A stretch of DNA of 64,000 nt, taken from Roseivirga sp. (lineage in GTDB: Bacteria > Bacteroidota > Bacteroidia > Cytophagales > Cyclobacteriaceae). Below, in pieces: positions 1-64,000 of the stretch. The notes below the pieces were generated by a model. That model had not been told where the DNA came from, ran no database searches, and was given only the letters and a program-made list of their open reading frames with translations. Location: positions 1 through 64,000 of the forward strand of contig JAJCYM010000094.1 of assembly GCA_029262895.1 (NCBI GenBank), given 5' to 3'. Each line of letters starts with the position of its first letter. The first letter of the stretch is position 1. The translations under genes and the position numbers were made by a program.

Positions 1-35
1 GGTCCAGCCCATTAAAGAATATTAAATCAACTATT

Positions 36-1373
36 ATGAATGATTCAACCAAAACCAATCTAAAAACAAGGAGAGAATTCCTTGAAACCTCCGTAAAAGT
101 GGCAGGAACAGGTGCATTATTGAGCGCATTGCCAATATCAATGAGTGCCTATGCCGGGGCTGCCGGTGAAATAAGAGTAGCCTTGGTTGGCTGTGGCGGG
201 CGAGGCACCGGAGCCGCATCACAAGCTATAGAAGCCGATCCTGATGTGAGACTAGTTGCCATGTCCGATGTTTTTGGAGACCGTTTGGAAAGCAGCTACA
301 AGAACCTTGCAACGAAATATGAAGGTAAGGACAGGGTACAGGTCACAGATGAAACGAAATTTACCGATTTTGATGGCTACAAAAAGGCCATTGATATGGC
401 TGATGTGGTAATTTTAACCACGCCTCCCGGCTTTCGGCCATTGCATTTCGAATATGCCGTACAGCAAGGCAAGCATGTGTTTATGGAGAAACCAGTGGCC
501 ACGGATGTTGTAGGCATAAAAAGAGTTTTGGAAGCGGGCAAGTTGGCCAGACAGAAGAAACTCAATGTGGTAGTTGGCCTCCAAAGGCATTATCAAAAGA
601 ACTATAGAGAAGTTGAAAAACTGATCCAAAATGGAAGTGTTGGAGACATCGTCTCAGGTCAGGTATATTGGAATAGCGCAGGTGTTTGGACCAGACCCAG
701 AAAAGAAGGTCAGACGGAACTGGAATACCAAATGCTAAATTGGTATTACTTCACCTGGATATGTGGAGACCATATTCTAGAGCAGCACATCCACAATATT
801 GATGTAGCCAATTGGTTTATAGGAAGTGCACCCGTTTCGGCCCAGGGTATGGGAGGCAGAGAGACCAGAAATGGTAAGGATCATGGCCACATTTTCGACC
901 ATCATTTTGTAGAGTTTGTTTACCCTGAAGGGCAAGTGATTTCCAGTCAATGTAGACATCAACGCGGTTGCATGAACAGGGTAGAAGAAGTGTTCCAGGG
1001 AACTAAAGGAAATATAAAAGTTAACAGCGGCAATATAGGTGTGGTAAAAGCGCATGGCGGTGGCTCTATCTTGGATTACAATGGGAAGAACGACATCAAT
1101 CCATATCAGCAAGAACACAATGAATTATTTGCTGCGATCAAAGCCGGAGAACATAGACTAGACAATACCGATTATGGTGCAGAAAGTACCATGACAGCTA
1201 TTTTGGGAAGAATGGCCACCTATTCAGGTCAGCAGATAACCTGGGATGAAGCCATGGCCAGCGACTTGAAGTTGGTCCCAGAGCTTAACTCATTCAAGGA
1301 TGAAGCCCCAATTTTACCCCATGCAGATGGTTCTTATCCTGTAGCTATTCCTGGGAAAACCAAATTCTTTTAG
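36..1373 (+). CDS. Gfo/Idh/MocA family oxidoreductase, Tat-exported
   Basis: NAD(P)-dependent sugar or cyclitol oxidoreductase family, 445 residues. A twin-arginine signal (TRREFLETS, residues 11-19, then a hydrophobic stretch to about 42) predicts export to the periplasm. The Rossmann motif VGCGGRGTG lies at about 51-59 and the family EKP motif at residues 151-153. The substrate cannot be read from sequence. The next gene, 6 bp downstream, is a Tat-exported TIM-barrel isomerase. This pairing is common in sugar catabolism of Bacteroidota and Planctomycetes, so the two probably act on one sugar. The gene starts 35 bases into the window, so the upstream context is not visible. Confidence 0.9.
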   Translation: MNDSTKTNLKTRREFLETSVKVAGTGALLSALPISMSAYAGAAGEIRVALVGCGGRGTGAASQAIEADPDVRLVAMSDVFGDRLESSYKNLATKYEGKDRVQVTDETKFTDFDGYKKAIDMADVVILTTPPGFRPLHFEYAVQQGKHVFMEKPVATDVVGIKRVLEAGKLARQKKLNVVVGLQRHYQKNYREVEKLIQNGSVGDIVSGQVYWNSAGVWTRPRKEGQTELEYQMLNWYYFTWICGDHILEQHIHNIDVANWFIGSAPVSAQGMGGRETRNGKDHGHIFDHHFVEFVYPEGQVISSQCRHQRGCMNRVEEVFQGTKGNIKVNSGNIGVVKAHGGGSILDYNGKNDINPYQQEHNELFAAIKAGEHRLDNTDYGAESTMTAILGRMATYSGQQITWDEAMASDLKLVPELNSFKDEAPILPHADGSYPVAIPGKTKFF

Positions 1374-1379
1374 AAGCTT

Positions 1380-2294
1380 ATGGAAAGGAGGAAATTTTTA
1401 AGAAACGGACTGATTGGTGCCGGAATATCGCTGGGTGGCGTTTCGGCACTAGGCTCACCATTCTCCAGAGAAGAAAGAGCAGACTTTCAATTGAACTATG
1501 CGCCTCATTTTGGCATGTTCAAAAATTCAGCGCCAGGTGGTCAGTTGAATGAGCTTGATTTCATGGCAGAGAAGGGCTTTCGTTCTATGGAAGACAATGG
1601 AATGAAGGGCCGTACTGTGGAAATGCAAAAACAGATTGCTTCCAAAATGGAGAAGCATGATATGACCATGGGCGTGTTTGTTGCTCATACTATTTTTTGG
1701 AAGGAACCTAACCTTGCCAGTGGTAAACAAGACTGGAGAGATCAGTTCCTCAAAGAAATTCGAGAATCGGTTAAAGTGGCCAAGCGAGTCAATGCCAAAT
1801 GGATGACCGTAGTTCCCGGACATGTTGACCTTAGGAAGGATATGGGTTATCAGACAGCCAACGTAATTGAAAGTCTCAAACGAGCCACTGATATTCTGGA
1901 ACCCCATGGACTAACAATGGTGTTGGAGCCCTTAAATTTCAGAGACCATCCTGGTCTGTTCTTGACAAAGGCAGCACAGGCCTATGAGGTTTGTAAGGCG
2001 GTTGACAGTCCTTCCTGCAAAATCCTCTTTGATATTTATCACCAACAAATTCAAGAGGGAAACCTTATTCCAAACATCGATTTGTGTTGGGATGAGATCG
2101 CTTACTTCCAAATAGGGGATAACCCTGGAAGAAAGGAGCCAACTACAGGAGAAATAAATTATCTGAATGTGTTTAAGCATATTCATTCAAAAGGCTACAG
2201 GGACGTAATGGGCATGGAACATGGAAACTCAAAAGCTGGTGTAGCTGGGGAGGAAGCGGTGATTGCCGCTTATCGCAGATCCGATGCCTTCTGA
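1380..2294 (+). CDS. TIM-barrel isomerase, hydroxypyruvate isomerase-like, Tat-exported
   Basis: Xylose-isomerase-like TIM barrel of 304 residues. It starts with a Tat signal (MERRKFLRNG and a glycine-rich hydrophobic run). Likely metal ligands fit the Hyi subgroup: E183 in LEPLN, D218 and H221 in LFDIYH, and a late glutamate in GMEHGNS. The stretch DNPGRKEPTTGEINY is also typical of hydroxypyruvate isomerases. The known family reaction is hydroxypyruvate to tartronate semialdehyde, but exported paralogues next to Gfo/Idh/MocA enzymes probably act on sugars, so the substrate is left open. It is translated 6 bp after the preceding gene and is almost certainly cotranscribed with it. Confidence 0.87.
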   Translation: MERRKFLRNGLIGAGISLGGVSALGSPFSREERADFQLNYAPHFGMFKNSAPGGQLNELDFMAEKGFRSMEDNGMKGRTVEMQKQIASKMEKHDMTMGVFVAHTIFWKEPNLASGKQDWRDQFLKEIRESVKVAKRVNAKWMTVVPGHVDLRKDMGYQTANVIESLKRATDILEPHGLTMVLEPLNFRDHPGLFLTKAAQAYEVCKAVDSPSCKILFDIYHQQIQEGNLIPNIDLCWDEIAYFQIGDNPGRKEPTTGEINYLNVFKHIHSKGYRDVMGMEHGNSKAGVAGEEAVIAAYRRSDAF

Positions 2295-2455
2295 TTAACC
2301 TCTAATATGTTGAATAAGGACAATTGGTTGGCCGTTTCTTGGTTAATTATAAATAGGGTTTTATGAATAATAAAAATAATTTTTTAAATTAATAAACATT
2401 AACAATGTTGTGAGCTTGTGCGCTCAAGAGAAATGGTAACCCAAAATGTTTGAAG

Positions 2456-2824
2456 ATGACAACCCACGAACAAGAGGCCTTTATAAATCAAATGTATATA
2501 GATATTTTTCAACAGGCCGACCTGAAAAAGATTCCAAAATATTTTTCTGCTGACTTTGTTGAAGACAATAATTATGATGTATTGGATCATCCGGCCTTTG
2601 TAGCTCATGTTGAAGAACTAAGCAAGCGCTCGGTTAAGGCAAAGTTCAATATCGAATTTTTAGTGAATGTGCCAGGTCAAGTCGTAATCAGAACTTTGGT
2701 TTATTCGGAGGATCAAATTGACGGAGCACCACCATTGGCTCTTTTAATTTCTTATTGGGGGTTTAACAGCGAGGGCCTTGTCAATCGCTGTATAGAGGTG
2801 GAACATGATGCATCCGTTGGCTAA
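2456..2824 (+). CDS. SnoaL/NTF2-like small protein
   Basis: About 122 residues with no signal peptide. The pattern of an N-terminal helix (FINQMYIDIFQQADL), a YFSADFVEDNNYDVLDH segment and later strands resembles SnoaL-like or NTF2-like cone folds, which bind small molecules or act as cyclases and isomerases. The ATG at 2456 (MTTHEQEAF) is chosen over a TTG two codons upstream. It stands alone, with 155 bp of AT-rich sequence before it and 128 bp after it. The function is unknown and the fold assignment comes from pattern only. Confidence 0.6.
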   Translation: MTTHEQEAFINQMYIDIFQQADLKKIPKYFSADFVEDNNYDVLDHPAFVAHVEELSKRSVKAKFNIEFLVNVPGQVVIRTLVYSEDQIDGAPPLALLISYWGFNSEGLVNRCIEVEHDASVG

Positions 2825-2952
2825 AATTTAAACGGTATTGCCAGGGACATTTCATCACACGATATCTCTGTTCATCAAAAAAAAGCATGATTTGTTGACC
2901 ATTCTAAAACAGAATGCGTGCATATGTCGTTGAAATGAAATAAATTCAAGGT

Positions 2953-3366
2953 ATGAGGTTCGTACTGACCATTCTGGTTTTGTTATCAACGACACTGGCA
3001 AGTGCCCAAAGCCAGGGAGAACCCTCATTTATCAAAAGCATTTTCTTTGGAGGTGGTAGTGCCTATGTAAATTATAAGCAGACGCAGGAGTTACAGAATT
3101 TTCTGGATTCAATTCCAAACCTCAAGGATTACATGATCACGGTACACAGCCACACAGACAATATTGGCGGAGAAGAGTACAATCAAATGCTCTCCAATAT
3201 GAGAAGCGAATCGGTGATAGAAGAACTCGTATTTCACGAAAAAATCTTCGAAGAGATGGTAGAAATTAAGGACTTTGGACTGTTCAACCCTGTTTATGAT
3301 AATAGTACTTGGTACGGAAGGAGGATGAACCGAAGAGTCGACATTATTCTCTGGCTAGTCATTTAG
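2953..3366 (+). CDS. OmpA-like periplasmic domain protein
   Basis: A 137-residue protein with a cleavable signal peptide (residues 1-18, ending ASA). The rest resembles an OmpA C-terminal domain: HSHTDNIGGEEYNQMLS at about 66-82 matches the family HTDxxG...N..LS core, and RRMNRRVDI near the end matches the RRV segment. OmpA domains bind peptidoglycan diaminopimelate. No barrel or lipobox is present, so this is a soluble periplasmic version, shorter than most family members. It has no operon partner. Confidence 0.75.
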   Translation: MRFVLTILVLLSTTLASAQSQGEPSFIKSIFFGGGSAYVNYKQTQELQNFLDSIPNLKDYMITVHSHTDNIGGEEYNQMLSNMRSESVIEELVFHEKIFEEMVEIKDFGLFNPVYDNSTWYGRRMNRRVDIILWLVI

Positions 3367-3435
3367 CTAGTTTAACGCGCGTTCGAAACAATTAATTTAT
3401 TGATCAATTGGTTTTCAGTACAGTAACAACTACCC

Positions 3436-3591
3436 GTCATCCCGTAGGGATCTTTTTCAGCAGCACAAGTCAGGTTTACTGAATAAACGTGAAAAGATTT
3501 CTTCGTCCCTAAAACTCGGGACTACGAAATGACCGAAGGATGGCGATCCTTAATTAAGATAGATATCTTATTCCGAACTCACGTTAATTTT
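3436..3591 (+). repeat. Interspersed repeat, copy 1; fills the 3367-3668 gap
   Basis: This roughly 150 bp block recurs in the opposite orientation at 39049-39229. Shared blocks in order include GTCATCCCG, GGGATCTTTTT, ACGTGAAAAGATTTCT, CCCTAAAACTCGGGACT, CGAAATGACC, GGCGAT and AAGATATCTTAT followed by CCGAACTCA. No protein is encoded. The rest of the gap holds only A/T-rich sequence before the 3669 gene, with a weak TATTTTG box near 3644. Confidence 0.8.
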
Positions 3592-3668
3592 AAGAATACA
3601 CCCTCCATAATAATTAGCGCTTAAGTTTATTGATTGTTTCCTATATTTTGGGAAACAACCTTAACCAC

Positions 3669-6600
3669 ATGAAAACCGCATTACGTTTGTCAGCCATAAT
3701 TTTCATTTTGGCTGCTTCACTCTTCAGTACACAGGCTCAACGCAGAAATAGGAGACAGGCTCCAACACCCACAAAAGAGTGGATTAAGCCAAGCGATTAT
3801 TCTTCGCTATCCTACAGATATATTGGCCCGGATGGTAATAGAGTTATATCAGCCGTAGGCGAGCCAGGCAATGATCTTGTGATCTATGCCGGAGCAGCTT
3901 CAGGTGGTATTTTTAAGTCAGAAGATGGTGGGATAAACTGGAACCCCATATTCGATGATCAGGAGGTTTCTTCAATCGGAGCCCTGGCCATTGCACCATC
4001 CGACAACAATATTGTTTGGGCAGGAACCGGTGAGACATTTATAAGAAGTAATATTTCGATCGGAAACGGAATTTATAAATCTACCGATGCCGGTAAGACC
4101 TGGAAGCACATGGGCTTGGAAAATTCTGGCCGTATTGGCAGGATTGTCATCGATCCCAGAAACCCGAATATAGTTCATGCGGCTGCCTTAGGTCACAGTT
4201 ACGGCCCTCAAAAGGAGCGAGGAGTTTTTAGATCAATCGATGGAGGCGAAACATGGGAACATGTCTTGTTCGTGGATGAGAATACCGGTGCTTCAGACAT
4301 TGCCATAGATATGAATAACCCCGATATTCTCATTGCGGGGATGTGGCAATTGGAATTGAAAACCTGGGTAAGAAATTCCGGAGGTCCCGGAAGTGGCCTT
4401 TATATCTCCAAAGACAAGGGAAAAAATTGGACCCAAATTAAAGGAAGCGGCTTACCCAAAATGCCGTGGGGTAAATTGGCAGTAGGAATTGCTCCAAGTA
4501 ATTCTGAGCGTATGTATGCATTAATTGAGACTGCTCAGTATGACTTTGATGGGGTCTTATTCCGATCAGACAATGGCGGCAGAAGTTGGAGGACAATTAG
4601 CCACGATCAGGAATACACTCAACGTCCACACTATTATTCGAGATTGACCATCTCTCCGGTAGATGATGAAGAAGTCTATTTTATGGCACATGGGGTTTGG
4701 AAAACTACAGATGGAGGCAAAGGTGCTTCTCGTGTGGGAGGAGTCGGAGGAGATGACCATGATATGTGGATTGACCCAAAGAATCCTGATCGCTTGATTG
4801 TAGCCAACGATAGAGGCATAAATATTTCTTTAAACCGAGGTAAGAGCTGGCACAGTCCCCAGTTACCAACAGGCCAAATGTATCATGTTGCGGTTGACAA
4901 TCAGGTGCCATATAATGTATATGGCAATCGTCAGGATGGACCCTCAACTAAAGGACCGAGCAACAGCCGAATGGGCAATATTAATATTGGTATGTGGCAT
5001 CCCGTTGGTGGTGGAGAAAGTGGATTTACCTACCCTGATCCGGTTGATAATAATATAGTGTGGTCTGCCAGCTACGATGGTAGTATGACCAGATATGATG
5101 CCAGCACTGGACATTCACGGGAAATCAGAGCCTGGCCAGACGAACCAATGGGTTGGGGACCGGCTGAATTAAAGTATAGATGGAACTGGACCTTTCCCAT
5201 TCACATTTCTCCGCATGATCATAATAAAGTATATGTCGGAAGTCAATATGTGCACACGACAACCAATGGAGGACAATCCTGGAAAGAGATTAGCCCGGAC
5301 CTGACTACTAATGACAAAACAAAGCAAGTCACTTCAGGAGGGTTGACCATTGATAACATTGGAGTTGAGTTTGGAAGCACACTGTTTGCGATAGCAGAGT
5401 CCCCGATTGAAAAGGGAGTGATCTGGACAGGAAGCAATGATGGCCTGGTTCAGATTTCGAAGGATGATGGGCAAAGCTGGACAGACGTGACGGCCAACAT
5501 ACCCAATCTACCAGAATGGGGAACCATAAGTAATATTGAACCTTCCGCTTTCAAAGGGGGAAAAGCCTATATCTCGGTAGATTTTCATCAGATGAACAAT
5601 AGAGATCCATTTGCCTATAAGACAGAGGATTATGGGCAGTCCTGGACACTGATCACCGATGGTATTCCTAAGAGTCAATTAAGCTATGTGCATGTTATCA
5701 GAGAAGATCCGACTAAAGAAGGATTGCTTTATCTGGGTACCGAAAATGCCATCTACTTCAGTTATAATGACGGTGCTTCCTGGATGTCGCTTCAAAATAA
5801 CCTGCCACATGCGCCTTTGCATTGGTTGACCATTCAGAAGGAATTTAATGATCTGGTTATTGCCACTTATGGTCGTGGTTTTTGGATCATGGATGATATC
5901 ACCCCCTTGCAGCAAATGACTGAGGCCGTAGCATCTTCTGACTTCCACCTATTTGAACAGAGAGATGCCTATCGTTTTCAAAGTATCAGCGGTCCGGGTC
6001 GTGGTCAATCCACAGCTGCAGATGGTAGAAACCCTCGCTATGGTGCTTCAATTAACTATTGGGTGGGTGATCTGGACAAGGAAGCCAAGGTCAAAATCGA
6101 AATATTGGACAGTTCCGGTAACCTGGTTAAGGAAATGAATGGCGGTAAGAAAAAGGGCATCAATCGTACACAGTGGGACCTTCGTTATGACAGGGCTACA
6201 GAGCCAAAACTAAGAACACTGCCACTTGGAATGCCTAACGATAAGGCCTTGCCTGAAAGATTGAGACTGGACGAAAAAGGTTGGCGCCAGTTGGTTACGT
6301 GGGGCTTTGGTGGGTTTAGAGGCCCATTGGTAAGGCCCGGTACCTATACCATGAAAGTTACAGTGGGAGAGCAGGAACATGTGCAGCAACTTGAGGTAAA
6401 GAAGGATCCAAATACCACTGGCACCCTTGCTGAGATCAATGAACAAATTGACCGTGCACTTGACATTAGAGATGACATTTCGAGAATTGCGGATATGGTA
6501 AACACCATAGAATGGGCTCGTAAACAAATCGATGATGTTGAAATGCTGCTCAAGGCACAGGAGAACGATGAAGTAAAAACAGCACTTGAGAAATTAGATT

Positions 6601-6902
6601 CGTCATTTATAGCTGTTGAATCCAAGCTATTTCAATTGACTTTGACAGGGACTTTCGCGGATGATTTACGTGGCCCAACGATGCTCTATTCTAAGATGAT
6701 GAATCTGGCAAGTCAGGTGCAACGGGGTGATTACAAACCAACTGATCAGCAAATTGCCGTGCACGAGCTGCATAAGGGAAATCTGGCGGATTATGAAAAG
6801 CAGTTGTCCGATGTTATTTCCTCGGTGCTTCCAAGTGCAAATACAACATTGGAACAACATAACTTCCCTAAAATAGTGATACTGGAAACTTCTAAAGACT
6901 AA
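3669..6902 (+). CDS. Sortilin/Vps10-like Asp-box (BNR) propeller protein 1
   Basis: Large secreted protein of about 1077 residues. The ATG at 3669 gives a clean signal peptide (MKTALRLSAII...STQAQ); an ATG 13 codons earlier adds unrelated residues. The body carries many Asp-box repeats of the S-x-D-x-G-x-x-W type (SEDGGINW, STDAGKTW, SIDGGETW, SDNGGRSW), which form ten-bladed sortilin-like or sialidase-like propellers. The last 180 residues are helical. Databases often label this family glycosyl hydrolase, but I see no catalytic site and would not assume one. Only 3 bp separate it from the next gene, a paralogue, so the two form an operon. A related gene lies at 27835. Confidence 0.88.
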   Translation: MKTALRLSAIIFILAASLFSTQAQRRNRRQAPTPTKEWIKPSDYSSLSYRYIGPDGNRVISAVGEPGNDLVIYAGAASGGIFKSEDGGINWNPIFDDQEVSSIGALAIAPSDNNIVWAGTGETFIRSNISIGNGIYKSTDAGKTWKHMGLENSGRIGRIVIDPRNPNIVHAAALGHSYGPQKERGVFRSIDGGETWEHVLFVDENTGASDIAIDMNNPDILIAGMWQLELKTWVRNSGGPGSGLYISKDKGKNWTQIKGSGLPKMPWGKLAVGIAPSNSERMYALIETAQYDFDGVLFRSDNGGRSWRTISHDQEYTQRPHYYSRLTISPVDDEEVYFMAHGVWKTTDGGKGASRVGGVGGDDHDMWIDPKNPDRLIVANDRGINISLNRGKSWHSPQLPTGQMYHVAVDNQVPYNVYGNRQDGPSTKGPSNSRMGNINIGMWHPVGGGESGFTYPDPVDNNIVWSASYDGSMTRYDASTGHSREIRAWPDEPMGWGPAELKYRWNWTFPIHISPHDHNKVYVGSQYVHTTTNGGQSWKEISPDLTTNDKTKQVTSGGLTIDNIGVEFGSTLFAIAESPIEKGVIWTGSNDGLVQISKDDGQSWTDVTANIPNLPEWGTISNIEPSAFKGGKAYISVDFHQMNNRDPFAYKTEDYGQSWTLITDGIPKSQLSYVHVIREDPTKEGLLYLGTENAIYFSYNDGASWMSLQNNLPHAPLHWLTIQKEFNDLVIATYGRGFWIMDDITPLQQMTEAVASSDFHLFEQRDAYRFQSISGPGRGQSTAADGRNPRYGASINYWVGDLDKEAKVKIEILDSSGNLVKEMNGGKKKGINRTQWDLRYDRATEPKLRTLPLGMPNDKALPERLRLDEKGWRQLVTWGFGGFRGPLVRPGTYTMKVTVGEQEHVQQLEVKKDPNTTGTLAEINEQIDRALDIRDDISRIADMVNTIEWARKQIDDVEMLLKAQENDEVKTALEKLDSSFIAVESKLFQLTLTGTFADDLRGPTMLYSKMMNLASQVQRGDYKPTDQQIAVHELHKGNLADYEKQLSDVISSVLPSANTTLEQHNFPKIVILETSKD

Positions 6903-6905
6903 AAT

Positions 6906-9900
6906 ATGAGAGGTCTATTTAAATGCATCATACTTTGCGGAGCCGTTTTCGTTTCTGGTTTTCAGCTGAGTGCCCAGAAGGAATCTGATAAGAATCAAAC
7001 AGTTGATCCTGCACTATTTAGTCAGATGAAATATCGATCCGTTGGCCCAACCCGTGGTGGCAGGTCCTCTGCGATTACGGGAGTGCCTAACCAGCCATTC
7101 ACTTTCTATATGGGCGGTTCAGGGAGTGGTGTTTGGAAAACGGATGACGCTGGCACAACCTGGAATAATATTTCTGATGGTCAGATCAAGGTAGGCTCAA
7201 TCGGAGCTATTGCTGTTGCTCCATCTGACGAGAATGTTGTCTTTGTAGGTACGGGCTCCGCTGCTCCAAGGGGTAATATATCGACCGGAAATGGCATCTA
7301 TAAATCCACTGATGCAGGAAAAACCTGGACTCACATTGGCTTGCCAAAAGCCGGATTGATTGGACAAATTCAAATTCACCCGCAAAATCCTGATTTAGTC
7401 TATGTGGCCGTATTAGGAAACATTTTTGGCCCAAACCCCGAACGTGGTGTTTATCGATCAAAAGATGGGGGAGCAAATTGGGAAAATGTCCTGTTTGTAT
7501 CTGACAAAACCGGTGCGGTGGATATCTCAATGGATGTCAACAACCCAAGAGTCCTCTATGCAGGAATGTGGCAGGTAGAAAGAAAGCCCTGGACACTGAT
7601 TGACGGAGGTTCAGAAGGTGGAATTCATAAAAGTACTGACGGAGGTGATACATGGAAGAAACTGAAAGGCGGACTGCCTGGTGGTCTTCTCGGGCGTATC
7701 GGAGTTTCCGTATCCAGAGCAAACTCTGATAAAGTTTATGCCATCATTCAGGCGGCAAAGGAAGAGTCGGGCGGTGTTTATGTTTCGAATAACGCAGGCT
7801 CGAGCTGGTCCAAGGTAAATTCTGATCATAAACTGCGACAGAGAGGATGGTATTACTCAAATATTACGGCTGACCCTCAGGATGAAAATACAGTTTATGT
7901 AAGTAATACAGGCTTTTATCGCTCAACCGATGGCGGCAGGACCTTCAATGACAGAATACGCACACCACATGGCGATAATCATGGTGTTTGGATCAACCCG
8001 AACAATCCAAAGATAATGATCAACTGCAACGATGGTGGTGCTAATATTACGCTCAATGGAGGCAAAACCTGGTCTGGTCAGTTGAACCAGCCTACGGCAG
8101 AGTTTTATAGAGTTACAGTAGACAATCAGTTTCCATACAGGCTGTACGCAGGTCAGCAGGATAATTCAACAATCTCTGTGCCCAGTAAAGGCCAAAGGAC
8201 GCTTACAGCAACAGAAGCTTGGTATAATGTCGGTGGAAGTGAGTCAGGAGACGTAGCTGTAGACCCCACAAATCCTGACATAATCTATGGAGGTACCTAC
8301 AGTGGTGAAATTACAATTATGAACCGAAAAACGGGTCAGGTAAGGCAAGTGACGGCATATCCCCATTATACTGAAGGAACTGAGCAAAGAGACCTGAAAT
8401 ATCGTTGGCAATGGAATTTTCCTATTGCGATCTCACCACATAATCCCACTGAAGTTTATCACACCTCAAACTATGTGCATAAATCAACGAATGGCGGTCA
8501 GACCTGGGAAATTATCAGTCCAGACTTAACCAACGCTCTGGATAAATACTTTGGCATCCCAGGAGGACCGATTCAGCATGATGCGACTGGAGTCGAGGTT
8601 TACTCTTCCATTTTTGCATTCGAAATTTCTCCTGATGAGGAAGGGGTAATGTGGGCAGGTAGCGATGATGGGTTGATTCATATCACGAAAGACAATGGCA
8701 AGACCTGGCAAAAAATAACACCAAGGGGAATGCCCGCTGAGGGCACTGTGAACAAGATTGAGCTTTCTACCCATCAGAAGGGCAGGGCATTTGCCGCAGT
8801 TTATAGGTACAGAGATAACGACTTTAAGCCATATATCTTTCGAACCAATAACTACGGTCGTTCCTGGAATTTGCTTACAGACGGAACTAATGGAATTCCG
8901 GAAGATCATTTTGTAAGAAGCGTAGCCGAGGACAACGATGTAAAAGGGTTATTGTATGCCGGAACTGAATTCGGCATATACGTTTCATTTAACGATGGAA
9001 AGAATTGGCAACCCCTACAACTAAACCTGCCAAATGTGCCCATTACTGATATGGAGGTTCATGAAAAAGACCTTGTGATCAGTACACAGGGGCGTTCTTT
9101 TTGGGTGCTGGATAACCTGAGCCCACTTCATGGAGCAGCAGGTCAGGATATGTCTGAACCCGCTTTATATGATGTTAAAGATTCCTATCGAACCTCAGTC
9201 TTCAATAACAATCCGGTGTTTAATTATTACTTGCCGGAAATAGACACGGCAGCCACTTATAGGTTGGAAATATTAGGGCCAAATCAACAAACTATTTTGA
9301 CCTATTCAAGCGATGCTGACAAGGACAAACAAGAACGCAGTTTGAAATTCAAAAAAGGGCATGGGCAGCTATCCTGGAACCTCAGACATCCGGGGCCTCA
9401 ATTGGTGCCAGACCTTGTCGCCATGGTCATAAGGCCAAATACTCCCGGCCCCTGGGCAGTACCGGGCAATTATCAGGTACGTCTAACTGCAGGAGATTGG
9501 AGTCAGACTAAACCATTTAGAGTCCTGTCAGATCCGAGGTGGAAAGATGTGAGCCAGGCAGACTATGAATCTCAATATGATATGGCTGTTGAAATGATTG
9601 GAATGATTGACGAGTCACATCAGATTATCAAAAACCTGAGGGCAATTAGGGGACAAGTAACCACAATTTCCAAACTAGGTAAGCAGGCCGGATATCCTAA
9701 GAGCATTGCAGAGGCGGTGACCAAGCTTGATGTCAAGCTTACCGCAGTTGAGGACAAGGTTATTCAGAACAAGGCCAAGAGTAGCCAGGATGCTATCAAT
9801 TATCCTCGTGTATTTACAAATCACATTGGTAGACTTTACGGTGTATTAGCCAATGCCCACGCCAGACCAACCGGAGGCGTTATAGAAAGGTACGAGGACC

Positions 9901-10055
9901 TGAAAGTTGAATACAAAGGAATTACCGATGAGTATCAGGAGCTTATTGATGCGGTAATGCCAGCGTTCAACAGCTTGCTTGAGCAGGAAAAGGTGAGCAG
10001 GTTGATTATTCCATTCGCCATCAAAAAGAGCGTTGTCCTGCCAAAGCGAAACTAG
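6906..10055 (+). CDS. Sortilin/Vps10-like Asp-box propeller protein 2
   Basis: Secreted paralogue of the preceding gene, 1049 residues, with a signal peptide ending near FQLSAQ. Asp boxes include TDDAGTTW, STDAGKTW, SKDGGANW, STDGGDTW and STNGGQTW. Blocks such as FYRVTVDNQFPYRLYAGQQD and TPHGDNHGVWINP recur almost unchanged in the 27835 protein, so this copy is closer to that one than to its neighbour. The C-terminal 170 residues are helical and replace any sorting tail. Role unknown; binding or processing of extracellular peptides would fit the neighbourhood of the third copy. A Rho-independent terminator follows 28 bp after the stop. Confidence 0.88.
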   Translation: MRGLFKCIILCGAVFVSGFQLSAQKESDKNQTVDPALFSQMKYRSVGPTRGGRSSAITGVPNQPFTFYMGGSGSGVWKTDDAGTTWNNISDGQIKVGSIGAIAVAPSDENVVFVGTGSAAPRGNISTGNGIYKSTDAGKTWTHIGLPKAGLIGQIQIHPQNPDLVYVAVLGNIFGPNPERGVYRSKDGGANWENVLFVSDKTGAVDISMDVNNPRVLYAGMWQVERKPWTLIDGGSEGGIHKSTDGGDTWKKLKGGLPGGLLGRIGVSVSRANSDKVYAIIQAAKEESGGVYVSNNAGSSWSKVNSDHKLRQRGWYYSNITADPQDENTVYVSNTGFYRSTDGGRTFNDRIRTPHGDNHGVWINPNNPKIMINCNDGGANITLNGGKTWSGQLNQPTAEFYRVTVDNQFPYRLYAGQQDNSTISVPSKGQRTLTATEAWYNVGGSESGDVAVDPTNPDIIYGGTYSGEITIMNRKTGQVRQVTAYPHYTEGTEQRDLKYRWQWNFPIAISPHNPTEVYHTSNYVHKSTNGGQTWEIISPDLTNALDKYFGIPGGPIQHDATGVEVYSSIFAFEISPDEEGVMWAGSDDGLIHITKDNGKTWQKITPRGMPAEGTVNKIELSTHQKGRAFAAVYRYRDNDFKPYIFRTNNYGRSWNLLTDGTNGIPEDHFVRSVAEDNDVKGLLYAGTEFGIYVSFNDGKNWQPLQLNLPNVPITDMEVHEKDLVISTQGRSFWVLDNLSPLHGAAGQDMSEPALYDVKDSYRTSVFNNNPVFNYYLPEIDTAATYRLEILGPNQQTILTYSSDADKDKQERSLKFKKGHGQLSWNLRHPGPQLVPDLVAMVIRPNTPGPWAVPGNYQVRLTAGDWSQTKPFRVLSDPRWKDVSQADYESQYDMAVEMIGMIDESHQIIKNLRAIRGQVTTISKLGKQAGYPKSIAEAVTKLDVKLTAVEDKVIQNKAKSSQDAINYPRVFTNHIGRLYGVLANAHARPTGGVIERYEDLKVEYKGITDEYQELIDAVMPAFNSLLEQEKVSRLIIPFAIKKSVVLPKRN

Positions 10056-10082
10056 CCAACACATACGGATAGCTCGAAATGA

Positions 10083-10114
10083 AAAAGAAGGTGTCTCAAA
10101 AGGATACCTTTTTT
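10083..10114 (+). terminator. Rho-independent terminator of the 3669-10055 operon
   Basis: The arms AAGGTGTC and GATACCTT (one G-T pair) are separated by 7 bases and followed by TTTTTT. The hairpin lies 28 bp after the stop of the second propeller gene. Confidence 0.75.
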
Positions 10115-10462
10115 CTATGGATTTGGTATTTCCATGTTTTAGATTTTAACCCGGTCCGAGTTTTGAGTCAGCATTTTATTCTAAGGGAGTTGGCCTTTTT
10201 TATATGCAACAGGAGGGCAGGTAATAAGACAGCCTGCCTGGCATTTGTACTTTGAAAAAGTTTGTGATGGAGAATCGGCTGAATACCGTGATCCAGATGT
10301 CAAAAAAACACCCCAACTCTGGTGGCATTCCAAAAGTTGGGGGTTGAACAAACTCAATAGGCGATTCAAATCACCAGAGCCTGTGTTTTACGAACTTCGA
10401 CAGCCGCTTATCTATGTCAGCATTAATCGAAAGACTCTTTCTTATGGATAATCGACTAATTA
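10115..10462. other. Non-coding stretch between operons
   Basis: With the terminator before it, this gap is about 400 bp. It holds a minus-strand terminator (10302-10342) for the following gene. The open frame at 10245-10451 runs through that hairpin, has no recognisable motif and is not called. Nothing else is evident. Confidence 0.5.
10302..10342 (-). terminator. Rho-independent terminator of the 10463-10903 gene
   Basis: Read on the minus strand, CCCCAACT pairs with AGTTGGGG over a loop of about 16 bases and is followed within two bases by seven T residues. It lies about 120 bp downstream of the stop at 10463. Confidence 0.65.
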
Positions 10463-10903
10463 TCAGGGCCAGTTTTTCAAGATTTCAAGCCCCCCGATAA
10501 TGGTGAGATAGTCGGAAGCGAATGGGGATTTATTTGGTCCTCCTAACCACATCATCGCTTGCTCTATATAAATATCAAAATCAGGAATATGATTATATTT
10601 ACCTGATTTATAAACACGCTGGTAAAATGAATAGAAGGCATTAGAATAAGCTTTAGCTGTCTTCAAAGCCGCATCCCAATCCTCTGCAAGAATCTGCGCG
10701 TGTAAGGCTGCTCTTCGATTACTCAAATGGTCTTCTTGCAATCCAAATTCAACCGACCACGTATGCGTTTCTAAAAGGCTTATTGTGCGATCAATCCAAA
10801 ATTCTTTTGGCCAATCCTGCGGATTTATTTGAGCTTTGGCTGATTCTAATCCTATAAAAGAAACTAGCAAGAAGCTTAAAATTGTGATTCTAAGTGTTTT
10901 CAT
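10463..10903 (-). CDS. Small secreted protein of unknown function
   Basis: 146 residues with a clear signal peptide (MKTLRITILSFLLVSFIGLESAKA). The mature part is helical and rich in Trp, Tyr and Ala (for example DWDAALKTAKAYSNAFYSFYQ), suggesting a small helical-repeat fold. I recognise no family. It is transcribed alone and ends at a good terminator. Confidence 0.65.
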   Translation of the reverse strand: MKTLRITILSFLLVSFIGLESAKAQINPQDWPKEFWIDRTISLLETHTWSVEFGLQEDHLSNRRAALHAQILAEDWDAALKTAKAYSNAFYSFYQRVYKSGKYNHIPDFDIYIEQAMMWLGGPNKSPFASDYLTIIGGLEILKNWP

Positions 10904-11086
10904 GTTATTCGTTTTAGTTTATCAATACACACACCAGTAGACTGATGGCCTCACAAACATAGTTGACACCATACACCTCAAAGAGGACAACCGTACCACC
11001 CAATTCGGACTTTTAGCCAATTTTGAACCAATACTCGCGGGATTGATGTCTTTCAGCTGACCTCTGGGAGGGAAGGCATTCCAAGA

Positions 11087-14000
11087 TCAGGAAAGGAAAG
11101 TCGAAGGGTTTCGACCCATGCGGTGGGTAAATAGCTTGGAGAAATAATCAATTTTTTTGAACCCCACTTCTATCGCCACCTCTTTTACAGATTGGCATGT
11201 ACCATTTTCCAACAATGTTCTCGCTTGCTGCAATCTTACTTCTTGGATATACTGACTCGTGTTCAAGCCGGTGATTGATTTCAGTTTACGCGACAAATGG
11301 CGGGTACTGACATGTAAATTGTCAGCAATAAATTCAGCACCAAGCCTGGAATCATTGATGTGATTAATGGCAAAACTCTCGGCATCCTTGAGCCATTCTA
11401 GGTCTCTGGGACTTAATGGGGCCGATGATTCCATGGTTTCCTGTTGATCCTCTGCTTCTATTGATTCCTCCACCTGCTGAAGGCGGTATCGCAACAAGTT
11501 CTGGGTTCGAATAATCAGCTCATCGGGCAAGAATGGTTTGGTCAGGTAATCATCTACACCAATCCTAAGTGCATTTAAACGATCTTCTTTTCCAGCCCTT
11601 GCCGTCAAAAGAATCATTGGCTTCAGGTATAGCTCAGGTGTCTGTTTGACTCGTGTGAGCAATTCAAATCCATCCATTTCGGGCATCATGATATCGGAGA
11701 TGATTGCATTCACAGCTGTAGGATCAGCGGTCAGCATTTTCAGGGCGGCCTTTCCGTTTGGTTGCGTAACAACCTTGAAATAAGGCTCAAGCACCGTCCT
11801 GATAAAGTCCTTCATTTCATTATGGTCTTCCACCACAAGAATGGTAGCGTTCAGATTCATGCCATTGAGAGAGGGCATCGGAACTTCTGTTTCCAATGCT
11901 ACATTCGACCCAGCTGTATCGGCTTCTACGGGTTGGTCATAAACCGGGGCCTGGATGGATAGGGTAAAGGTGCTTCCTTTCCCGGGTTGGCTTTCTACGC
12001 TAAGGCTACCATCCATTAACCGGGCAAACTCAGCACTCATGGACAAGCCGATTCCCAATCCACCCATCGGGTTATGTCTGTTCTCAAGAGATTGATAATA
12101 GCGATCGAAAATACGCTCCTGTTCTAATTGGGGAATTCCCTGACCATCGTCTTTTACTTTGATCGTCAATCGCTCTCTTGCCCAGGTAGCACTGACTTCG
12201 ATATGTCCACCTAGAGTAGTGAATTTCAGGGCATTCGAAATCAGATTGTAAACGATCTTTTCCAATTTCTTTTCATCGATCTGCAGGAAGGTGACAGGGA
12301 TTTCACTTTGAAATGAAAAGTGTTTTTCGACACTATTGACTTTGGCTTCCCAGGGTAACACGGTACGCTTGAACCAGTCATGGATATCAACGATATGTCG
12401 CTTTAACTCAATTTTATTGCTGTCGAGTCTGGATAAGTCCAGAATTTCATCCACCAGGTCTTTTAATTGAAAGGAATTGAATTCAATCTTTTCCAGTTCT
12501 CCAGCGATGGACTGATCCAGTCCGGGCTTTCGTTTGAGTACCTGCAAAGGGCCGTATATCAGACTCAGCGGGGTTCTCAATTCATGCGATATATTGGTGA
12601 AAAACTGAGATTTGGCCATGTCCAACTCAACCAGTTCACTGGCCTGTTGTTCAATGATTTGTTTGTCTTCCTGTATCTTTCGAGTACTTTTTTCGACCTC
12701 TTCTTTTAGTCGCCTGGCAGATTGCCTGAGCATATAAATACGCAGGTATATCAATCCGAAAACCACCGCGATAACAGATAAAATGAACCATGTTTGCTGA
12801 TAGAATGGGGCTCCGACTTCAACCGGTATGCTTAAAATCGAAACACCTTCGCTGCCCTGATAGCTAACTCCCTTGATTTCAAGTGTATATTTCCCGGGAA
12901 TTAACCCTTGAAACTGGATTTGATTATCCGTTTGAAAGATCCAGTTATCGACCACTCCTTCCATACGATAGGCGTACCGAAGATCGTCTGTATTGCGGTA
13001 ATCGAGCATCAACACTGAAACCGCGAAAGATCGTTCTTGATAGGGCAGTAGTATTCTATTTTCTTCCTTGAACGTGGAGGTGCGATCTTCCATTATTTGT
13101 GTCGCGCCATTCAATTGATTGTAGGCCGTAATGCGCAGCTCAGGCTGAGGATATTCTTGGGCTCGAAGAAGGCTATCCGGGTGGAAGCGGATTAACCCAT
13201 TCAATCCGCCAAAATACATATTGCCTTCCCAATCTTTGTAATAGGAATTGGTATTGAATTCATCATGGGAGAGTCCATCCTTGATCAAAAAGGTTTTCAC
13301 GTTTCCTGTTTCAGGAGAAAACTGCATCAGTCCATAGTCACTCGAAATCCACAAATTGCCCTGACCATCAGGCAGAATACCATAGGTGACATTATTTGAT
13401 AATCCATCCAGCATGGTGTAATTCCTGATCATTCCTTGATCCGGTCGAAAATAAATTATTCCACTACCTTTTGTGGCGATCCAAAACGAACCATCAGGTG
13501 CCTCATATGTGGATAGTAGGTCATTTTCCGGGAGGAAATATTTACCAATTCCCTCTCTGTGATAATGCGCAATTACACCATTGTCAACACTCCATTCATA
13601 CAAACCATGATCGCTTAGTACCCATATTTTGCCTGACTTATCTTCGTAGATCTGGTGAATGTGTTGACCCTTAAATTCATGCTGTCCGTCACGTATAAAT
13701 TCTTCGGCCACCTGCTTCTTGTGGTTCACTTTGTACATACCAATTTCGGTTCCGACATACATGTCCCCTGTATCATCTTCATATATGGTCCAAATGACAT
13801 TATTGAGATCATAATAGCTGGCCGAATCAGCTTTCAGGTCATATCTGATCAGGTGAAACCCACCCAACCATAAAATACTATCAGTATTCAGGTGAAGGGC
13901 ACCGGCATAATCATCGAGCCAATGTTCAAATTTCCGCTCAGGATCAATCTGCTTTACCTTGTGCGTTGCCAGATTAATTTTTCGGTTACCAGAATAAGAG

Positions 14001-15115
14001 GTTGTGATCAATTCATCATTGATCCTGATCATAGTTCGAATGCTCATCCAGTTGTTAGATGCGCTTCCATCTAAGTAGATTTTAAATGGGTTAGGTCGAA
14101 AATCGATGTTAAATATCCCTTCATTGGTCGATATCCAAGTGAGCCCCGAATTGTCCACAATATGATCCGAAAACCCGTTCAGCTGATAAGGTGCTAAGAG
14201 TTCATCAAAGGCAAGTAGTTCTTTTGTGGTAGTGTTGAATCGCTTCAGGTAAACATCACTCGCAATCCAGTATTCGGGTGCTTGCCGTGTACCTGGCACT
14301 AGCCAAATTCGATAATACTCAGGAAGGTCTGGAACATCTTTTCGTAGCTGTTCCAGAGAAAGAAAAGGCACCCTTCCTTTTCCACTTTGGTGTTCATAGA
14401 TATAGTCTGCTGTAGGGCTAATTGGCAGAGGTGGACCACCACGAGCGAATTCATTGTGGTAAAGTACTGGATAGTTAATATTATCCCTTTTTACACGGTT
14501 GTTTAGCTTGTTTTGATCATCCAATTCAATAGTATACTCCTGACATTCCAACCAAGTCGAACCATCAAGCCCTGAGCGGATAATTGCAAAATTCAGGCCT
14601 TCTTCCTTCAGATTGATTACCAGACCAATGTCCTTTTGGTTTCGGACCCGGTAAATTAGGCCCTCCGTATCTTTTAGGTAATAGTCATCGGGGCCCGCAG
14701 AGAAGAAGTAATCATAGGTGATGGTATCCGAATTCAACCTTTCAGAAAAATATTCATCAATAGATTTGACCTCCATGGTCGATGTGTTGATCAGAGCTTC
14801 TGCGTAATTGAAAAAACGGAGGTAAAGCCAATCGTCTGTAGGGCCAGGCTGAATATTAACTACCATATTATGAGGTAGGGCAGAATTAGAGGTCGTTACC
14901 GATTGGAATTGTTGGCCATCAAAGCGATTGATTCCATTTCGAGTGCCTACCCAGATATACCCCCTGGCATCCTGATATAAGCAATTGGTCAATCGTGCCG
15001 ATAACCCTTCCGCCACGGAGTAATGGTTGATTTTGGCGGTATTGGATTGGGCATATGTCTCAGGTGTAGTTAACGCCAAAAGGAGCAACATCCATACATA
15101 CAGTACCTGCTTCAT
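11087..15115 (-). CDS. Hybrid two-component system sensor/regulator (HTCS type)
   Basis: A single 1342-residue protein joins sensor, kinase, receiver and DNA-binding parts. In order: signal peptide (1-22), two-component-type beta-propeller repeats to about 690, a Y_Y_Y domain (about 700-775), one membrane helix (about 785-803), HisKA with phosphorylated H844 in NISHELRTPLSL, HATPase_c (about 955-1075, DDGQGIP and GGLGIGLS), a receiver with D1141 in SDIMMPEMDG, and a C-terminal AraC helix-turn-helix. HTCS proteins sense ligands in the periplasm and control nearby gene sets, often polysaccharide loci. No SusC/SusD pair is visible here, so the target is unknown; divergent transcription from 15393 makes the barrel/FG-GAP pair a candidate. 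Confidence 0.93.
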   Translation of the reverse strand: MKQVLYVWMLLLLALTTPETYAQSNTAKINHYSVAEGLSARLTNCLYQDARGYIWVGTRNGINRFDGQQFQSVTTSNSALPHNMVVNIQPGPTDDWLYLRFFNYAEALINTSTMEVKSIDEYFSERLNSDTITYDYFFSAGPDDYYLKDTEGLIYRVRNQKDIGLVINLKEEGLNFAIIRSGLDGSTWLECQEYTIELDDQNKLNNRVKRDNINYPVLYHNEFARGGPPLPISPTADYIYEHQSGKGRVPFLSLEQLRKDVPDLPEYYRIWLVPGTRQAPEYWIASDVYLKRFNTTTKELLAFDELLAPYQLNGFSDHIVDNSGLTWISTNEGIFNIDFRPNPFKIYLDGSASNNWMSIRTMIRINDELITTSYSGNRKINLATHKVKQIDPERKFEHWLDDYAGALHLNTDSILWLGGFHLIRYDLKADSASYYDLNNVIWTIYEDDTGDMYVGTEIGMYKVNHKKQVAEEFIRDGQHEFKGQHIHQIYEDKSGKIWVLSDHGLYEWSVDNGVIAHYHREGIGKYFLPENDLLSTYEAPDGSFWIATKGSGIIYFRPDQGMIRNYTMLDGLSNNVTYGILPDGQGNLWISSDYGLMQFSPETGNVKTFLIKDGLSHDEFNTNSYYKDWEGNMYFGGLNGLIRFHPDSLLRAQEYPQPELRITAYNQLNGATQIMEDRTSTFKEENRILLPYQERSFAVSVLMLDYRNTDDLRYAYRMEGVVDNWIFQTDNQIQFQGLIPGKYTLEIKGVSYQGSEGVSILSIPVEVGAPFYQQTWFILSVIAVVFGLIYLRIYMLRQSARRLKEEVEKSTRKIQEDKQIIEQQASELVELDMAKSQFFTNISHELRTPLSLIYGPLQVLKRKPGLDQSIAGELEKIEFNSFQLKDLVDEILDLSRLDSNKIELKRHIVDIHDWFKRTVLPWEAKVNSVEKHFSFQSEIPVTFLQIDEKKLEKIVYNLISNALKFTTLGGHIEVSATWARERLTIKVKDDGQGIPQLEQERIFDRYYQSLENRHNPMGGLGIGLSMSAEFARLMDGSLSVESQPGKGSTFTLSIQAPVYDQPVEADTAGSNVALETEVPMPSLNGMNLNATILVVEDHNEMKDFIRTVLEPYFKVVTQPNGKAALKMLTADPTAVNAIISDIMMPEMDGFELLTRVKQTPELYLKPMILLTARAGKEDRLNALRIGVDDYLTKPFLPDELIIRTQNLLRYRLQQVEESIEAEDQQETMESSAPLSPRDLEWLKDAESFAINHINDSRLGAEFIADNLHVSTRHLSRKLKSITGLNTSQYIQEVRLQQARTLLENGTCQSVKEVAIEVGFKKIDYFSKLFTHRMGRNPSTFLS

Positions 15116-15392
15116 GTCAATGGTGAGTGGTCGATCATTGAGATCTTGAGATTAATACAAAACTCAGATTCCCAAGGCAATATTGGAGACAAAATACTAA
15201 AAACCAGATGAATCAACATCTATTGAGTGCTAATCATCCTCTTCTTAGGTTGATCAACTCAGTGATAGATCAGCTCAATATTTCACGGAATCGAGAAATG
15301 TTATTAATCAAGTAAAGTTGTAGTCTATACTGGATTCGATGGACTTTGTAGGGTATTTATGATTCGAGTTTCTCTATTAGTGAGTTTTGGCT

Positions 15393-16247
15393 ATGCTAAA
15401 TGGGAAATACCTTCTTAACCTCAGGCTGCTGCTCGTCCTCTTAAGTATTTGGCTTGTCTCTAGCTGCTGCAATGCACAGAGCTTCTCAATATACAAGTCC
15501 ATGTATACCACAGCCAAGCCAGCAATATCCGTTGGTTTGGGAGTAGCATCCTATTATGGTGACCTTCAGGCAACGGCAATAATACCGAAGCCATCATTAC
15601 TCTTCGAATACAGCAAAGGGCTGACACGGCACATTGTTCATAGGTATTCACTCTCTTTTTATAAAATTGGTGCTTTAGATTCAAAAACAGGCTCATCAGG
15701 CCTTGAGTCCAGAAATTTGTCCTTTCAGTCTATCAATGTTGAGTTCGCCACCATTTTTGAATTTAGAGGTTTTGATTCCCACGAGGAAAAGTGGAGTGTA
15801 TTCAATCCCTATGCTTTTGTAGGAATCGGACTAACCACCAACAGCCCTAAAGCGGATTTTAATGGAAAGAAATATGGGCTTCGCAAACTGCGCACTGAAA
15901 CCATCAAATATTCCGGAGTCACACCTGTAATTCCATTTGGAGTTGGAATCAGGATCAAGCCAGTATCCCTTGCCTTATTGGTTTTGGAGGTAGGCTATAG
16001 ACTCACCTTCACCGATTATCTCGATGACGTAAGTACCCATTTTCGGGATCCAACAGAATTGTCCAGTGATATGGCTCGTCAATTGGCGGATAGAAGACCT
16101 GAAATAGGCCTTTCTCCATTAAAGCCTGGAAGTAAGAGGGGCAACCCTGAGCATAATGATGGCTATATCATGACTAGTCTTAAGCTGGAAATGCAGCTAC
16201 TGGGTCTAATCAGAAGCATGAGTAGGCGAAAACCAAAATTTAGATAA
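15393..16247 (+). CDS. Outer-membrane beta-barrel protein, DUF6089-like
   Basis: About 284 residues with a signal peptide ending near CCNAQ. It resembles Bacteroidota DUF6089 proteins: a start like VGLGVASYYGDL, alternating strands (YAFVGIGLTTNSP, VIPFGVGIRIKP) and the hallmark TDYLDDVST after GYRLTFT. It probably forms a small outer-membrane barrel of unknown role. ATG 15393 is preferred over the TTG two codons earlier. It is divergent from the hybrid sensor (277 bp apart) and is followed 17 bp later by the FG-GAP gene, suggesting an operon. Confidence 0.72.
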   Translation: MLNGKYLLNLRLLLVLLSIWLVSSCCNAQSFSIYKSMYTTAKPAISVGLGVASYYGDLQATAIIPKPSLLFEYSKGLTRHIVHRYSLSFYKIGALDSKTGSSGLESRNLSFQSINVEFATIFEFRGFDSHEEKWSVFNPYAFVGIGLTTNSPKADFNGKKYGLRKLRTETIKYSGVTPVIPFGVGIRIKPVSLALLVLEVGYRLTFTDYLDDVSTHFRDPTELSSDMARQLADRRPEIGLSPLKPGSKRGNPEHNDGYIMTSLKLEMQLLGLIRSMSRRKPKFR

Positions 16248-16264
16248 CTCAATCAAAAGAAATT

Positions 16265-17392
16265 ATGAAACTAGGTAAGTTCTCAAGACAAATTGGATTG
16301 TTGCTGATCCTGATATTCCTGCTTTATTCAGGTAGGGTCTATGCCTCCGATGATTTGGATCTGAAAAATTATTTGAAATGGTCAAAAACAGAATTTAAGA
16401 CCCGCGCTTCATCTGTGACGAGCTTCGCTAGATTGATAGAAAATGAGAAGGAGATACTCTTTCTTGGCTGCTATAAAAAGGGAAGAATTGAGATGTTCCA
16501 AAAGCTTGAAGCAAAGGAGGGTTTTCGGTTAGTAAAATCAATCAGACTTGACTTAGATGATATCAGAGACATAAAGGCTTTCAGATCGGGAGTAGATCAA
16601 TATACTATCGTTGTTGCTAGCGAATTATCCAACAAAATCCAGGTCTTGGAGTATGTCGAAAGTACAGGCCAATGGACTAAGCCTGAATCATTCCGTATTT
16701 CGGGTCCTACAAGTCTCAATATAGTTGATTTGAATAATGATGGGTATTTGGACATCTTAGTTGGAAGCACAGGTAGTGGCTCTTTTTGGCTTAGCAACGA
16801 TAAAAATGTAAGGTTTCAAAAGAAGTTGATTGGTAGTGCTTTTTTGGGTATTGAACAGATCAGACTCATTGATTATAATGAGGATGGATTTACAGATTTT
16901 ATTGGAGCCTCAGAATCACGCAAATCTCTGATTCTTGCCTTAAACGATGGTAAAGGCAAGTTTACACCTAAAGACATTGTGACAGGCATTACCGGTGTAC
17001 TTGATTTTTTGATTGCTGATGTTGATATCGACTGTGACCTTGATATAGTGGTGGCTTCTCATAACAGCAAGGGACTTTTGTTGCTGAAAAATGATCACGG
17101 AGAATTTACAGAAAAGAAGTTAGGAGACATTAAAAACCCTACTTCAATTCAAACACTGGATTTGATGGGAGATGGTAATCTAAGTCTTGTGGTTTCCTCC
17201 TTTGATGAGACTTATTTGACATTGTTGTATAACAAGAAGGGTGATTTCAAACAGGCCAAATTAGAAGTGGATGCCAGAGAGATTACAAAATTGGAGGTTA
17301 AACAAGAGAGTAAAGGACACTATAAGCTCCTGACAAGTTCATTTTCATCCGGTAAGTTTGCCGAGATCGAATTGAATGTTATGCGGTATTGA
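16265..17392 (+). CDS. FG-GAP/VCBS repeat secreted protein
   Basis: 375 residues with a signal peptide ending RVYA. Repeated D-x-N-x-D-G-x-x-D calcium-type loops are visible (DLNNDGYLDILVG, DYNEDGFTDFIGA, DVDIDCDLDIVVA), the pattern of FG-GAP or VCBS beta-propellers. These usually mediate protein or carbohydrate contacts at the cell surface. No sorting tail or enzyme domain is seen. It follows the barrel gene by 17 bp. Confidence 0.78.
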   Translation: MKLGKFSRQIGLLLILIFLLYSGRVYASDDLDLKNYLKWSKTEFKTRASSVTSFARLIENEKEILFLGCYKKGRIEMFQKLEAKEGFRLVKSIRLDLDDIRDIKAFRSGVDQYTIVVASELSNKIQVLEYVESTGQWTKPESFRISGPTSLNIVDLNNDGYLDILVGSTGSGSFWLSNDKNVRFQKKLIGSAFLGIEQIRLIDYNEDGFTDFIGASESRKSLILALNDGKGKFTPKDIVTGITGVLDFLIADVDIDCDLDIVVASHNSKGLLLLKNDHGEFTEKKLGDIKNPTSIQTLDLMGDGNLSLVVSSFDETYLTLLYNKKGDFKQAKLEVDAREITKLEVKQESKGHYKLLTSSFSSGKFAEIELNVMRY

Positions 17393-17476
17393 GTTAGTAG
17401 CGTTGTAGGAATCGCAGTGAGGAGAATTACTCTTATCCGGAAACGGAGGAAATAGACCTTCAATTAAATATTGAAA

Positions 17477-17514
17477 TAAAAAGGCCATCTCAGAAGTATC
17501 TGAGAAGGCCTTCT
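17477..17514 (-). terminator. Terminator between convergent genes
   Basis: The 14-base arms AAGGCCATCTCAGA and TCTGAGAAGGCCTT (one mismatch) enclose a 4-base loop. The T-rich tail is best on the minus strand (TTTTTATTT), serving the 17533 gene, but the hairpin may also stop transcription from 16265-17392. Confidence 0.7.
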
Positions 17515-17532
17515 AAGATATCCAATAGGATT

Positions 17533-18090
17533 TTAAAGCAACCTTTCAGCAGGGGGCTTAACACCTTTCATTCTAAGGTAGATGGTAGTTTGACCTCTGT
17601 GATGCGTTTGATGCTCAAAATTCTTTTTAAGCCATTCACCTCGAGGTAGTTCAGCACCACCAAATCCTTTGACACTTTCGTCAATCTTGCTCATATCAAA
17701 GTTTTTGATAGCATTAATGCAATGATCATAGGCCTGAGCGACTACTTCCCGTAACGCCTTCTTGTTTTTGTATTTATCATCCTTTTCGATATTGCCTTGG
17801 AAGATATTCTCAGTCCCGAGCGCAATGCCCATTATGCCAGTATTGGACCCGGCAATGTGTAACATTTGTTCAGCGAATGTTCTTATGCCTTTGGTCGGTG
17901 CATAGTTAATGCCATCTTCCGGCATAGCATCGATAAATTCTAGAGTATAGGCCTTGGCTCTTTCCCAATCCGCTACCAGGGCCTCTTTGCTCTCTTCTGG
18001 AGTGATCCCCGAAGTCGCATACAGATTGGTCGTGAATAGTATCGCGGCAATTGCCACAACGAAAGTTTTCAACTTGGTCTTCATAAACAT
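17533..18090 (-). CDS. Exported DinB/YfiT-fold protein 1
   Basis: 185 residues; the start may be the first or third codon (MFMKTKLK). A signal peptide ends near LYATS. The rest is a DinB-type four-helix bundle with candidate metal-binding histidines in QMLHIAGSN and FEHQTHHRGQT, the usual three-histidine pattern. DinB-fold proteins include thiol transferases and unassigned metalloproteins; despite the name they are unrelated to DNA polymerase IV. It is divergent from a second exported DinB-fold protein at 18241. Confidence 0.82.
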   Translation of the reverse strand: MFMKTKLKTFVVAIAAILFTTNLYATSGITPEESKEALVADWERAKAYTLEFIDAMPEDGINYAPTKGIRTFAEQMLHIAGSNTGIMGIALGTENIFQGNIEKDDKYKNKKALREVVAQAYDHCINAIKNFDMSKIDESVKGFGGAELPRGEWLKKNFEHQTHHRGQTTIYLRMKGVKPPAERLL

Positions 18091-18240
18091 GTGTTTTGTA
18101 AAAAATGATTTAGCATTGATAGGGGAATTTACGCAAGTACTTCCGAAAGGATGTCATTGGTAACAGTATTAACCTTTCGTTACAATTTCATTAGCATTTA
18201 TCTGCATGGGCCGTTTTCGAGGGAAAATCAAATTTAAATC

Positions 18241-18765
18241 ATGAGAAAACATAAGTATTATTTTATTGCTGTTCTAATGTTTGCCGCTGTAGCAGGAAAT
18301 GCACAAAAGCTCGAAGTAGATCGTATGGTCTATGCCTGGGGTAATATGAAGAACATGGTGGTTAATTCGGTGAGCAAAGTGCCTGCCGATAAATGGAATT
18401 TCGCTGCTGATGATAGTGTAAGGAATTTTGGTGAGATGGTTAAGCACATCAGCACTTCGAGCAGGTTCTTCGCAGGATCATTAGCAGGAAAAAGTGAGCT
18501 TCAGGAATTGAACAAAAAGACCGGGGAATTGAAGTCAAAGGATGAGATTATCAAAGACCTTGAACAGTCTTTCGATTTTGCTATAGCTTCAATTAAGGAA
18601 ATTGAGGAGTGGGATAAAGTCATTGACGCCTTTGGGAATAAGGTTTCTAAGTTGGAATTAATATTGCAATCTGAACATCATCTTCATCGAGAACATGGGA
18701 AGATTATTGTAATGATGAGAATGTTGGACATTGCTCCAGCAAGATCAACCAGCTGGTTCAAATAG
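18241..18765 (+). CDS. Exported DinB/YfiT-fold protein 2
   Basis: 174 residues with a signal peptide ending AGNAQ. It shares the bundle layout of its divergent neighbour: MVKHISTSS supplies the first histidine and SEHHLHREHGK the later ones. Metal binding is inferred from the family. It ends at a strong terminator (18789-18819). Confidence 0.8.
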   Translation: MRKHKYYFIAVLMFAAVAGNAQKLEVDRMVYAWGNMKNMVVNSVSKVPADKWNFAADDSVRNFGEMVKHISTSSRFFAGSLAGKSELQELNKKTGELKSKDEIIKDLEQSFDFAIASIKEIEEWDKVIDAFGNKVSKLELILQSEHHLHREHGKIIVMMRMLDIAPARSTSWFK

Positions 18766-18788
18766 AACAAGTTGATTTCATGTGTTGG

Positions 18789-18819
18789 GCTGTCGCAAAG
18801 TGAATTTGCGACAGCTTTT
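18789..18819 (+). terminator. Rho-independent terminator after the DinB-fold gene
   Basis: A perfect 11-bp stem (GCTGTCGCAAA and TTTGCGACAGC) with a 5-base loop, followed by TTTT. It lies 23 bp after the stop at 18765, in a convergent gap. Confidence 0.85.
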
Positions 18820-18827
18820 GACCAGAT

Positions 18828-19595
18828 TTAATGCCTTGGTAGTTTGGTCATAATGGAAGACTTATACGAACGACTGGAAATCAGATCAACACCGTTGCTC
18901 ATTTGGAATTTGTAGGTGTTATTATTCAAATAGGTCGTTTTCTCGATATGGACGGTGTTAATAATAACAGAGCGGTGTATTCGAAGAAACTGTTCTGGTA
19001 ACTCATTTGCCAGAAGATTTAGAGCAGCTCGGTAAAGATATTTCTGAGAAGTCGTATGGAGTTCAACATAGACTGAGTTTGACGATATCCACTTAATGTC
19101 CTTGGTCTTAATAACCTTTTCAAAGCCCCTTTCTTTAATTATGAATTCTGTGAGTTTAGAAGATTTGGAATCTTGAAACTCCTCATAGAGCCTAATCATC
19201 TTTTGATGAAAACCAGATTGCTCTCTTAAGTTCAGCAATTGCTTTACTCTTTTTACTGATTTTATAAGTCTTTGTTTATCAAATGGTTTGAGTAGATAAT
19301 CTAAAGCTGTAGCTTCAAATGCTGCAATGGCATATTGGTTGTATGCCGTAGTAAAAACGATAATCGGTTTGTTGTCTTCAGGCAGTCGCTCCATCACTTC
19401 AAGCCCATTGATCCCAGGCATATGAATGTCGAGAAATACCAGATCAACTTCATTCAACTCGAGATAGTCCAACGCCTCTCGGCCGTTTTTTAGCTCAGCA
19501 ACTACATCAACGTCATCATCAACGGCCAGCAATTCGCTCAAGTACCGCCTGGCATGTGGTTCATCATCTACTATTATGGTTCGTATGCTACTCAT
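18828..19595 (-). CDS. LytTR-family response regulator
   Basis: 255 residues. An N-terminal receiver (acidic pair D10/D11, phosphoacceptor D56 in VFLDIHMPG, late Lys in LLKPFD) is joined to a C-terminal LytTR DNA-binding domain (about 150-255, with FLRIHRSVIINTVHIEK). Its start overlaps the stop of the LytS-like kinase gene by 8 bp, so the two are co-translated partners. Targets unknown. Confidence 0.93.
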   Translation of the reverse strand: MSSIRTIIVDDEPHARRYLSELLAVDDDVDVVAELKNGREALDYLELNEVDLVFLDIHMPGINGLEVMERLPEDNKPIIVFTTAYNQYAIAAFEATALDYLLKPFDKQRLIKSVKRVKQLLNLREQSGFHQKMIRLYEEFQDSKSSKLTEFIIKERGFEKVIKTKDIKWISSNSVYVELHTTSQKYLYRAALNLLANELPEQFLRIHRSVIINTVHIEKTTYLNNNTYKFQMSNGVDLISSRSYKSSIMTKLPRH

Positions 19596-20673
19596 AAGTC
19601 AGGGGCAGGGTAATTTCAACAATGAAACGATTATCTCTTTGAAAGCAATTTCGTTCAAATTCAACCCCATACAACTGCTCCAAACGATTGTCAAGGTTAG
19701 AAAGCCCAATACCCAAGGATTCGGAGACTATACTCGCTTCGGTGGGAATTGAGTTTTCAACCCTAATCGTTATTGTTTGATTATCCTCTTGAATTGCAAT
19801 CAGTATCTCTCCGCCATCTTCGAGCATTGATATGCCATGTTTCAAGGCATTCTCAGCCAAGGGCTGTAATATCAGGCTAGGTACACTTGCCTCCAGAAGC
19901 TCATCTGCTATCTCGTATTTAATCAAGAGCCTGTCGTGAAAGCGCTCTTGCTCAATGTCCAGGTAGTCTTTGACGTAGCTCAGTTCATCGCTAAGCGGGA
20001 TGGTCGGTTGGTTGCTGAGCTCCAGTATCCTTCTTAGGAGGTTGCTGATTTTCAAAACCATAGAACGTGCCTTGTCATCCTCATAGCCGATAAGTGAATG
20101 AATGGCATGAAGAGCGTTAAATAAGAAGTGGGGGTTCAATTGCATTTTGAGTGCTTCAAGCCGACTTTCGGTTAATTGACTTTCCAATTGAGCCACCTCA
20201 ACTTTTTGGGCATTCAGTTTTCTATAGTTGGTCAATCCCCGAAGGACAAGAAATATCACAGCAAAATCAGCCAGGCGACTCAAATAGGCTCTTTGGAAGA
20301 AGCTCATAAACTGACCAAATGGATCGTTGATATCTGAATTTAGTATGCCAAGGGAAGCATAATAGAGCAAGTTGGAGATGATAAGCTGAACAAAACATAT
20401 AGCAAGGGTTATCAGGAGCCATTTTACTAAATTTCTTTTCCAATGATCTTGTAAATCCCAATGCCCGGTGAGTCTATAAATCAGAGGTATGGATACGGCC
20501 CAGGTAAGGTAGTTGAAGGCAAAAACGATAACCCGATTCAGGTTGATATACCATTTTCCGTCAACCATAATATTAGATTGAAGGATCATCACCAAGGTCA
20601 AAAGAAACGCAGCCAGAAATACATATTTCTGGGCTATTGGAGGTTTTAAGGGCTCCTTGTATTGTTCTGTCAT
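19588..20673 (-). CDS. LytS-like membrane histidine kinase
   Basis: 361 residues. Four membrane helices (about 17-36, 47-66, 82-106, 130-147) lead into a coiled linker and a His_kinase (PF06580-type) domain. H182 in QLNPHFLFNALHAIHS is the expected phosphorylation site, and LQPLAENALKHG plus GIGLSNLDNRL form the ATP lid region. No extracytoplasmic sensor domain is present, so the signal is probably sensed in or at the membrane. It pairs with the overlapping LytTR regulator at 18828. Confidence 0.92.
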   Translation of the reverse strand: MTEQYKEPLKPPIAQKYVFLAAFLLTLVMILQSNIMVDGKWYINLNRVIVFAFNYLTWAVSIPLIYRLTGHWDLQDHWKRNLVKWLLITLAICFVQLIISNLLYYASLGILNSDINDPFGQFMSFFQRAYLSRLADFAVIFLVLRGLTNYRKLNAQKVEVAQLESQLTESRLEALKMQLNPHFLFNALHAIHSLIGYEDDKARSMVLKISNLLRRILELSNQPTIPLSDELSYVKDYLDIEQERFHDRLLIKYEIADELLEASVPSLILQPLAENALKHGISMLEDGGEILIAIQEDNQTITIRVENSIPTEASIVSESLGIGLSNLDNRLEQLYGVEFERNCFQRDNRFIVEITLPLTYE

Positions 20674-20680
20674 TCAATAA

Positions 20681-20711
20681 TGAATTTAAGGATTTCGTTA
20701 GGTCATCGAAA
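20681..20711 (-). promoter_or_regulatory. Possible promoter of the LytS/LytTR operon
   Basis: On the minus strand, TTTC, a 19-base spacer and TAAATTCA match the Bacteroidota TTTG/TAnnTTTG pattern with one and two mismatches. The predicted start is within a few bases of the kinase ATG. Confidence 0.35.
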
Positions 20712-20862
20712 CTTTGACTACAAGAACTTCATGAGATGAATTGACAATGGTCTTTCATGGTTAATGCATCAACTACTCAATCATAACCATCTACAAAGTT
20801 TAACGCCACTTTATTCGTTATGAGTAACAATTTTTGTTGCCAGTGACAATTTGAAGGCAAAC

Positions 20863-20894
20863 TTGCGACAGCTTTAAAATGTATGATACCTTTG
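20863..20894 (+). promoter_or_regulatory. Bacteroidota-type promoter overlapping the start of the flavoprotein gene
   Basis: TTG at 20863-20865, a 21-base spacer and a perfect TACCTTTG at 20887-20894. The -7 box lies after the upstream ATG at 20883, so an RNA from here would begin close to the GTG at 20898. Confidence 0.5.
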
Positions 20895-20897
20895 GGC

Positions 20898-22112
20898 GTG
20901 TCAGATACCAAAATAGCAGTAATAGGTGGGGGAGCGGCTGGATTTTTTGCCGCCATAGCCTGTAAAAATGCCCACCCTGATTTCAAAGTAGATATTTATG
21001 AGCGCTCGAATAAGCTCCTTTCAAAGGTAAAAGTCTCAGGAGGTGGTAGATGCAATGTAACCCACGCTTGTTTCAACAATGCTGAACTGGCAAGGCACTA
21101 TCCCAGAGGTAGTAAGCATTTGAAAAAGGCTTTTAACCAATTTTCCACACAGGACACCGTGGATTGGTTTAATGACAAAGGCATAGAATTGAAGACTGAG
21201 TCTGATAACCGTATGTTTCCCGTTACAGATGATTCTCAAACCATAATTGATTGCCTGTTGAACTACTCTAGATCATTAGGAGTAAGAATTTTAAAACGTT
21301 CAAAAGTCGATGAGATCACATTATCAGATAATGGATTTGAACTTAACATTGACGGTGATGTTCAGCAGTACAATTTCGTCATAGTGGCATCAGGTGGAAG
21401 TCCGAAACTAGAAGGCTTTGATTGGTTAAAGATTTTGGGGCATGATATTGTATCACCGGTGCCTTCGTTGTTTACCTTCAATATGCCTGGAGAAAGGATC
21501 ATCAGCCTGCAAGGTGTCTCTGTTGAGAATGCCCAGGTGAGGGTGAGTGGTACCAAATTGAAACAGTCAGGCCCTTTGCTAATTACTCATTGGGGCATGA
21601 GTGGACCGGCTATTCTCAAGACATCGGCCTGGGGTGCCAGGGATTTGAATAAGTTGGACTATCAATTTGAATTGCAGGTAAACTGGTTGGGAGGTACAAA
21701 TGAAGAAGAATTTCGCCAGCAACTTCCATCCATTCTAAGTAATACGCAAAAGCGCCAGTTGAAAAATAAAAATCCATTTCAACTACCTAACAGATTGTGG
21801 GAATACTTTTTGCAAAAACTTGAATTGAAAGCCGACCTTGTTTGGGGAGAAATGAATAAAAAACAAATGAATCGCCTGATCAACCTGCTTCTTAATGATG
21901 TCTACAAGGTTTCTGGTAAAACAACTTTCAAAGAGGAATTTGTGACCTCAGGAGGTGTGGCATTAGCTGATGTGGACTTTAATACGATGCAGAGTCGTAA
22001 ATGTCCCGGTCTCTATTTTGCCGGAGAAGTATTGGATATGGACGGTGTCACAGGAGGATTTAATTTCCAGGCAGCCTGGACAACGGGTTTTATTGCCGGA
22101 CAATTAAAGTAA
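20898..22112 (+). CDS. YhiN/HI0933-type FAD-dependent oxidoreductase
   Basis: About 404 residues. The N-terminal dinucleotide fold (IAVIGGGAAGFFAAI) is followed by VSGGGRCNVTH, the hallmark of the HI0933-like flavoproteins, and ends with a second FAD contact (GLYFAGEVLDMDGVTGGFNFQ). The reaction of this family is unknown. The GTG at 20898 is preferred because a perfect promoter box covers 20887-20894 and the protein then begins SDTKIAVIGGG, as in relatives; an in-frame ATG at 20883 would add five residues. It is a single gene. Confidence 0.85.
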   Translation: MSDTKIAVIGGGAAGFFAAIACKNAHPDFKVDIYERSNKLLSKVKVSGGGRCNVTHACFNNAELARHYPRGSKHLKKAFNQFSTQDTVDWFNDKGIELKTESDNRMFPVTDDSQTIIDCLLNYSRSLGVRILKRSKVDEITLSDNGFELNIDGDVQQYNFVIVASGGSPKLEGFDWLKILGHDIVSPVPSLFTFNMPGERIISLQGVSVENAQVRVSGTKLKQSGPLLITHWGMSGPAILKTSAWGARDLNKLDYQFELQVNWLGGTNEEEFRQQLPSILSNTQKRQLKNKNPFQLPNRLWEYFLQKLELKADLVWGEMNKKQMNRLINLLLNDVYKVSGKTTFKEEFVTSGGVALADVDFNTMQSRKCPGLYFAGEVLDMDGVTGGFNFQAAWTTGFIAGQLK

Positions 22113-22155
22113 ACTGAAAGCCCGAGCTCTTAGGAATTCTTCTTTTTTTACCCAA

Positions 22156-22187
22156 TTAGGGAATCATATATGGCTTACCTACGTTTC
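22156..22187 (+). promoter_or_regulatory. Possible promoter of the GAF-protein gene
   Basis: TTAG (22156-22159), a 20-base spacer and TACGTTTC (22180-22187), one base from the TAnnTTTG consensus. The predicted leader is about 45 bases. Confidence 0.4.
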
Positions 22188-22238
22188 ATTGAACCGAGTT
22201 AAACTCAGAAAAGGGAGTCAATTCAAAATCGAAGCATT

Positions 22239-24587
22239 ATGATTTACAATGGCAGAGAGGTAGAGTTTCCAGCAATCATGCAAGTGAGCTTTTTTAAGCT
22301 GATTGAAACATTGGAACAGCAGGTGAAAGGTGATGACGAAGCGGCAGCAGCTTACGCAAACGCCCTGCTGGAAGAGGTAGAGAAATTCCCTGAATTGCGT
22401 GATGGTATTGCTGATGTTACTCAGCTCAAAAAGTATGACAAGTCCATACAAAAGTTAAGTCGGGCCATGTTTCCTGATGCCCTGACCACGAACGAGATTA
22501 AGATACTAACCCCACCGTTTTATTTCGAACCAATATACGCTTCGACACGCTTTAACAACATTATCAAAGCTTCGGGTGAGCCTTTCGCCTTCAATATGAA
22601 GGATGTGGACGAAGACACTTTTTACCTTTATTGCTGCTTTTTTATCCTGGGCCATCATTATCATTTCCCACTTTCAGGGGGAACACCACAGTTTTTGGAG
22701 TTCTACAACAACAACCAAAAACTCATGCGGACCTATAAGATGTTGATCAATGCCGACTTATCCGAGTTTATCCCCACGGAGAGGGCAGTCGATATTACCA
22801 AGGCAGACTTTGAGGAGCTGATTAACAATTTTGGTGATATGGAACTTTGGAAAAAGAAGTTCCCACCTAATAGCTGGATAATGAGGGGACTAAATCTGGT
22901 TAGCCTGGTTGATGTGACTTTTGATCAGTCCTTAGGGAGTATCACTTCCAACCTTCTTGTCAAGTCTACGGATACCTTTGAAAAGATTCAGCAGGGAATC
23001 AGAAATCTGCTTGGCAACAATGAACTATCCATCGGTGTGATTGCCCTTAATAAAGGAGAGCTTGTGCCTATGGATCAGAACGGTGTGAGAAGCATTCTTT
23101 TGGACTCTGGAGAATCAATGAATTGTGAAACTGACCTTTGCGGACACGCAACCGATCAGTTGATTGAGAAGAAAGAACCCTTGGTAATCACTGATGCCGA
23201 CCGTTTTAATGAGCTAGGAAAAAGTGGTTTGGCGAGAAAAATTCTGAATGCTGGCTACGCAAGTTTCATTGTGGTACCAATTCTCCATGAAGGAGAGTTT
23301 TTGGGCTACATGGAATTGGGTGCTAAAAAGAAATATGAGCTCCATAAAGGCTCCATTAAGGTGCTGGATCAGGTGATGCCGATCCTGGCCATTGCCCATA
23401 AACGTTTTATGACCGAGGCACAAAACCTTGTTGAAGCTATTATCCAGCAGGAATGTACCACTATTCATCCATCAGTTAAATGGCGCTTTGAAGCAGCAGC
23501 CGAAGAATTTATACAAGAACAAGCACGAGAAGAACAACCCGAATTCAAAGACATTGTTTTTGATCAACTTTATCCATTGTACGGCCAAATGGACATCAAA
23601 GGGTCTTCTGAGCGAAGGAACACCGCTGTAAGTGCCGACTTGATTAAGCAATTGAATGGTGTGATTAAAGTGCTTAAGGCGGCATCAAGTAAATATGAGA
23701 TGCCGGCCTATGAGGAATTGACCTTTCGCACGGAATCCTATATTAAGGAACTAAAGAAGGAATTGGCTGCAGGCAGCGAACATAAGATTCTCGCTTTCCT
23801 TGGGGCCGATGTATACCCGGTCTTTGAACACTTAAAGGAAGAGAGCGAACTGGCCAAATTGATAGAAAAGTATGAGGCTTTGATCGACCCCGAATTGAAG
23901 ACAGTATACGATGAACGAAAGAAATACGATACCAGCGTTAATCTGATAAATCAGCGTCTGGCTTATTATCTGGACCAAAAGCAGGTAGAGGCACAGAAGA
24001 TGTTTCCTCACTATTTTGAGCGATACAAGACAGATGGAGTGGAGTACAATATCTATATCGGCCAATCTATTACAGAAGAGAAAAAATTCGATCCTATTTA
24101 TCTCAGAAACCTTCGTTTGTGGCAACTTCTAGTCATGTGTGAGATGGAAAATGAATTTAGATCTCTTCAAAAGGAACTGGACACTACCATTGAAATTGCC
24201 TCTCTGATATTAGTGTACAACACGCCAATTTCTGTGCATTTCCGAATGGATGAAAAACAGTTTGATGTTGAAGGCGCTTACAATGCGCGTTATGAAATCA
24301 TCAAAAAACGGGTGGACAAGGCACACATTAAAGGTACAAATGAGAGGATCACCCAACCTGGAAATATAGTGATTGTGTATTCGCAGGATCAGGACGCTCA
24401 TGAATACCGAACCTATTTGAATTACCTGGTATCAAAAGGCTTTTTGAAGGAGGATTACAAAGACTACGAACTGGAAGACTTACAGGGCGTACATGGCTTG
24501 CGTGCACTGCGAGCTGAAGTAGCCTATTCAGGAGGCTTAACGGTAGACCAGCTAATTGAAGAGATGGAAGGGACTACAGCGAGCTAG
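22239..24587 (+). CDS. GAF-domain protein, 782 residues, function unknown
   Basis: Cytoplasmic, with no signal peptide or membrane helix. A GAF-like domain is visible around 250-390 (CETDLCGHATDQLIEKKEPLVI, AGYASFIVVPILHEGEFLGYMELG). It is followed by helical regions with strong coiled-coil character and the unusual motif DIKGSSERRN at about 451-460. No kinase, cyclase, GGDEF or DNA-binding output domain is recognisable. The last 120 residues (from about 665) look alpha/beta. GAF proteins bind small ligands such as cyclic nucleotides. A lone gene, convergent with the permease at 24615 with 27 bp between stops. Confidence 0.7.
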   Translation: MIYNGREVEFPAIMQVSFFKLIETLEQQVKGDDEAAAAYANALLEEVEKFPELRDGIADVTQLKKYDKSIQKLSRAMFPDALTTNEIKILTPPFYFEPIYASTRFNNIIKASGEPFAFNMKDVDEDTFYLYCCFFILGHHYHFPLSGGTPQFLEFYNNNQKLMRTYKMLINADLSEFIPTERAVDITKADFEELINNFGDMELWKKKFPPNSWIMRGLNLVSLVDVTFDQSLGSITSNLLVKSTDTFEKIQQGIRNLLGNNELSIGVIALNKGELVPMDQNGVRSILLDSGESMNCETDLCGHATDQLIEKKEPLVITDADRFNELGKSGLARKILNAGYASFIVVPILHEGEFLGYMELGAKKKYELHKGSIKVLDQVMPILAIAHKRFMTEAQNLVEAIIQQECTTIHPSVKWRFEAAAEEFIQEQAREEQPEFKDIVFDQLYPLYGQMDIKGSSERRNTAVSADLIKQLNGVIKVLKAASSKYEMPAYEELTFRTESYIKELKKELAAGSEHKILAFLGADVYPVFEHLKEESELAKLIEKYEALIDPELKTVYDERKKYDTSVNLINQRLAYYLDQKQVEAQKMFPHYFERYKTDGVEYNIYIGQSITEEKKFDPIYLRNLRLWQLLVMCEMENEFRSLQKELDTTIEIASLILVYNTPISVHFRMDEKQFDVEGAYNARYEIIKKRVDKAHIKGTNERITQPGNIVIVYSQDQDAHEYRTYLNYLVSKGFLKEDYKDYELEDLQGVHGLRALRAEVAYSGGLTVDQLIEEMEGTTAS

Positions 24588-24614
24588 TCTTGACGAAAGA
24601 TATGTGATTTGATA

Positions 24615-27245
24615 TTATTCAGCCCGTAAGATCTTTGCCGGTCTTTCACTCATCACTTTTTTGACCTGAATAGCCAAAGTGACAAAGGTGACCATACCCA
24701 CAGTGAGCAAGGCTACCAGTAAATACCAGGGCTCAATTGAAATGCGATAAGCAAACCCATCCAACCAATCTTGCATTAGAAAATACACAATTGGAGAAGC
24801 TGCTATTGTGGATATTAAGCTTAATGCCAAAAATTCGCGTCCTACTAACTTTGAAATCTGGGATAATTCTGCTCCCAGAACCCGTCTAATGCAAATCTGT
24901 TTAATCTTCAAATGAGCGTTCACAGCAGAGAATCCATAGATTCCAAGTATAGCAACGAAAATGGCCAGCGAAGTGAAAATTTTAAGGAGTAGTGCAAAGT
25001 CTGCCTCTTTGCTGTAGAGTCCATCCAGTTGATCCTCCAATATTTGATAGCGAAAAGGAAAATCTCCATCGGGGAAGGCCTGCGCCCAGTCATTGGCGAT
25101 GGACCTGATAGCTTGATCTTGATTGTTTGTTGCATTGAACTTGAAAAGTACACTGCGAGGTGGCCCTAAATACAAGTTCAAAGCCATAGGCCCGGTTTCT
25201 TTATGCAAAGACTCGTAGTTAAAGTCTTTGAAAATACCGATGATCTTGAATTCATCATCTCCTGCGAAAATGACCCTTTTATCAAGTGGATCAGCATATC
25301 CAAGTCGCTCAGCCAAAGTCTCGTTTATGAGTATGGCATCAACTGAATCAGATGCAAAGGCCTTGTCAAAAAATCGTCCCTGAAGTATATCAAGGTTAAT
25401 AACATCAAGGAAATTGTAGTCCACCCCAAAATAGTCCGTTTGCACAACTTCTTCCTCGGGCCATTCAACTGGTCTTAATGGACTTCCACTAGAACTGCCA
25501 TCGAGGGAAGGACCAAAGCTGACTGTCTTGACGTCCGGGTTTGCAGCAACAAGGTTTCTTAATAGTTCTTGTTTCTCACGGACATCTACACCCCTGAACC
25601 CAGCAACAAGAATTCCATCTTTGTCGTATCCCAGATCTTTTTTGCTTAAGAACTCAAGTTGATCAACAACAACCAGGCTGATCATAATCAACCCGGCTGA
25701 AATACCATATTGAAATATTAGGACAATTTTTTTGAAAGAGAATCTTCGCGTATGATTGGATAATTTGTTTTGCAGAAGGGATAAAGCGCCATAGGAGGCC
25801 AATCGACCCCCGAGATAAAGCCCATTGATTAGTCCAAAGGACAGGCAAAGGCCAGCCATCAAAACCAAGACCCATTTGACTGCAGTTGTATCCAGCCTGG
25901 GCAAGTAATCAAGTCCTGAGAACAACCAAATGCTCAGTAAACTTAATATGCTTGAGAAAACTACCACGATACACGTTTCAACCAGCATCTGGTTGACAAT
26001 TCTCATTTTCGAAGAGCCCAATATCTTTCGAACACCGATCTCTTTGGTCCTCGTGAACATCAGGGCGGTCAGAATATTGAAATAATTGAAAAAGGCAATG
26101 ACAATGATCAGTCCGGCAATGATGGCGAGACTCCTTAAATTATTTGGATCATTTGACCTGAATAGGCCTCCCTGCGGATTTGAAATGTCTCCGGATCCCA
26201 GATAAATATCATAAAGAGGTTGAAATCCAACATCGACAGTACGGTTGGTTCTGGAATTGTTATTGGCTACAAATAGGGCAGTAGCCTTGCGACTCAATTC
26301 ATTCAGATCAGTTTGAGGGTTTAATTGTACATAGGTCAGAAAGCCCAGCCACCTCCAACTGTCCATGGTTGCTAGGCTTCCCGGCCCCGGCTTGTATGTT
26401 TCGAAGGAAATGAGGAAATCAAATTCCAGATGACTGTTGCTAGGCAGGTTCTTAATTACTCCTGAGACCTCAAGGTCTATCTCACTATTGTAATTAATAA
26501 CTTTGCCAAGTGCTGACTCCGTGCCAAAATACTTTTCAGCAATACGTTCTGTAATTACAACAGTATTAGGTCTATTCAGGGCCAATTCTGGATTACCAAA
26601 GACAAAAGGCAATGTGAACATATCCAGATATGACTGCTCAGCAAAAAGTACTCGATCTTCAAAAAATGAGCGCTGCTCATGCCTCATTATAATTGAATAG
26701 GCGTAGCGTAACCTTGCTACGTTCTTGATCTCGGCAAAATTGGCTTTTAATTCTGGACCAAAGGCAGGAGGGATGATGGGATAATCTATATTTCCGGAAG
26801 CTCGCGTCATATGAAGGTTGGTCCGATATATTTCGGCACCATTTTCATTGAATCGATCAAATGAGAGCTCCTGGCTTAAGTAAACCACAATGCCGAAAAC
26901 GGAGGCAAAGCCTACCGCAAGCCCCAAAATATTGATTAACGAATAGCGGCTATGCTTGTGAATAGACCTAAAGCCCACCTTGACAAAATTGGAAAAGAGA
27001 GTGGGATAGTTTCGTTTTATTTTTCGTTCATCAATAAAATTTTTGCCAAGAGATGATAGGTCGGGGTAATCGGATTCCATGATTTGATTGAAAGCGCTCT
27101 TTGGACTAAGCCCTTGATCTGTCAGGTCTGCCAATTTCGATCTCAAATGATCTTCGAGCTCTTCAATGTCGCCATCCTCAAAGTCCTTGATACTTCTTAA
27201 TTTCTGCCTCCACTGTTTTATAGATGGTTCTAAATCAAAGCTCAT
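24615..27245 (-). CDS. MacB/FtsX-type ABC transporter permease with N-terminal prefix domain
   Basis: 876 residues with two MacB/FtsX units: helix, periplasmic MacB_PCD, then three helices, twice. The first helix is near 105-125 (YSLINILGLAVGFASVFGIVV). FtsX signatures include RTKEIGVRKILGSS and KIKQICIRRVLGAEL. A soluble prefix of about 80 residues (KDFEDGDIEELEDHLRSKL) precedes helix 1, the permease-prefix type found beside PadR genes. No ATP-binding subunit is adjacent, so it must use one encoded elsewhere or act without one. Its start overlaps the padR-like stop by 4 bp. The likely role is export or envelope-stress handling. Confidence 0.88.
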   Translation of the reverse strand: MSFDLEPSIKQWRQKLRSIKDFEDGDIEELEDHLRSKLADLTDQGLSPKSAFNQIMESDYPDLSSLGKNFIDERKIKRNYPTLFSNFVKVGFRSIHKHSRYSLINILGLAVGFASVFGIVVYLSQELSFDRFNENGAEIYRTNLHMTRASGNIDYPIIPPAFGPELKANFAEIKNVARLRYAYSIIMRHEQRSFFEDRVLFAEQSYLDMFTLPFVFGNPELALNRPNTVVITERIAEKYFGTESALGKVINYNSEIDLEVSGVIKNLPSNSHLEFDFLISFETYKPGPGSLATMDSWRWLGFLTYVQLNPQTDLNELSRKATALFVANNNSRTNRTVDVGFQPLYDIYLGSGDISNPQGGLFRSNDPNNLRSLAIIAGLIIVIAFFNYFNILTALMFTRTKEIGVRKILGSSKMRIVNQMLVETCIVVVFSSILSLLSIWLFSGLDYLPRLDTTAVKWVLVLMAGLCLSFGLINGLYLGGRLASYGALSLLQNKLSNHTRRFSFKKIVLIFQYGISAGLIMISLVVVDQLEFLSKKDLGYDKDGILVAGFRGVDVREKQELLRNLVAANPDVKTVSFGPSLDGSSSGSPLRPVEWPEEEVVQTDYFGVDYNFLDVINLDILQGRFFDKAFASDSVDAILINETLAERLGYADPLDKRVIFAGDDEFKIIGIFKDFNYESLHKETGPMALNLYLGPPRSVLFKFNATNNQDQAIRSIANDWAQAFPDGDFPFRYQILEDQLDGLYSKEADFALLLKIFTSLAIFVAILGIYGFSAVNAHLKIKQICIRRVLGAELSQISKLVGREFLALSLISTIAASPIVYFLMQDWLDGFAYRISIEPWYLLVALLTVGMVTFVTLAIQVKKVMSERPAKILRAE

Positions 27246-27580
27246 TGATTGGTCGGTTTAAGGTTCCAGAGTTGACTCATATAGGTGATAAGATCTAACC
27301 ATTCTTCTTTTTTCTCGGAGAGCACCTTTAATCCGGATGGTGTTATAGCATAGTACTTTCTTTTCCTACCGTTTTCAAGGATCTTCCATGACGAGGTGAT
27401 TAACCCCTGATTGTCTAACCGGTGTAAAACGGGATAGAGCATGGGTTCGCTCCATTCAAGCTTGCCCAATGAGGCTTCTTTTACCTCTTTGATAATTGCG
27501 TAACCATAGTTCTCACCCTCAGAAAGGATAGAGAGGATAATTGGGACCGTTGAGGCGCCCACAAGTTCTTTTGAATACAT
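27242..27580 (-). CDS. PadR-family transcriptional regulator 1
   Basis: 112 residues in the PadR winged-helix layout: an N-terminal helix region (VPIILSILSEGENYGYAIIKEV), recognition part (MLYPVLHRLDNQGLITSSW), wing (GRKRKYYAITPSGLKVL) and a short dimerisation helix. It is the first gene of a two-gene operon with the permease it probably controls. Two tandem 21-bp dyads lie over and just upstream of its start codon, pointing to autorepression. Confidence 0.92.
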   Translation of the reverse strand: MYSKELVGASTVPIILSILSEGENYGYAIIKEVKEASLGKLEWSEPMLYPVLHRLDNQGLITSSWKILENGRKRKYYAITPSGLKVLSEKKEEWLDLITYMSQLWNLKPTNQ

Positions 27581-27621
27581 ACCTAATAGTGTTAAGTATG
27601 ATACCTAATACGATTAAGTAT
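27579..27621 (-). promoter_or_regulatory. Tandem dyads, probable PadR operator
   Basis: Two 21-bp direct repeats at 27579-27599 and 27601-27621 match at 18 of 21 positions and are spaced 22 bp start to start, about two helical turns. Each is an imperfect palindrome of the form ATACCTAATA...TTAAGTAT. The proximal copy overlaps the padR start codon. Confidence 0.7.
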
Positions 27622-27834
27622 AGAGATGGTTATATTTTATTTCCTCTCATGGCGTATTCCTTTCAGAGTATTGAATTCACCAATCATAAAAACGAATTGC
27701 TCTGTTTCTGTTGATTAGAACTTTGGCAGGTCAAAAAGATTCGTCTAAAAAAACTCAGGCTCCGCTCATTTAAAAAGTCTCTTTAATGTTAATTGAAGTT
27801 TGCTATCTTCCAAGCTGAATTTAATACCACAATC

Positions 27835-30800
27835 ATGCTAAAACTAAAGTCGGTTTTCCTATCCGTTTTGTGCCTTGTTCTACTCAATGAAACAGAGGCG
27901 CAGGTAACTAAAAAAGTATCTAACCCCAAATTTGATGCGTTCCAGTTTCGTAATGTCGGCCCATTCAGAGGCGGCCGGGTTACGGCAGTTGAAGGTATTC
28001 CTTCCAGGGCCAGCACATTTTATATGGGTGCCACTGGGGGTGGAGTATGGAAAACTGATGATTATGGGATAACCTGGAGGAATGTTTCGGATGGTTATTT
28101 TCCAACACCGTCAATAGGTGCCATTTCCGTATCTCTTACAAACCCCGATATAGTTTATGTGGGTACAGGTTCTGACGGTATGCGGTCCAACGTGATTACG
28201 GGAAGAGGTGTGTTCAAATCTACCAATGCTGGAAAGAAATGGGAATTCATAGGACTTAGAGAGACAGGGCATATTGGTGCAGTAGAAGTCCATCCGACTG
28301 ATCCAAATATTGTTTTTGTAGCCGCAATTGGTCAGGCTTTTGGTACAAATGAAGAACGAGGCATTTTCAGAACAAAGGATGGAGGAAAGAACTGGGAAAA
28401 GGTGTTGTATCATTCTGATTCAATCGGTTTTTCGGATTTAGAATTTGCACCCGATGATCCCAATACAATTTATGCCGGATCATGGAGAGGTGAGAGAAAG
28501 CCATGGACCATTATTAGTGGTTCCAAGGAAGGTGGGGTATACAAGTCCACCGATGGAGGGAATACCTGGAATCAGATGACCAATGGCCTGCCAACTAACT
28601 ACATCGGGAAAATTGACTTTGCCGTGTCCGCAGATGATCCAAACCGGGTGTATGCGAATATTGAAGCCTCTGATGGACAAGGTGGGCTGTATAGGTCAAA
28701 TGATAGAGGAGTAAATTGGGAGTTTGTGAGTAACAATTCAAATCTGACCAACAGACCATTCTATTACACCAACATTACCGCAAATCCACAAAATGCGGAT
28801 GTGGTTTTCAATAATGCATTGCGCTTTCAACGGTCAGATGATGGTGGCAAGAACTGGAAAGGGATGAGAACTCCTCACGGTGATAACCATGATTTATGGA
28901 TTAATCCTAATGACACAAGTATCTGGGTTCAGGCCAATGACGGTGGTGCCAATGTAACCTTGAATTACGGCAAATCATGGTCTACACAATCCAACCAACC
29001 TACGTCAGAATTGTATCAGGTGGAAGTAGATGATCAGGAACCATATTGGTTATATGCTGGTCAACAGGACAATTCTACAATGGCTGTTCCGAGTCTGCCA
29101 ACTGGTGGTGCGAGAAACCCTTTATTCGGAGTAGGTGGCTGCGAAACCGGGCCAGCAGTACCCAAACCAGGGAATCATAATATAGTTTACTCCAACTGCA
29201 AAGGCCGCTTTGGCACCTTTGATAAGAGAACCGGGCAGGAACAGCAGTACTATGTGGGTGCCACAAACATTTATGGGCACAACCCCAAGAATTTGAAGTT
29301 CAGATTTCAACGAGTAGCTCCAATACACGTTTCCCCTCACAATCCTGATGTGGTATATCATACCTCTCAATATGTCCATAAAACCGTGGATAACGGAGAG
29401 ACTTGGGAAATTATTTCTCCGGACTTAACTGCTTTTGAATCTACCAAGCAAATGACCTCCGGTTCACCGATTACACGTGATGTGACGGGAGAGGAGTACT
29501 ATAGCACACTATATGCCATACAGGAATCAAAAATTAAAGCAGGCCTTATTTGGGTAGGTGCCAATGACGGCCCCATTCATGTGACGAAAAATGGAGGACA
29601 AAGCTGGGACGATGTGACTCCTGATATGCCAAAGGGAGGAAGAGTTGATGGTGTTGAACCTTCTTCACACAATGAAGCCAAAGCTTATGCTGCCATTTTA
29701 AGGTACCAATTGGGAGACTTTAAGCCCTATATCTATAAAACAACAGATTATGGACAAAGCTGGACTTTATTGACGGATGGTACCAACGGAATTCCTGCAG
29801 ACTTTCCAACCAGAGTAGTCAGAGAAGATCCGATGAAAGAAGGTGTGCTGTATGCCGGAACAGAGTTCGGTCTGTTTGTGTCCTTAAATGACGGGGTATC
29901 CTGGGAGCCATTTAATCAAAACTTGCCAGTTACACCGATTACAGATATCAAAGTGCACCAAAATGATCTGGTCCTTTCAACCATGGGCAGAGGTTTTTGG
30001 ATACTGGACAACATTACGGCACTGCATAATATGCAGCAGGCCAGCAACTCAGATATCTATCTGTTTAAGCCACAGGACATAGACAGATATAGGTTTTTCT
30101 CCTTTGGCGGAAGAGGTGCAGGCGGCCCTCAATTCCCAAATCCTTCAGTAACAATTGATTATTATGTTGGAGACATTAAAGGCGATATACAGCTTGATAT
30201 TCTGAATGCTCAAGGTATTGTTGTTAAGTCATTCAAATCTGGCAGAGTGGAGCCATTTGACCCTAGTACAGTAGATATGTCTACCGGTTTTATATCTTCA
30301 CCGCCCCCTTCATCTGGCTTAAGGAACAAGAAAGGGTTAAATCGTTTTTCCTGGAATATGCGCCATTATGGGGGATGGAATAAAGACCCTAACCGTGCCT
30401 ATCGTGGCAACGGACCAATGGTAGCCCCTGGAGATTTCTCCGTTCGCCTTTCCGTGGGTGATAAGGTACTTACAGATCAATTCACCATCAATCCTGACCC
30501 TAGGAATACGTTAGCAAGTATGGAGGATATGGTAGAGCAGGAGAAGTTTCTGATTGACATGCGAACCTTCACCGATGAAGTGGAGAAGTTGGTAGCTCAA
30601 ATTGCTCAGGAAAGGAAGGATTTGGATAATTCACTCGACCCGGAAAAGGTGAATAGAAGATTACAAAGAAAAAAAGATGCCTTAGACAATGTTTATTATC
30701 AGCTGGTCACCTCTCCAGGAACCTATATGAAGCCGATGTTGCAGGCACAAACCAGGTATTTGAATTCAATGCTGGGAAGAGCGGATCAGAAGCCGGGTAA

Positions 30801-30876
30801 AGATGCCTATGAAAGACTTGCCGAGCTAAAAGCTACCTTGGAAAGCATTAAAACACAGCATAGCGAACTGAAATAG
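27835..30876 (+). CDS. Sortilin/Vps10-like Asp-box propeller protein 3
   Basis: About 1013 residues from the ATG at 27835, which gives a signal peptide (MLKLKSVFLSVLCLVLLNETEAQ); an earlier in-frame ATG at 27793 adds a non-signal stretch. Asp boxes include TDDYGITW, STNAGKKW, TKDGGKNW, STDGGNTW and SNDRGVNW. The C-terminal 180 residues are helical and proline-rich at the junction. It resembles the 6906 protein most closely. The carrier gene follows 16 bp later, so this is probably the extracellular member of a transport operon. No catalytic residues are evident. Confidence 0.88.
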   Translation: MLKLKSVFLSVLCLVLLNETEAQVTKKVSNPKFDAFQFRNVGPFRGGRVTAVEGIPSRASTFYMGATGGGVWKTDDYGITWRNVSDGYFPTPSIGAISVSLTNPDIVYVGTGSDGMRSNVITGRGVFKSTNAGKKWEFIGLRETGHIGAVEVHPTDPNIVFVAAIGQAFGTNEERGIFRTKDGGKNWEKVLYHSDSIGFSDLEFAPDDPNTIYAGSWRGERKPWTIISGSKEGGVYKSTDGGNTWNQMTNGLPTNYIGKIDFAVSADDPNRVYANIEASDGQGGLYRSNDRGVNWEFVSNNSNLTNRPFYYTNITANPQNADVVFNNALRFQRSDDGGKNWKGMRTPHGDNHDLWINPNDTSIWVQANDGGANVTLNYGKSWSTQSNQPTSELYQVEVDDQEPYWLYAGQQDNSTMAVPSLPTGGARNPLFGVGGCETGPAVPKPGNHNIVYSNCKGRFGTFDKRTGQEQQYYVGATNIYGHNPKNLKFRFQRVAPIHVSPHNPDVVYHTSQYVHKTVDNGETWEIISPDLTAFESTKQMTSGSPITRDVTGEEYYSTLYAIQESKIKAGLIWVGANDGPIHVTKNGGQSWDDVTPDMPKGGRVDGVEPSSHNEAKAYAAILRYQLGDFKPYIYKTTDYGQSWTLLTDGTNGIPADFPTRVVREDPMKEGVLYAGTEFGLFVSLNDGVSWEPFNQNLPVTPITDIKVHQNDLVLSTMGRGFWILDNITALHNMQQASNSDIYLFKPQDIDRYRFFSFGGRGAGGPQFPNPSVTIDYYVGDIKGDIQLDILNAQGIVVKSFKSGRVEPFDPSTVDMSTGFISSPPPSSGLRNKKGLNRFSWNMRHYGGWNKDPNRAYRGNGPMVAPGDFSVRLSVGDKVLTDQFTINPDPRNTLASMEDMVEQEKFLIDMRTFTDEVEKLVAQIAQERKDLDNSLDPEKVNRRLQRKKDALDNVYYQLVTSPGTYMKPMLQAQTRYLNSMLGRADQKPGKDAYERLAELKATLESIKTQHSELK

Positions 30877-30892
30877 GGCAGAGGACACTCAT

Positions 30893-32308
30893 TTGAATTC
30901 AATCAAATCCGGCAAAGTAGGGAAGAAGTGGTATGACTTTATACCACATCCTGTGGTCATGCTGTTCGGCATCATCATTTTCACAGCCATACTCAGCCAT
31001 TTGTTGCCGGCAGGCTCGTATGAAAGGGAATTGGTAGATGGTCGTCAGCGGGTTATTCCGGGATCTTATCATACGATTGAGCCTACACCTCTTAGCTTTC
31101 TGGATATGTTCCGCTCCATTCCCGGAGGCTTCCAATCAGCAATTTCTATAATTTTTGTAGTGCTGGCGAGTGGAATCATGTTTGGCATTTTGGAAAAATC
31201 CGGAATGATCGAAAACGCTGTTGGCACTTTTGTAAAAAAACTCGGTCATGATCGCAGAATGCTGATTGTAGTGATTATGACTTTTCTTTTTGGCTTCTTG
31301 GGGGTGTTTGTAGGCTATGAAAATAACATAGCGATGGTGCCCATCGCGGCCATCACCAGTCTGGCCTTGGGTGGAGATTTAATGCTCGCGGCAGGAATTG
31401 CGGTGGGCGGCATTACGGTGGGTTTTGGGCTTTCTCCTGTGAATCCATATACTGTTGGTACCGGCCACACCATTGCCGAAATGCCTATGTTTTCGGGATG
31501 GGAGTTGAGGACGCTGCTGTGCACAATGGGCCTTGGTGTATTGGCTTTCTTTAATGTCAGGTACTTCAAGCGAATACTTAAAAACCCAAAAAGAAGTATG
31601 TCTTTGGGGATAGAAACCAAAGGTTTTGATTTATCAAAAGACCTCAAGTCATATTCAATGTCTGCCAATAATTACCTACTGTTGGGAATTTTTGTATTTG
31701 GCATTGTAGCCATGCTCTATGGCATATTTACCTTCGATTGGTACATCGATGAAATTTCCTCCATCTTCCTAATGATTTCTATTGCGGCAGGATTGGCTGC
31801 GAGAATGGGCGGACGAGAGATTGCAGAAACTGCCTTGAAATCGGTGGCCGTAGTGGCCCCCGGTGCCTTTATGGTGGGTTTCGCTACTTCAATCAAAGTG
31901 GCTATGGAAATGGGTAATATCTCGGATACCATAGCCTTTGAGCTTTCGGAGGTGCTTTCCACATTGCCCACCTACGCTTCCGCAGTGTCAATGTCGTTTG
32001 CGCAGTGCGGCATTAACCTGATGATTCCTTCCGGTAGTGGCCAGGCTCTGGCTACCTTACCCATTATGATTCCATTGGGTGAAGTGCTAGGCCTTACCAG
32101 GCAGACTACAATTTTAGCGTTTCAAATTGGAGATGGAGTCACCAATTTATTCAACCCCACATTGGGCGGCCTAATTGCTATGTTGGCCATGTGTCGAATA
32201 CCTTTTGATAGGTGGCTACGATTTATATTTCCTATTATCGGAATACTCCTGATCATTTCATGGATTGTACTGCTATTCAGCGTATACATCGATTGGGGAC
32301 CAGTATAA
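30893..32308 (+). CDS. YfcC-type (C4-dicarboxylate/basic amino acid-like) carrier
   Basis: 471 residues and about 12 membrane helices. The start (KKWYDFIPHPVVMLFGIIIF) and VFVGYENNIAMVPIAA, FGLSPVNPYTVGTGH and NLMIPSGSGQALATLPIM fit the YfcC/DcuC superfamily of secondary carriers for amino or dicarboxylic acids. The start is TTG, 16 bp after the propeller gene. The M20 deacylase gene follows at 17 bp. The group suggests uptake of an acylated amino acid or peptide and its hydrolysis inside the cell. Confidence 0.85.
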   Translation: MNSIKSGKVGKKWYDFIPHPVVMLFGIIIFTAILSHLLPAGSYERELVDGRQRVIPGSYHTIEPTPLSFLDMFRSIPGGFQSAISIIFVVLASGIMFGILEKSGMIENAVGTFVKKLGHDRRMLIVVIMTFLFGFLGVFVGYENNIAMVPIAAITSLALGGDLMLAAGIAVGGITVGFGLSPVNPYTVGTGHTIAEMPMFSGWELRTLLCTMGLGVLAFFNVRYFKRILKNPKRSMSLGIETKGFDLSKDLKSYSMSANNYLLLGIFVFGIVAMLYGIFTFDWYIDEISSIFLMISIAAGLAARMGGREIAETALKSVAVVAPGAFMVGFATSIKVAMEMGNISDTIAFELSEVLSTLPTYASAVSMSFAQCGINLMIPSGSGQALATLPIMIPLGEVLGLTRQTTILAFQIGDGVTNLFNPTLGGLIAMLAMCRIPFDRWLRFIFPIIGILLIISWIVLLFSVYIDWGPV

Positions 32309-32325
32309 TCTAAATCAAAAATTTA

Positions 32326-33486
32326 ATGCAAAGCACAACCGTAGAAGATGTATTAGCGAAGTTGGTTTCATTTCCTGTTTTGGGTGGTGAAAGTAATCTA
32401 TCCATTATGGAATACATCAAATCTTACCTAACGGAATTCGGAGTTGAGTATCAATTGGTACCGAATGAGGAAGGCACAAAGACATCCCTGCATTGTCGTA
32501 TTGGACCGGATGTTGATGGAGGTGTGATTCTATCAGGTCATACGGATGTGGTGCCAGTCAAAGGACAACCTTGGAGCACCGACCCCTTCAAGCTTACAGA
32601 CATAGGAGATGATAAACTCTATGCCAGAGGCTCTTGCGACATGAAAGGCTTTGTGGCCTGCTGCCTTGCTGCTTTGCCAGAAATGGTAAAAGCAGACTTG
32701 AAGAAACCAATCTACTTCGCCTTCTCCTATGATGAAGAGGTTGGCTGTCTTGCAGCCCCTGAATTGGCGGCTGCCATTAACAGTCACTATATTGAAAAAC
32801 CCCAACACGCGATCATCGGAGAGCCCACCATGATGGAACCCGTCATTGGGCAAAAAGGGATATGCATCTTTCAAACCACTGTGTCTGGTTCTGAAGGCCA
32901 TAGTAGTCGCATTAAACAGGAAGTAAGTGCCATTCATGAGTCAATGAGACTTATTCTTTGGCTAGAGAATAAGATGAATACGCTGATTGATGAGGGCAAG
33001 ATTGACGATCGTTTTACGCCCAATCACACCTCCATTCATATAGGGAAGATAGCAGGTGGTATTGCACCCAATGTTATTGCTCAGGAATGCACCTTCTTTT
33101 GGGACGTCAGAACAATTCCCGGAGATACTCCAGAGGGCATCTTTGAGGAATTTGGGACCTATTGTCGGGAGCGAGAAGTTGAGCTAAGAAAGATATTTCC
33201 AGATTTTAAAATAGCTACTAAGGCGGACCATCCAGCTGTGCCCGGACTCGACACTTCAGAAGATCAATCTGTTGTAGCCCTGATTAGAGCGCTTGCCCAA
33301 AAAGATCAGCTAAGTGCAGTGTCTTACGCTGCTGAAGCAGGCCAATTTGCCGATGAGGGCTTTGAAGCCGTGATTTGCGGACCAGGTGATATTGCACAGG
33401 CGCATCGGGCTGATGAATTTATTCACAAGGAACAGCTTAAGTTAGGAGTCGAATTTATGCACCGATTGATACGAAAACTTTCTTGA
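32326..33486 (+). CDS. ArgE/DapE-type M20 deacylase (acetylornithine deacetylase-like)
   Basis: 386 residues, a full-length M20 zinc hydrolase. H72 and D74 in SGHTDVVPV, bridging D105 in RGSCDMKG, and E137/E138 in SYDEEVG form the two-metal site; GEPTMMEPVIGQKG starts the lid domain and a late His lies in AHRADEF. The closest class is acetylornithine deacetylase. In this operon, beside a carrier and no other arginine gene, it may instead release amino acids from imported N-acyl compounds. Confidence 0.85.
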   Translation: MQSTTVEDVLAKLVSFPVLGGESNLSIMEYIKSYLTEFGVEYQLVPNEEGTKTSLHCRIGPDVDGGVILSGHTDVVPVKGQPWSTDPFKLTDIGDDKLYARGSCDMKGFVACCLAALPEMVKADLKKPIYFAFSYDEEVGCLAAPELAAAINSHYIEKPQHAIIGEPTMMEPVIGQKGICIFQTTVSGSEGHSSRIKQEVSAIHESMRLILWLENKMNTLIDEGKIDDRFTPNHTSIHIGKIAGGIAPNVIAQECTFFWDVRTIPGDTPEGIFEEFGTYCREREVELRKIFPDFKIATKADHPAVPGLDTSEDQSVVALIRALAQKDQLSAVSYAAEAGQFADEGFEAVICGPGDIAQAHRADEFIHKEQLKLGVEFMHRLIRKLS

Positions 33487-33513
33487 TTAAAGCTTTTCCT
33501 CCATTCCGAAACC

Positions 33514-34206
33514 GTGGATAACGCAGCTAACACATTTGATATTTCGACATTGCTGGATCAAATTCATCCGGTGATTGATTACGACTGGTCGACTGAACCA
33601 TTTGTTAGAATGGATTTGACCGATCAAAATGAGGGGCTGGGTCAAATTGATCTGAACGATGAAGAGTCGTTTACCAATTTTATTTTTGATCAACTAAAAA
33701 CTGCGAATGTGCCGTTTGGTGTTGGGGGCTATGCCGAAAAGCGATCGATCTATTCACGTAGTGGAAAGCTCTTTGACTATGAAAAGGAAGAACCTCGAAC
33801 GATTCATTTGGGTATTGATATTTGGGGTGAGGCGGGTACTCCTGTCTATACTCCCTTAGAGGGAGAGGTTCATAGTTTTGCCAATAATGAGGTACATGCT
33901 GATTATGGCCCGGTTATCATCTTGAAACATGAGTTTAAGGGAAAGGTTTTTCACACCTTGTACGGTCACCAAAGTCAGTCAAGCCTGGAAGGATTATATG
34001 AGGGAAAGCCCATTAAAAAGGGCGAACAAATAAGTGCCTTTGGAGTATATGCCGAGAACTTTCATTGGCCCCCACATCTCCACTTTCAATTGATATTGGA
34101 TATGAAAGGCTTAAAGGGGGATTATCCTGGAGTTTGTAAGGAATCTGAAAAGGGCTTTTATTTAAGCAATTGTCCTGATCCCTCAATTCTCCTTGGATTG
34201 GTTTAG
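33514..34206 (+). CDS. M23-like metallopeptidase-fold protein without signal peptide
   Basis: 230 residues from a GTG start 27 bp after the deacylase gene. The LytM/M23 metal site is complete: H98 and D102 in HLGIDIW, H152 in YGHQ, and H188/H190 in PPHLHFQ. M23 enzymes normally cut peptidoglycan outside the cytoplasm, but no signal peptide, lipobox or membrane helix is visible. The protein may be cytosolic, possibly acting on imported muropeptides or serving as a non-peptidoglycan hydrolase. It is probably the last gene of the 27835 operon. Confidence 0.8.
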   Translation: MDNAANTFDISTLLDQIHPVIDYDWSTEPFVRMDLTDQNEGLGQIDLNDEESFTNFIFDQLKTANVPFGVGGYAEKRSIYSRSGKLFDYEKEEPRTIHLGIDIWGEAGTPVYTPLEGEVHSFANNEVHADYGPVIILKHEFKGKVFHTLYGHQSQSSLEGLYEGKPIKKGEQISAFGVYAENFHWPPHLHFQLILDMKGLKGDYPGVCKESEKGFYLSNCPDPSILLGLV

Positions 34207-34223
34207 TCTTTTGACCCTGATTA

Positions 34224-34255
34224 TTTAAAAGCATAGCTGAATATTACTATCTTAG
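34224..34255 (+). promoter_or_regulatory. Possible promoter of the tandem membrane-protein cluster
   Basis: TTTA, a 20-base spacer and TATCTTAG (34248-34255), each one base from the TTTG/TAnnTTTG consensus. The leader to the ATG at 34284 would be about 25 bases. Confidence 0.35.
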
Positions 34256-34283
34256 GTATTGTCTTCAACCGATAACTAAGAAC

Positions 34284-35357
34284 ATGTCTAACCTTCCAGT
34301 TCTCGATTTAACTGTATCCTTATTCTTTTTCCTTTTCCTCTTTAGTCTATTCTTGGTTGCAATACTTGAAATGATAAACACCTTTTTCAATAGAAGAGCT
34401 AATGCACTTAGAACTGCGATAAACCAAGTCTTTAGAGATCCTGACAATGAAGATTACGCTGAACTGATTTGTCATCACCCACTGATTTGGTTTGGCAATA
34501 CGGGGAAACGCCAATTTCCTTCCTATATCTCTGCATCAAATTTTTCGCGAGCCTTAATCGATGTTATTTCGTTTCCAGAAACATACATTGAGAAAAAGAA
34601 AAACCCAGAAGAAATAACTTCTGACGTTCCTCATTTTAATATTCCCTCCAACCCCATGGATTCATTCAGGGATGGCTTAGCAAGAATGAAGGATAGTCAC
34701 CTCAGAAGACTTTTATACTCATTATCCGCTTCTGCTTCTTCTCAGGAGGAATTATCTAATTATTTGAGGCTTTGGTATCATGACTATATGGGGAAAGTTT
34801 CAGGTGGGTTTAAAAGGAGCACAAGGAAATTGTTGTTCGCAATCTCAACTTTCCTCGTTGTTTTTTTTTACGTGGATTTTTTTCATCTAGTAATTGAGCA
34901 TCACGAGGCTAATTTCTGGGGGGTAAAGGATTTCAATTATAAATTATTCGAATCTTCAATAAAGGAAGCTAGAATTAGTGTAGATAGTATGAAAAGAGAA
35001 CAACAACCCCAGGACCCTACAGCTTTGAATGCTATAGAGGGAGAACTGGTCACGAATCTCGATTCAATGATTGGACAGTTCAAAACTCAGTTTTTTATTA
35101 ACTATAGGGTTAATAATGAGGTAGCAGACGAAATTTTAAAACAAGGACTTCCTATCGGTTGGCATATTGGTAAAGAAAAATTGAATTGGAATCACAACGC
35201 GAGTATAGCACGGAATATTTGGGTTTTTCTAATGAGTATTTCTGGACTCATAGTTTCTATATTGGGCATTACCCAAGGAGCGACTTATCTCTTTGAGTCC
35301 CTAAACTATTTTGTAAATATGAGAAGCGGAGAGCGAAGGCCTCCTGTGCCGATATAA
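34284..35357 (+). CDS. Three-helix membrane protein, tandem paralogue A, unknown function
   Basis: 357 residues. Membrane helices lie near 10-30, 187-206 (FFYVDFFHLVIE at the end) and 312-335, separated by soluble regions of about 150 and 100 residues. Conserved points shared with the next gene are LPVLD at the start, a P-S-Y-I-S motif near 90, YVDFFHL after helix 2, LPxGW before helix 3, and GA...LN.xVN.RS at the end. The C-terminal block recalls the GAPFWFD-x-LNKLVNLR signature of uncharacterised bacterial membrane proteins. The family function is unknown. The two genes are 32 bp apart. Confidence 0.72.
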   Translation: MSNLPVLDLTVSLFFFLFLFSLFLVAILEMINTFFNRRANALRTAINQVFRDPDNEDYAELICHHPLIWFGNTGKRQFPSYISASNFSRALIDVISFPETYIEKKKNPEEITSDVPHFNIPSNPMDSFRDGLARMKDSHLRRLLYSLSASASSQEELSNYLRLWYHDYMGKVSGGFKRSTRKLLFAISTFLVVFFYVDFFHLVIEHHEANFWGVKDFNYKLFESSIKEARISVDSMKREQQPQDPTALNAIEGELVTNLDSMIGQFKTQFFINYRVNNEVADEILKQGLPIGWHIGKEKLNWNHNASIARNIWVFLMSISGLIVSILGITQGATYLFESLNYFVNMRSGERRPPVPI

Positions 35358-35389
35358 ACTATCTTCTAATATCAAGTTCTACTAGTATT

Positions 35390-36481
35390 ATGTTCGACCT
35401 TCCAGTTCTCGATTTTACCATCTCGATTGTTTTTGTCTTTTTTCTCTTTAGTCTCTTTGCTGCTGCTTTACTGGAACTGGTAAATACCGTTCGAAAACGC
35501 AGGGCTCGAATTCTGCGAGATGCCCTTGACAAGGTCATGAATGATCCGCAGAACAAGAACTTTGCAGAGCTGATTTACAATCACCCAATCATTGAAGCCA
35601 GTCGCAAAGACCCTGATAGCCTGCCCTCATACATCTCAGCAGAGAATTTCGCCACGGCTTTAATTGCTGTGATCACAGAACAAGGGAGACAGGTGAAAAT
35701 CGGGATGAATGTCACAAACACAGCGCAGGAAGTTAAGTCAGATACAACCCCTCCCGGAACCCCAATAGAGCAGTTCAGGGCAGGACTAAAAACCCTGGAG
35801 CCCAGTAGTTTTCAGCAACTGATGGTTTCCTTAAGTCAGTTTGTAAATGACCTTGGACAACTCGAAAAGAAGCTGATAACCTGGTATAATGGTTATATGG
35901 ACCGGGTTTCTGGTTGGTTTAAAAGAAAGTCCCATAAGATACTGATGCTACTCTCAGCAGTAGTTGTCATTGGATGTTATGTAGACTTTTTTCACCTAGC
36001 CAGTGAATTTTGGAATAACGATAAGCTCAGAACTCAAATAGTGCAATCGGCAGTTGCAACTGTTGAAAATGGCCAAAAACCCAATGACCCCACACAATTG
36101 AATAACATACAAGGACAGCAGGTGACCAATATAGATAGCCTCAAAAGTGAAATAAGAAATAGATACAATGCTGCGGAAGAAGTTTATGATGATATAATGA
36201 AAAAGAATTTACCAGTGGGCTGGAAAGTAGCTGGGAAAAAATGGTGTTGGGATGATGGCTGCCTTTATACCTGGGAGAGCAAGAATGGTTTTTTCGGTGA
36301 ACTATGGAATAAGATCAAACTCTTCTTCAATCACATTGGTGGGGTAATCCTGAATTTATTGGCATTGTTAATTTCCATATTGGCCATTTCCAGAGGAGCT
36401 CCATTTTGGTTTGATACACTAAACAAACTGGTGAATTTGAGAAGTAGTGGAAAGAAACCACAAGTAGCTCCGGAAAAATAA
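35390..36481 (+). CDS. Three-helix membrane protein, tandem paralogue B, unknown function
   Basis: 363 residues with the same plan as its upstream neighbour: helix 1 near 10-30, helix 2 near 180-200 (GCYVDFFHLA), helix 3 near 315-340, then RGAPFWFDTLNKLVNLRSS. The two copies share even nucleotide sequence at their starts (CTTCCAGTTCTCGATTT) but differ widely in the segment between helices 2 and 3. This one has extra cysteines and tryptophans there (KKWCWDDGCLY). This suggests an old tandem duplication with divergence of the exposed region. The amidohydrolase gene follows 22 bp later. Confidence 0.74.
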   Translation: MFDLPVLDFTISIVFVFFLFSLFAAALLELVNTVRKRRARILRDALDKVMNDPQNKNFAELIYNHPIIEASRKDPDSLPSYISAENFATALIAVITEQGRQVKIGMNVTNTAQEVKSDTTPPGTPIEQFRAGLKTLEPSSFQQLMVSLSQFVNDLGQLEKKLITWYNGYMDRVSGWFKRKSHKILMLLSAVVVIGCYVDFFHLASEFWNNDKLRTQIVQSAVATVENGQKPNDPTQLNNIQGQQVTNIDSLKSEIRNRYNAAEEVYDDIMKKNLPVGWKVAGKKWCWDDGCLYTWESKNGFFGELWNKIKLFFNHIGGVILNLLALLISILAISRGAPFWFDTLNKLVNLRSSGKKPQVAPEK

Positions 36482-36503
36482 TCAACCTGAAACCGAAATC
36501 ATT

Positions 36504-37640
36504 ATGTACCTATATAATGCCCATACACACATCTTTACCACTAAGTGCATACCAGAGAATTTTCTTGGTAAAGGGTTGATCAGAATCATCTCAATCCCGC
36601 TTATCAATAAACTTATGCTCAAATTGCTACGGCAGATATTGCCAAGTGAGAGCGACTTCCTTTCTAAGTATGCCAACTTTCTTGCTATTGGTAGCAATAA
36701 AAACCAAGATGCAGTATATCAGGACTTAGTGAACAGCTATGATGACGCCTGTAGGTTTGTGGTACTTACCTTGGACATGGATCATATGGGTGCAGGAAGA
36801 GCAGAAGTCAATTATAACACGCAGCTCTATGAAGTGCTTCAGTTGAAGCTAAAGTACATGCAGCAAATGCTGCCTTTTGTAAGTGTGGACCCCAGAAGGG
36901 GCAATGCTCAGGAATTGCTGAATTTAGTAAAGCTATATATTGAAGAATACGGTTTTACAGGAATTAAACTCTACCCAGCCCTTGGCTTTTATCCTTTTGA
37001 CCCAAATCTCGACTTGGTGCATCAATATGCAGAGGCCAATGAAATTCCTCTAATGACACACTGCACAAAGGCTGGAGTTTATTATAAAGGTGACACGCTA
37101 AGTGAGCAGCAAATTTGGCCGAAGAACCTTGATGGTGTACAACTTCCTGAGAACGATCATAGCGACTCGACCCATATGAAGAATAGGGATTTCAAGAATT
37201 TCTTCACTGACCCAGATAACTATCGTCAGGTGCTTTCTAAGTATCCCAAGCTAAAAATCTGCATAGCTCATTATGGGGGCAGTACTGAGATAGAAAGGTT
37301 CTTAGGGAGGGGAAAAAAGAAAAAACAAATCAATGAACTGGGCAATTTTTACAAGAAGACCCGGGACCTTTTGGAGGACACCAATTTTCCCAATGTATAT
37401 ACAGACGTTTCCTATACATTGGCAGCAAACAGCATTTTTCCCGAGCTTATTGCCGATATTCAAAATCCAGTCTTAAGAGATAATATCCTATTTGGTACAG
37501 ACTACTTTATGACAATTATTGAGAAGAATGAAAGGCAATTGGTTTCGGATTTCAGAGCGGCTATTGACCCCAAAGATTTCTCCCAAATCGCAAATACCAA
37601 TGTAAAGAGTTACCTGAATTCTACCTTTTTCAAAGCATAG
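36504..37640 (+). CDS. Amidohydrolase-family (PF04909-like) metal-dependent hydrolase
   Basis: 378 residues with a TIM-barrel amidohydrolase pattern: H7 and H9 in NAHTHIF, a histidine in IPLMTHCT, another in CIAHYGG and an aspartate in LFGTDYF. It is cytoplasmic. The substrate is unknown; the family includes decarboxylases and lactone hydrolases. Close spacing (22 bp) to the tandem membrane proteins suggests a shared function, but nothing in the sequence shows what it is. Confidence 0.78.
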   Translation: MYLYNAHTHIFTTKCIPENFLGKGLIRIISIPLINKLMLKLLRQILPSESDFLSKYANFLAIGSNKNQDAVYQDLVNSYDDACRFVVLTLDMDHMGAGRAEVNYNTQLYEVLQLKLKYMQQMLPFVSVDPRRGNAQELLNLVKLYIEEYGFTGIKLYPALGFYPFDPNLDLVHQYAEANEIPLMTHCTKAGVYYKGDTLSEQQIWPKNLDGVQLPENDHSDSTHMKNRDFKNFFTDPDNYRQVLSKYPKLKICIAHYGGSTEIERFLGRGKKKKQINELGNFYKKTRDLLEDTNFPNVYTDVSYTLAANSIFPELIADIQNPVLRDNILFGTDYFMTIIEKNERQLVSDFRAAIDPKDFSQIANTNVKSYLNSTFFKA

Positions 37641-37689
37641 AAGAATCCTAATCAATTCCTTTCCGTTCTAACTAAGAATTGAAATTCCT

Positions 37690-38445
37690 ATGACCTTAAA
37701 ATTGAATGCCTGGATAAGGACCAATCGTGATGCCCTTATCATATTGTTTCTGATATCAGCCTTAATGGTAAACCTCGGATATGGTGAAAACCTGGCTCTG
37801 GCGCTTCAGTGTGAACAGTATTATCTCGAATACTTATTGTTTATGGTGCTAGCTTATGGCACCAAGATATTAATCGATGTTTTTGAACAGAAAGTATCCT
37901 TTAAAAACCCTTTCAGGTCAGGTTTTTTGATTGGTTCTACGGCCGCATTATTGATTTATCCGGTATTGTTGGGCTATTGTATCGTTACCAACTGCCCTTT
38001 TGATTCGGTTCTTTATCTCACCACAAGAGCACCGTTGATTATCTCCATTGTTATACTCTATCAATACTGGAAAGGTGCTAAGCATAAAACAGACACAACT
38101 ACTGATCAAAAAGCCATAGAGCTGAGTTTAATTGGAGGAGGTATGGTGCGAATATCAACCCAAACCATACAATCTATTGACTTGGAAAATGGGTTAACGA
38201 GTGTGATAGGAGAAAGTAATAGGAGAGTTCTTGTGGGAGAAAACCTTAAGTCAGTCTTTGATAAACTCAATAATTCTGAAGAGTTTTTCCGGGTAAACAG
38301 GAGTAGTATTGTAGCCAAAATGGCTATTGTATCTTACAAACCAGAAAAGAACAACAACCTTAGAATAGAACTGGTAGATGGTCGCCATGTGAGCCTGAAT
38401 AAAAACAAAGCTTCTGACTTTAAATGTTGGATGAATTCCGTTTAA
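37690..38445 (+). CDS. Membrane-bound LytTR transcription regulator
   Basis: 251 residues. Four predicted membrane helices within residues 15-140 are followed by a LytTR DNA-binding domain (about 150-250; EEFFRVNRSSIVAKMAI is the conserved core). It has no receiver, so it probably responds directly to a membrane signal without a kinase. It follows the amidohydrolase by 49 bp and is a plausible regulator of the 34284-37640 cluster. Confidence 0.82.
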   Translation: MTLKLNAWIRTNRDALIILFLISALMVNLGYGENLALALQCEQYYLEYLLFMVLAYGTKILIDVFEQKVSFKNPFRSGFLIGSTAALLIYPVLLGYCIVTNCPFDSVLYLTTRAPLIISIVILYQYWKGAKHKTDTTTDQKAIELSLIGGGMVRISTQTIQSIDLENGLTSVIGESNRRVLVGENLKSVFDKLNNSEEFFRVNRSSIVAKMAIVSYKPEKNNNLRIELVDGRHVSLNKNKASDFKCWMNSV

Positions 38446-38534
38446 AAATCAGATAATTCCGTTTCAGCGAATTCAGTCTTCTTGGATTGGCATATCTCTT
38501 CGCCCATTGTTTGTTTGCATTCAAAAAAACAGCA

Positions 38535-38993
38535 ATGCTCAAAAATTCAATTCTCTTTCTTTTACTCACCTTTGGACTGATACCAACATTGAATATTGAC
38601 GATCAACAAAGCTCAGATGAAGCCGAACTTCGACATATCAAAGAAGTACTTTGGCCAAAATCGTATCGTGAACAGGACCAGGAACTACTCAATGAAATTT
38701 TAGCCGATGAATTTCAAATGATCGATAGTGAAGGTAACTGGTCGAATAAAAAATCGGAATTAGAGTACATCGGTAAGAACAAGCCAAGTTATGATTCGTT
38801 CAGGTTTGAAATCAAACGACTTGAGGTGTTTGAAAATGGTACAGCCGTTGTAGCCGGAAAAGGCCATATCTACTCTTCTGACACAGAAGAAAAGCATTAT
38901 ACCACCTATCATTCCAGTAATATCCTGATCAAGAGAGAAGGAAAATGGAAAGCCATTAGCAGTCATGTCTCAGGGGTGAAACAGCAGTACTAA
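38535..38993 (+). CDS. Exported NTF2-like (DUF4440-type) protein
   Basis: About 152 residues from the ATG at 38535, which gives a signal peptide (MLKNSILFLLLTFGLIPTLN); an upstream TTG adds 16 residues. The mature part fits an NTF2-like cone: LLNEILADEFQMIDSEGNW, then strands FENGTAVVAGKGHIYS and SNILIKREGKWKAISSHVSG. Function unknown; ligand binding or an isomerase-like role is possible. A dispersed repeat starts 56 bp after the stop. Confidence 0.7.
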   Translation: MLKNSILFLLLTFGLIPTLNIDDQQSSDEAELRHIKEVLWPKSYREQDQELLNEILADEFQMIDSEGNWSNKKSELEYIGKNKPSYDSFRFEIKRLEVFENGTAVVAGKGHIYSSDTEEKHYTTYHSSNILIKREGKWKAISSHVSGVKQQY

Positions 38994-39048
38994 GAAGATT
39001 CGGCCATTCTTAGCATTTTGAGACTGGTCGGAAAAAAACCAAATGACC

Positions 39049-39229
39049 TGAGTTCGGGATAAGATATCTTCCTTACTTTGAGAATCGCCACCACGGGGTC
39101 ATTTCGCAGTCCCGAGTTTTAGGGGCGGAGAAATCTTTTCACGTTTTTTAATGAGCAAGTTTGACTTTTAGTACTTAAAAAGATCCCTCTTTGCTTCGCT
39201 GAAGCTTCGCGAAAGCAAGACGGGATGAC
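39049..39229 (-). repeat. Interspersed repeat, copy 2 (inverted); fills the 38994-39338 gap
   Basis: Reverse-complement counterpart of 3436-3591, with the same ordered blocks (for example AGTCCCGAGTTTTAGGG, AGAAATCTTTTCACGT, AAAAAGATCCC, CGGGATGAC). It has an added hairpin not found in copy 1, TTGCTTCGC with GCGAAAGCAA, near 39191-39218. No coding sequence is seen in this 345-bp gap. Confidence 0.8.
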
Positions 39230-39338
39230 CGATAATTCTTACTATAGTGAGCCACTTCTAGAAGGTCAAAGAATCCGGATACAACTTTCTTAATAGTACG
39301 GCATAATTCTTCCTTTTTAGTACCTTCATTCCCTAAGA

Positions 39339-39950
39339 ATGAACCGTCCCCATATTAGTGCGATTCTGTTGGCTGCTGGATCATCCTTAAGAATGGGCGG
39401 TCGCAATAAAATGCTCCTTCCCTTTCAGGAAAACAATATACTCCAGCATGCTTATAATCAACTCTTAGCCAGCGCTGTTGAAGAGATAATAGTGGTTGGA
39501 GGAATGGGTTTTGATGATCTCGCCAATTCCTTAATATTCCGGGATTCGGACCACTTACTATTCAATTCCAATTTTGAAAAAGGCCTGACTTCGTCAATAC
39601 AAGCAGGGGTAAGGGAGGCGAGCCGTGACGCCTTTATGATTTGCTTAGGAGACATGCCTCAGTTATGCACTACCGACTATTTAGCATTAATGGCCTTTTT
39701 TAAGCAGCAGTACGCTGAGGATATCAAGAGTATTGTTTTACCCGAAGTGAACGAACAAAGAGGAAATCCGGTTATTTTCTCAAATCATTATAGGGAAGAA
39801 ATTTTGGCCAATAAAGAACCCAATGGATGCAAATCCGTCATACAAAACAATGCGGGTCATTTGCATATATTTAAGAGTGATCAAAAGGCTTATTTAACTG
39901 ATGTTGATACACCAGAAGACTACCAGCGACTGCTAGATGGAACTGAATAG
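39339..39950 (+). CDS. MobA/MocA-like nucleotidyltransferase
   Basis: 203 residues. ILLAAGSSLRMGGRNKMLLP is the nucleotide-binding loop of MobA-like NTP transferases, MICLGDMPQL holds the metal-binding aspartate, and RGNPVIF and DVDTPEDY are family signatures. The likely reaction is transfer of CMP or GMP to molybdopterin (MocA-type or MobA-type); sequence alone does not settle which. Its last 14 bp overlap the moeB-like gene in another frame, and moaD and moaE follow. Confidence 0.85.
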   Translation: MNRPHISAILLAAGSSLRMGGRNKMLLPFQENNILQHAYNQLLASAVEEIIVVGGMGFDDLANSLIFRDSDHLLFNSNFEKGLTSSIQAGVREASRDAFMICLGDMPQLCTTDYLALMAFFKQQYAEDIKSIVLPEVNEQRGNPVIFSNHYREEILANKEPNGCKSVIQNNAGHLHIFKSDQKAYLTDVDTPEDYQRLLDGTE

Positions 39951-41088
39951 AGAAGAACTCATTAGATATAATCGCCAGATTATTCTGCCAAACTTCGGTA
40001 CAGAGGGCCAGGAAAAGCTCAAGTCTGCGAGGGTATTGATCATTGGTGCAGGTGGTCTTGGTGCCCCGAACCTTCAATACCTTACCGCTGCGGGTATAGG
40101 GACTATCGGGGTTATTGATTTCGATGATGTGAGTCTTACGAACCTTCAAAGGCAGGTGCTATTCGCTACCAATGAGGTAGGTCAAAACAAAGCACAAACT
40201 GCCAAGACGAAATTAGAATTACTTAATCCCGAGTCAGCATTCACGGTTTATGAAGAACAAATCACCTCGGAGAATGCCTTGAAGATTATCGATGATTACG
40301 ATCTGGTCATTGATGGAAGTGATAATCTGCCTACGCGATACCTCGTCAACGATGCCTGTGTTTTGTTGGGGAAACCCTTGCTTTATGGAGCAATCTTCAG
40401 ATACGAAGGACAGGTTAGCGTATTCAATTTATTACAGGAAGATGGCTCCAGAGGACCGAATTATCGGGATCTTTTCCCAACACCTCCACCGCCAGAAATG
40501 GTACCGAGTTGTAGTGAGGGAGGCGTGTTTGGTGCATTGGCGGGTATTGTCGGAGCCATGCAAGCCAGCGAAGCGATCAAGGTAATTGCCGGACTAGGAG
40601 ATACTCTGTCTGGAAGATTATTACTCTTTGATAGTCTGGACTTTACAACCAGATTTCTGAATATAAGATGCAATCCTGATAACCCGGTTTCAGGAGATGC
40701 TCCAACCATCACCAAACTCATTGATTACGAGGCTTTTTGTGAAGGTCCTGCTATACCATCAACCGAAGCAGCCTATGCTTCAATTTCCGTAACTGGCTTG
40801 AAAAGACGGATGGAGGAAGGGCCATCACCATTTGTGTTGGATGTTCGTGAAGACTATGAATATGCCATATCAAATATCGGAGGAACGAATATCCCTTTAG
40901 GCCAGATTGAAAGTCGATTACAGGAAATTCCACACGACAGGGAATTGATTGTGCATTGTAAATCCGGAGTGAGAAGTAAAAAAGCAATAGATATACTCAA
41001 AAAGCAGGGTTATTTGAATCTTTTGAATTTAGAGGGAGGTATATTGGCCTGGCAGCAAGAAATTGACTCGGAATTGAAAGTTTATTAA
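39937..41088 (+). CDS. moeB: MoeB/ThiF-type adenylyltransferase fused to rhodanese
   Basis: 383 residues. An E1-like domain (GAGGLGAPNLQYL near 35-47, DFDDVSLTNLQRQ) activates the C-terminal Gly-Gly of a MoaD-like sulfur carrier. A rhodanese domain (about 285-380) has its active cysteine in VHCKSGVRS and probably supplies sulfur, as in MOCS3/Uba4 proteins. The usual zinc-binding CPxCG segment reads NPDNPVSGD, so zinc ligands seem lost. moaD and moaE lie directly downstream. Confidence 0.88.
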   Translation: MELNREELIRYNRQIILPNFGTEGQEKLKSARVLIIGAGGLGAPNLQYLTAAGIGTIGVIDFDDVSLTNLQRQVLFATNEVGQNKAQTAKTKLELLNPESAFTVYEEQITSENALKIIDDYDLVIDGSDNLPTRYLVNDACVLLGKPLLYGAIFRYEGQVSVFNLLQEDGSRGPNYRDLFPTPPPPEMVPSCSEGGVFGALAGIVGAMQASEAIKVIAGLGDTLSGRLLLFDSLDFTTRFLNIRCNPDNPVSGDAPTITKLIDYEAFCEGPAIPSTEAAYASISVTGLKRRMEEGPSPFVLDVREDYEYAISNIGGTNIPLGQIESRLQEIPHDRELIVHCKSGVRSKKAIDILKKQGYLNLLNLEGGILAWQQEIDSELKVY

Positions 41089-41103
41089 CCCGGGAAAGAG
41101 ATC

Positions 41104-41346
41104 ATGAATATTGAAATAATTGCATTCGGAATTGCTAAGGACATCATTCAGGGGAAATCGGTTGCCATGAATTTGGCTTTAGGGGCAACTGTATCTGATG
41201 TAAAAAAGGATCTGATTCGCGATTATCCCGATTTCCAAAGTTTGGCCTCTCTAAAACTGGCCGTTAATGCAGAATATGTGTCTGACGACTATATATTGAA
41301 TGAAAATGACGAGGTGGTGTTGATTCCACCTGTCAGTGGTGGATGA
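41104..41346 (+). CDS. moaD: MoaD, small subunit of molybdopterin synthase
   Basis: 80 residues of ubiquitin-like fold ending IPPVSGG, the Gly-Gly tail that is adenylated and thiocarboxylated. It is 15 bp after the moeB-like gene and overlaps moaE by 4 bp (ATGA). Confidence 0.93.
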   Translation: MNIEIIAFGIAKDIIQGKSVAMNLALGATVSDVKKDLIRDYPDFQSLASLKLAVNAEYVSDDYILNENDEVVLIPPVSGG

Positions 41347-41759
41347 AAGATATATTTATTACATCGGAGAGGTTGGATAGCAAGGCTTGTACGGATGCTG
41401 TGATTTATCCGGGAGCCGGAGGAGTGGTGGTATTTGTTGGAACGGTAAGAAACAAGACCAAGGGAAAGAAAGTGCTGCATCTTGAATTTGAGACCTATGA
41501 AAAGATGGCTTTGATCGAAATGCAGAAGATTGCTGATGAAGCCAAAGCCAAGTGGTCCCTGGACAAAATGGTAATCCATCATAGGACAGGTTTGGTGCCA
41601 ATAGGTGAGGAAGCAGTGGTCATTGCCTGTTCAGCAGCTCATCGCAAAGAGGCATTTGAGGCTTGTGAATATGCCATAGACACTTTGAAACTGTCTGTAC
41701 CGATTTGGAAAAAGGAAATTTTTGAAGACGGAGAAGTATGGGTGTCAGCGCATCCCTAG
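41343..41759 (+). CDS. moaE: MoaE, large subunit of molybdopterin synthase
   Basis: 138 residues. Family motifs are present: AGGVVVFVGTVRNKTKGK, LEFETYEKMA, HHRTGLVPIGEEAVVI and KLSVPIWKKEIFEDGEVW, whose lysines lie in the active site. With MoaD it converts cyclic pyranopterin monophosphate to molybdopterin. moaA and moaC are not in this window. It ends at a repeat-rich gap. Confidence 0.95.
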   Translation: MKDIFITSERLDSKACTDAVIYPGAGGVVVFVGTVRNKTKGKKVLHLEFETYEKMALIEMQKIADEAKAKWSLDKMVIHHRTGLVPIGEEAVVIACSAAHRKEAFEACEYAIDTLKLSVPIWKKEIFEDGEVWVSAHP

Positions 41760-41763
41760 TTGT

Positions 41764-41935
41764 CTTTGCGAGGGAGGCACGACCGCGGCAATCTGTTGGA
41801 TGGAGCTGATGTTTGTGTCTTCACAAACATCTTTCTTCGAATAGAGCACTTAGAAAATTGTATCCAGTTCGTTTGTGAGGACACAAACGAAGGCGGCAAT
41901 CTCATGGATTGAATACCGTCATTCCGGAATTTTTC
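41764..41935. repeat. Nested palindromic repeat between moaE and sufS
   Basis: The 18-bp segments 41811-41828 and 41871-41888 are inverted copies (17 of 18), and each is itself a GTTTGTG...CACAAAC-type palindrome. They are flanked by direct GCGGCAATCT motifs (near 41785 and 41893). Blocks such as TTTGCGAGGGAGGCACGA and CGTCATTCCGGAA resemble interspersed repeats common in Bacteroidota. No gene is seen. Confidence 0.6.
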
Positions 41936-42009
41936 TTCGTATCATAAATAAGGAGAAGAAAAATATCCGGAATCTATTTTAGAAATATAAATTGAAGGTA
42001 TAAGCTAGC

Positions 42010-43230
42010 ATGTTCGACCCAATAGCCATCAAATCTCAATTCCCAATCTTCAAAAAGAAGACTCCCAATGGTGTGGATTTGATCTACCTGGACAACGCTG
42101 CCACAACTCAAAAACCCCAGCAGGTTATTGATGCCATTACTGACTACTACTCTGGCTATAATGCTAATGTAGGTCGTGGTACTTATTGGCCCGCAACAAA
42201 GGCCACAGGAGCATTTGAAGCAACCAGAACCAAAGTCAAAGATTTTATAAACGCCAATTCTCTTAAAGAAGTGATTTTCACTTCTGGAACCACAGATGGT
42301 ATAAACAAGGTGGTGAATGCCTATCTAATGCCTCAGCTAAAGCCCGGAGACGAGGTGATTGTCACTGAGATGGAACACCACGGCAACTTTGTGCCATGGC
42401 AGCAGGCATGCATTAAACAAGGTGCCTCTCTCAAAATGATTCCTTTGACAGAAACAGGCGATTTGGATTATGGTGCTTATGACGATTTGCTCAATGAAAA
42501 CACTCAATTAGTTGCCATCTCGGCAATATCAAATGCGCTAGGGGTCAAAAACAACCTTGAGTACCTCACAAATAAGGCGCATGCTGTTGGTGCTAAAGTA
42601 ATGGTGGATGCGGCACAGTTGGTTACCCATGAAAAAATTGATGTGCAGGCCATTGGATGCGATTTCCTGTGCTTCTCAGCTCACAAACTCTTTGGTCCGA
42701 CAGGAGTGGGCGTATTGTTTGGAAAAGAGGAGCTACTTAGTGAGATGCCACCCTTAAGTTTTGGAGGTGGAATGGTGAAAAGAGTAACATTGGAAGGTAC
42801 CAGTTTTGCGGACCTGCCGGCCAAACACGAAGCCGGCACCTCTAATATTTCCGGTGTAATCGGATTAGGCGCAGCCATTGATTTTGTGAATAGTATTGGC
42901 ATCGAAGCAATCCACACCCATACCAGAGCATTGACAGACTATGCTATCGAAAAGTTTAGTCACATTGAAGAAATTACCATTTTCGGAAATCCAAAGGACC
43001 GAACTTCACTGGTTTCTCTGGCTGTAGAAAAAGCACATCCCCATGACGTATCGGCCTTTTTAGGAGAAAGAGGAATTGCGATTCGTGCAGGGCATCATTG
43101 TGCACAGCCCCTAATGGATTATCTTCAGGTATCAGGTACCTGCCGTATTTCCTTTGGTATTTACAATACTAAAGAAGATGTGGATCGAGTAGTTGAAGCT
43201 TTAATAGAGGTGAGAGACTTTTTCGCATGA
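42010..43230 (+). CDS. sufS: SufS cysteine desulfurase
   Basis: 406 residues, class V PLP enzyme of the SufS group. K226 in FSAHKLFGPTG binds PLP and C364 in RAGHHCAQPLM carries the persulfide; HHGNFVPWQ and DAAQLVTH are also typical. It mobilises sulfur from cysteine for Fe-S cluster assembly. It overlaps sufU by 4 bp (ATGA), so the two are co-translated. The rest of the SUF operon is not in the window. Confidence 0.95.
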   Translation: MFDPIAIKSQFPIFKKKTPNGVDLIYLDNAATTQKPQQVIDAITDYYSGYNANVGRGTYWPATKATGAFEATRTKVKDFINANSLKEVIFTSGTTDGINKVVNAYLMPQLKPGDEVIVTEMEHHGNFVPWQQACIKQGASLKMIPLTETGDLDYGAYDDLLNENTQLVAISAISNALGVKNNLEYLTNKAHAVGAKVMVDAAQLVTHEKIDVQAIGCDFLCFSAHKLFGPTGVGVLFGKEELLSEMPPLSFGGGMVKRVTLEGTSFADLPAKHEAGTSNISGVIGLGAAIDFVNSIGIEAIHTHTRALTDYAIEKFSHIEEITIFGNPKDRTSLVSLAVEKAHPHDVSAFLGERGIAIRAGHHCAQPLMDYLQVSGTCRISFGIYNTKEDVDRVVEALIEVRDFFA

Positions 43231-43700
43231 ACGAAAGACTTAAGCAACTCTATAAAACACAGATTCTCACCAATGCGGAAGACCAGACCTATTTTAAGGA
43301 GCTGACTGAAGCCACGCATATATTAGAAGCTTATAACCCAATGTGCGGGGACAAATACACGCTATACCTGAAAATGGTGGGAGAGAAGATAGCAGAAGCT
43401 TCCTTTAAGGGCTATGGTTGTGCTATTTCAAGAGCTTCCACCTCCGTTTTAATTAAGAATATTTTAGGTAAATCCTTGCAAGAACTTCAGGCTATTATTG
43501 AGCAGTTTATGGAGGTGATCAATGAGGAATCAGAAAAATCCCCAGAGTCCATTACCGCAGATGAAGAATTGCTGGCCTTTGCCGGCACTCGCGAATACCC
43601 CGAGCGCAAGAAATGTGCTAGCTTGAGTTGGGATGAGTTAAAGGTGAATTATCCCTCAGAGTTATCCGCAGGAAACTCTGAGGACTTAGAGCTCTCCTAG
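43227..43700 (+). CDS. sufU: SufU-type sulfur acceptor, with REP-encoded tail
   Basis: 157 residues, IscU/NifU-like. The zinc/sulfur-transfer ligands are in place: C40 and D42 in NPMCGD, C65 in GYGCAIS and C130 in RKKCASL. SufU accepts persulfide sulfur from SufS. Residues 143-153 (PSELSAGNSED) are translated from a REP palindrome at 43654-43683, and the last four residues lie beyond it. The family core ends around residue 140, so the REP replaced or extended the original C terminus without touching the active site. Confidence 0.92.
   Translation: MNERLKQLYKTQILTNAEDQTYFKELTEATHILEAYNPMCGDKYTLYLKMVGEKIAEASFKGYGCAISRASTSVLIKNILGKSLQELQAIIEQFMEVINEESEKSPESITADEELLAFAGTREYPERKKCASLSWDELKVNYPSELSAGNSEDLELS
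43654..43683 (+). repeat. REP palindrome type A, copy 1 (inside sufU)
   Basis: A 10-bp perfect stem (CCTCAGAGTT with AACTCTGAGG), then a bulged A, an inner TCC/GGA stem and a GCA loop. It is the same element as at 44579-44608. Confidence 0.85.
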
Positions 43701-43739
43701 ATATCAATGTGGTGTACTTGAGTGTGGGTATTCATCCTT

Positions 43740-43763
43740 CAGAGTCCTCTTTGAGTGACTCTG
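43740..43763 (+). repeat. REP palindrome type B, copy 1
   Basis: Stem CAGAGTC with GACTCTG, inner CTC/GAG stem, TTT loop and a bulged T on the 3' side. The bulge side shows it is inverted relative to type A. Confidence 0.8.
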
Positions 43764-43847
43764 AGGGGACGGTAGTGATTCTGGCTAGGTACCATTACAT
43801 GATGGCATACCCAAAAATTTGCTGGGAGTGCCCTCATAATCACCATA

Positions 43848-43933
43848 CAGAGTTATTGGCGGGAAACCATGTATCTCTCATAGAGTTATTCGTAATCACC
43901 ATACCTCTCAGAGTTATCCGCAGGAAACTCTGA
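43848..43933 (+). repeat. Two decayed and one intact type A REP
   Basis: Partial copies (CAGAGTTATTGGCGGGAAAC at 43848 and TAGAGTTATTCG near 43881) precede an intact copy at 43908-43933 (TCAGAGTT with AACTCTGA). AATCACCATAC occurs twice here, a sign of local duplication. The intact copy ends 12 bp from the transposase stop. Confidence 0.7.
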
Positions 43934-43945
43934 TGACATAGGATC

Positions 43946-44506
43946 TCAGACATCCCTATAATCTGTCAAAAAAGAAGGTTTACTTTCCCCAAGTTCATAA
44001 TATGCTGCACTTGAATGTGGATATTCAACAAAGTCATTTGCTAAACTCCATTTTCCCTTCACGGGATTATGATGTATATAATCGAGGATATTGATAAATC
44101 CTTTTTTGCTCGAAATTTCTTTTGCATCAAAAGACAACTTAAAAACCTGATGTTTCTTTCCATTTGATTTCTCACTTGCACGAACTCCTCTTTCAAGTGC
44201 TTTTAGAAGATTAATCTTCTTCTGATTTTTCAATCGTTTTACTATCTCATAAGCGAGAAACCTCTTGGCTTCACCAATGATATGATTCAGCCCTTTGCTT
44301 TCCTGTGTAGGATAGCAAATTATATGAAGGTGATTGGGCATTATGACGAATCCATTAACCAAGCAGCCACGATTACTAATCTCAGTAAACCATTTTTCAA
44401 AGTATTCATATGATTGAGACTGCTCAATCAAAGGGAGCCACTTATAGCATGTGAATGTGGTGAAGTAGAAAACACCCTTTTCTGAATGTATTTGATGCGT
44501 ACTCAT
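43946..44506 (-). CDS. REP-associated tyrosine transposase (RAYT, Y1 family)
   Basis: 186 residues, IS200-like Y1 fold. The HUH motif is H59-L-H61 in VIMPNHLHIICYP; Y143 in LDYIHHNPVKGKW is the candidate catalytic tyrosine, and the FTTFTCYKW start is typical. RAYTs are single-copy domesticated transposases thought to mobilise REP sequences. Intact REPs lie 12 bp downstream and 33-102 bp upstream, and more copies occur on both sides, which supports the assignment strongly. The frame looks intact. Confidence 0.9.
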   Translation of the reverse strand: MSTHQIHSEKGVFYFTTFTCYKWLPLIEQSQSYEYFEKWFTEISNRGCLVNGFVIMPNHLHIICYPTQESKGLNHIIGEAKRFLAYEIVKRLKNQKKINLLKALERGVRASEKSNGKKHQVFKLSFDAKEISSKKGFINILDYIHHNPVKGKWSLANDFVEYPHSSAAYYELGESKPSFLTDYRDV

Positions 44507-44538
44507 GTTCAGTATTTTAATTTAGTTCTCTGCAATTT

Positions 44539-44568
44539 CCTCCGAGTCCTCTTTCAGTGACTCGGAGG
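44539..44568 (+). repeat. REP palindrome type B, copy 2
   Basis: A 10-bp perfect stem CCTCCGAGTC with GACTCGGAGG and a bulged T on the 3' side. It lies 10 bp before an inverted type A copy; the two form a BIME-like doublet upstream of the transposase gene. Confidence 0.82.
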
Positions 44569-44578
44569 GGGGGGTATT

Positions 44579-44608
44579 CCTCAGAGTTATCCGCAGGAAA
44601 CTCTGAGG
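44579..44608 (+). repeat. REP palindrome type A, copy 3
   Basis: Identical over the whole element to 43654-43683 (CCTCAGAGTT, ATCCGCAGGA, AACTCTGAGG). Confidence 0.85.
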
Positions 44609-44646
44609 AATCAAGATTATTTTTTATTATAATAAAACTAAAAATA

Positions 44647-44678
44647 TTAGTTATTAAAAACTAAAATATTTAGATTTG
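44647..44678 (+). promoter_or_regulatory. Promoter of the 2H phosphoesterase gene
   Basis: TTAG (44647-44650), a 20-base AT-rich spacer and a perfect TAGATTTG (44671-44678). The leader to the ATG at 44706 is about 23 bases. Confidence 0.5.
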
Positions 44679-44705
44679 TTCACTGAGTAATTAAAAGTAA
44701 TCGAC

Positions 44706-45272
44706 ATGAAAAATACATCTGAACAAAATTTACATGACTATTTTGTGTTGATCAGCCCACCTAATTGGATCAATTGGGAGGTAGAAGACATGAAATACGA
44801 TTTTGCTACAAATTATGGGAATTACCCTAGTCAGGATACCAAACCACATATCTCCTTAATGCATTTTACAGAAGTGGAGAAGAGCGAAAAGAAGGTACTT
44901 GAGTCCATCTCTAAGATGGCTTCAAATATGAGTACATTCGATATTTCCTTGCGAGGATTTGATTTCTTTTACACAAATAATAGTTTCTATATTGATGTGG
45001 AAAGCAAGGGCCCTGTGAAGAATTTGCATGACTCATTATTGATGGAGCTAGACTTAAATAAAGTCTCTTTTGAGCGTACCAAAGATTACACTCCGCACAT
45101 GACAATAGGCAGAAGACTTTCTGATAGTCAATTCAGAAATGCTTTCCATGAATTCAATGCCCGTTCCTATACTAATTATTTTAGAGTAGAGTATTTGACT
45201 GTACTTAAAAGAGAACGTGGTCACAACTCCTGGGAGCACCTGACTGAGATTCCGCTTAAAGAAGTAGGATAA
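44706..45272 (+). CDS. 2H phosphoesterase (2'-5' RNA ligase-like)
   Basis: 188 residues with the two motifs of the 2H family: H48 in PHISLMHF and H131 in PHMTIGRR. These enzymes act on cyclic phosphates or 2',5' linkages in RNA or nucleotides. The exact substrate is unknown. It has its own promoter and lies between two REP clusters. Confidence 0.85.
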   Translation: MKNTSEQNLHDYFVLISPPNWINWEVEDMKYDFATNYGNYPSQDTKPHISLMHFTEVEKSEKKVLESISKMASNMSTFDISLRGFDFFYTNNSFYIDVESKGPVKNLHDSLLMELDLNKVSFERTKDYTPHMTIGRRLSDSQFRNAFHEFNARSYTNYFRVEYLTVLKRERGHNSWEHLTEIPLKEVG

Positions 45273-45408
45273 ACACGAATACTCCTTTTTACCAACACCA
45301 CACTACAGGATACATATTTCTTCTTCCAGCTTCATAGTCGTTGACTATGGAAATCCCTTAGCGTCTTTTTATGCACTTGCACTAAAATTTAGTGTATGCT
45401 AAAGAAGG

Positions 45409-45500
45409 CTCTGAGGTCTAAACTCCTCAGAGTCACTCGAAGAGGACTCTGAGGAATTCTATTCCCCTTAGCATTCTTTTCAATGAGTGCTGAGGGGAAT
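45409..45500. repeat. REP cluster: type B (inverted) plus a longer hairpin before the polymerase gene
   Basis: 45425-45454 is a type B element in reverse orientation (CCTCAGAGTC with GACTCTGAGG, bulge on the 5' side). CTCTGAGG at 45409-45416 can pair with its left arm. 45461-45500 is a further hairpin: ATTCCCCTTAGCA pairs with TGCTGAGGGGAAT (one G-T pair). Confidence 0.78.
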
Positions 45501-46743
45501 TAATAGTATCAACATAATTCGACCTAAGCTTTTGGACAACACCATTCTTCATATGGATTTGGACACTTTTTTTGTGTCCGTAGAGCGGCTATTGGATAGC
45601 AAGCTTGAAGGAAAACCTATACTAATCGGTGGGATTACTGACCGTGGCGTAGTAGCCTCTTGCAGCTATGAAGCCAGAGCCTATGGGGTGCACTCTGCTA
45701 TGCCTATGAAAAGGGCTAAGGAGCTTTGTCCGGATGCGATTCAGATTAGAGGCAATTCTGGTACCTATACCAAATACTCTGAAGCGGTTACTGAGATCAT
45801 TAAGGAAACTGTACCCTTGTATGAGAAAACTTCTATTGATGAGTTTTATGCAGATCTCACAGGCCTGGAGAAGTTCTTTAGCAGCTATCAGATGGCTAAA
45901 GAACTTCGAAAACGCATTATTAAAAACACAGGCCTTCCCATTTCTTTTGGTTTATCTAAAAACAAGACAGTCTCCAAAGTAGCTACGGGAGAAGCCAAGC
46001 CTAACAATCAAATGAAAATTGATTATGGGAAGGAAAAACCATTTTTAGCCCCCCTTTCTGTAAGTAAGATTCCTATGGTGGGTGAGAAAACGCAGCATAT
46101 CCTCTATAGCCTGGGAGTAAAGCGCATCCAAACTATCCAGGAAATGCCTGTAGAGCTGATGGAGAAGGTGCTGGGGAGAAACGGAATAAGCATTTGGAAG
46201 AAAGCCAATGGCATTGACAATTCAGCCATAGTGCCCTATCATGAGCGCAAATCTATTTCTACCGAACGCACTTTTGATCGGGATACAATTGATGTGTTTA
46301 AGCTCAAAGGAATTCTTTTGGCCATGGCCGAAAACCTGGCTTTTCAGTTGAGAAGAGGAGAGAAGCTGACTGCTTGCGTTACCGTCAAAATCAGGTATTC
46401 CGACTTTAACACTTATACACTGCAATCCCGCATGTCTTACACCTCAGCTGATCATGTATTGATTGCTAAGGTGATGGAGCTCTTTAAAAAAATCTACAAC
46501 AGAAGGCTCCTGGTTCGTCTGGTTGGCGTGAGGTTTAGTCATTTGGTTAATGGGGGTTATCAGATTAATCTTTTCGAAGATGCTGAAGAAGTCATTAACC
46601 TGTACCATGCTATGGATAAAATTCGGGATAAGTATGGCGACAGAAAGGTAATGCGTGCTTATGGCATGGGAGCAAAGACAATTAGCAGGTTCAATCCCTT
46701 TACCGGAGAGCCACCACCGTTGTTGGCGAATAGACGCCAATAA
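45487..46743 (+). CDS. dinB: Y-family DNA polymerase (Pol IV-like)
   Basis: 418 residues from the GTG at 45487. Catalytic acids are D24 in LHMDLDTFF and D118/E119 in TSIDEFYADL; VVASCSYEARAYGVHSAMPM and SKNKTVSKVATG are family motifs, and a helix-hairpin-helix and little-finger domain follow. It is a translesion polymerase. The start is unclear: GTG 45487 lies inside a REP hairpin, the first in-frame ATG (45553) would cut into the first catalytic strand, and TTG 45532 is the most natural alternative. It is followed by an S23-like gene and a dnaE-type gene, a mutagenic-repair set. Confidence 0.9.
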   Translation: MLRGINSINIIRPKLLDNTILHMDLDTFFVSVERLLDSKLEGKPILIGGITDRGVVASCSYEARAYGVHSAMPMKRAKELCPDAIQIRGNSGTYTKYSEAVTEIIKETVPLYEKTSIDEFYADLTGLEKFFSSYQMAKELRKRIIKNTGLPISFGLSKNKTVSKVATGEAKPNNQMKIDYGKEKPFLAPLSVSKIPMVGEKTQHILYSLGVKRIQTIQEMPVELMEKVLGRNGISIWKKANGIDNSAIVPYHERKSISTERTFDRDTIDVFKLKGILLAMAENLAFQLRRGEKLTACVTVKIRYSDFNTYTLQSRMSYTSADHVLIAKVMELFKKIYNRRLLVRLVGVRFSHLVNGGYQINLFEDAEEVINLYHAMDKIRDKYGDRKVMRAYGMGAKTISRFNPFTGEPPPLLANRRQ

Positions 46744-46776
46744 GTTACAAGCTTTAAGTCACAAGTTTCAAGAGAA
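46744..46776 (+). repeat. Left boundary repeat of the S23-type gene
   Basis: ACAAGCTTTAAGTC and ACAAGTTTCAAGAG are tandem variants beginning right after the polymerase stop. CAAGTTTCAAGAGA (46762-46775) is the inverted counterpart of TCTCTT...GAAACTTG beyond the next gene. Confidence 0.55.
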
Positions 46777-46789
46777 TAAAACGATAAAT

Positions 46790-47143
46790 ATGAGAGATTT
46801 TAAAAAATTAAAAGTTTGGAATTCAGGCATTGAGCTTACTGAAAAGATTTATCGACTTATGGGTAAACTTCCAAAAACAGAGAAGCATGGCCTTATAAGT
46901 CAAATGACAAGATGTGTCGTTTCTATCCCTTCAAATATAGCAGAAGGAGGATCTCGGAATAGTCGAAAAGAGTATAAGCGCTTTTTAGAAATTGCTCTAG
47001 GTAGTGCATTCGAACTAGAAACACAGCTCATTATTTGTGAGAAACTGGCTTGGGTTGAAAAATCCGATTTTGATACAATTATTGATTTAATAGTGGAAGA
47101 ACAAAAAATGCTCTCAGGCCTTATCAGGAAGCTAAAAGACTAA
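46790..47143 (+). CDS. S23-type four-helix-bundle protein (23S rRNA intervening-sequence family)
   Basis: 117 residues from the ATG at 46790. FKKLKVWNSGIELTEKIYRL, a run of polar helices and SIPSNIAEGGSRNSRKEYKRFL are hallmarks of the family found in 23S rRNA intervening sequences and as lone genes. Function unknown; the bundle is basic and pentameric in known structures. Here it sits between two polymerase genes and is bounded by short inverted repeats, as if inserted as a cassette. Confidence 0.88.
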   Translation: MRDFKKLKVWNSGIELTEKIYRLMGKLPKTEKHGLISQMTRCVVSIPSNIAEGGSRNSRKEYKRFLEIALGSAFELETQLIICEKLAWVEKSDFDTIIDLIVEEQKMLSGLIRKLKD

Positions 47144-47152
47144 AATCCTCCT

Positions 47153-47190
47153 TCTCTTACTTGAAACTTGAAACTTGCTTCTTGAAGCTC
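47153..47190 (+). repeat. Right boundary repeat of the S23-type gene
   Basis: ACTTGAAACTTGAAACTTG and the palindrome GCTTCTTGAAGC end one base before the dnaE-type start codon. TCTCTT...GAAACTTG is inverted relative to 46762-46775 with a 4-base insert. Confidence 0.55.
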
Positions 47191-47191
47191 T

Positions 47192-50100
47192 ATGTACCTC
47201 AACACCCACACCTACTACAGCTTCAAATATGGTACAATGAATACCAAAGAGCTGCTTGCCGGGATGCAGAAAGTAGGAGTGAAGTCCTTTGTGCTGACTG
47301 ATATCAATAGCACGGCAGCCTGCCTGAATTTTGTGCGTCTGGCCCACAAATATGAGGTTAAGCCTATAATTGGGATAGATTTTCGAAATGGTGCTGATCA
47401 ACTCTTTGTAGCTATTGCCAGGAATAATGAAGGCTTTAAAGAGCTTAATGAATACTTATCTGAATACCTCCATTCAGGTGAGGGGATTCCTCCCAGAGCA
47501 CCACGATTTAAGCATGCTTATGTGGTGTATCCTTTTCAGAAATACACAGGCTTCAAGCTAAGAAAATTAGAGTTTATAGGAGTTAAGCCAGCCGATCTGC
47601 CTCGTTTGATTTACCCACCTCACCAAATGGATAAAGAAAAATTGGTGGTATTACAAACAGTTACTTTCAGAAGCAAGATTGATAAGGATACAGAAAAACG
47701 AGTGGTGCTTAAGAGAGATTTCAATGCACATCGTTTGCTACGGGCAGTGAGCAATAACACATTGCTTAGCACGCTGCCAAAATCAGAAGAGGGAAGTCCT
47801 GAAGATTTTATTTACCCTTTGGATGAGCTAAAGGCTTTGTACGGTGCTTATCCCTATATGATCTCCAATACGAAAGAACTTATTGGCAACTGTAATATTC
47901 ACTTTGGCTTTGAAGGGAAGCATCTTAATAAGAATCTTCGCTCATACACAGATGCGCCTGAAGAAGATTATGAAATGCTTGAACAGCTTTGCAAAGAAGG
48001 ACTTCCGTATCGTTACAAAAATCCTGGTAAGGGTATTTTAAAACGTATCAAGACAGAACTGGATGTGATCAAGCAACAGGGCTTTATGTCTTATTTTTTG
48101 ATAAACTGGAGGCTTTGCCAATATGCACGAGAAAAAGGCTACTTCTATGTCGGTCGAGGCAGCGGAGCCAACTCTGTAGTAGCTTATCTGTTGCGCATTA
48201 CCGATGTAGATCCTATAGAATTGGACCTCTATTTTGAACGATTTATAAACCTTTATCGGCAGAACCCTCCTGATTTTGATATTGACTTTTCCTGGAAAGA
48301 CCGGGAAGATATTACCGAATTCATCTTTAAAGAATTCGAGAGAAATGAAGGAAAGAATGTAGCCCTATTAGCCACTTATAGCACTTTTCAATTCAAGGCA
48401 GTGGTCCGAGAATTGGGCAAGGTGCTGGGGGTACCACCCCATGAGATTGACCATATTCAGACAGCCAGGCGAAATGAACTGGATGAGGTGCATAAGCTGG
48501 TGTTACGGTATGGCAGGTACATTCAGGGCTTCCCCAGTCATTTGAGTATTCATGCAGGTGGGATTCTTATTTCTGAAAAACCGATCCATTATTATACGGC
48601 TACTGATATGCCGCCCAAGGGTTTTCCTACCACTCATTTTGATATGATCATTGCTGAGGATGTAGGGCTGTACAAGTTTGATATTCTTAGCCAGCGGGGA
48701 TTAGGGAAAATCAAGGACAGCCTGGGGATCATTGAGCAAAACCATCCTGATCATGAGCCTATTGATATTCACAACATCTCAAAGTTTAAGGAAGATGAGA
48801 AAGTAAAAGACATGCTCCGCGAAGGCAGGGCTATTGGTTGCTTTTATGTGGAGTCACCAGCCATGCGCATGCTATTAAAAAAGCTCAGGGTAGATGAATA
48901 CCTGGGCTTGGTAGCGGCCAGCTCAGTGATTCGTCCCGGTGTAGCTAAGTCAGGGATGATGCGCCAATACATTCTTCGTTTTCGGGAACCGCATCGTAGG
49001 GCAGAGGCACATCCCATCCTCCTGAATATCATGCCCGAAACCTATGGAGTGATGGTGTACCAGGAGGATGTCATCAAAGTAGCCCACTACTTTGCTGGCC
49101 TCACTTTGGGTGAGGCGGATGTGCTGCGCAGGGGTATGTCGGGTAAGTACCGTTCTCGTGAAGAATTCCAGAAGGTGCGTGCTAAATATTTTGAGAATTG
49201 TGAAAAGAAAGGACATTCCTATGCACTATCAGCGGACGTTTGGCGACAAATTGAAAGCTTTGCAGGTTATGCTTTTGCTAAGGGCCATTCTGCTTCTTAT
49301 GCAGTAGAGAGCTACCAGAGCCTTTATCTCAAAGCTTATTACCCATTAGAATATATGGTGGCCACCATGAACAATGGGGGCGGCTTTTACCGGGTAGAGT
49401 TGTATGCCCATGAGGCTCATATGCATGGGGGTGATATCCAGGCACCTTGTGTAAACCAAAGCGAATACCTATGCACCATCTATGGCAAGACTATCTTTAT
49501 GGGCTTGGGTTTTGTGAGTGAATTAGAAAAAACTACTGCTGAAGAAATTTTAATAGAGCGCGAAGAGAATGGTGCATTTATGAGTTTTGATAATTTCCTT
49601 AAGCGTGTCAATATCTCTTTGGAACAGCTCAGTTTACTTATCCGCATAGGTGCTTTTCGCTTTACTCAGCAAATGAAAAAGGAGTTACTATGGGAAGCAC
49701 ATTTCCAATTGGGCAATCATAAAAAGACCAACCCGGTAAGAATGCTTTTCGACCCGGAAGTCAAGCGTTTTAAACTTCCACCACTTAGTTATGATGAACT
49801 GGAAGATGCCTTTGATCAAATTGACTTGCTAGGTTTTCCTTTGCAAAACCCATTTGATCTGCTCAAAGAGCCCTTTATTGAAGGTGAGGTGCTGGTGAGA
49901 GATATGAAGCTGTATCAAAACAAGACAGTGAAGATGGTGGGCTACCTGATCCATATAAAGAATACCAATACCTCAGGTGCTTCAGGGAGCAAGAAAATGC
50001 AGTTTGGGACCTGGCTAGATCGGGAAGGCTACTTTATCGATAGTACTCATTTTCCCCCAGTAGCTGCGAAATATCCTTTTAGAGGCAAAGGGATCTATGA

Positions 50101-50248
50101 ACTCACCGGTAAGCTTGTGGAAGAATTTGATTTCCTCAGCCTGGAGATGATTTCTATGCGAAAACTTCAGTACGTGCATGACCCACGCTATGCAGAAGAA
50201 CCGAGGCATGCTACGATGGGGGTGGAAGCGGTAAATGTTGGAATATAA
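47192..50248 (+). CDS. DnaE-type DNA polymerase III alpha subunit (mutagenic paralogue)
   Basis: 1018 residues, shorter than replicative DnaE (about 1160). PHP domain (1-260), palm with D361, D363 and D365 in PDFDIDF, GRGSGANSVVAYLL, finger region (GVMVYQEDVIKVAHYFAGL), helix-hairpin-helix and a C-terminal OB-like domain. The PHP site is degenerate: LTDHN is LTDIN (Ile38) and GIE is GID (Asp63), so proofreading by PHP is unlikely. Linked to a Y-family polymerase, it resembles DnaE2/ImuC-type translesion cassettes. About 200 bp of its 3' end is repeated at 51767. Confidence 0.9.
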   Translation: MYLNTHTYYSFKYGTMNTKELLAGMQKVGVKSFVLTDINSTAACLNFVRLAHKYEVKPIIGIDFRNGADQLFVAIARNNEGFKELNEYLSEYLHSGEGIPPRAPRFKHAYVVYPFQKYTGFKLRKLEFIGVKPADLPRLIYPPHQMDKEKLVVLQTVTFRSKIDKDTEKRVVLKRDFNAHRLLRAVSNNTLLSTLPKSEEGSPEDFIYPLDELKALYGAYPYMISNTKELIGNCNIHFGFEGKHLNKNLRSYTDAPEEDYEMLEQLCKEGLPYRYKNPGKGILKRIKTELDVIKQQGFMSYFLINWRLCQYAREKGYFYVGRGSGANSVVAYLLRITDVDPIELDLYFERFINLYRQNPPDFDIDFSWKDREDITEFIFKEFERNEGKNVALLATYSTFQFKAVVRELGKVLGVPPHEIDHIQTARRNELDEVHKLVLRYGRYIQGFPSHLSIHAGGILISEKPIHYYTATDMPPKGFPTTHFDMIIAEDVGLYKFDILSQRGLGKIKDSLGIIEQNHPDHEPIDIHNISKFKEDEKVKDMLREGRAIGCFYVESPAMRMLLKKLRVDEYLGLVAASSVIRPGVAKSGMMRQYILRFREPHRRAEAHPILLNIMPETYGVMVYQEDVIKVAHYFAGLTLGEADVLRRGMSGKYRSREEFQKVRAKYFENCEKKGHSYALSADVWRQIESFAGYAFAKGHSASYAVESYQSLYLKAYYPLEYMVATMNNGGGFYRVELYAHEAHMHGGDIQAPCVNQSEYLCTIYGKTIFMGLGFVSELEKTTAEEILIEREENGAFMSFDNFLKRVNISLEQLSLLIRIGAFRFTQQMKKELLWEAHFQLGNHKKTNPVRMLFDPEVKRFKLPPLSYDELEDAFDQIDLLGFPLQNPFDLLKEPFIEGEVLVRDMKLYQNKTVKMVGYLIHIKNTNTSGASGSKKMQFGTWLDREGYFIDSTHFPPVAAKYPFRGKGIYELTGKLVEEFDFLSLEMISMRKLQYVHDPRYAEEPRHATMGVEAVNVGI

Positions 50249-50369
50249 ATCGAGAATTGTCTGTTGAATTTCTCTACCACATATTCTAAGAATCTGTAGT
50301 AGTTTCTGGAAGTTAGGATTTCGTTAATGTCAATTACCTAGCCTAGTGGATCATTGGAGAGCTCATCTT

Positions 50370-51572
50370 CTAATTTTTAATACGCACTCCTTTTTTCCAA
50401 ACACCCGCTACATTATTTAAATCGCTTATTTCACTAAAGGGGTCACCATTGACCAACACAAAATCAGCAGAATTCCCAACTTTTATATAACCTTTTTGGC
50501 CTAGTCTGAATCTCTCCGAAATATTTGAAGTAGCTGCCTTCAATGCTTCAATTTCTGGGAGGCCCAATTCGACTAATAACTGAATCTCTGTGATGAGGTC
50601 ACTCCCGAAATTAATACCATAAGCCGGTGGATCTGTGCCTGCAAGAATCGTTATACCTGATTCGTAAAGTTTTAGTATCTCCTTCTGCATCTGTTCAAAT
50701 TTCATGTTTTTGGATGAAGGATCACTTTCCAGAATTCTCTTCCTTACTAGTAATGTTGGAATTAAAAAAACATCGTTATCCACGAGTGTTTTTAATTCAA
50801 CTTCAGAAATATCAGTGGAATCTCTCTTCCAGATATGAGCAATGCCGGAAGCACCAAGTGTCGCAGCTTTGACCGCATCAGCACGATAAGAAATATGCAC
50901 CACACTGGTCAAGCCTTTTTCCTTAACAAGCTGAAGAACGCGACTAAGTACCGAATCCGATAGTGTTGGAATGGGGTCGTCAGCAGTTCCAGGTTCAAGT
51001 ATCAACTTAATAAAATCAGATCCCTCATCAATCCTATCCTGAACGAATTGCTCAGCATCACTTGCCTTAGTAATAGTCGGAACAGGAAAGCCATATTGCG
51101 TGGTATGACCACCAGGAGCAGTGACCGCAAAACCTGAAGAATAATAATATGCGTACTCTACAGAATCTCGAAAACTCCTTTGAGCAGTGGCTGCAAAGGA
51201 TGCATTGAATAAGTCTACTAATGTGAGAACCCCAGCACTTGCAGCCTCCTTCAGGTTTTGAGGCATAAATGCATGGACATGAGCATTAATTAACCCTGGA
51301 ATCAAAGTTTGACCCTTGCCATTAACCACATTACTGGCTGAGTAATCGATTGTACTATTTTCAATTATACTTTTAATCTCACCATCCTTTATCAGCAGTG
51401 TAGCATTATTAATGACTTTGTAACCATCAAATAGCTTTACATTCTGAATTATAAGATCGAATTCTAACAAATTAACCCATGGGGTAGAAGCGTTAATGAG
51501 AAAAAAAAGGAAAGAAATAACTATGGAAGTACGACTGATAAAGCAGTTACGAAAGAGTGTTGTTTTGACCAT
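50370..51572 (-). CDS. Amidohydrolase (imidazolonepropionase/prolidase-like), exported
   Basis: 400 residues. A hydrophobic N terminus (about 13-29) suggests export or anchoring. The metal-dependent amidohydrolase core is clear: H98 and H100 in LINAHVHAF, a possible carboxylated lysine in DFIKLILEPG, histidines in SVVHISY and IAHIWK, and the catalytic aspartate in LAGTDPP. Substrate unknown; relatives cleave imides or Xaa-Pro dipeptides. The gene seems more AT-rich than its neighbours, runs opposite to dnaE, and lies between the real dnaE 3' end and its decayed duplicate, which suggests recent arrival. Confidence 0.83.
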   Translation of the reverse strand: MVKTTLFRNCFISRTSIVISFLFFLINASTPWVNLLEFDLIIQNVKLFDGYKVINNATLLIKDGEIKSIIENSTIDYSASNVVNGKGQTLIPGLINAHVHAFMPQNLKEAASAGVLTLVDLFNASFAATAQRSFRDSVEYAYYYSSGFAVTAPGGHTTQYGFPVPTITKASDAEQFVQDRIDEGSDFIKLILEPGTADDPIPTLSDSVLSRVLQLVKEKGLTSVVHISYRADAVKAATLGASGIAHIWKRDSTDISEVELKTLVDNDVFLIPTLLVRKRILESDPSSKNMKFEQMQKEILKLYESGITILAGTDPPAYGINFGSDLITEIQLLVELGLPEIEALKAATSNISERFRLGQKGYIKVGNSADFVLVNGDPFSEISDLNNVAGVWKKGVRIKN

Positions 51573-51766
51573 CTTATAATTTTTAGTTTAGCCAAACTAG
51601 AACTGTTTAAAATGGTTGTTTTTACATTTTATAAAATGTGAATAATTTTCTGCTTTGTTTTCAAAAAGAAAGGAGCTCCACTAAAATGTTCCTTTCATCA
51701 CATATTAGCGACCTATCAACTACTTGTCTATTGGGCAGAGAGTAGCCTTTCCGATCAACATTGCTC
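51573..51766. other. Gap between the amidohydrolase start and the dnaE fragment
   Basis: Part of a 587-bp stretch without an intact gene. AT-rich upstream region of the amidohydrolase with an AGTTTAGCCAAACT dyad near 51588. The 16 bp at 51741-51756 match, inverted, a dnaE segment next to the duplication boundary. Confidence 0.45.
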
Positions 51767-51968
51767 TTATCGATAGTACTCATTTCCCGCAGTGGCTGCG
51801 AAATATCCTTTTAGAGGCAAAGGTATCTATGAACTCACCGGTAAGCTTGTGGAAGAATTTGATTTCCTCAGTCTGGAAATGATTTCTATGCGAAAGCTTC
51901 AGTACGCCCACGCCCCCCGCTACGCAGAGGAGCCAAGGCATGCTACGATGGGATTAGTAAATGTTTTA
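51767..51968 (+). pseudogene. Decayed duplicate of the dnaE 3' end
   Basis: About 200 bp align to 50034-50240 with high identity (for example CTCACCGGTAAGCTTGTGGA and GGCATGCTACGATGGG in both). A one-base deletion near 51785 breaks the frame, and 8 bases (GTGGAAGC) near the end are missing. The part after the deletion still reads AAKYPFRGKGIYELTGKL. No promoter or start is present. Confidence 0.88.
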
Positions 51969-51988
51969 AGCTGAATATTGGCATCGCT

Positions 51989-52032
51989 GTCACAGGTTCT
52001 CAGATTTATCCGTCCTTGGCGAGACCTGTGAC
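51989..52032. other. Hairpin downstream of the dnaE fragment
   Basis: GTCACAGGT (51989-51997) pairs perfectly with ACCTGTGAC (52024-52032), with CTC/GAG continuing inside. There is no T-run, so it is not a classic terminator; it may be another palindromic repeat. Confidence 0.45.
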
Positions 52033-52104
52033 CCTCTATGATAGTTAGAACTCTGTCCGTCCTAAGAAAAGGTCCGAGCGAGGCATTCGAACCAGCTATA
52101 ACAT

Positions 52105-52135
52105 AAAAAAAAGAGCACTGACCAGATGCTCTTTT
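52105..52135 (-). terminator. Rho-independent terminator of the 52160-53848 gene
   Basis: On the minus strand AAAAGAGCA pairs with TGCTCTTTT over a 9-base loop, continued by a run of T residues. It lies 25 bp after the stop. Confidence 0.75.
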
Positions 52136-52159
52136 CTTCCTTAATACAAAACTGTTCAA

Positions 52160-53848
52160 CTATAGTCTCAAATACTTGTCTGTCAACTCTATATCCCGAT
52201 ACTTAAGTTTTATAGCATACACGCCAGCTGGGTATGTAGGCAATCTTCTTCTCAAGAAGCCCCGTACTGCTTCTGCCTGAAGCTCTCTTTTTAGTGAGAA
52301 ACCTGTTTTGGGGTTTATAATGGACAATTGTACTGTCGATCTTCCTGGGATATCCTTAGGTATATTCACTTTTACATTTTTTCCAGTTCCACGATTGTTA
52401 TAAAGAAATTTTAACCGTTTGGGCTTCCGTTTTTTGACTTTGGCAATTTTGCTATAGCCTTGATAGCCAGTCATGCTTTCAAATTTCAAACGATAGTAAA
52501 CCTTGGTTCTTCCATCATAATTAAGTCCACGGTCACTCCATTGGTAGGTTTGTACGCCCTTAGCATCTCCATGACTGACTACTATGCCGACAGGTCTAAA
52601 AGCTGTTGTGTCATTAATGGCACGCTGAATTTCGAAATATCGATTTCCGTTCTCGTTGTTTGTTTTCCAGCCAAGCTCTACCATTTCATTGTTCCCATCA
52701 AAACCCACTTTGAAATTAGGTATGCCCCAATCTGGCGGAGGAAATGTGAAGGTGCTTTCAATGGCTTTAGCCAGAATTTCAAAATTGCTGACATCTCTCA
52801 GGAAGTAGTCATCGTCTTTCTTTCCCAATTCCAGATGTAAGAAATGACCCGTGTTCTGGTTTGGCGCTGAAGTGCATGGGTTATTGCTGCCGTTGATATA
52901 GCGTCCTTGTGTATTGACCATAGCCAAAAGATCACCGAAGTTATTATCACCATCATCATGAGCCACCTCAATATCGAGAGTTATACCAGATTGACTGAGT
53001 GCATCCCAATAGTTGCCTATTTCGGTTCTTAGCTTCATTAAGTGATCATTAGCTGGGGCAGGGAAGCCTTCATCACGTCCATTGCTTAGTACAACATGTG
53101 GGTCAATGTCTCTTCCAAACCCGTGTAGTTGTATAAAGTAGAAGGCAGTCGGATGCTGATCGAATGTCCATTCTGTTAATGCGTGAAACATGGTATTCGC
53201 ATTATGAGCCACGTCAGCAACCCTGAAACTTCCTGCATCAGTAAGGAAGTGTGGTGGAGGTGCATTTCCACTGATAGTGTCATTGGCAACATTGCTCGTT
53301 CCAGAACAGCCGGAAGGAACAGAACTATTGGCCCTGTGTGCGCCAGACATAAAAAATAGCCTTGCACCAACTTCTCTGAAAACATAAGCTCCCAGTCGAT
53401 CTGTATAGGTATCATGATCCGGATGCGGACTCTGAATGATCAGTTGGCTTTTCTTCGGGTTTGGATTGTAAACATAAGTGCCCCAGAAATTATTGAGCTG
53501 ATTTTGGGGATCACGCTCCAAGATATAATAGGTCTGCTGATCAGTGTTGTCCGTAAATTCCAACAATCGATAACCAAAGTTTTCAGCATTGGTAGCTGAA
53601 GTCACATAGTCTCCATCGTATAATGGAATATATACCTGATTAAGAAACCCGCCTCTTTGGTTGTTGGTCGGGTCAATATAGATTGTTCCCTCTCCAAGAT
53701 TTTCCCACTCCTGCGGCATCAGACTCTTGTTCTGATTTATTTTATCTACCAGGTTGCCGTTGACCTGAATGGGATCTGTTTTAGCATTGAGTTGGTTAAT
53801 GGAGACTGTGAATATGATCAGTGCCCATTTAAGATTATTCAATTTCAT
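52160..53848 (-). CDS. Secreted protein with T9SS-type tail, possible metallohydrolase
   Basis: 562 residues with a signal peptide (about 1-22). The N-terminal 370 residues contain spaced His/Asp/Glu motifs (SPHPDHDTYTDR, MSGAHRANS, IQLHGFGRD, EVAHDDGDNN, HLELGKKD) that could form a zinc site similar in layout to N-formylglutamate amidohydrolase-like enzymes; this is inference. Next comes an Ig/Fn3-like module typical of T9SS cargo (RYFEIQRA, VYYRLKF, GYSKIAKV), then a C-terminal sorting-like domain ending AGVYAIKLKYRD...KYLRL. It is a single gene with a terminator. Confidence 0.7.
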   Translation of the reverse strand: MKLNNLKWALIIFTVSINQLNAKTDPIQVNGNLVDKINQNKSLMPQEWENLGEGTIYIDPTNNQRGGFLNQVYIPLYDGDYVTSATNAENFGYRLLEFTDNTDQQTYYILERDPQNQLNNFWGTYVYNPNPKKSQLIIQSPHPDHDTYTDRLGAYVFREVGARLFFMSGAHRANSSVPSGCSGTSNVANDTISGNAPPPHFLTDAGSFRVADVAHNANTMFHALTEWTFDQHPTAFYFIQLHGFGRDIDPHVVLSNGRDEGFPAPANDHLMKLRTEIGNYWDALSQSGITLDIEVAHDDGDNNFGDLLAMVNTQGRYINGSNNPCTSAPNQNTGHFLHLELGKKDDDYFLRDVSNFEILAKAIESTFTFPPPDWGIPNFKVGFDGNNEMVELGWKTNNENGNRYFEIQRAINDTTAFRPVGIVVSHGDAKGVQTYQWSDRGLNYDGRTKVYYRLKFESMTGYQGYSKIAKVKKRKPKRLKFLYNNRGTGKNVKVNIPKDIPGRSTVQLSIINPKTGFSLKRELQAEAVRGFLRRRLPTYPAGVYAIKLKYRDIELTDKYLRL

Positions 53849-54004
53849 TGTTGTGTGTTTTTGATTTAGTTGGGCAAATGTGATATTTCACCCAATACTA
53901 TATGGTGGGCAATGCACCGATGATGCTTTTCAATTGATGGATTAACCATTCGAATTGATTTCGAAAACAAGGAATTATATATTGTAGGGGTAGGAGGCGG
54001 ATTA

Positions 54005-54754
54005 TTACCTCAGGCTAGCCATTTTAAGGAGAAAATCATCCTTCCGTTTTGGTGAGATACTCACAGTATCGCCATTGTTCATTAGAATGTAGCCACCATC
54101 GGACTTCACATACTTCTTGACCTTTTTCAGACTGATCAAAAAGCTATTGTGCACTCGCATGAAGTCATGATCTCGAAGAATGGATTCGTATTCCTTTAGG
54201 TTCTTACTGACTATTAGCTTTTGCTTGTTCTCGAAAATAAAATTGGTGTAAGAGCCATTTGCCTCACAATAAAGTATAGAGTCAAGTTTCACAAATTCTA
54301 TTCCATCGGCCGTAGAAAGGCAGATATTCTGCTGCTCCGATTTTTGATCAAAGTTAGCCAGTAGCATTTCCAATTGACGTGTTTTATCTTCCTCACTCTT
54401 CTTACGTTTAGCCTTCTCAATAGAGGTCATAAGCTCCTCTCTATCAAGGGGTTTAAGAAGGTAATCTAAAGAGCTAAATTTAATGGCGCGTAAGGCATAA
54501 TGTTCGAAGGCTGTGGTGAAAATGATCTCGAAATTGAGGTGAGATAATTGACCGAGGACATCGAACCCAGTACCATTCTTTATTTCAATATCCATAAAGA
54601 CGAGATAAGGCCTTACCTTCTTGATTAAGGCCACCGCGTCATCTACAGATTTGGCTTCCCCAACAATTTGGATATCTGCATTGCCTTCACGAACCAGGCT
54701 TTTGAGCGCCTCAGAGTTATGCGTTTCGTCTTCTACAATGACTGCTGTAATCAT
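54005..54754 (-). CDS. LytTR-family response regulator
   Basis: 249 residues. Receiver with D8/E9, phosphoacceptor D55 in VFMDIEIKNG and K in LLKPLD, then a LytTR domain (HDFMRVHNSFLISLKKVKKY). It follows its kinase gene by 11 bp and is the partner of the 7TM kinase at 54766. Confidence 0.92.
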   Translation of the reverse strand: MITAVIVEDETHNSEALKSLVREGNADIQIVGEAKSVDDAVALIKKVRPYLVFMDIEIKNGTGFDVLGQLSHLNFEIIFTTAFEHYALRAIKFSSLDYLLKPLDREELMTSIEKAKRKKSEEDKTRQLEMLLANFDQKSEQQNICLSTADGIEFVKLDSILYCEANGSYTNFIFENKQKLIVSKNLKEYESILRDHDFMRVHNSFLISLKKVKKYVKSDGGYILMNNGDTVSISPKRKDDFLLKMASLR

Positions 54755-54765
54755 ATGCCTTTATG

Positions 54766-56652
54766 CTATTCTGTCGGAATCCAAATAGTGACTTTTGTGC
54801 CATTGGCCTCACCTGAGACCAGGGACAAGTCTTCAACCAATATAGAAGGTTCTGAATCAGAATCCATCTCATTTAATCGCTTTTCTACAAGAGAAAGCCC
54901 TCTTGATCTATGTTCAGGATTCCTTTTTACGTTTTGCTCAGCAGACTTCGCTCTACCAATACCATTATCTCTTATTGTACAAACCACATGCTCAGGTTCT
55001 TGTGTGAAATGAATCTGAAGACTTGTATTGCCATCTTTCGGTAAGAGGCCATGAATAATAGCGTTTTCCACGTAGGGTTGAAGCAATAGAATGGGAATTT
55101 CAAAATTCTCAACATCTACTTCGGGATCAACCTCAATCTTATATTCGAATTCACCATCAAAGCGAAGCGATTCAAGTTCGATATAGTTTTTTAGGAGCCC
55201 AATTTCCTCTTTGAGTGTCACCTGAATGTTAATGGAGGTTTCGAGTATTTGACGCAGGAGCTTAGAGAACTTGGACAAGTAGCTGAGGGCATCCGATTCC
55301 TTGCCTGAGCGTATCAGATGTTGTATGGATCCCAATGAGTTAAATATAAAATGTGGATTCATTTGGGCTCGTAGCGCACTCATTTTATGCTGAAGCACGT
55401 CCCGCTGAATTCGACTATTGTCCAGCAATAATTGTTGACTTTTATAACCTAGCCCCAGGGTGAAAACAAAAATCTCAATGGAGCTGCCAATGATCATATA
55501 GGTATTGTTGACCAAGAATAACATAGCAAGTGCACCAACGGTGTATGAAAACGATCCAAAGACAATGAAATAGACAAGCCTGGATTTGGGCTTGATCAAA
55601 AGATAAATGCTTGCTGAAATTCCGAATGCTGCCATAACATAGCGCTGGGCATCCATGAAAATCAGATGTAGCCCAAATTGATCGGTATAAATGAGCAGAA
55701 AATCTGTAAGAATGAAAGTTGTGAGCAGCAGGACAATAACATTAATAACCTTATCGAGTTTAGGATAGTCTTTAGCTGTGTTCAGAAAGTACTTGGCAAA
55801 TAGTACATAGAACAAATTAATAAAAACCTGAAGCCCCATATGAGTCATGTATTCCCAAAGGGGAAAAGACCCAAATATGGCGTCATGCAAATTGAAGGCC
55901 CTTCTGCCTAAGTATAGCGCAAGCGACAGGAGATAAAAACTATAAAACAGATATTCCCTCTTCCTTTGTATGATAAATGCTGTTATAGAAAAGAGGAAGA
56001 CAATTGAGATGATACCTACGAAGAGGAATGCTGGCCTTCGATTCTTTTGGCTCGCCAATTCCCGAGCCATTACCTGAGAATCGGCCAGTGTTTTTGAAAT
56101 CAGGCGAATGGAAAACCTGCTCATGTTCCTGCTGCCCGCAAGCATTTCAACCTTCATATAGAGGAACAGTGATTCAAATAACTCATCACTCTCGAAATAA
56201 GCGTCATAGCTGAATATGGTCTTCTTGTGGGCATTCAAAGGTGCTAAGAGCCCAAAGGGACGTCCCAGCACTTGACCATTATCTTGATAAAAGAGTGAAG
56301 AACGTTCGGAACTGGGAGGTCTCAGGTACCACTCTGAATTTGAGGCAAGCATTTCCTCCAAACCGTTGAAATCAAGTCTGATCCAGTATATATCACGGGT
56401 ATTTGATTGGCCCAGTTCCTCAACGGATGCAAAGTTAATGCGGCTGTTTGCTGAAAGAATGTCATCAATACTGACTGTGTCTTTATTTGTCCGAAATACC
56501 TCAATGGACATAAGATGGCTTGAAGACTGCTGCGCAGATTGACCATGTACATTGCTGCTGAATAGAAGTAGAAAACTAATCAAGAACAAAATCCCGGAAC
56601 ATTTGAAAGCACGCAAGCGGATTTGGAGGAGATTGGAAACGGGCACAGACAT
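54766..56652 (-). CDS. 7TM sensor (7TMR-DISM) LytS-like histidine kinase
   Basis: 628 residues. A signal-anchor (about 20-37), a 7TMR-DISM extracellular beta domain (about 50-190), seven membrane helices (about 205-400), then a His_kinase domain with H434 in QMNPHFIFNSLGSIQH and ATP-site motifs LLQPYVENAIIHG and DNGIGR. The extracellular domain is thought to bind carbohydrates or other small ligands. A TTTA-N19-TAATTTTA promoter-like pair lies upstream near 56700. It is divergent from the padR-permease pair at 56793, so it may control that pair. Confidence 0.9.
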   Translation of the reverse strand: MSVPVSNLLQIRLRAFKCSGILFLISFLLLFSSNVHGQSAQQSSSHLMSIEVFRTNKDTVSIDDILSANSRINFASVEELGQSNTRDIYWIRLDFNGLEEMLASNSEWYLRPPSSERSSLFYQDNGQVLGRPFGLLAPLNAHKKTIFSYDAYFESDELFESLFLYMKVEMLAGSRNMSRFSIRLISKTLADSQVMARELASQKNRRPAFLFVGIISIVFLFSITAFIIQRKREYLFYSFYLLSLALYLGRRAFNLHDAIFGSFPLWEYMTHMGLQVFINLFYVLFAKYFLNTAKDYPKLDKVINVIVLLLTTFILTDFLLIYTDQFGLHLIFMDAQRYVMAAFGISASIYLLIKPKSRLVYFIVFGSFSYTVGALAMLFLVNNTYMIIGSSIEIFVFTLGLGYKSQQLLLDNSRIQRDVLQHKMSALRAQMNPHFIFNSLGSIQHLIRSGKESDALSYLSKFSKLLRQILETSINIQVTLKEEIGLLKNYIELESLRFDGEFEYKIEVDPEVDVENFEIPILLLQPYVENAIIHGLLPKDGNTSLQIHFTQEPEHVVCTIRDNGIGRAKSAEQNVKRNPEHRSRGLSLVEKRLNEMDSDSEPSILVEDLSLVSGEANGTKVTIWIPTE

Positions 56653-56747
56653 TGAGTCTCAATTTATACGAAAAGCGAGAGCTTTAAAATTAAGATTCCA
56701 GATGATGCAAATAAAGATTGAATTGATATTTACGTAAAGAGTTGTTC

Positions 56748-56794
56748 TACATTTAGGAATGTTCTATTATTGTATACATTTAGGAAACTTCTAT
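56748..56794 (+). promoter_or_regulatory. Tandem repeats over the padR-2 start, probable operator
   Basis: TACATTTAGGAATGTTCTAT (56748-56767) and TACATTTAGGAAACTTCTAT (56775-56794) match at 18 of 20 bases with a 27-bp period. Each holds an imperfect TAGGAA-nn-TTCTA dyad. The second copy runs into the ATG at 56793. Confidence 0.65.
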
Positions 56795-57113
56795 GAAAGG
56801 AACTCATCTCGGAGAATTTGAAGAACTCACTTTGCTTATAGTAGGGGTGTTGGCCGGAAACGCCTATAGCGTATCTATCAAAAATGAAGTGGAATTGAGA
56901 ACCAGCAGAAAGCCCAGCATCGGAGCACTGCATTCTGCGCTTAATCGACTTGAGAACAAGGGGTTTATCAAATCCTATTCAGGCCATGGAACAGAAGACC
57001 GTGGAGGAAGGAAAAAGCGCCTTTATGAAATGACTGCTGAGGGTAAATCGGCCGTAGCCAAAATACACGAGTTAAGAACGTCATTGTTCCAGCTATTACC
57101 CAATGTGAACTAA
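56793..57113 (+). CDS. PadR-family transcriptional regulator 2
   Basis: 106 residues in the PadR winged-helix plan (EELTLLIVGVLAGNAYSVSI, IGALHSALNRLENKGFIKS, RGGRKKRLYEMTAEGKSAV). The permease gene follows after 1 bp. Its start codon overlaps the second of two direct repeats, so it probably represses itself and the permease. Confidence 0.92.
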   Translation: MKGTHLGEFEELTLLIVGVLAGNAYSVSIKNEVELRTSRKPSIGALHSALNRLENKGFIKSYSGHGTEDRGGRKKRLYEMTAEGKSAVAKIHELRTSLFQLLPNVN

Positions 57114-57114
57114 T

Positions 57115-59766
57115 ATGAAACGGAAACTTCCAAATTGGGCAATCCGATTGTTGACTCTAATTAGTAGTAAAGAGGACTTTGATTACTTTTTGGGAGATAT
57201 GGAAGAACTCAATAAAAATCGCAAATCACAGGGTAAACGATCATTCAGCAGCCTGTTCATTCTTAGGCATTTATTGAGCCTTGTTCGCTTCTCTATTTTA
57301 ATAAAAAAAATTAAAGAAATGAGATTCACCCAATCCGTTTTGGCCTCAGCGAATCTAAAGTTGGCAGTCAGAAGCTTTAACAAAAATAAGAGTTATGCCA
57401 TTACAGCATTGTTTGTGTTGACCTTGGGTATTTTCACCACGGCCATCATAGTGAAGTTCATTGAATATGAGCTTCGTTTTGATAATTACCACGAGCGGAG
57501 CGAAGACGTCTATCGAGTAATTCTTCACCTGAATACCGAGTCTGGCCAGTCTGCCAAACCTTTGGTACCAGCACCTTTGGCCACAAATATTCGCCAAGAC
57601 ATTGCAGAGGTAGAAGAAATTGCAAGGATATGCAAATTCAGAGCAGCTGGTAGTTTCAAGATTGACGGAGAAACCACATTCAATGAACCAAACTATATTT
57701 GGGCAGACCCTGAGCTTCTCTCAATCCTAAGTATTGAAATGCTCCATGGAAATCCAAGTACTGCGTTAACTGACCCCAAGTCTTTGGTGATTACAGAGTC
57801 CATAGCACTTAAGTATTTTGCTACTACCCAGGCCTTGGGAAAGGTAATTCGATTTGGCACCAACTTCTATGAGGACGTTGAGTTAACGGTAACCGGAGTT
57901 GTCAAAGACTTGCCGGAAAATTCGCACGTGCAAATAGATTTGTTGGTTTCATTCAGAACGTTAGACGACTATCATTATAGAGATATAATTGCCAGCTGGG
58001 ATATTGATTACTACTACACCTACTTGAAGCTTTATCCAGAACAAAGGGCTGACCTCATAAATCCCAAATTGGATCAGATCATTCACAAGAATGTAAGTGC
58101 AGAAGATGCTGCAGTTATTTCACTTAGCCTGCAACCCATTAAGGACATTTACCTCAATCCGATTGGAGAGGGATGGGTACTAGGCCCGAGTAGTGATAAG
58201 AAATACATCTACTTTTTTATTTCAATCGGAAGCTTGATTTTGCTGATGTCCATTATCAACTATGTAAACCTGGCTACAGCCAAGGCATCTGGCAGGTTTA
58301 GAGAGATTGGAATGAGAAAAACCCTGGGGGCTGACAAAAGACAGATCTTTTGGCAACATATGACCGAATCTTTGATTTTGGCCATGCTAGCAATGACTCT
58401 TGCACTTGTCTTTTCCAAACTCACACTACCAATACTAAGCCGGGTCTTTGAAAGATCAATGAGTCTCAGTTTCCAAGGTGACTGGATGCTGTTAAGTGCT
58501 ATGTTGGTTTTGGCATTGCTTATTGGTTTAGTCAGTGGTTTTTATCCCTCATTGGTGATGTCCTCGTTTAAAATCACTGAGGCATTGAAAGCAGGTAAGA
58601 ATGGTAGCCCCAAAAAATTGACTTTAAGGAATATCCTGGTGATGATTCAATTTGGTGCATCCATAATAGTATTGGTTGCCACCGTTCTTGTCTACCAACA
58701 GCTCAATTATGTGAGAAATGCTGATATTGGCTTTGATCAGGAACACCTACTTATTGTTCCCCTTGGCACAGCCGATGTTATTAGCAAACGTGATCTTTTT
58801 AAGAACCAGTTGGAGGCACTCAATAGCGTTTATGGATTCTCCACTGCTTCACAGTTTGTGGGAAGCAATCAACTCTTTGGAGAAGACTTTGAGTTTTTTG
58901 ATGCTGAGCTTGAAGAGAGCCGATCAGTAGATGCGGTTAGGTTTGAAGTAGACCATGACTTTTTGGATGTACTCGGGGCTCAATTTGTTTCCGGGAGAAA
59001 TTTTCAGAGAAACTTCTCAACGGACTTGGAGCAAGCAATTATTGTCAATGAGGCTTTTTTGAAAGCTGCCCAAATCACCAACCCGGAAGACGCTTTGGGA
59101 ATGGACCTTGAGGTAAATTTTAACTGGGGTGAAACCCTAAACCTGAAACTGGTCGGGATCGTCCAGGATTTTCAAATGCAATCCATGAGAACAGAGATCG
59201 AACCGGCAGCCTTCTATGTGCGACCCCAAGATGCTTCGATGGCCCATATTAGGATATCAGGTGAAAATGTTCCTCAGACCTTATTGGACATAGAAAAAAT
59301 CATGAAGTCAATTGCCCCGGAATTGGGTGTGGATTTTTTATTCCAAGATCAGCAGGTTGATGCATTTTACAAGGCAGACAGGCAGTTTCAACAACTTCTC
59401 TATTATCTAGTGGGCATTTCAGTACTTATCGCGGGATTGGGGCTTTTCAGTCTAGCGCTTTATACTGTCGAACAAAAGCAGAAAGAAATTGCTCTGAGAA
59501 AAGTACTGGGCGCCAGTAGTTACCAACTCGCTAATAACCTTTTAGTCCTCTTTTTAAAACTGATCTTTGTCGCTGCTTTGATAGCGGTTCCCGTTGCTCT
59601 CTTTGCAGCCAACCAATGGCTCAATGATTTTGCCTATAGAATTGAAGTTTCTCCGATGGTCTTTGTAGTTATTATTGCTCTGGTCTGTTTGCTTGTAACT
59701 ATATCAATAGGGCGACAACTTTTTAAGGTTGGTCAAATCGAGCCTGCCAAGATTCTAAGAAATTGA
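57115..59766 (+). CDS. MacB/FtsX-type ABC transporter permease with a second type of prefix domain
   Basis: 883 residues. The soluble N terminus (about 1-65; LLTLISSKEDFDYFLGDMEEL) is a different prefix from that of the 24615 protein. After it come two MacB_PCD and FtsX units, with RFREIGMRKTLGADKRQIF and QKEIALRKVLGASSYQL as FtsX signatures. No ATPase gene is adjacent. It is co-translated with PadR-2 and is a paralogue of the 24615-27580 module. Confidence 0.88.
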   Translation: MKRKLPNWAIRLLTLISSKEDFDYFLGDMEELNKNRKSQGKRSFSSLFILRHLLSLVRFSILIKKIKEMRFTQSVLASANLKLAVRSFNKNKSYAITALFVLTLGIFTTAIIVKFIEYELRFDNYHERSEDVYRVILHLNTESGQSAKPLVPAPLATNIRQDIAEVEEIARICKFRAAGSFKIDGETTFNEPNYIWADPELLSILSIEMLHGNPSTALTDPKSLVITESIALKYFATTQALGKVIRFGTNFYEDVELTVTGVVKDLPENSHVQIDLLVSFRTLDDYHYRDIIASWDIDYYYTYLKLYPEQRADLINPKLDQIIHKNVSAEDAAVISLSLQPIKDIYLNPIGEGWVLGPSSDKKYIYFFISIGSLILLMSIINYVNLATAKASGRFREIGMRKTLGADKRQIFWQHMTESLILAMLAMTLALVFSKLTLPILSRVFERSMSLSFQGDWMLLSAMLVLALLIGLVSGFYPSLVMSSFKITEALKAGKNGSPKKLTLRNILVMIQFGASIIVLVATVLVYQQLNYVRNADIGFDQEHLLIVPLGTADVISKRDLFKNQLEALNSVYGFSTASQFVGSNQLFGEDFEFFDAELEESRSVDAVRFEVDHDFLDVLGAQFVSGRNFQRNFSTDLEQAIIVNEAFLKAAQITNPEDALGMDLEVNFNWGETLNLKLVGIVQDFQMQSMRTEIEPAAFYVRPQDASMAHIRISGENVPQTLLDIEKIMKSIAPELGVDFLFQDQQVDAFYKADRQFQQLLYYLVGISVLIAGLGLFSLALYTVEQKQKEIALRKVLGASSYQLANNLLVLFLKLIFVAALIAVPVALFAANQWLNDFAYRIEVSPMVFVVIIALVCLLVTISIGRQLFKVGQIEPAKILRN

Positions 59767-59892
59767 TCCTTGTTAGGTTGTCAAAACCAGTATTGGCTGG
59801 CTCAGGAGTTTCAAATAGCCGCCTATGTAATTCGAATCCATCTCTGTTCTAAAAAGTAATAAGTTCATGTTGATATATAATCAACCAAAACT

Positions 59893-61227
59893 ATGAAACG
59901 ATTAACCTATTTTTTAGCAGCCTCACTTTTGATACTCTCAAGTTGCGATCAAACCGCAGAAAAGAGTATTGCCGATATGACTGAAGCCGAATTGATGGAA
60001 CACGCCAAAGGTATCCATGAAAGAGTGATCACACTTGATACGCATGACGATATTAATACTTCGAACTTTACGGCCGAACGAAACTATACAGATACGCTTT
60101 CTACTCAAGTGAATCTTCCTAACATGGAAGAGGGTGGCTTGGACGTAGCTTGGTTTGTAGTTTACACTGGACAAGGCCCATTAACAGAAGAGGGGTTTGC
60201 GAGAGCCTATGAAAACGCGGATGATAAGTTCAAAGCCATCCATCGGCTGGCTGAAGAAATAGCGCCAGATAGAATTGAAATTGCCCTTACTTCAGATGAT
60301 GTCAGAAGAATTAATGCCACCGGAAAAAAGATCGCCATGATCGGCATTGAGAATGGTTATCCTGTGGGTAATGACATTGGTAGAGTCAAAGAATTCTACG
60401 AACGTGGTGCACGCTATATGTCATTGTCACACAATGGCCATAGCCAGTTGAGCGATTCGAACACAGGTGAAAGAGATAGCGTCTGGCTTCACAATGGCCT
60501 GAGCGATCTTGGAAGAGAGGTGATAGCTGAAATGAACAAGTGGGGTATCATGATAGACCTTTCTCACCCATCTAAAGTCGCTAATATAGAAATGATGCGT
60601 TTATCTAAGGCACCAGTTATGGCTTCACACTCCGCAGCACGAGCAATGAATGATGTGAGTAGGAATCTAGATGATGAGCAGTTAATGCTGTTGAAAGAAA
60701 ATGGGGGAGTGATTCAAACTGTAGCCTTTAAGAGCTATGTCAACTCAGAAAAAAATAGAGCCAATTCCCAAAAGACGAATGAGGTTATGGCTGAAATAGC
60801 CAAAGAAGAAGGGTTTGAGATGTTGGGAAGAAGACAGGCATTCCAACTACCGGCAGAGGAGATGACGGCTTATTTCGAAAAACTGACTGCCTTGCGAGAT
60901 AAAGCAGCACCTAGAATTGAGTCAGAGGTAAATGCTGTAGCACCTCCTGTGGACGTAGCTGATTTTGTTGATCACATTGACTATTTGGTAAAAAAGATTG
61001 GTTTGGAACATGTAGGTATCAGTTCCGATTTTGATGGAGGTGGTGGAGTTGAAGGCTGGAATGATGCCTCTGAAACCTTCAATGTGACCCTGGAGCTTGT
61101 AAAGCGAGGTTATACCGAAGAGCAGATTGGTAAAATGTGGAGTGGCAATTTGTTGAGGGTGCTGGATGAGGTGCAAGAAGTAGCACGTAAAATTCAGGCA
61201 GATAGTGGATTAGGTACTGAACGTTAA
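59893..61227 (+). CDS. M19 membrane dipeptidase, lipoprotein
   Basis: 444 residues. The lipobox LSSC18 marks a lipoprotein. The renal-dipeptidase metal site is present: H51 and D53 in LDTHDDINT, a glutamate in IGIENGYP, and histidines in DLSHPSK and MASHSAAR; HVGISSDFDGGGG is the C-terminal family signature. It should cleave dipeptides in the periplasm or at the surface. It is a single gene ending at a strong terminator. Confidence 0.92.
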   Translation: MKRLTYFLAASLLILSSCDQTAEKSIADMTEAELMEHAKGIHERVITLDTHDDINTSNFTAERNYTDTLSTQVNLPNMEEGGLDVAWFVVYTGQGPLTEEGFARAYENADDKFKAIHRLAEEIAPDRIEIALTSDDVRRINATGKKIAMIGIENGYPVGNDIGRVKEFYERGARYMSLSHNGHSQLSDSNTGERDSVWLHNGLSDLGREVIAEMNKWGIMIDLSHPSKVANIEMMRLSKAPVMASHSAARAMNDVSRNLDDEQLMLLKENGGVIQTVAFKSYVNSEKNRANSQKTNEVMAEIAKEEGFEMLGRRQAFQLPAEEMTAYFEKLTALRDKAAPRIESEVNAVAPPVDVADFVDHIDYLVKKIGLEHVGISSDFDGGGGVEGWNDASETFNVTLELVKRGYTEEQIGKMWSGNLLRVLDEVQEVARKIQADSGLGTER

Positions 61228-61253
61228 ATAATAGAAGAAATATTTTAATTTTT

Positions 61254-61280
61254 AAAAATGGCACTTCGGTGCCATTTTTT
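61254..61280 (+). terminator. Rho-independent terminator of the dipeptidase gene
   Basis: Perfect stem AAAAATGGCAC with GTGCCATTTTT, a TTCG tetraloop and a T-run within the arm. Confidence 0.88.
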
Positions 61281-61293
61281 GATCATAACATTG

Positions 61294-61345
61294 TGGTCAT
61301 TCTGAGTTTTGCTTTTCGCGAAACAAAGAATCTGCCTGTCGGACG
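61294..61345. repeat. Short interspersed repeat fragment
   Basis: GGTCATTCTGAGTTTTGCTT followed by TTCGCGAAACAAAGAATCTG matches the GTCATTCTGAG...AAGAATCTG type of dispersed repeat common in Bacteroidota. No gene. Confidence 0.45.
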
Positions 61346-61378
61346 ACAAGGTCTGTTAAATCAACTTCTTGCATTTAG

Positions 61379-61409
61379 TTTGAAGACTAACTCCTTTGCC
61401 TTAATTTCA
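61379..61409 (+). promoter_or_regulatory. Possible promoter of the third DinB-fold gene
   Basis: TTTG (61379-61382), a 19-base spacer and TAATTTCA (61402-61409). The predicted start lies within a few bases of the ATG at 61415, so the message may have almost no leader. Confidence 0.4.
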
Positions 61410-61414
61410 TAAAC

Positions 61415-61930
61415 ATGAAAGCTATATTGACAATGGGGCTGATGCTGATCTTTAATCTTGGATTTGCACAAACGGATATTATCGAGGATGTTCTTGCTAC
61501 CTGGGACAAACACGTAGAAATGTCGCATCTTTTGCTAAAAGGAGTCAAACCTGACTTTCTTAAGGACAAGTCCAGTTCCGGAGGTAGAAACGTTGCAGAC
61601 CAATTTGCTCACATCCATAATGTAAGGATGCTTTGGATGAGTCAAATCAATTCTGAAGAATTCAAAAAGCTAGATGATGTAATTGACGAAAAAGAGAGTT
61701 TGCAGTATGATTATCTTGAAAAAAGCCTTCAATCTTCGGACAAACTGATTCGAGCAACTCTTGAAGAGGGACTCAAGAATAACACCAAGTTTGTGGGAAT
61801 GACCCCGATAAGTTTTATGGGTTATCTGATTTCACATGAGTCTCATACGCGAGGTCAAATTATGCTGGCCTTAAAGCAATCAGGTCATCCGATGCCTCCG
61901 CAGGTAGCCTTCGGAATTTGGGAATGGTAA
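61415..61930 (+). CDS. Exported DinB/YfiT-fold protein 3
   Basis: 171 residues with a signal peptide ending LGFAQ. DinB-type bundle with three likely metal histidines (DQFAHIHNVR, and SHESHTRGQIML). Third exported member of the fold in the window; it differs from the pair at 17533-18765 in its C-terminal part. It converges on the LytTR regulator with 1 bp between stops. Confidence 0.83.
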   Translation: MKAILTMGLMLIFNLGFAQTDIIEDVLATWDKHVEMSHLLLKGVKPDFLKDKSSSGGRNVADQFAHIHNVRMLWMSQINSEEFKKLDDVIDEKESLQYDYLEKSLQSSDKLIRATLEEGLKNNTKFVGMTPISFMGYLISHESHTRGQIMLALKQSGHPMPPQVAFGIWEW

Positions 61931-61931
61931 T

Positions 61932-62720
61932 CTATTTGTACTGGTTAAGGATCGATTCCAAACGCGACTTGTAGCCTCGACTCAGCTTGAGCGTCTGCCC
62001 GCCATTGAGGTTAACCATATACTCTCCGTGAAAATAAGGCTCTATGGTTTCGATTTGATCAATATTCACCATATGAGATTTATGTATTCTCAAGTGGGTA
62101 GAAGGGTCCAATAAATCTTCAAGTCTTTTGATCGATAAGTTGGTGAGCTCAAAACTCTCGGCCAGGTGTAATTTACAGAATGAACCTTCGCTCTCAATCC
62201 ACAGTATATCGTCAACAGGCACAAACTTGATTGTGCCTTTATTTTTGCAGCTGATCTTTTTCAAATAACGATTCCCACCTTTCTTATCTACAAGTCCCTG
62301 AAATGCTGCCAGAATATTGTCTATGGAAGTGGATTCAACTGGTTTGGACAGATGATTCCTTATTCTACCCAGCGTTTTTTGAAATCTACCTTGATCGAAT
62401 GGCTTTAAAATATAGTCTAGCGCATTTTCCTCAAAGGCTTTTACCGCATATTCATTATAGGCCGTGATAAAGATGATAACGGGTAATGGATTTTCTAACT
62501 GACTTATCAACTCGATTCCCGAAATTTCAGGCATTTCGATATCCAAAAAGACCAGATCGGGTTTTCTTTTTTGTATGGTCTCCAAGGTTTCAAGCCCATC
62601 TCCGCACTCTGCAATAACTTCAAAGTCGACCTCTTCATTTAGAAAATGGCCTATCAATTTCCGTGCTGCCGACTCATCATCAGCAATCATTACCGAAATT
62701 TTTCTGGTATGCTCAGACAT
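61932..62720 (-). CDS. LytTR-family response regulator
   Basis: 262 residues. Receiver with D14/D15, phosphoacceptor D60 in VFLDIEMPEISG and K in ILKPFD, then a LytTR domain (THLRIHKSHMVNIDQIE). Its start overlaps the kinase stop by 8 bp, the same arrangement as at 18828/19588. Confidence 0.93.
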   Translation of the reverse strand: MSEHTRKISVMIADDESAARKLIGHFLNEEVDFEVIAECGDGLETLETIQKRKPDLVFLDIEMPEISGIELISQLENPLPVIIFITAYNEYAVKAFEENALDYILKPFDQGRFQKTLGRIRNHLSKPVESTSIDNILAAFQGLVDKKGGNRYLKKISCKNKGTIKFVPVDDILWIESEGSFCKLHLAESFELTNLSIKRLEDLLDPSTHLRIHKSHMVNIDQIETIEPYFHGEYMVNLNGGQTLKLSRGYKSRLESILNQYK

Positions 62721-63840
62721 ACTCGGGCTTTTCTACAATGGGAATCATCAATACTGAATTTACACCTTTTCCTGAAAGATCATCCTGGATTTCGAGAGCA
62801 GAATTTTCAGGGTAAAGTTTGGCCAGCCTGCTGCGAATATTTTGTAGTCCAATGCCCTGACGATTAGAAGTATTGAGTGATGGGCCATCGTTGTATAGAC
62901 TAATCTTCAGCTGATTATCTGTTCGACTAATGGCAAGATTGACAATTCTGGCATCACGACTCTTCCCAATACCATGTTTAACAGCATTTTCAATTAAAGG
63001 CTGAAGAATTAGGTTGGGTACCTTAATGTTCAAACATTCCTGATCAATCGTACGCTGTACCTCAAGTCGATCTCCGAAACGAACCGACTCGATTTCCAGG
63101 TAGAGATCAAAGAACTCGAGTTCTTTGGATAAACTCACTAATTGATGTTCCTCATAATCAAGCGTTCTCCTCAAGAAATCGCCTAATCTGGTGGCCACGT
63201 TGGCCGATGTTTTGTGGTCACCAATCAATGTCAATGAGGAAATTGTATGAAGGGTATTAAATAGAAAATGAGGATTCAGCTGAAGTTTTAAAGCCTGAAG
63301 TTGGGCTCGAGTTAACTGATTCTCCAGCCGATCATTTTTCAACTGTAGTAACGCCATATCCAACTCGTTTTTCTTCCTCAAGCTATACGATCGCGTGGTT
63401 ACAAGAAGCGTTAGCACAAAAACATAGATCAGAGCATCATTCGCAATTCTTGAATAGAAGTAGGGACTGTATTCTCCATAGTTCGTATTGCTCAAATCAA
63501 TATATCCATGTGTTAAAAACATGTAAACTAAGCTGAGATTTGTAACGAAGAACAGCAGGCCGATACCAAAGAGTAAATAGACTAAAATGGGCTTCATCAC
63601 ATTTTTGATCCCAATTGGATATCTATTTATAATAAAGAGTATCATGGGAGTGATTAGAGCCCAGAAATACCAGATGGGCAATTGATCTCTGAAAATGACG
63701 AACCACTTAGGATTACCACCATTTTTTATGGTATTGAAATAGAGTTGGGTACTTATAAATAAGGCAATGAAGGTCCAGAAGGCCAATAGTACCGACCACT
63801 GCTTCCATTTAATGTTCTTATAAGTATGAGCTATTGTCAT
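62713..63840 (-). CDS. LytS-like membrane histidine kinase
   Basis: 375 residues. Four membrane helices (about 15-35, 55-72, 82-108, 132-148), a coiled linker, then a His_kinase domain with H191 in QLNPHFLFNTLHTISS and LQPLIENAVKHG as ATP-site motif. Strongly similar in plan to the 19588 kinase, so the two operons are probably paralogous. Signal unknown. The 160 bp upstream hold no further gene. Confidence 0.92.
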   Translation of the reverse strand: MTIAHTYKNIKWKQWSVLLAFWTFIALFISTQLYFNTIKNGGNPKWFVIFRDQLPIWYFWALITPMILFIINRYPIGIKNVMKPILVYLLFGIGLLFFVTNLSLVYMFLTHGYIDLSNTNYGEYSPYFYSRIANDALIYVFVLTLLVTTRSYSLRKKNELDMALLQLKNDRLENQLTRAQLQALKLQLNPHFLFNTLHTISSLTLIGDHKTSANVATRLGDFLRRTLDYEEHQLVSLSKELEFFDLYLEIESVRFGDRLEVQRTIDQECLNIKVPNLILQPLIENAVKHGIGKSRDARIVNLAISRTDNQLKISLYNDGPSLNTSNRQGIGLQNIRSRLAKLYPENSALEIQDDLSGKGVNSVLMIPIVEKPEYV

Positions 63841-64000
63841 TGAGCTATTACCAGAGCGTAAACTTATAATATTACGGAAATAGATTTTGAAGAGTCATAA
63901 CTCGTTTATAAGATGCTCTTTTTTAATGTCCAACCGGACTTTTCGGGTTTAACCTGAAATCGTTCTGAGCGCTGAGCCTTCATTTTCAGAAATGGATTTT

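Follow-up and report, generated by a model that had tools for sequence, protein, structure and literature searches.

The stretch of Roseivirga sp. DNA analysed here (64,000 nucleotides, hereafter the window) contains one small transposase gene of the Y1/HUH kind set among short imperfect palindromes, and the question that this locus raises is whether gene and hairpins belong together and, if so, which known system they resemble. Our answer, in which we have high confidence, is that they form a RAYT-REP system (REPtron) belonging to a lineage of Bacteroidota that uses a different hairpin code in place of the customary GTAG-tagged REP. A single-copy HUH gene, together with hairpins of the same plan at about half of its relatives checked, points, as far as sequences can tell, to a matched enzyme-hairpin system unlike that of E. 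coli.

Hairpins around the transposase gene

The first-pass annotation described three type A and three type B REPs, plus decayed and longer hairpins, around one Y1/HUH gene, and all of these were located. The gene (43946..44506, minus strand) has as its closest downstream REP a type A copy whose outermost pair is broken (43907..43934, plus strand), and as its closest upstream REP a type B copy whose inner stem is weakened to 2 bp (44540..44567, minus strand), which forms a doublet with another type A copy (44580..44607, plus strand). Further out lie a type A copy overlapping the 3' end of sufU, where it encodes product residues from about 143 (43655..43682, plus strand), a type B copy with a broken outermost pair (43738..43765, minus strand), a decayed type A copy (around 43848..43867, plus strand; 85% over 20 nt) and, between ligT and dinB, a last type B copy (45426..45453, plus strand). 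Beside the latter is a longer imperfect hairpin, with no strand assigned, that covariance model R1 did not list (45458..45499).

Type A and reverse-complemented type B follow a common plan in which one unpaired 5' base separates a 9-bp stem from a 3-bp stem closed by a triloop. When the six A/B hairpins are folded as single-stranded DNA, five form an outer stem of at least 8 pairs, set apart by a single unpaired 5' base from a 3-bp stem with a 3-nt loop, while in the sixth (44540) the inner stem has 2 bp and the loop 5 nt; 0 to 2 of 200 shuffled sequences per hairpin fold equally well. Folding bears out the bulged base and inner stem ascribed to each REP, the inner stem of 44540 being weak. 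The proposed inversion of A relative to B holds, judging by the side of the bulge, for the doublets 43655/43738 and 44540/44580 but not for the B copy at 45426, which shares its strand with the A copies. The doublet at 44539-44608 that was offered as BIME-like is real and of the (-,+) kind, but tight doublets in the loci fetched are most often (+,-) with tags outward, which is REPIN-like. In Pseudomonas fluorescens, REPINs reportedly consist of two inverted REPs with a short spacer and tags outward, and are apparently the unit. The pairs described here share these three features, but they lack GTAG, and their hairpins were found at about 40 places.

A relative (G005) has the same gene order without transposase gene or hairpins at this site. 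The stretch without counterpart lies between sufU and ligT (about 43640..44608, edges not exact), with the type A copy at 44580 close to its right edge. Among 18 REP loci compared with G005, eight have a clear ortholog (at least 58% identity), all but one of which (L008) are anchored on both sides. Extra DNA is seen at REP sites relative to G005, the noncoding DNA of which is too diverged for exact insertion junctions, and no movement of a REP was observed.

A RAYT-like transposase

The 186-aa protein displays an HUH pair (H59 at 44330-44332 and H61 at 44324-44326, minus strand) and a predicted catalytic Y143 (44078-44080, minus strand) which, like N147 and P148, are unchanged across 70 aligned proteins, giving HUH and a single Tyr in Y-x-x-x-N-P. 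Its own motifs read NHLH, YIHHNP and, at the WQ position, VFK. Among NCBIfam models, only that for REP-associated tyrosine transposases (NF047646) matches (69.1 bits, E 3.6e-19, below the 80-bit cut-off), and the Pfam Y1_Tnp match is weak (E 0.0076). In a fold comparison by Foldseek alone, the top match is E. coli TnpAREP (4er8, E 1.6e-8), with IS200/IS605 TnpA following from 3.8e-5. In a tree rooted on the two IS200 TnpA of the same genome, the 85 lineage-I rows form one clade (support 98) apart from these two proteins, while the very long branch of the E. coli RAYT makes the placement of that protein unsure; two sequences with broken frames (L133 and L134) were dropped from later trees. Motif, fold and tree all make this a RAYT-like rather than an IS200-like protein, and the suggestion that it would not group with mobile IS200 elements has stood up.

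The same evidence bears on the idea that the locus is a mobile IS200/IS605 element whose LE/RE end hairpins were copied round the genome. IS200/IS605 TnpA (IS608, ISDra2) do share the HUH/Y1 fold and a hairpin with an unpaired base, the IS608 and ISDra2 hairpins include contacted bases that are unpaired or mismatched (PMC8266576), and the gene is missing from the corresponding G005 site. However, IS200/IS605 TnpA have Y-x-x-x-Q instead of Y-x-x-x-N-P and belong to mobile elements, whereas the window gene is single-copy with five other matches in its genome that are just 27-38% identical, its closest flanking hairpins are inverted with tags outward, and the genome's IS200 TnpA fall in a separate clade, all of which makes this idea very improbable.

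Which RAYT is it, then? The first-pass view that such systems are little described in Cytophagales-like genomes needs correcting, since RAYTs with 'atypical' Bacteroidetes hairpins are in print as subclass 2.6 (PMC6006769), and the RAYT-hairpin association itself is therefore not new. This subclass (Quentin et al., 2018; Bertels group 5), beside which the window protein was set by published motifs, is the closest group in print as that article presents it. Shared features are the Bacteroidetes host, NH[LIV]H, Y-x-x-x-NP, SS after the core, a segment added after helix C and before strand 4, and non-GTAG 'atypical' hairpins at the flanks with copies elsewhere; in the window protein, helices 98-106 and 110-114 lie between helix 73-94 and strand 127-131. 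The differences are VFK instead of WQ (in lineage I, F in 63/74 and W in 11/74 proteins where the motif was found, 11 more being unmatched) and YIHHNP instead of YIH[QN]NP. A low-copy gene with flanking REPs that are dispersed elsewhere, a mark of RAYT class 2, is what was found here.

The likeness to E. coli TnpAREP (subclass 2.2, group 2) extends from the fold match to an irregular REP stem and to inverted REP pairs at the gene, which are found in E. coli too (PMC6006769). Unlike E. coli REPs, those described here have no GTAG tag and show a single-base 5' bulge in place of a two-base mismatch (PMC8266576), and E. coli W94, Q95, E100, H101 and R104 align with F122, K123, A128, K129 and S132 of the window protein.

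A dispersed hairpin family

As the first-pass annotation expected, the A and B stems are dispersed rather than confined to this locus. A pattern scan of the 5.79-Mb draft genome, allowing up to 3 mismatches, gave 16 matches for A and 13 for B, which are not due to chance since reversed-pattern controls gave 0 and 0. A covariance model found at least 40 distinct places at E ≤ 1e-3 (150 scored among 2926 first-look candidates). The family hairpin is preceded on its 5' side by a pyrimidine-rich tag. Its outer stem, which ends in GTC/GTT, has about 8-9 bp, and one unpaired 5' base sets it apart from an inner stem with 2-4 bp, the loop of which is 3-4 nt long and often GNA. In 34 distinct REPs, 8 of 12 pairs are altered on both sides, with 95.8% pairing overall; 67 of 408 pair cells changed on both sides (shuffled mean 20.8) and 1 on one side alone (G-U type), while further pair types show no excess (12 versus 11.3 in shuffles, reached in 185/500).

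Could these hairpins work as RNA, as transcription terminators or mRNA stabilisers unconnected with the transposase? Gene context, determined for 34 REP places (6 of the 40 being left out), is compatible with this, 32 being intergenic, of which 10 are between convergent ORFs and 19 between tandem ORFs. At C17 a terminator-like hairpin adjoins the REP doublet, which also favours this possibility. Nevertheless, a role as RNA is highly unlikely in view of the near absence of one-sided changes among the 408 cells, of the strand polarity that bulge and tag give to the hairpins and that tracks the transposase gene, and of the recurrence of bulged hairpins near lineage-I RAYT genes but not 1.6-2.9 kb off.

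Related loci across Bacteroidota

Discovery without the window letters revealed, in 39 of 80 related Bacteroidota loci, two or more recurrent hairpins with a one-base bulge close to the gene, as opposed to 0/80 shuffled and 0/50 distal stretches (1.6-2.9 kb away), the remaining 41 loci having no pair of recurrent bulged hairpins. Hairpins of the same plan, with differing stem sequences, accompany about half of the RAYT relatives examined. In one of the 50 distal stretches, two recurrent hairpins occurred that were perfect rather than bulged. A hold-out model built from 29 own-genome REPs matched 5/6 lineage-I RAYT loci and 0/23 other RAYT loci.

The REPs closest to the gene lie in inverted orientation on its two sides, their tags pointing outward, in 39/42 cases upstream and 40/42 downstream, or 26/29 and 29/31 (Fisher p 2.5e-11) for unambiguous hairpins only, ambiguous T-type hairpins having been oriented by a rule favouring G..A loops and A/T bulges. 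L099, which is from the same genome as L039, was included in the 45/86 hairpin-orientation tally and left out of later orientation, bulge, tree, residue-79 and tag counts. Close REP pairs in the loci fetched (n=23) are 11 (+,-) with tags outward, 8 (-,+) and 4 tandem, so that 19/23 are inverted, and the spacers between paired REPs are mostly unconserved from locus to locus, by eye. GT[AG]G was absent 0-2 nt 5' of the stem (0/100 and 0/141; opposite side, 9/100 and 5/141), and the 5' tag is all-pyrimidine in 89/141 hairpins versus 9/141 on the mirror side. No motif of the 3' flanks equals the 5' tag in strength.

The unpaired base is constant within 40/44 loci and tracks the RAYT tree, with 4 changes over 42 loci; the A-bulge label also changes 4 times, versus a shuffled mean of 10.6. 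This is hard to reconcile with gene and hairpins being neighbours by accident or through common insertion hot spots, the hairpins having been spread by another enzyme, and so is the finding that RAYT lineages II in the same genus have other hairpins. Such a coincidence would fit the 41/80 RAYT loci with no recurrent pair and the 10 of 36 relatives searched that have R1-type REPs with no close RAYT (two of which, G030 and G035, have just 1 or 2 matches), but we give it little credence.

The unpaired base and residue 79

If the enzyme and its hairpins are matched, how might one read the other? In E. coli, helix alpha3 contacts the unpaired REP base C27 through K82, and the recognition studies reported in PMC8266576 concern GTAG systems of groups 2 and 3. 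In the window RAYT, residue 79 is E (44270-44272), two positions before an invariant K81 (44264-44266). E79 pairs with an A bulge in 20/20 loci (8/8 in the first set and 12/12 in the hold-out, after removal of 26/87 loci as 95%-identity duplicates), and N79 with a T bulge in 23/24 hold-out loci (22/24 before L242, where an automatic A came from two spurious hairpins, was read by hand as T). Exceptions among A-bulge loci are L038 (T), L098 (G), L231 (D) and L232 (N), while L215 and L217 have T79 with T bulges and the G-bulge locus L109 has N79. An independent-pairs test of residue 79 versus bulge, with just 3 independent contrasts, was not significant.

The mechanism that we envisage for this REPtron is that the protein (i) would bind the single-stranded DNA hairpin, probably on the template of the lagging strand, (ii) would read the unpaired base by the helix starting at residue 73, via residue 79 and K81, (iii) would be positioned for cutting by the pyrimidine tag instead of GTAG, (iv) would cleave via Y143 and (v) might thereby move or copy REPs and REP pairs into intergenic sites. 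More tentatively, and with rather more doubt than belief, we suggest that the enzyme recognizes its own REPs by a pyrimidine tag and the identity of a single extrahelical base (A or T), which together replace GTAG in a phylum-wide RAYT lineage, that residue 79, at the start of the DNA-binding helix, sets this base (E for A, N for T), and that the RAYT gene is the cargo of a giant REPIN inserting as a unit, as at sufU.

In this lineage, enzyme and hairpin form dozens of natural pairs whose simple code consists of bulge base, inner stem and tag, and there is a candidate specificity residue, which makes the co-evolution of a domesticated transposase and its repeats directly testable by single-base or single-residue swaps. 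The 'atypical' Bacteroidetes REPs are now described well enough for model-based finding, and the sufU-ligT comparison offers what is apparently a filled/empty site for an entire REPtron.

The genome of the window also encodes RAYT-like paralogs (L031-L035), two of which (L031 and L033) fit both WQ and YIH[QN]NP. No window-type hairpin match was found beside these paralogs at E ≤ 0.01, the single weak one (0.016) being beside L033, and different palindromes accompany some of these paralogs or their kin.

Hairpin architecture

The six hairpins that the first-pass annotation had reported around the RAYT gene (three of type A, three of type B) are present in the sequence where it had placed them, between 43655 and 45453. 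When each is read on the strand that places the unpaired base 5', the two types follow a common plan – an outer stem of 9 bp (CTCAGAGT[T/C], its outermost pair broken in two copies), an unpaired A, a 3-bp inner stem and a 3-nt loop – and differ in the inner stem and loop. Five of the six take this shape when folded as single-stranded DNA, the REP at 44540 having two inner pairs only. Covariation was assessed over 34 distinct REPs of six genomes: 67 pair cells are altered on both sides versus one on one side only, and 95.8% of cells are paired (at most 46.8% in slid controls); one of five covariation measures, that of further pair types, gave no excess over shuffles. It is the palindrome that is conserved in REPs, not its letters. 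Directly beside the last REP lies a longer, imperfect hairpin (45458-45499), whose stem is of another kind and which is absent from the matches to R1, a REP covariance model.

Genomic distribution and possible mobility

Allowing up to three mismatches, the draft genome (102 contigs, 5.79 Mb in all) contains 16 A-like sites and 13 B-like ones, and none for the reversed A and B patterns. R1, run on both strands, returned 74 rows at E<=1 and 40 distinct REP places at E<=1e-3. An ORF heuristic gave the gene context of 34 of these 40, of which 32 are intergenic, one overlaps sufU at its 3' end and one an ORF at its 5' end. Of 23 close REP pairs (at most 30 nt apart, at loci of the window's genome and its relatives), 19 are inverted, 11 with the tags (the stretches 5' of the REP stems) facing outward and eight inward.

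The sufU site can be compared with G005, a relative in which R1 detects no REP at E<=0.01 and which keeps the gene order sufS-sufU-ligT-dinB, with 75-90% protein identity to the window. Its sufU-ligT gap is ~90 bp, versus ~1 kb with RAYT and REPs in the window. The REP at 43655 starts at about residue 143 of the window's SufU (157 residues), and the SufU matches in 20 other genomes (39 searched) all end by residue 145 or earlier. Six further REP sites have anchors to the left and right, and at each of them the window's genome exceeds G005 in length (165/26, 198/53, 338/3, 185/97, 941/149 and 1520/947 bp); this extra DNA contains more than REPs, and its extents are approximate.

A RAYT-like protein of lineage I

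The gene (43946-44506, minus strand) encodes a protein of 186 aa, whose sole NCBIfam match is the REP-associated tyrosine transposase model (69.1 bits, below the cut-off of 80) and whose Pfam Y1_Tnp match is weak. Its AlphaFold2 model (pLDDT 95, pTM 0.89, 70 aligned sequences) finds E. coli TnpAREP 4er8 as best structural match (E 1.6e-8), with IS200/IS605 transposases ranking below it, from 3.8e-5. With two IS200-type TnpA from the window's own genome as the root of the tree, the protein falls in lineage I, one clade of 85 proteins (support 98) that is separate from both of these and from each of the 15 further RAYT-like proteins used in it, the nearest of which is L042. The placement of the E. 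coli RAYT is unsure, its branch being very long. In that protein, a set of residues reads GTAG, as described in PMC6006769; alignments place F122, K123, A128, K129 and S132 of the window protein at these positions, and the GTAG-reading pocket is therefore not conserved. The window's genome also carries three IS200-type TnpA genes (L178, L179 and L180), the first two with tyrosine motifs YI[E/K]xQxEHH, like Quentin subclass 1.2.

Association of gene and hairpins

In the first set of relatives, the window gene (L030) and its six nearest relatives (L036-L041) each have R1 matches (E<=0.01) no more than 1.5 kb away, and none lies near the other 28 RAYT-like genes. Because the training of R1 had partly used these very loci, a second model, R2, was built from 29 REPs, all of the window's genome. 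At E<=0.05, R2 matches at five of the six lineage-I relatives (the exception, L041, is a truncated gene) and at 0 of 23 other RAYT loci. A letter-free search, which uses no REP sequence and looks only for hairpins recurring near the gene, was applied to named Bacteroidota loci, taking the best 80 of 402. At least two recurrent hairpins with exactly one unpaired base were found at 39 of these 80, and 118 of 120 recurrent hairpins were of this kind. Shuffled controls gave 0/80, and distal controls 1.6-2.9 kb away 0/50, versus 26 near the gene at the same 50 loci. Outer stems vary widely between loci (TCAGAGTC, GCAGGGTC, GCGGGGTC, CCGGGGTC, GCAACGTC and others), and mostly retain GT beside the final stem base and the unpaired base.

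Ten genomes (G001, G008, G012, G015, G016, G021, G030, G032, G034 and G035) have R1-matched REPs, only one in G030 and two in G035, without a close lineage-I RAYT; these REPs are possibly orphans after gene loss. In G033 (L038, 480-1574), REPs form a tandem array of ~125-bp units beside the RAYT gene.

Polarity, tag and loop

When each REP is read so that its unpaired base is 5', the one closest upstream of the gene has sense orientation at 39 of 42 loci and the one closest downstream is inverted at 40 of 42; unambiguous hairpins alone give 26/29 and 29/31 (Fisher p 2.5e-11). Pyrimidines make up 89% of positions 10-13 below the unpaired base and fill all four of them in 89 of the 141 REPs (mirror purines in 9/141). 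GT[AG]G occurs at the 5' foot in 0/141 REPs and in 0/100 of the first set (window's genome and relatives); on the opposite side it occurs in five of the 141 and nine of the 100. A search with the TCAGAGT consensus, slightly favouring A/T and G..A loops, gave 93 non-redundant REPs from 16 genomes. Their unpaired base is either A or T and does not vary within a genome, save one G in G033, and the loop is GCA, GAA or GTA in 59 of the 93. Since GNA loops give very stable DNA mini-hairpins (PMC4686876), such loops would fit a role of REPs on the DNA rather than the RNA level. One locus of 44 bearing REPs, L109, has mainly an unpaired G, and all four of its copies share the same orientation.

Residue 79 and the bulge base

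At the 41 loci where the bulge is A or T, the protein column that best separates the two is residue 79, which is E, G or T with A bulges (10/10) and N or D with T bulges (31/31). As it had been picked as the best of all columns tried, 61 further loci were tested (sharing <95% identity with the first set and with one another), 39 of them with at least two REPs: E79 goes with an A bulge in 12/12 and N79 with a T bulge in 22/24 as scored, T79 occurs with a T bulge in two and D79 with an A bulge in one. Four A-bulge loci are without E79: L038, L231 and L232, which belong to one small clade, and L098. In the structure model, residue 79 sits near the start of helix 73-94, two residues ahead of K81, which is invariant. 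In the E. coli system the unpaired base, C27, is contacted by K82 in helix alpha3 (as outlined in PMC8266576); by our reading K81 corresponds to K82, the automatic alignment being gapped there. That residue 79 sets bulge-base specificity is thus a strong lead rather than proof, because the tree permits only three independent contrasts, none against it and not significant.

Other lineages and hairpin families

RAYT subclass 2.6 is described as Bacteroidetes RAYTs with atypical, non-GTAG structures, and the main-text description compared here does not give its hairpin plan (PMC6006769). Among the papers listed by searches of an open-access collection, none defines these bulged hairpins. A second RAYT lineage (L043, L044 and L046-L050, in G014, G012, G004, G005, G011, G002 and G032), with 32-36% identity to the window RAYT, is flanked by perfect palindromes, YTTGTTGGTG-loop-CACCAACAAR, or close variants. 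Next to RAYT-like paralogs (L033 1437-1459; L059 1368-1392; L022 ~1215-1554; L028 ~1460) there is yet another family of hairpins, GTCTNAGCG...CGCTNAGAC, at some sites interleaved with CTCAGAGT REPs.
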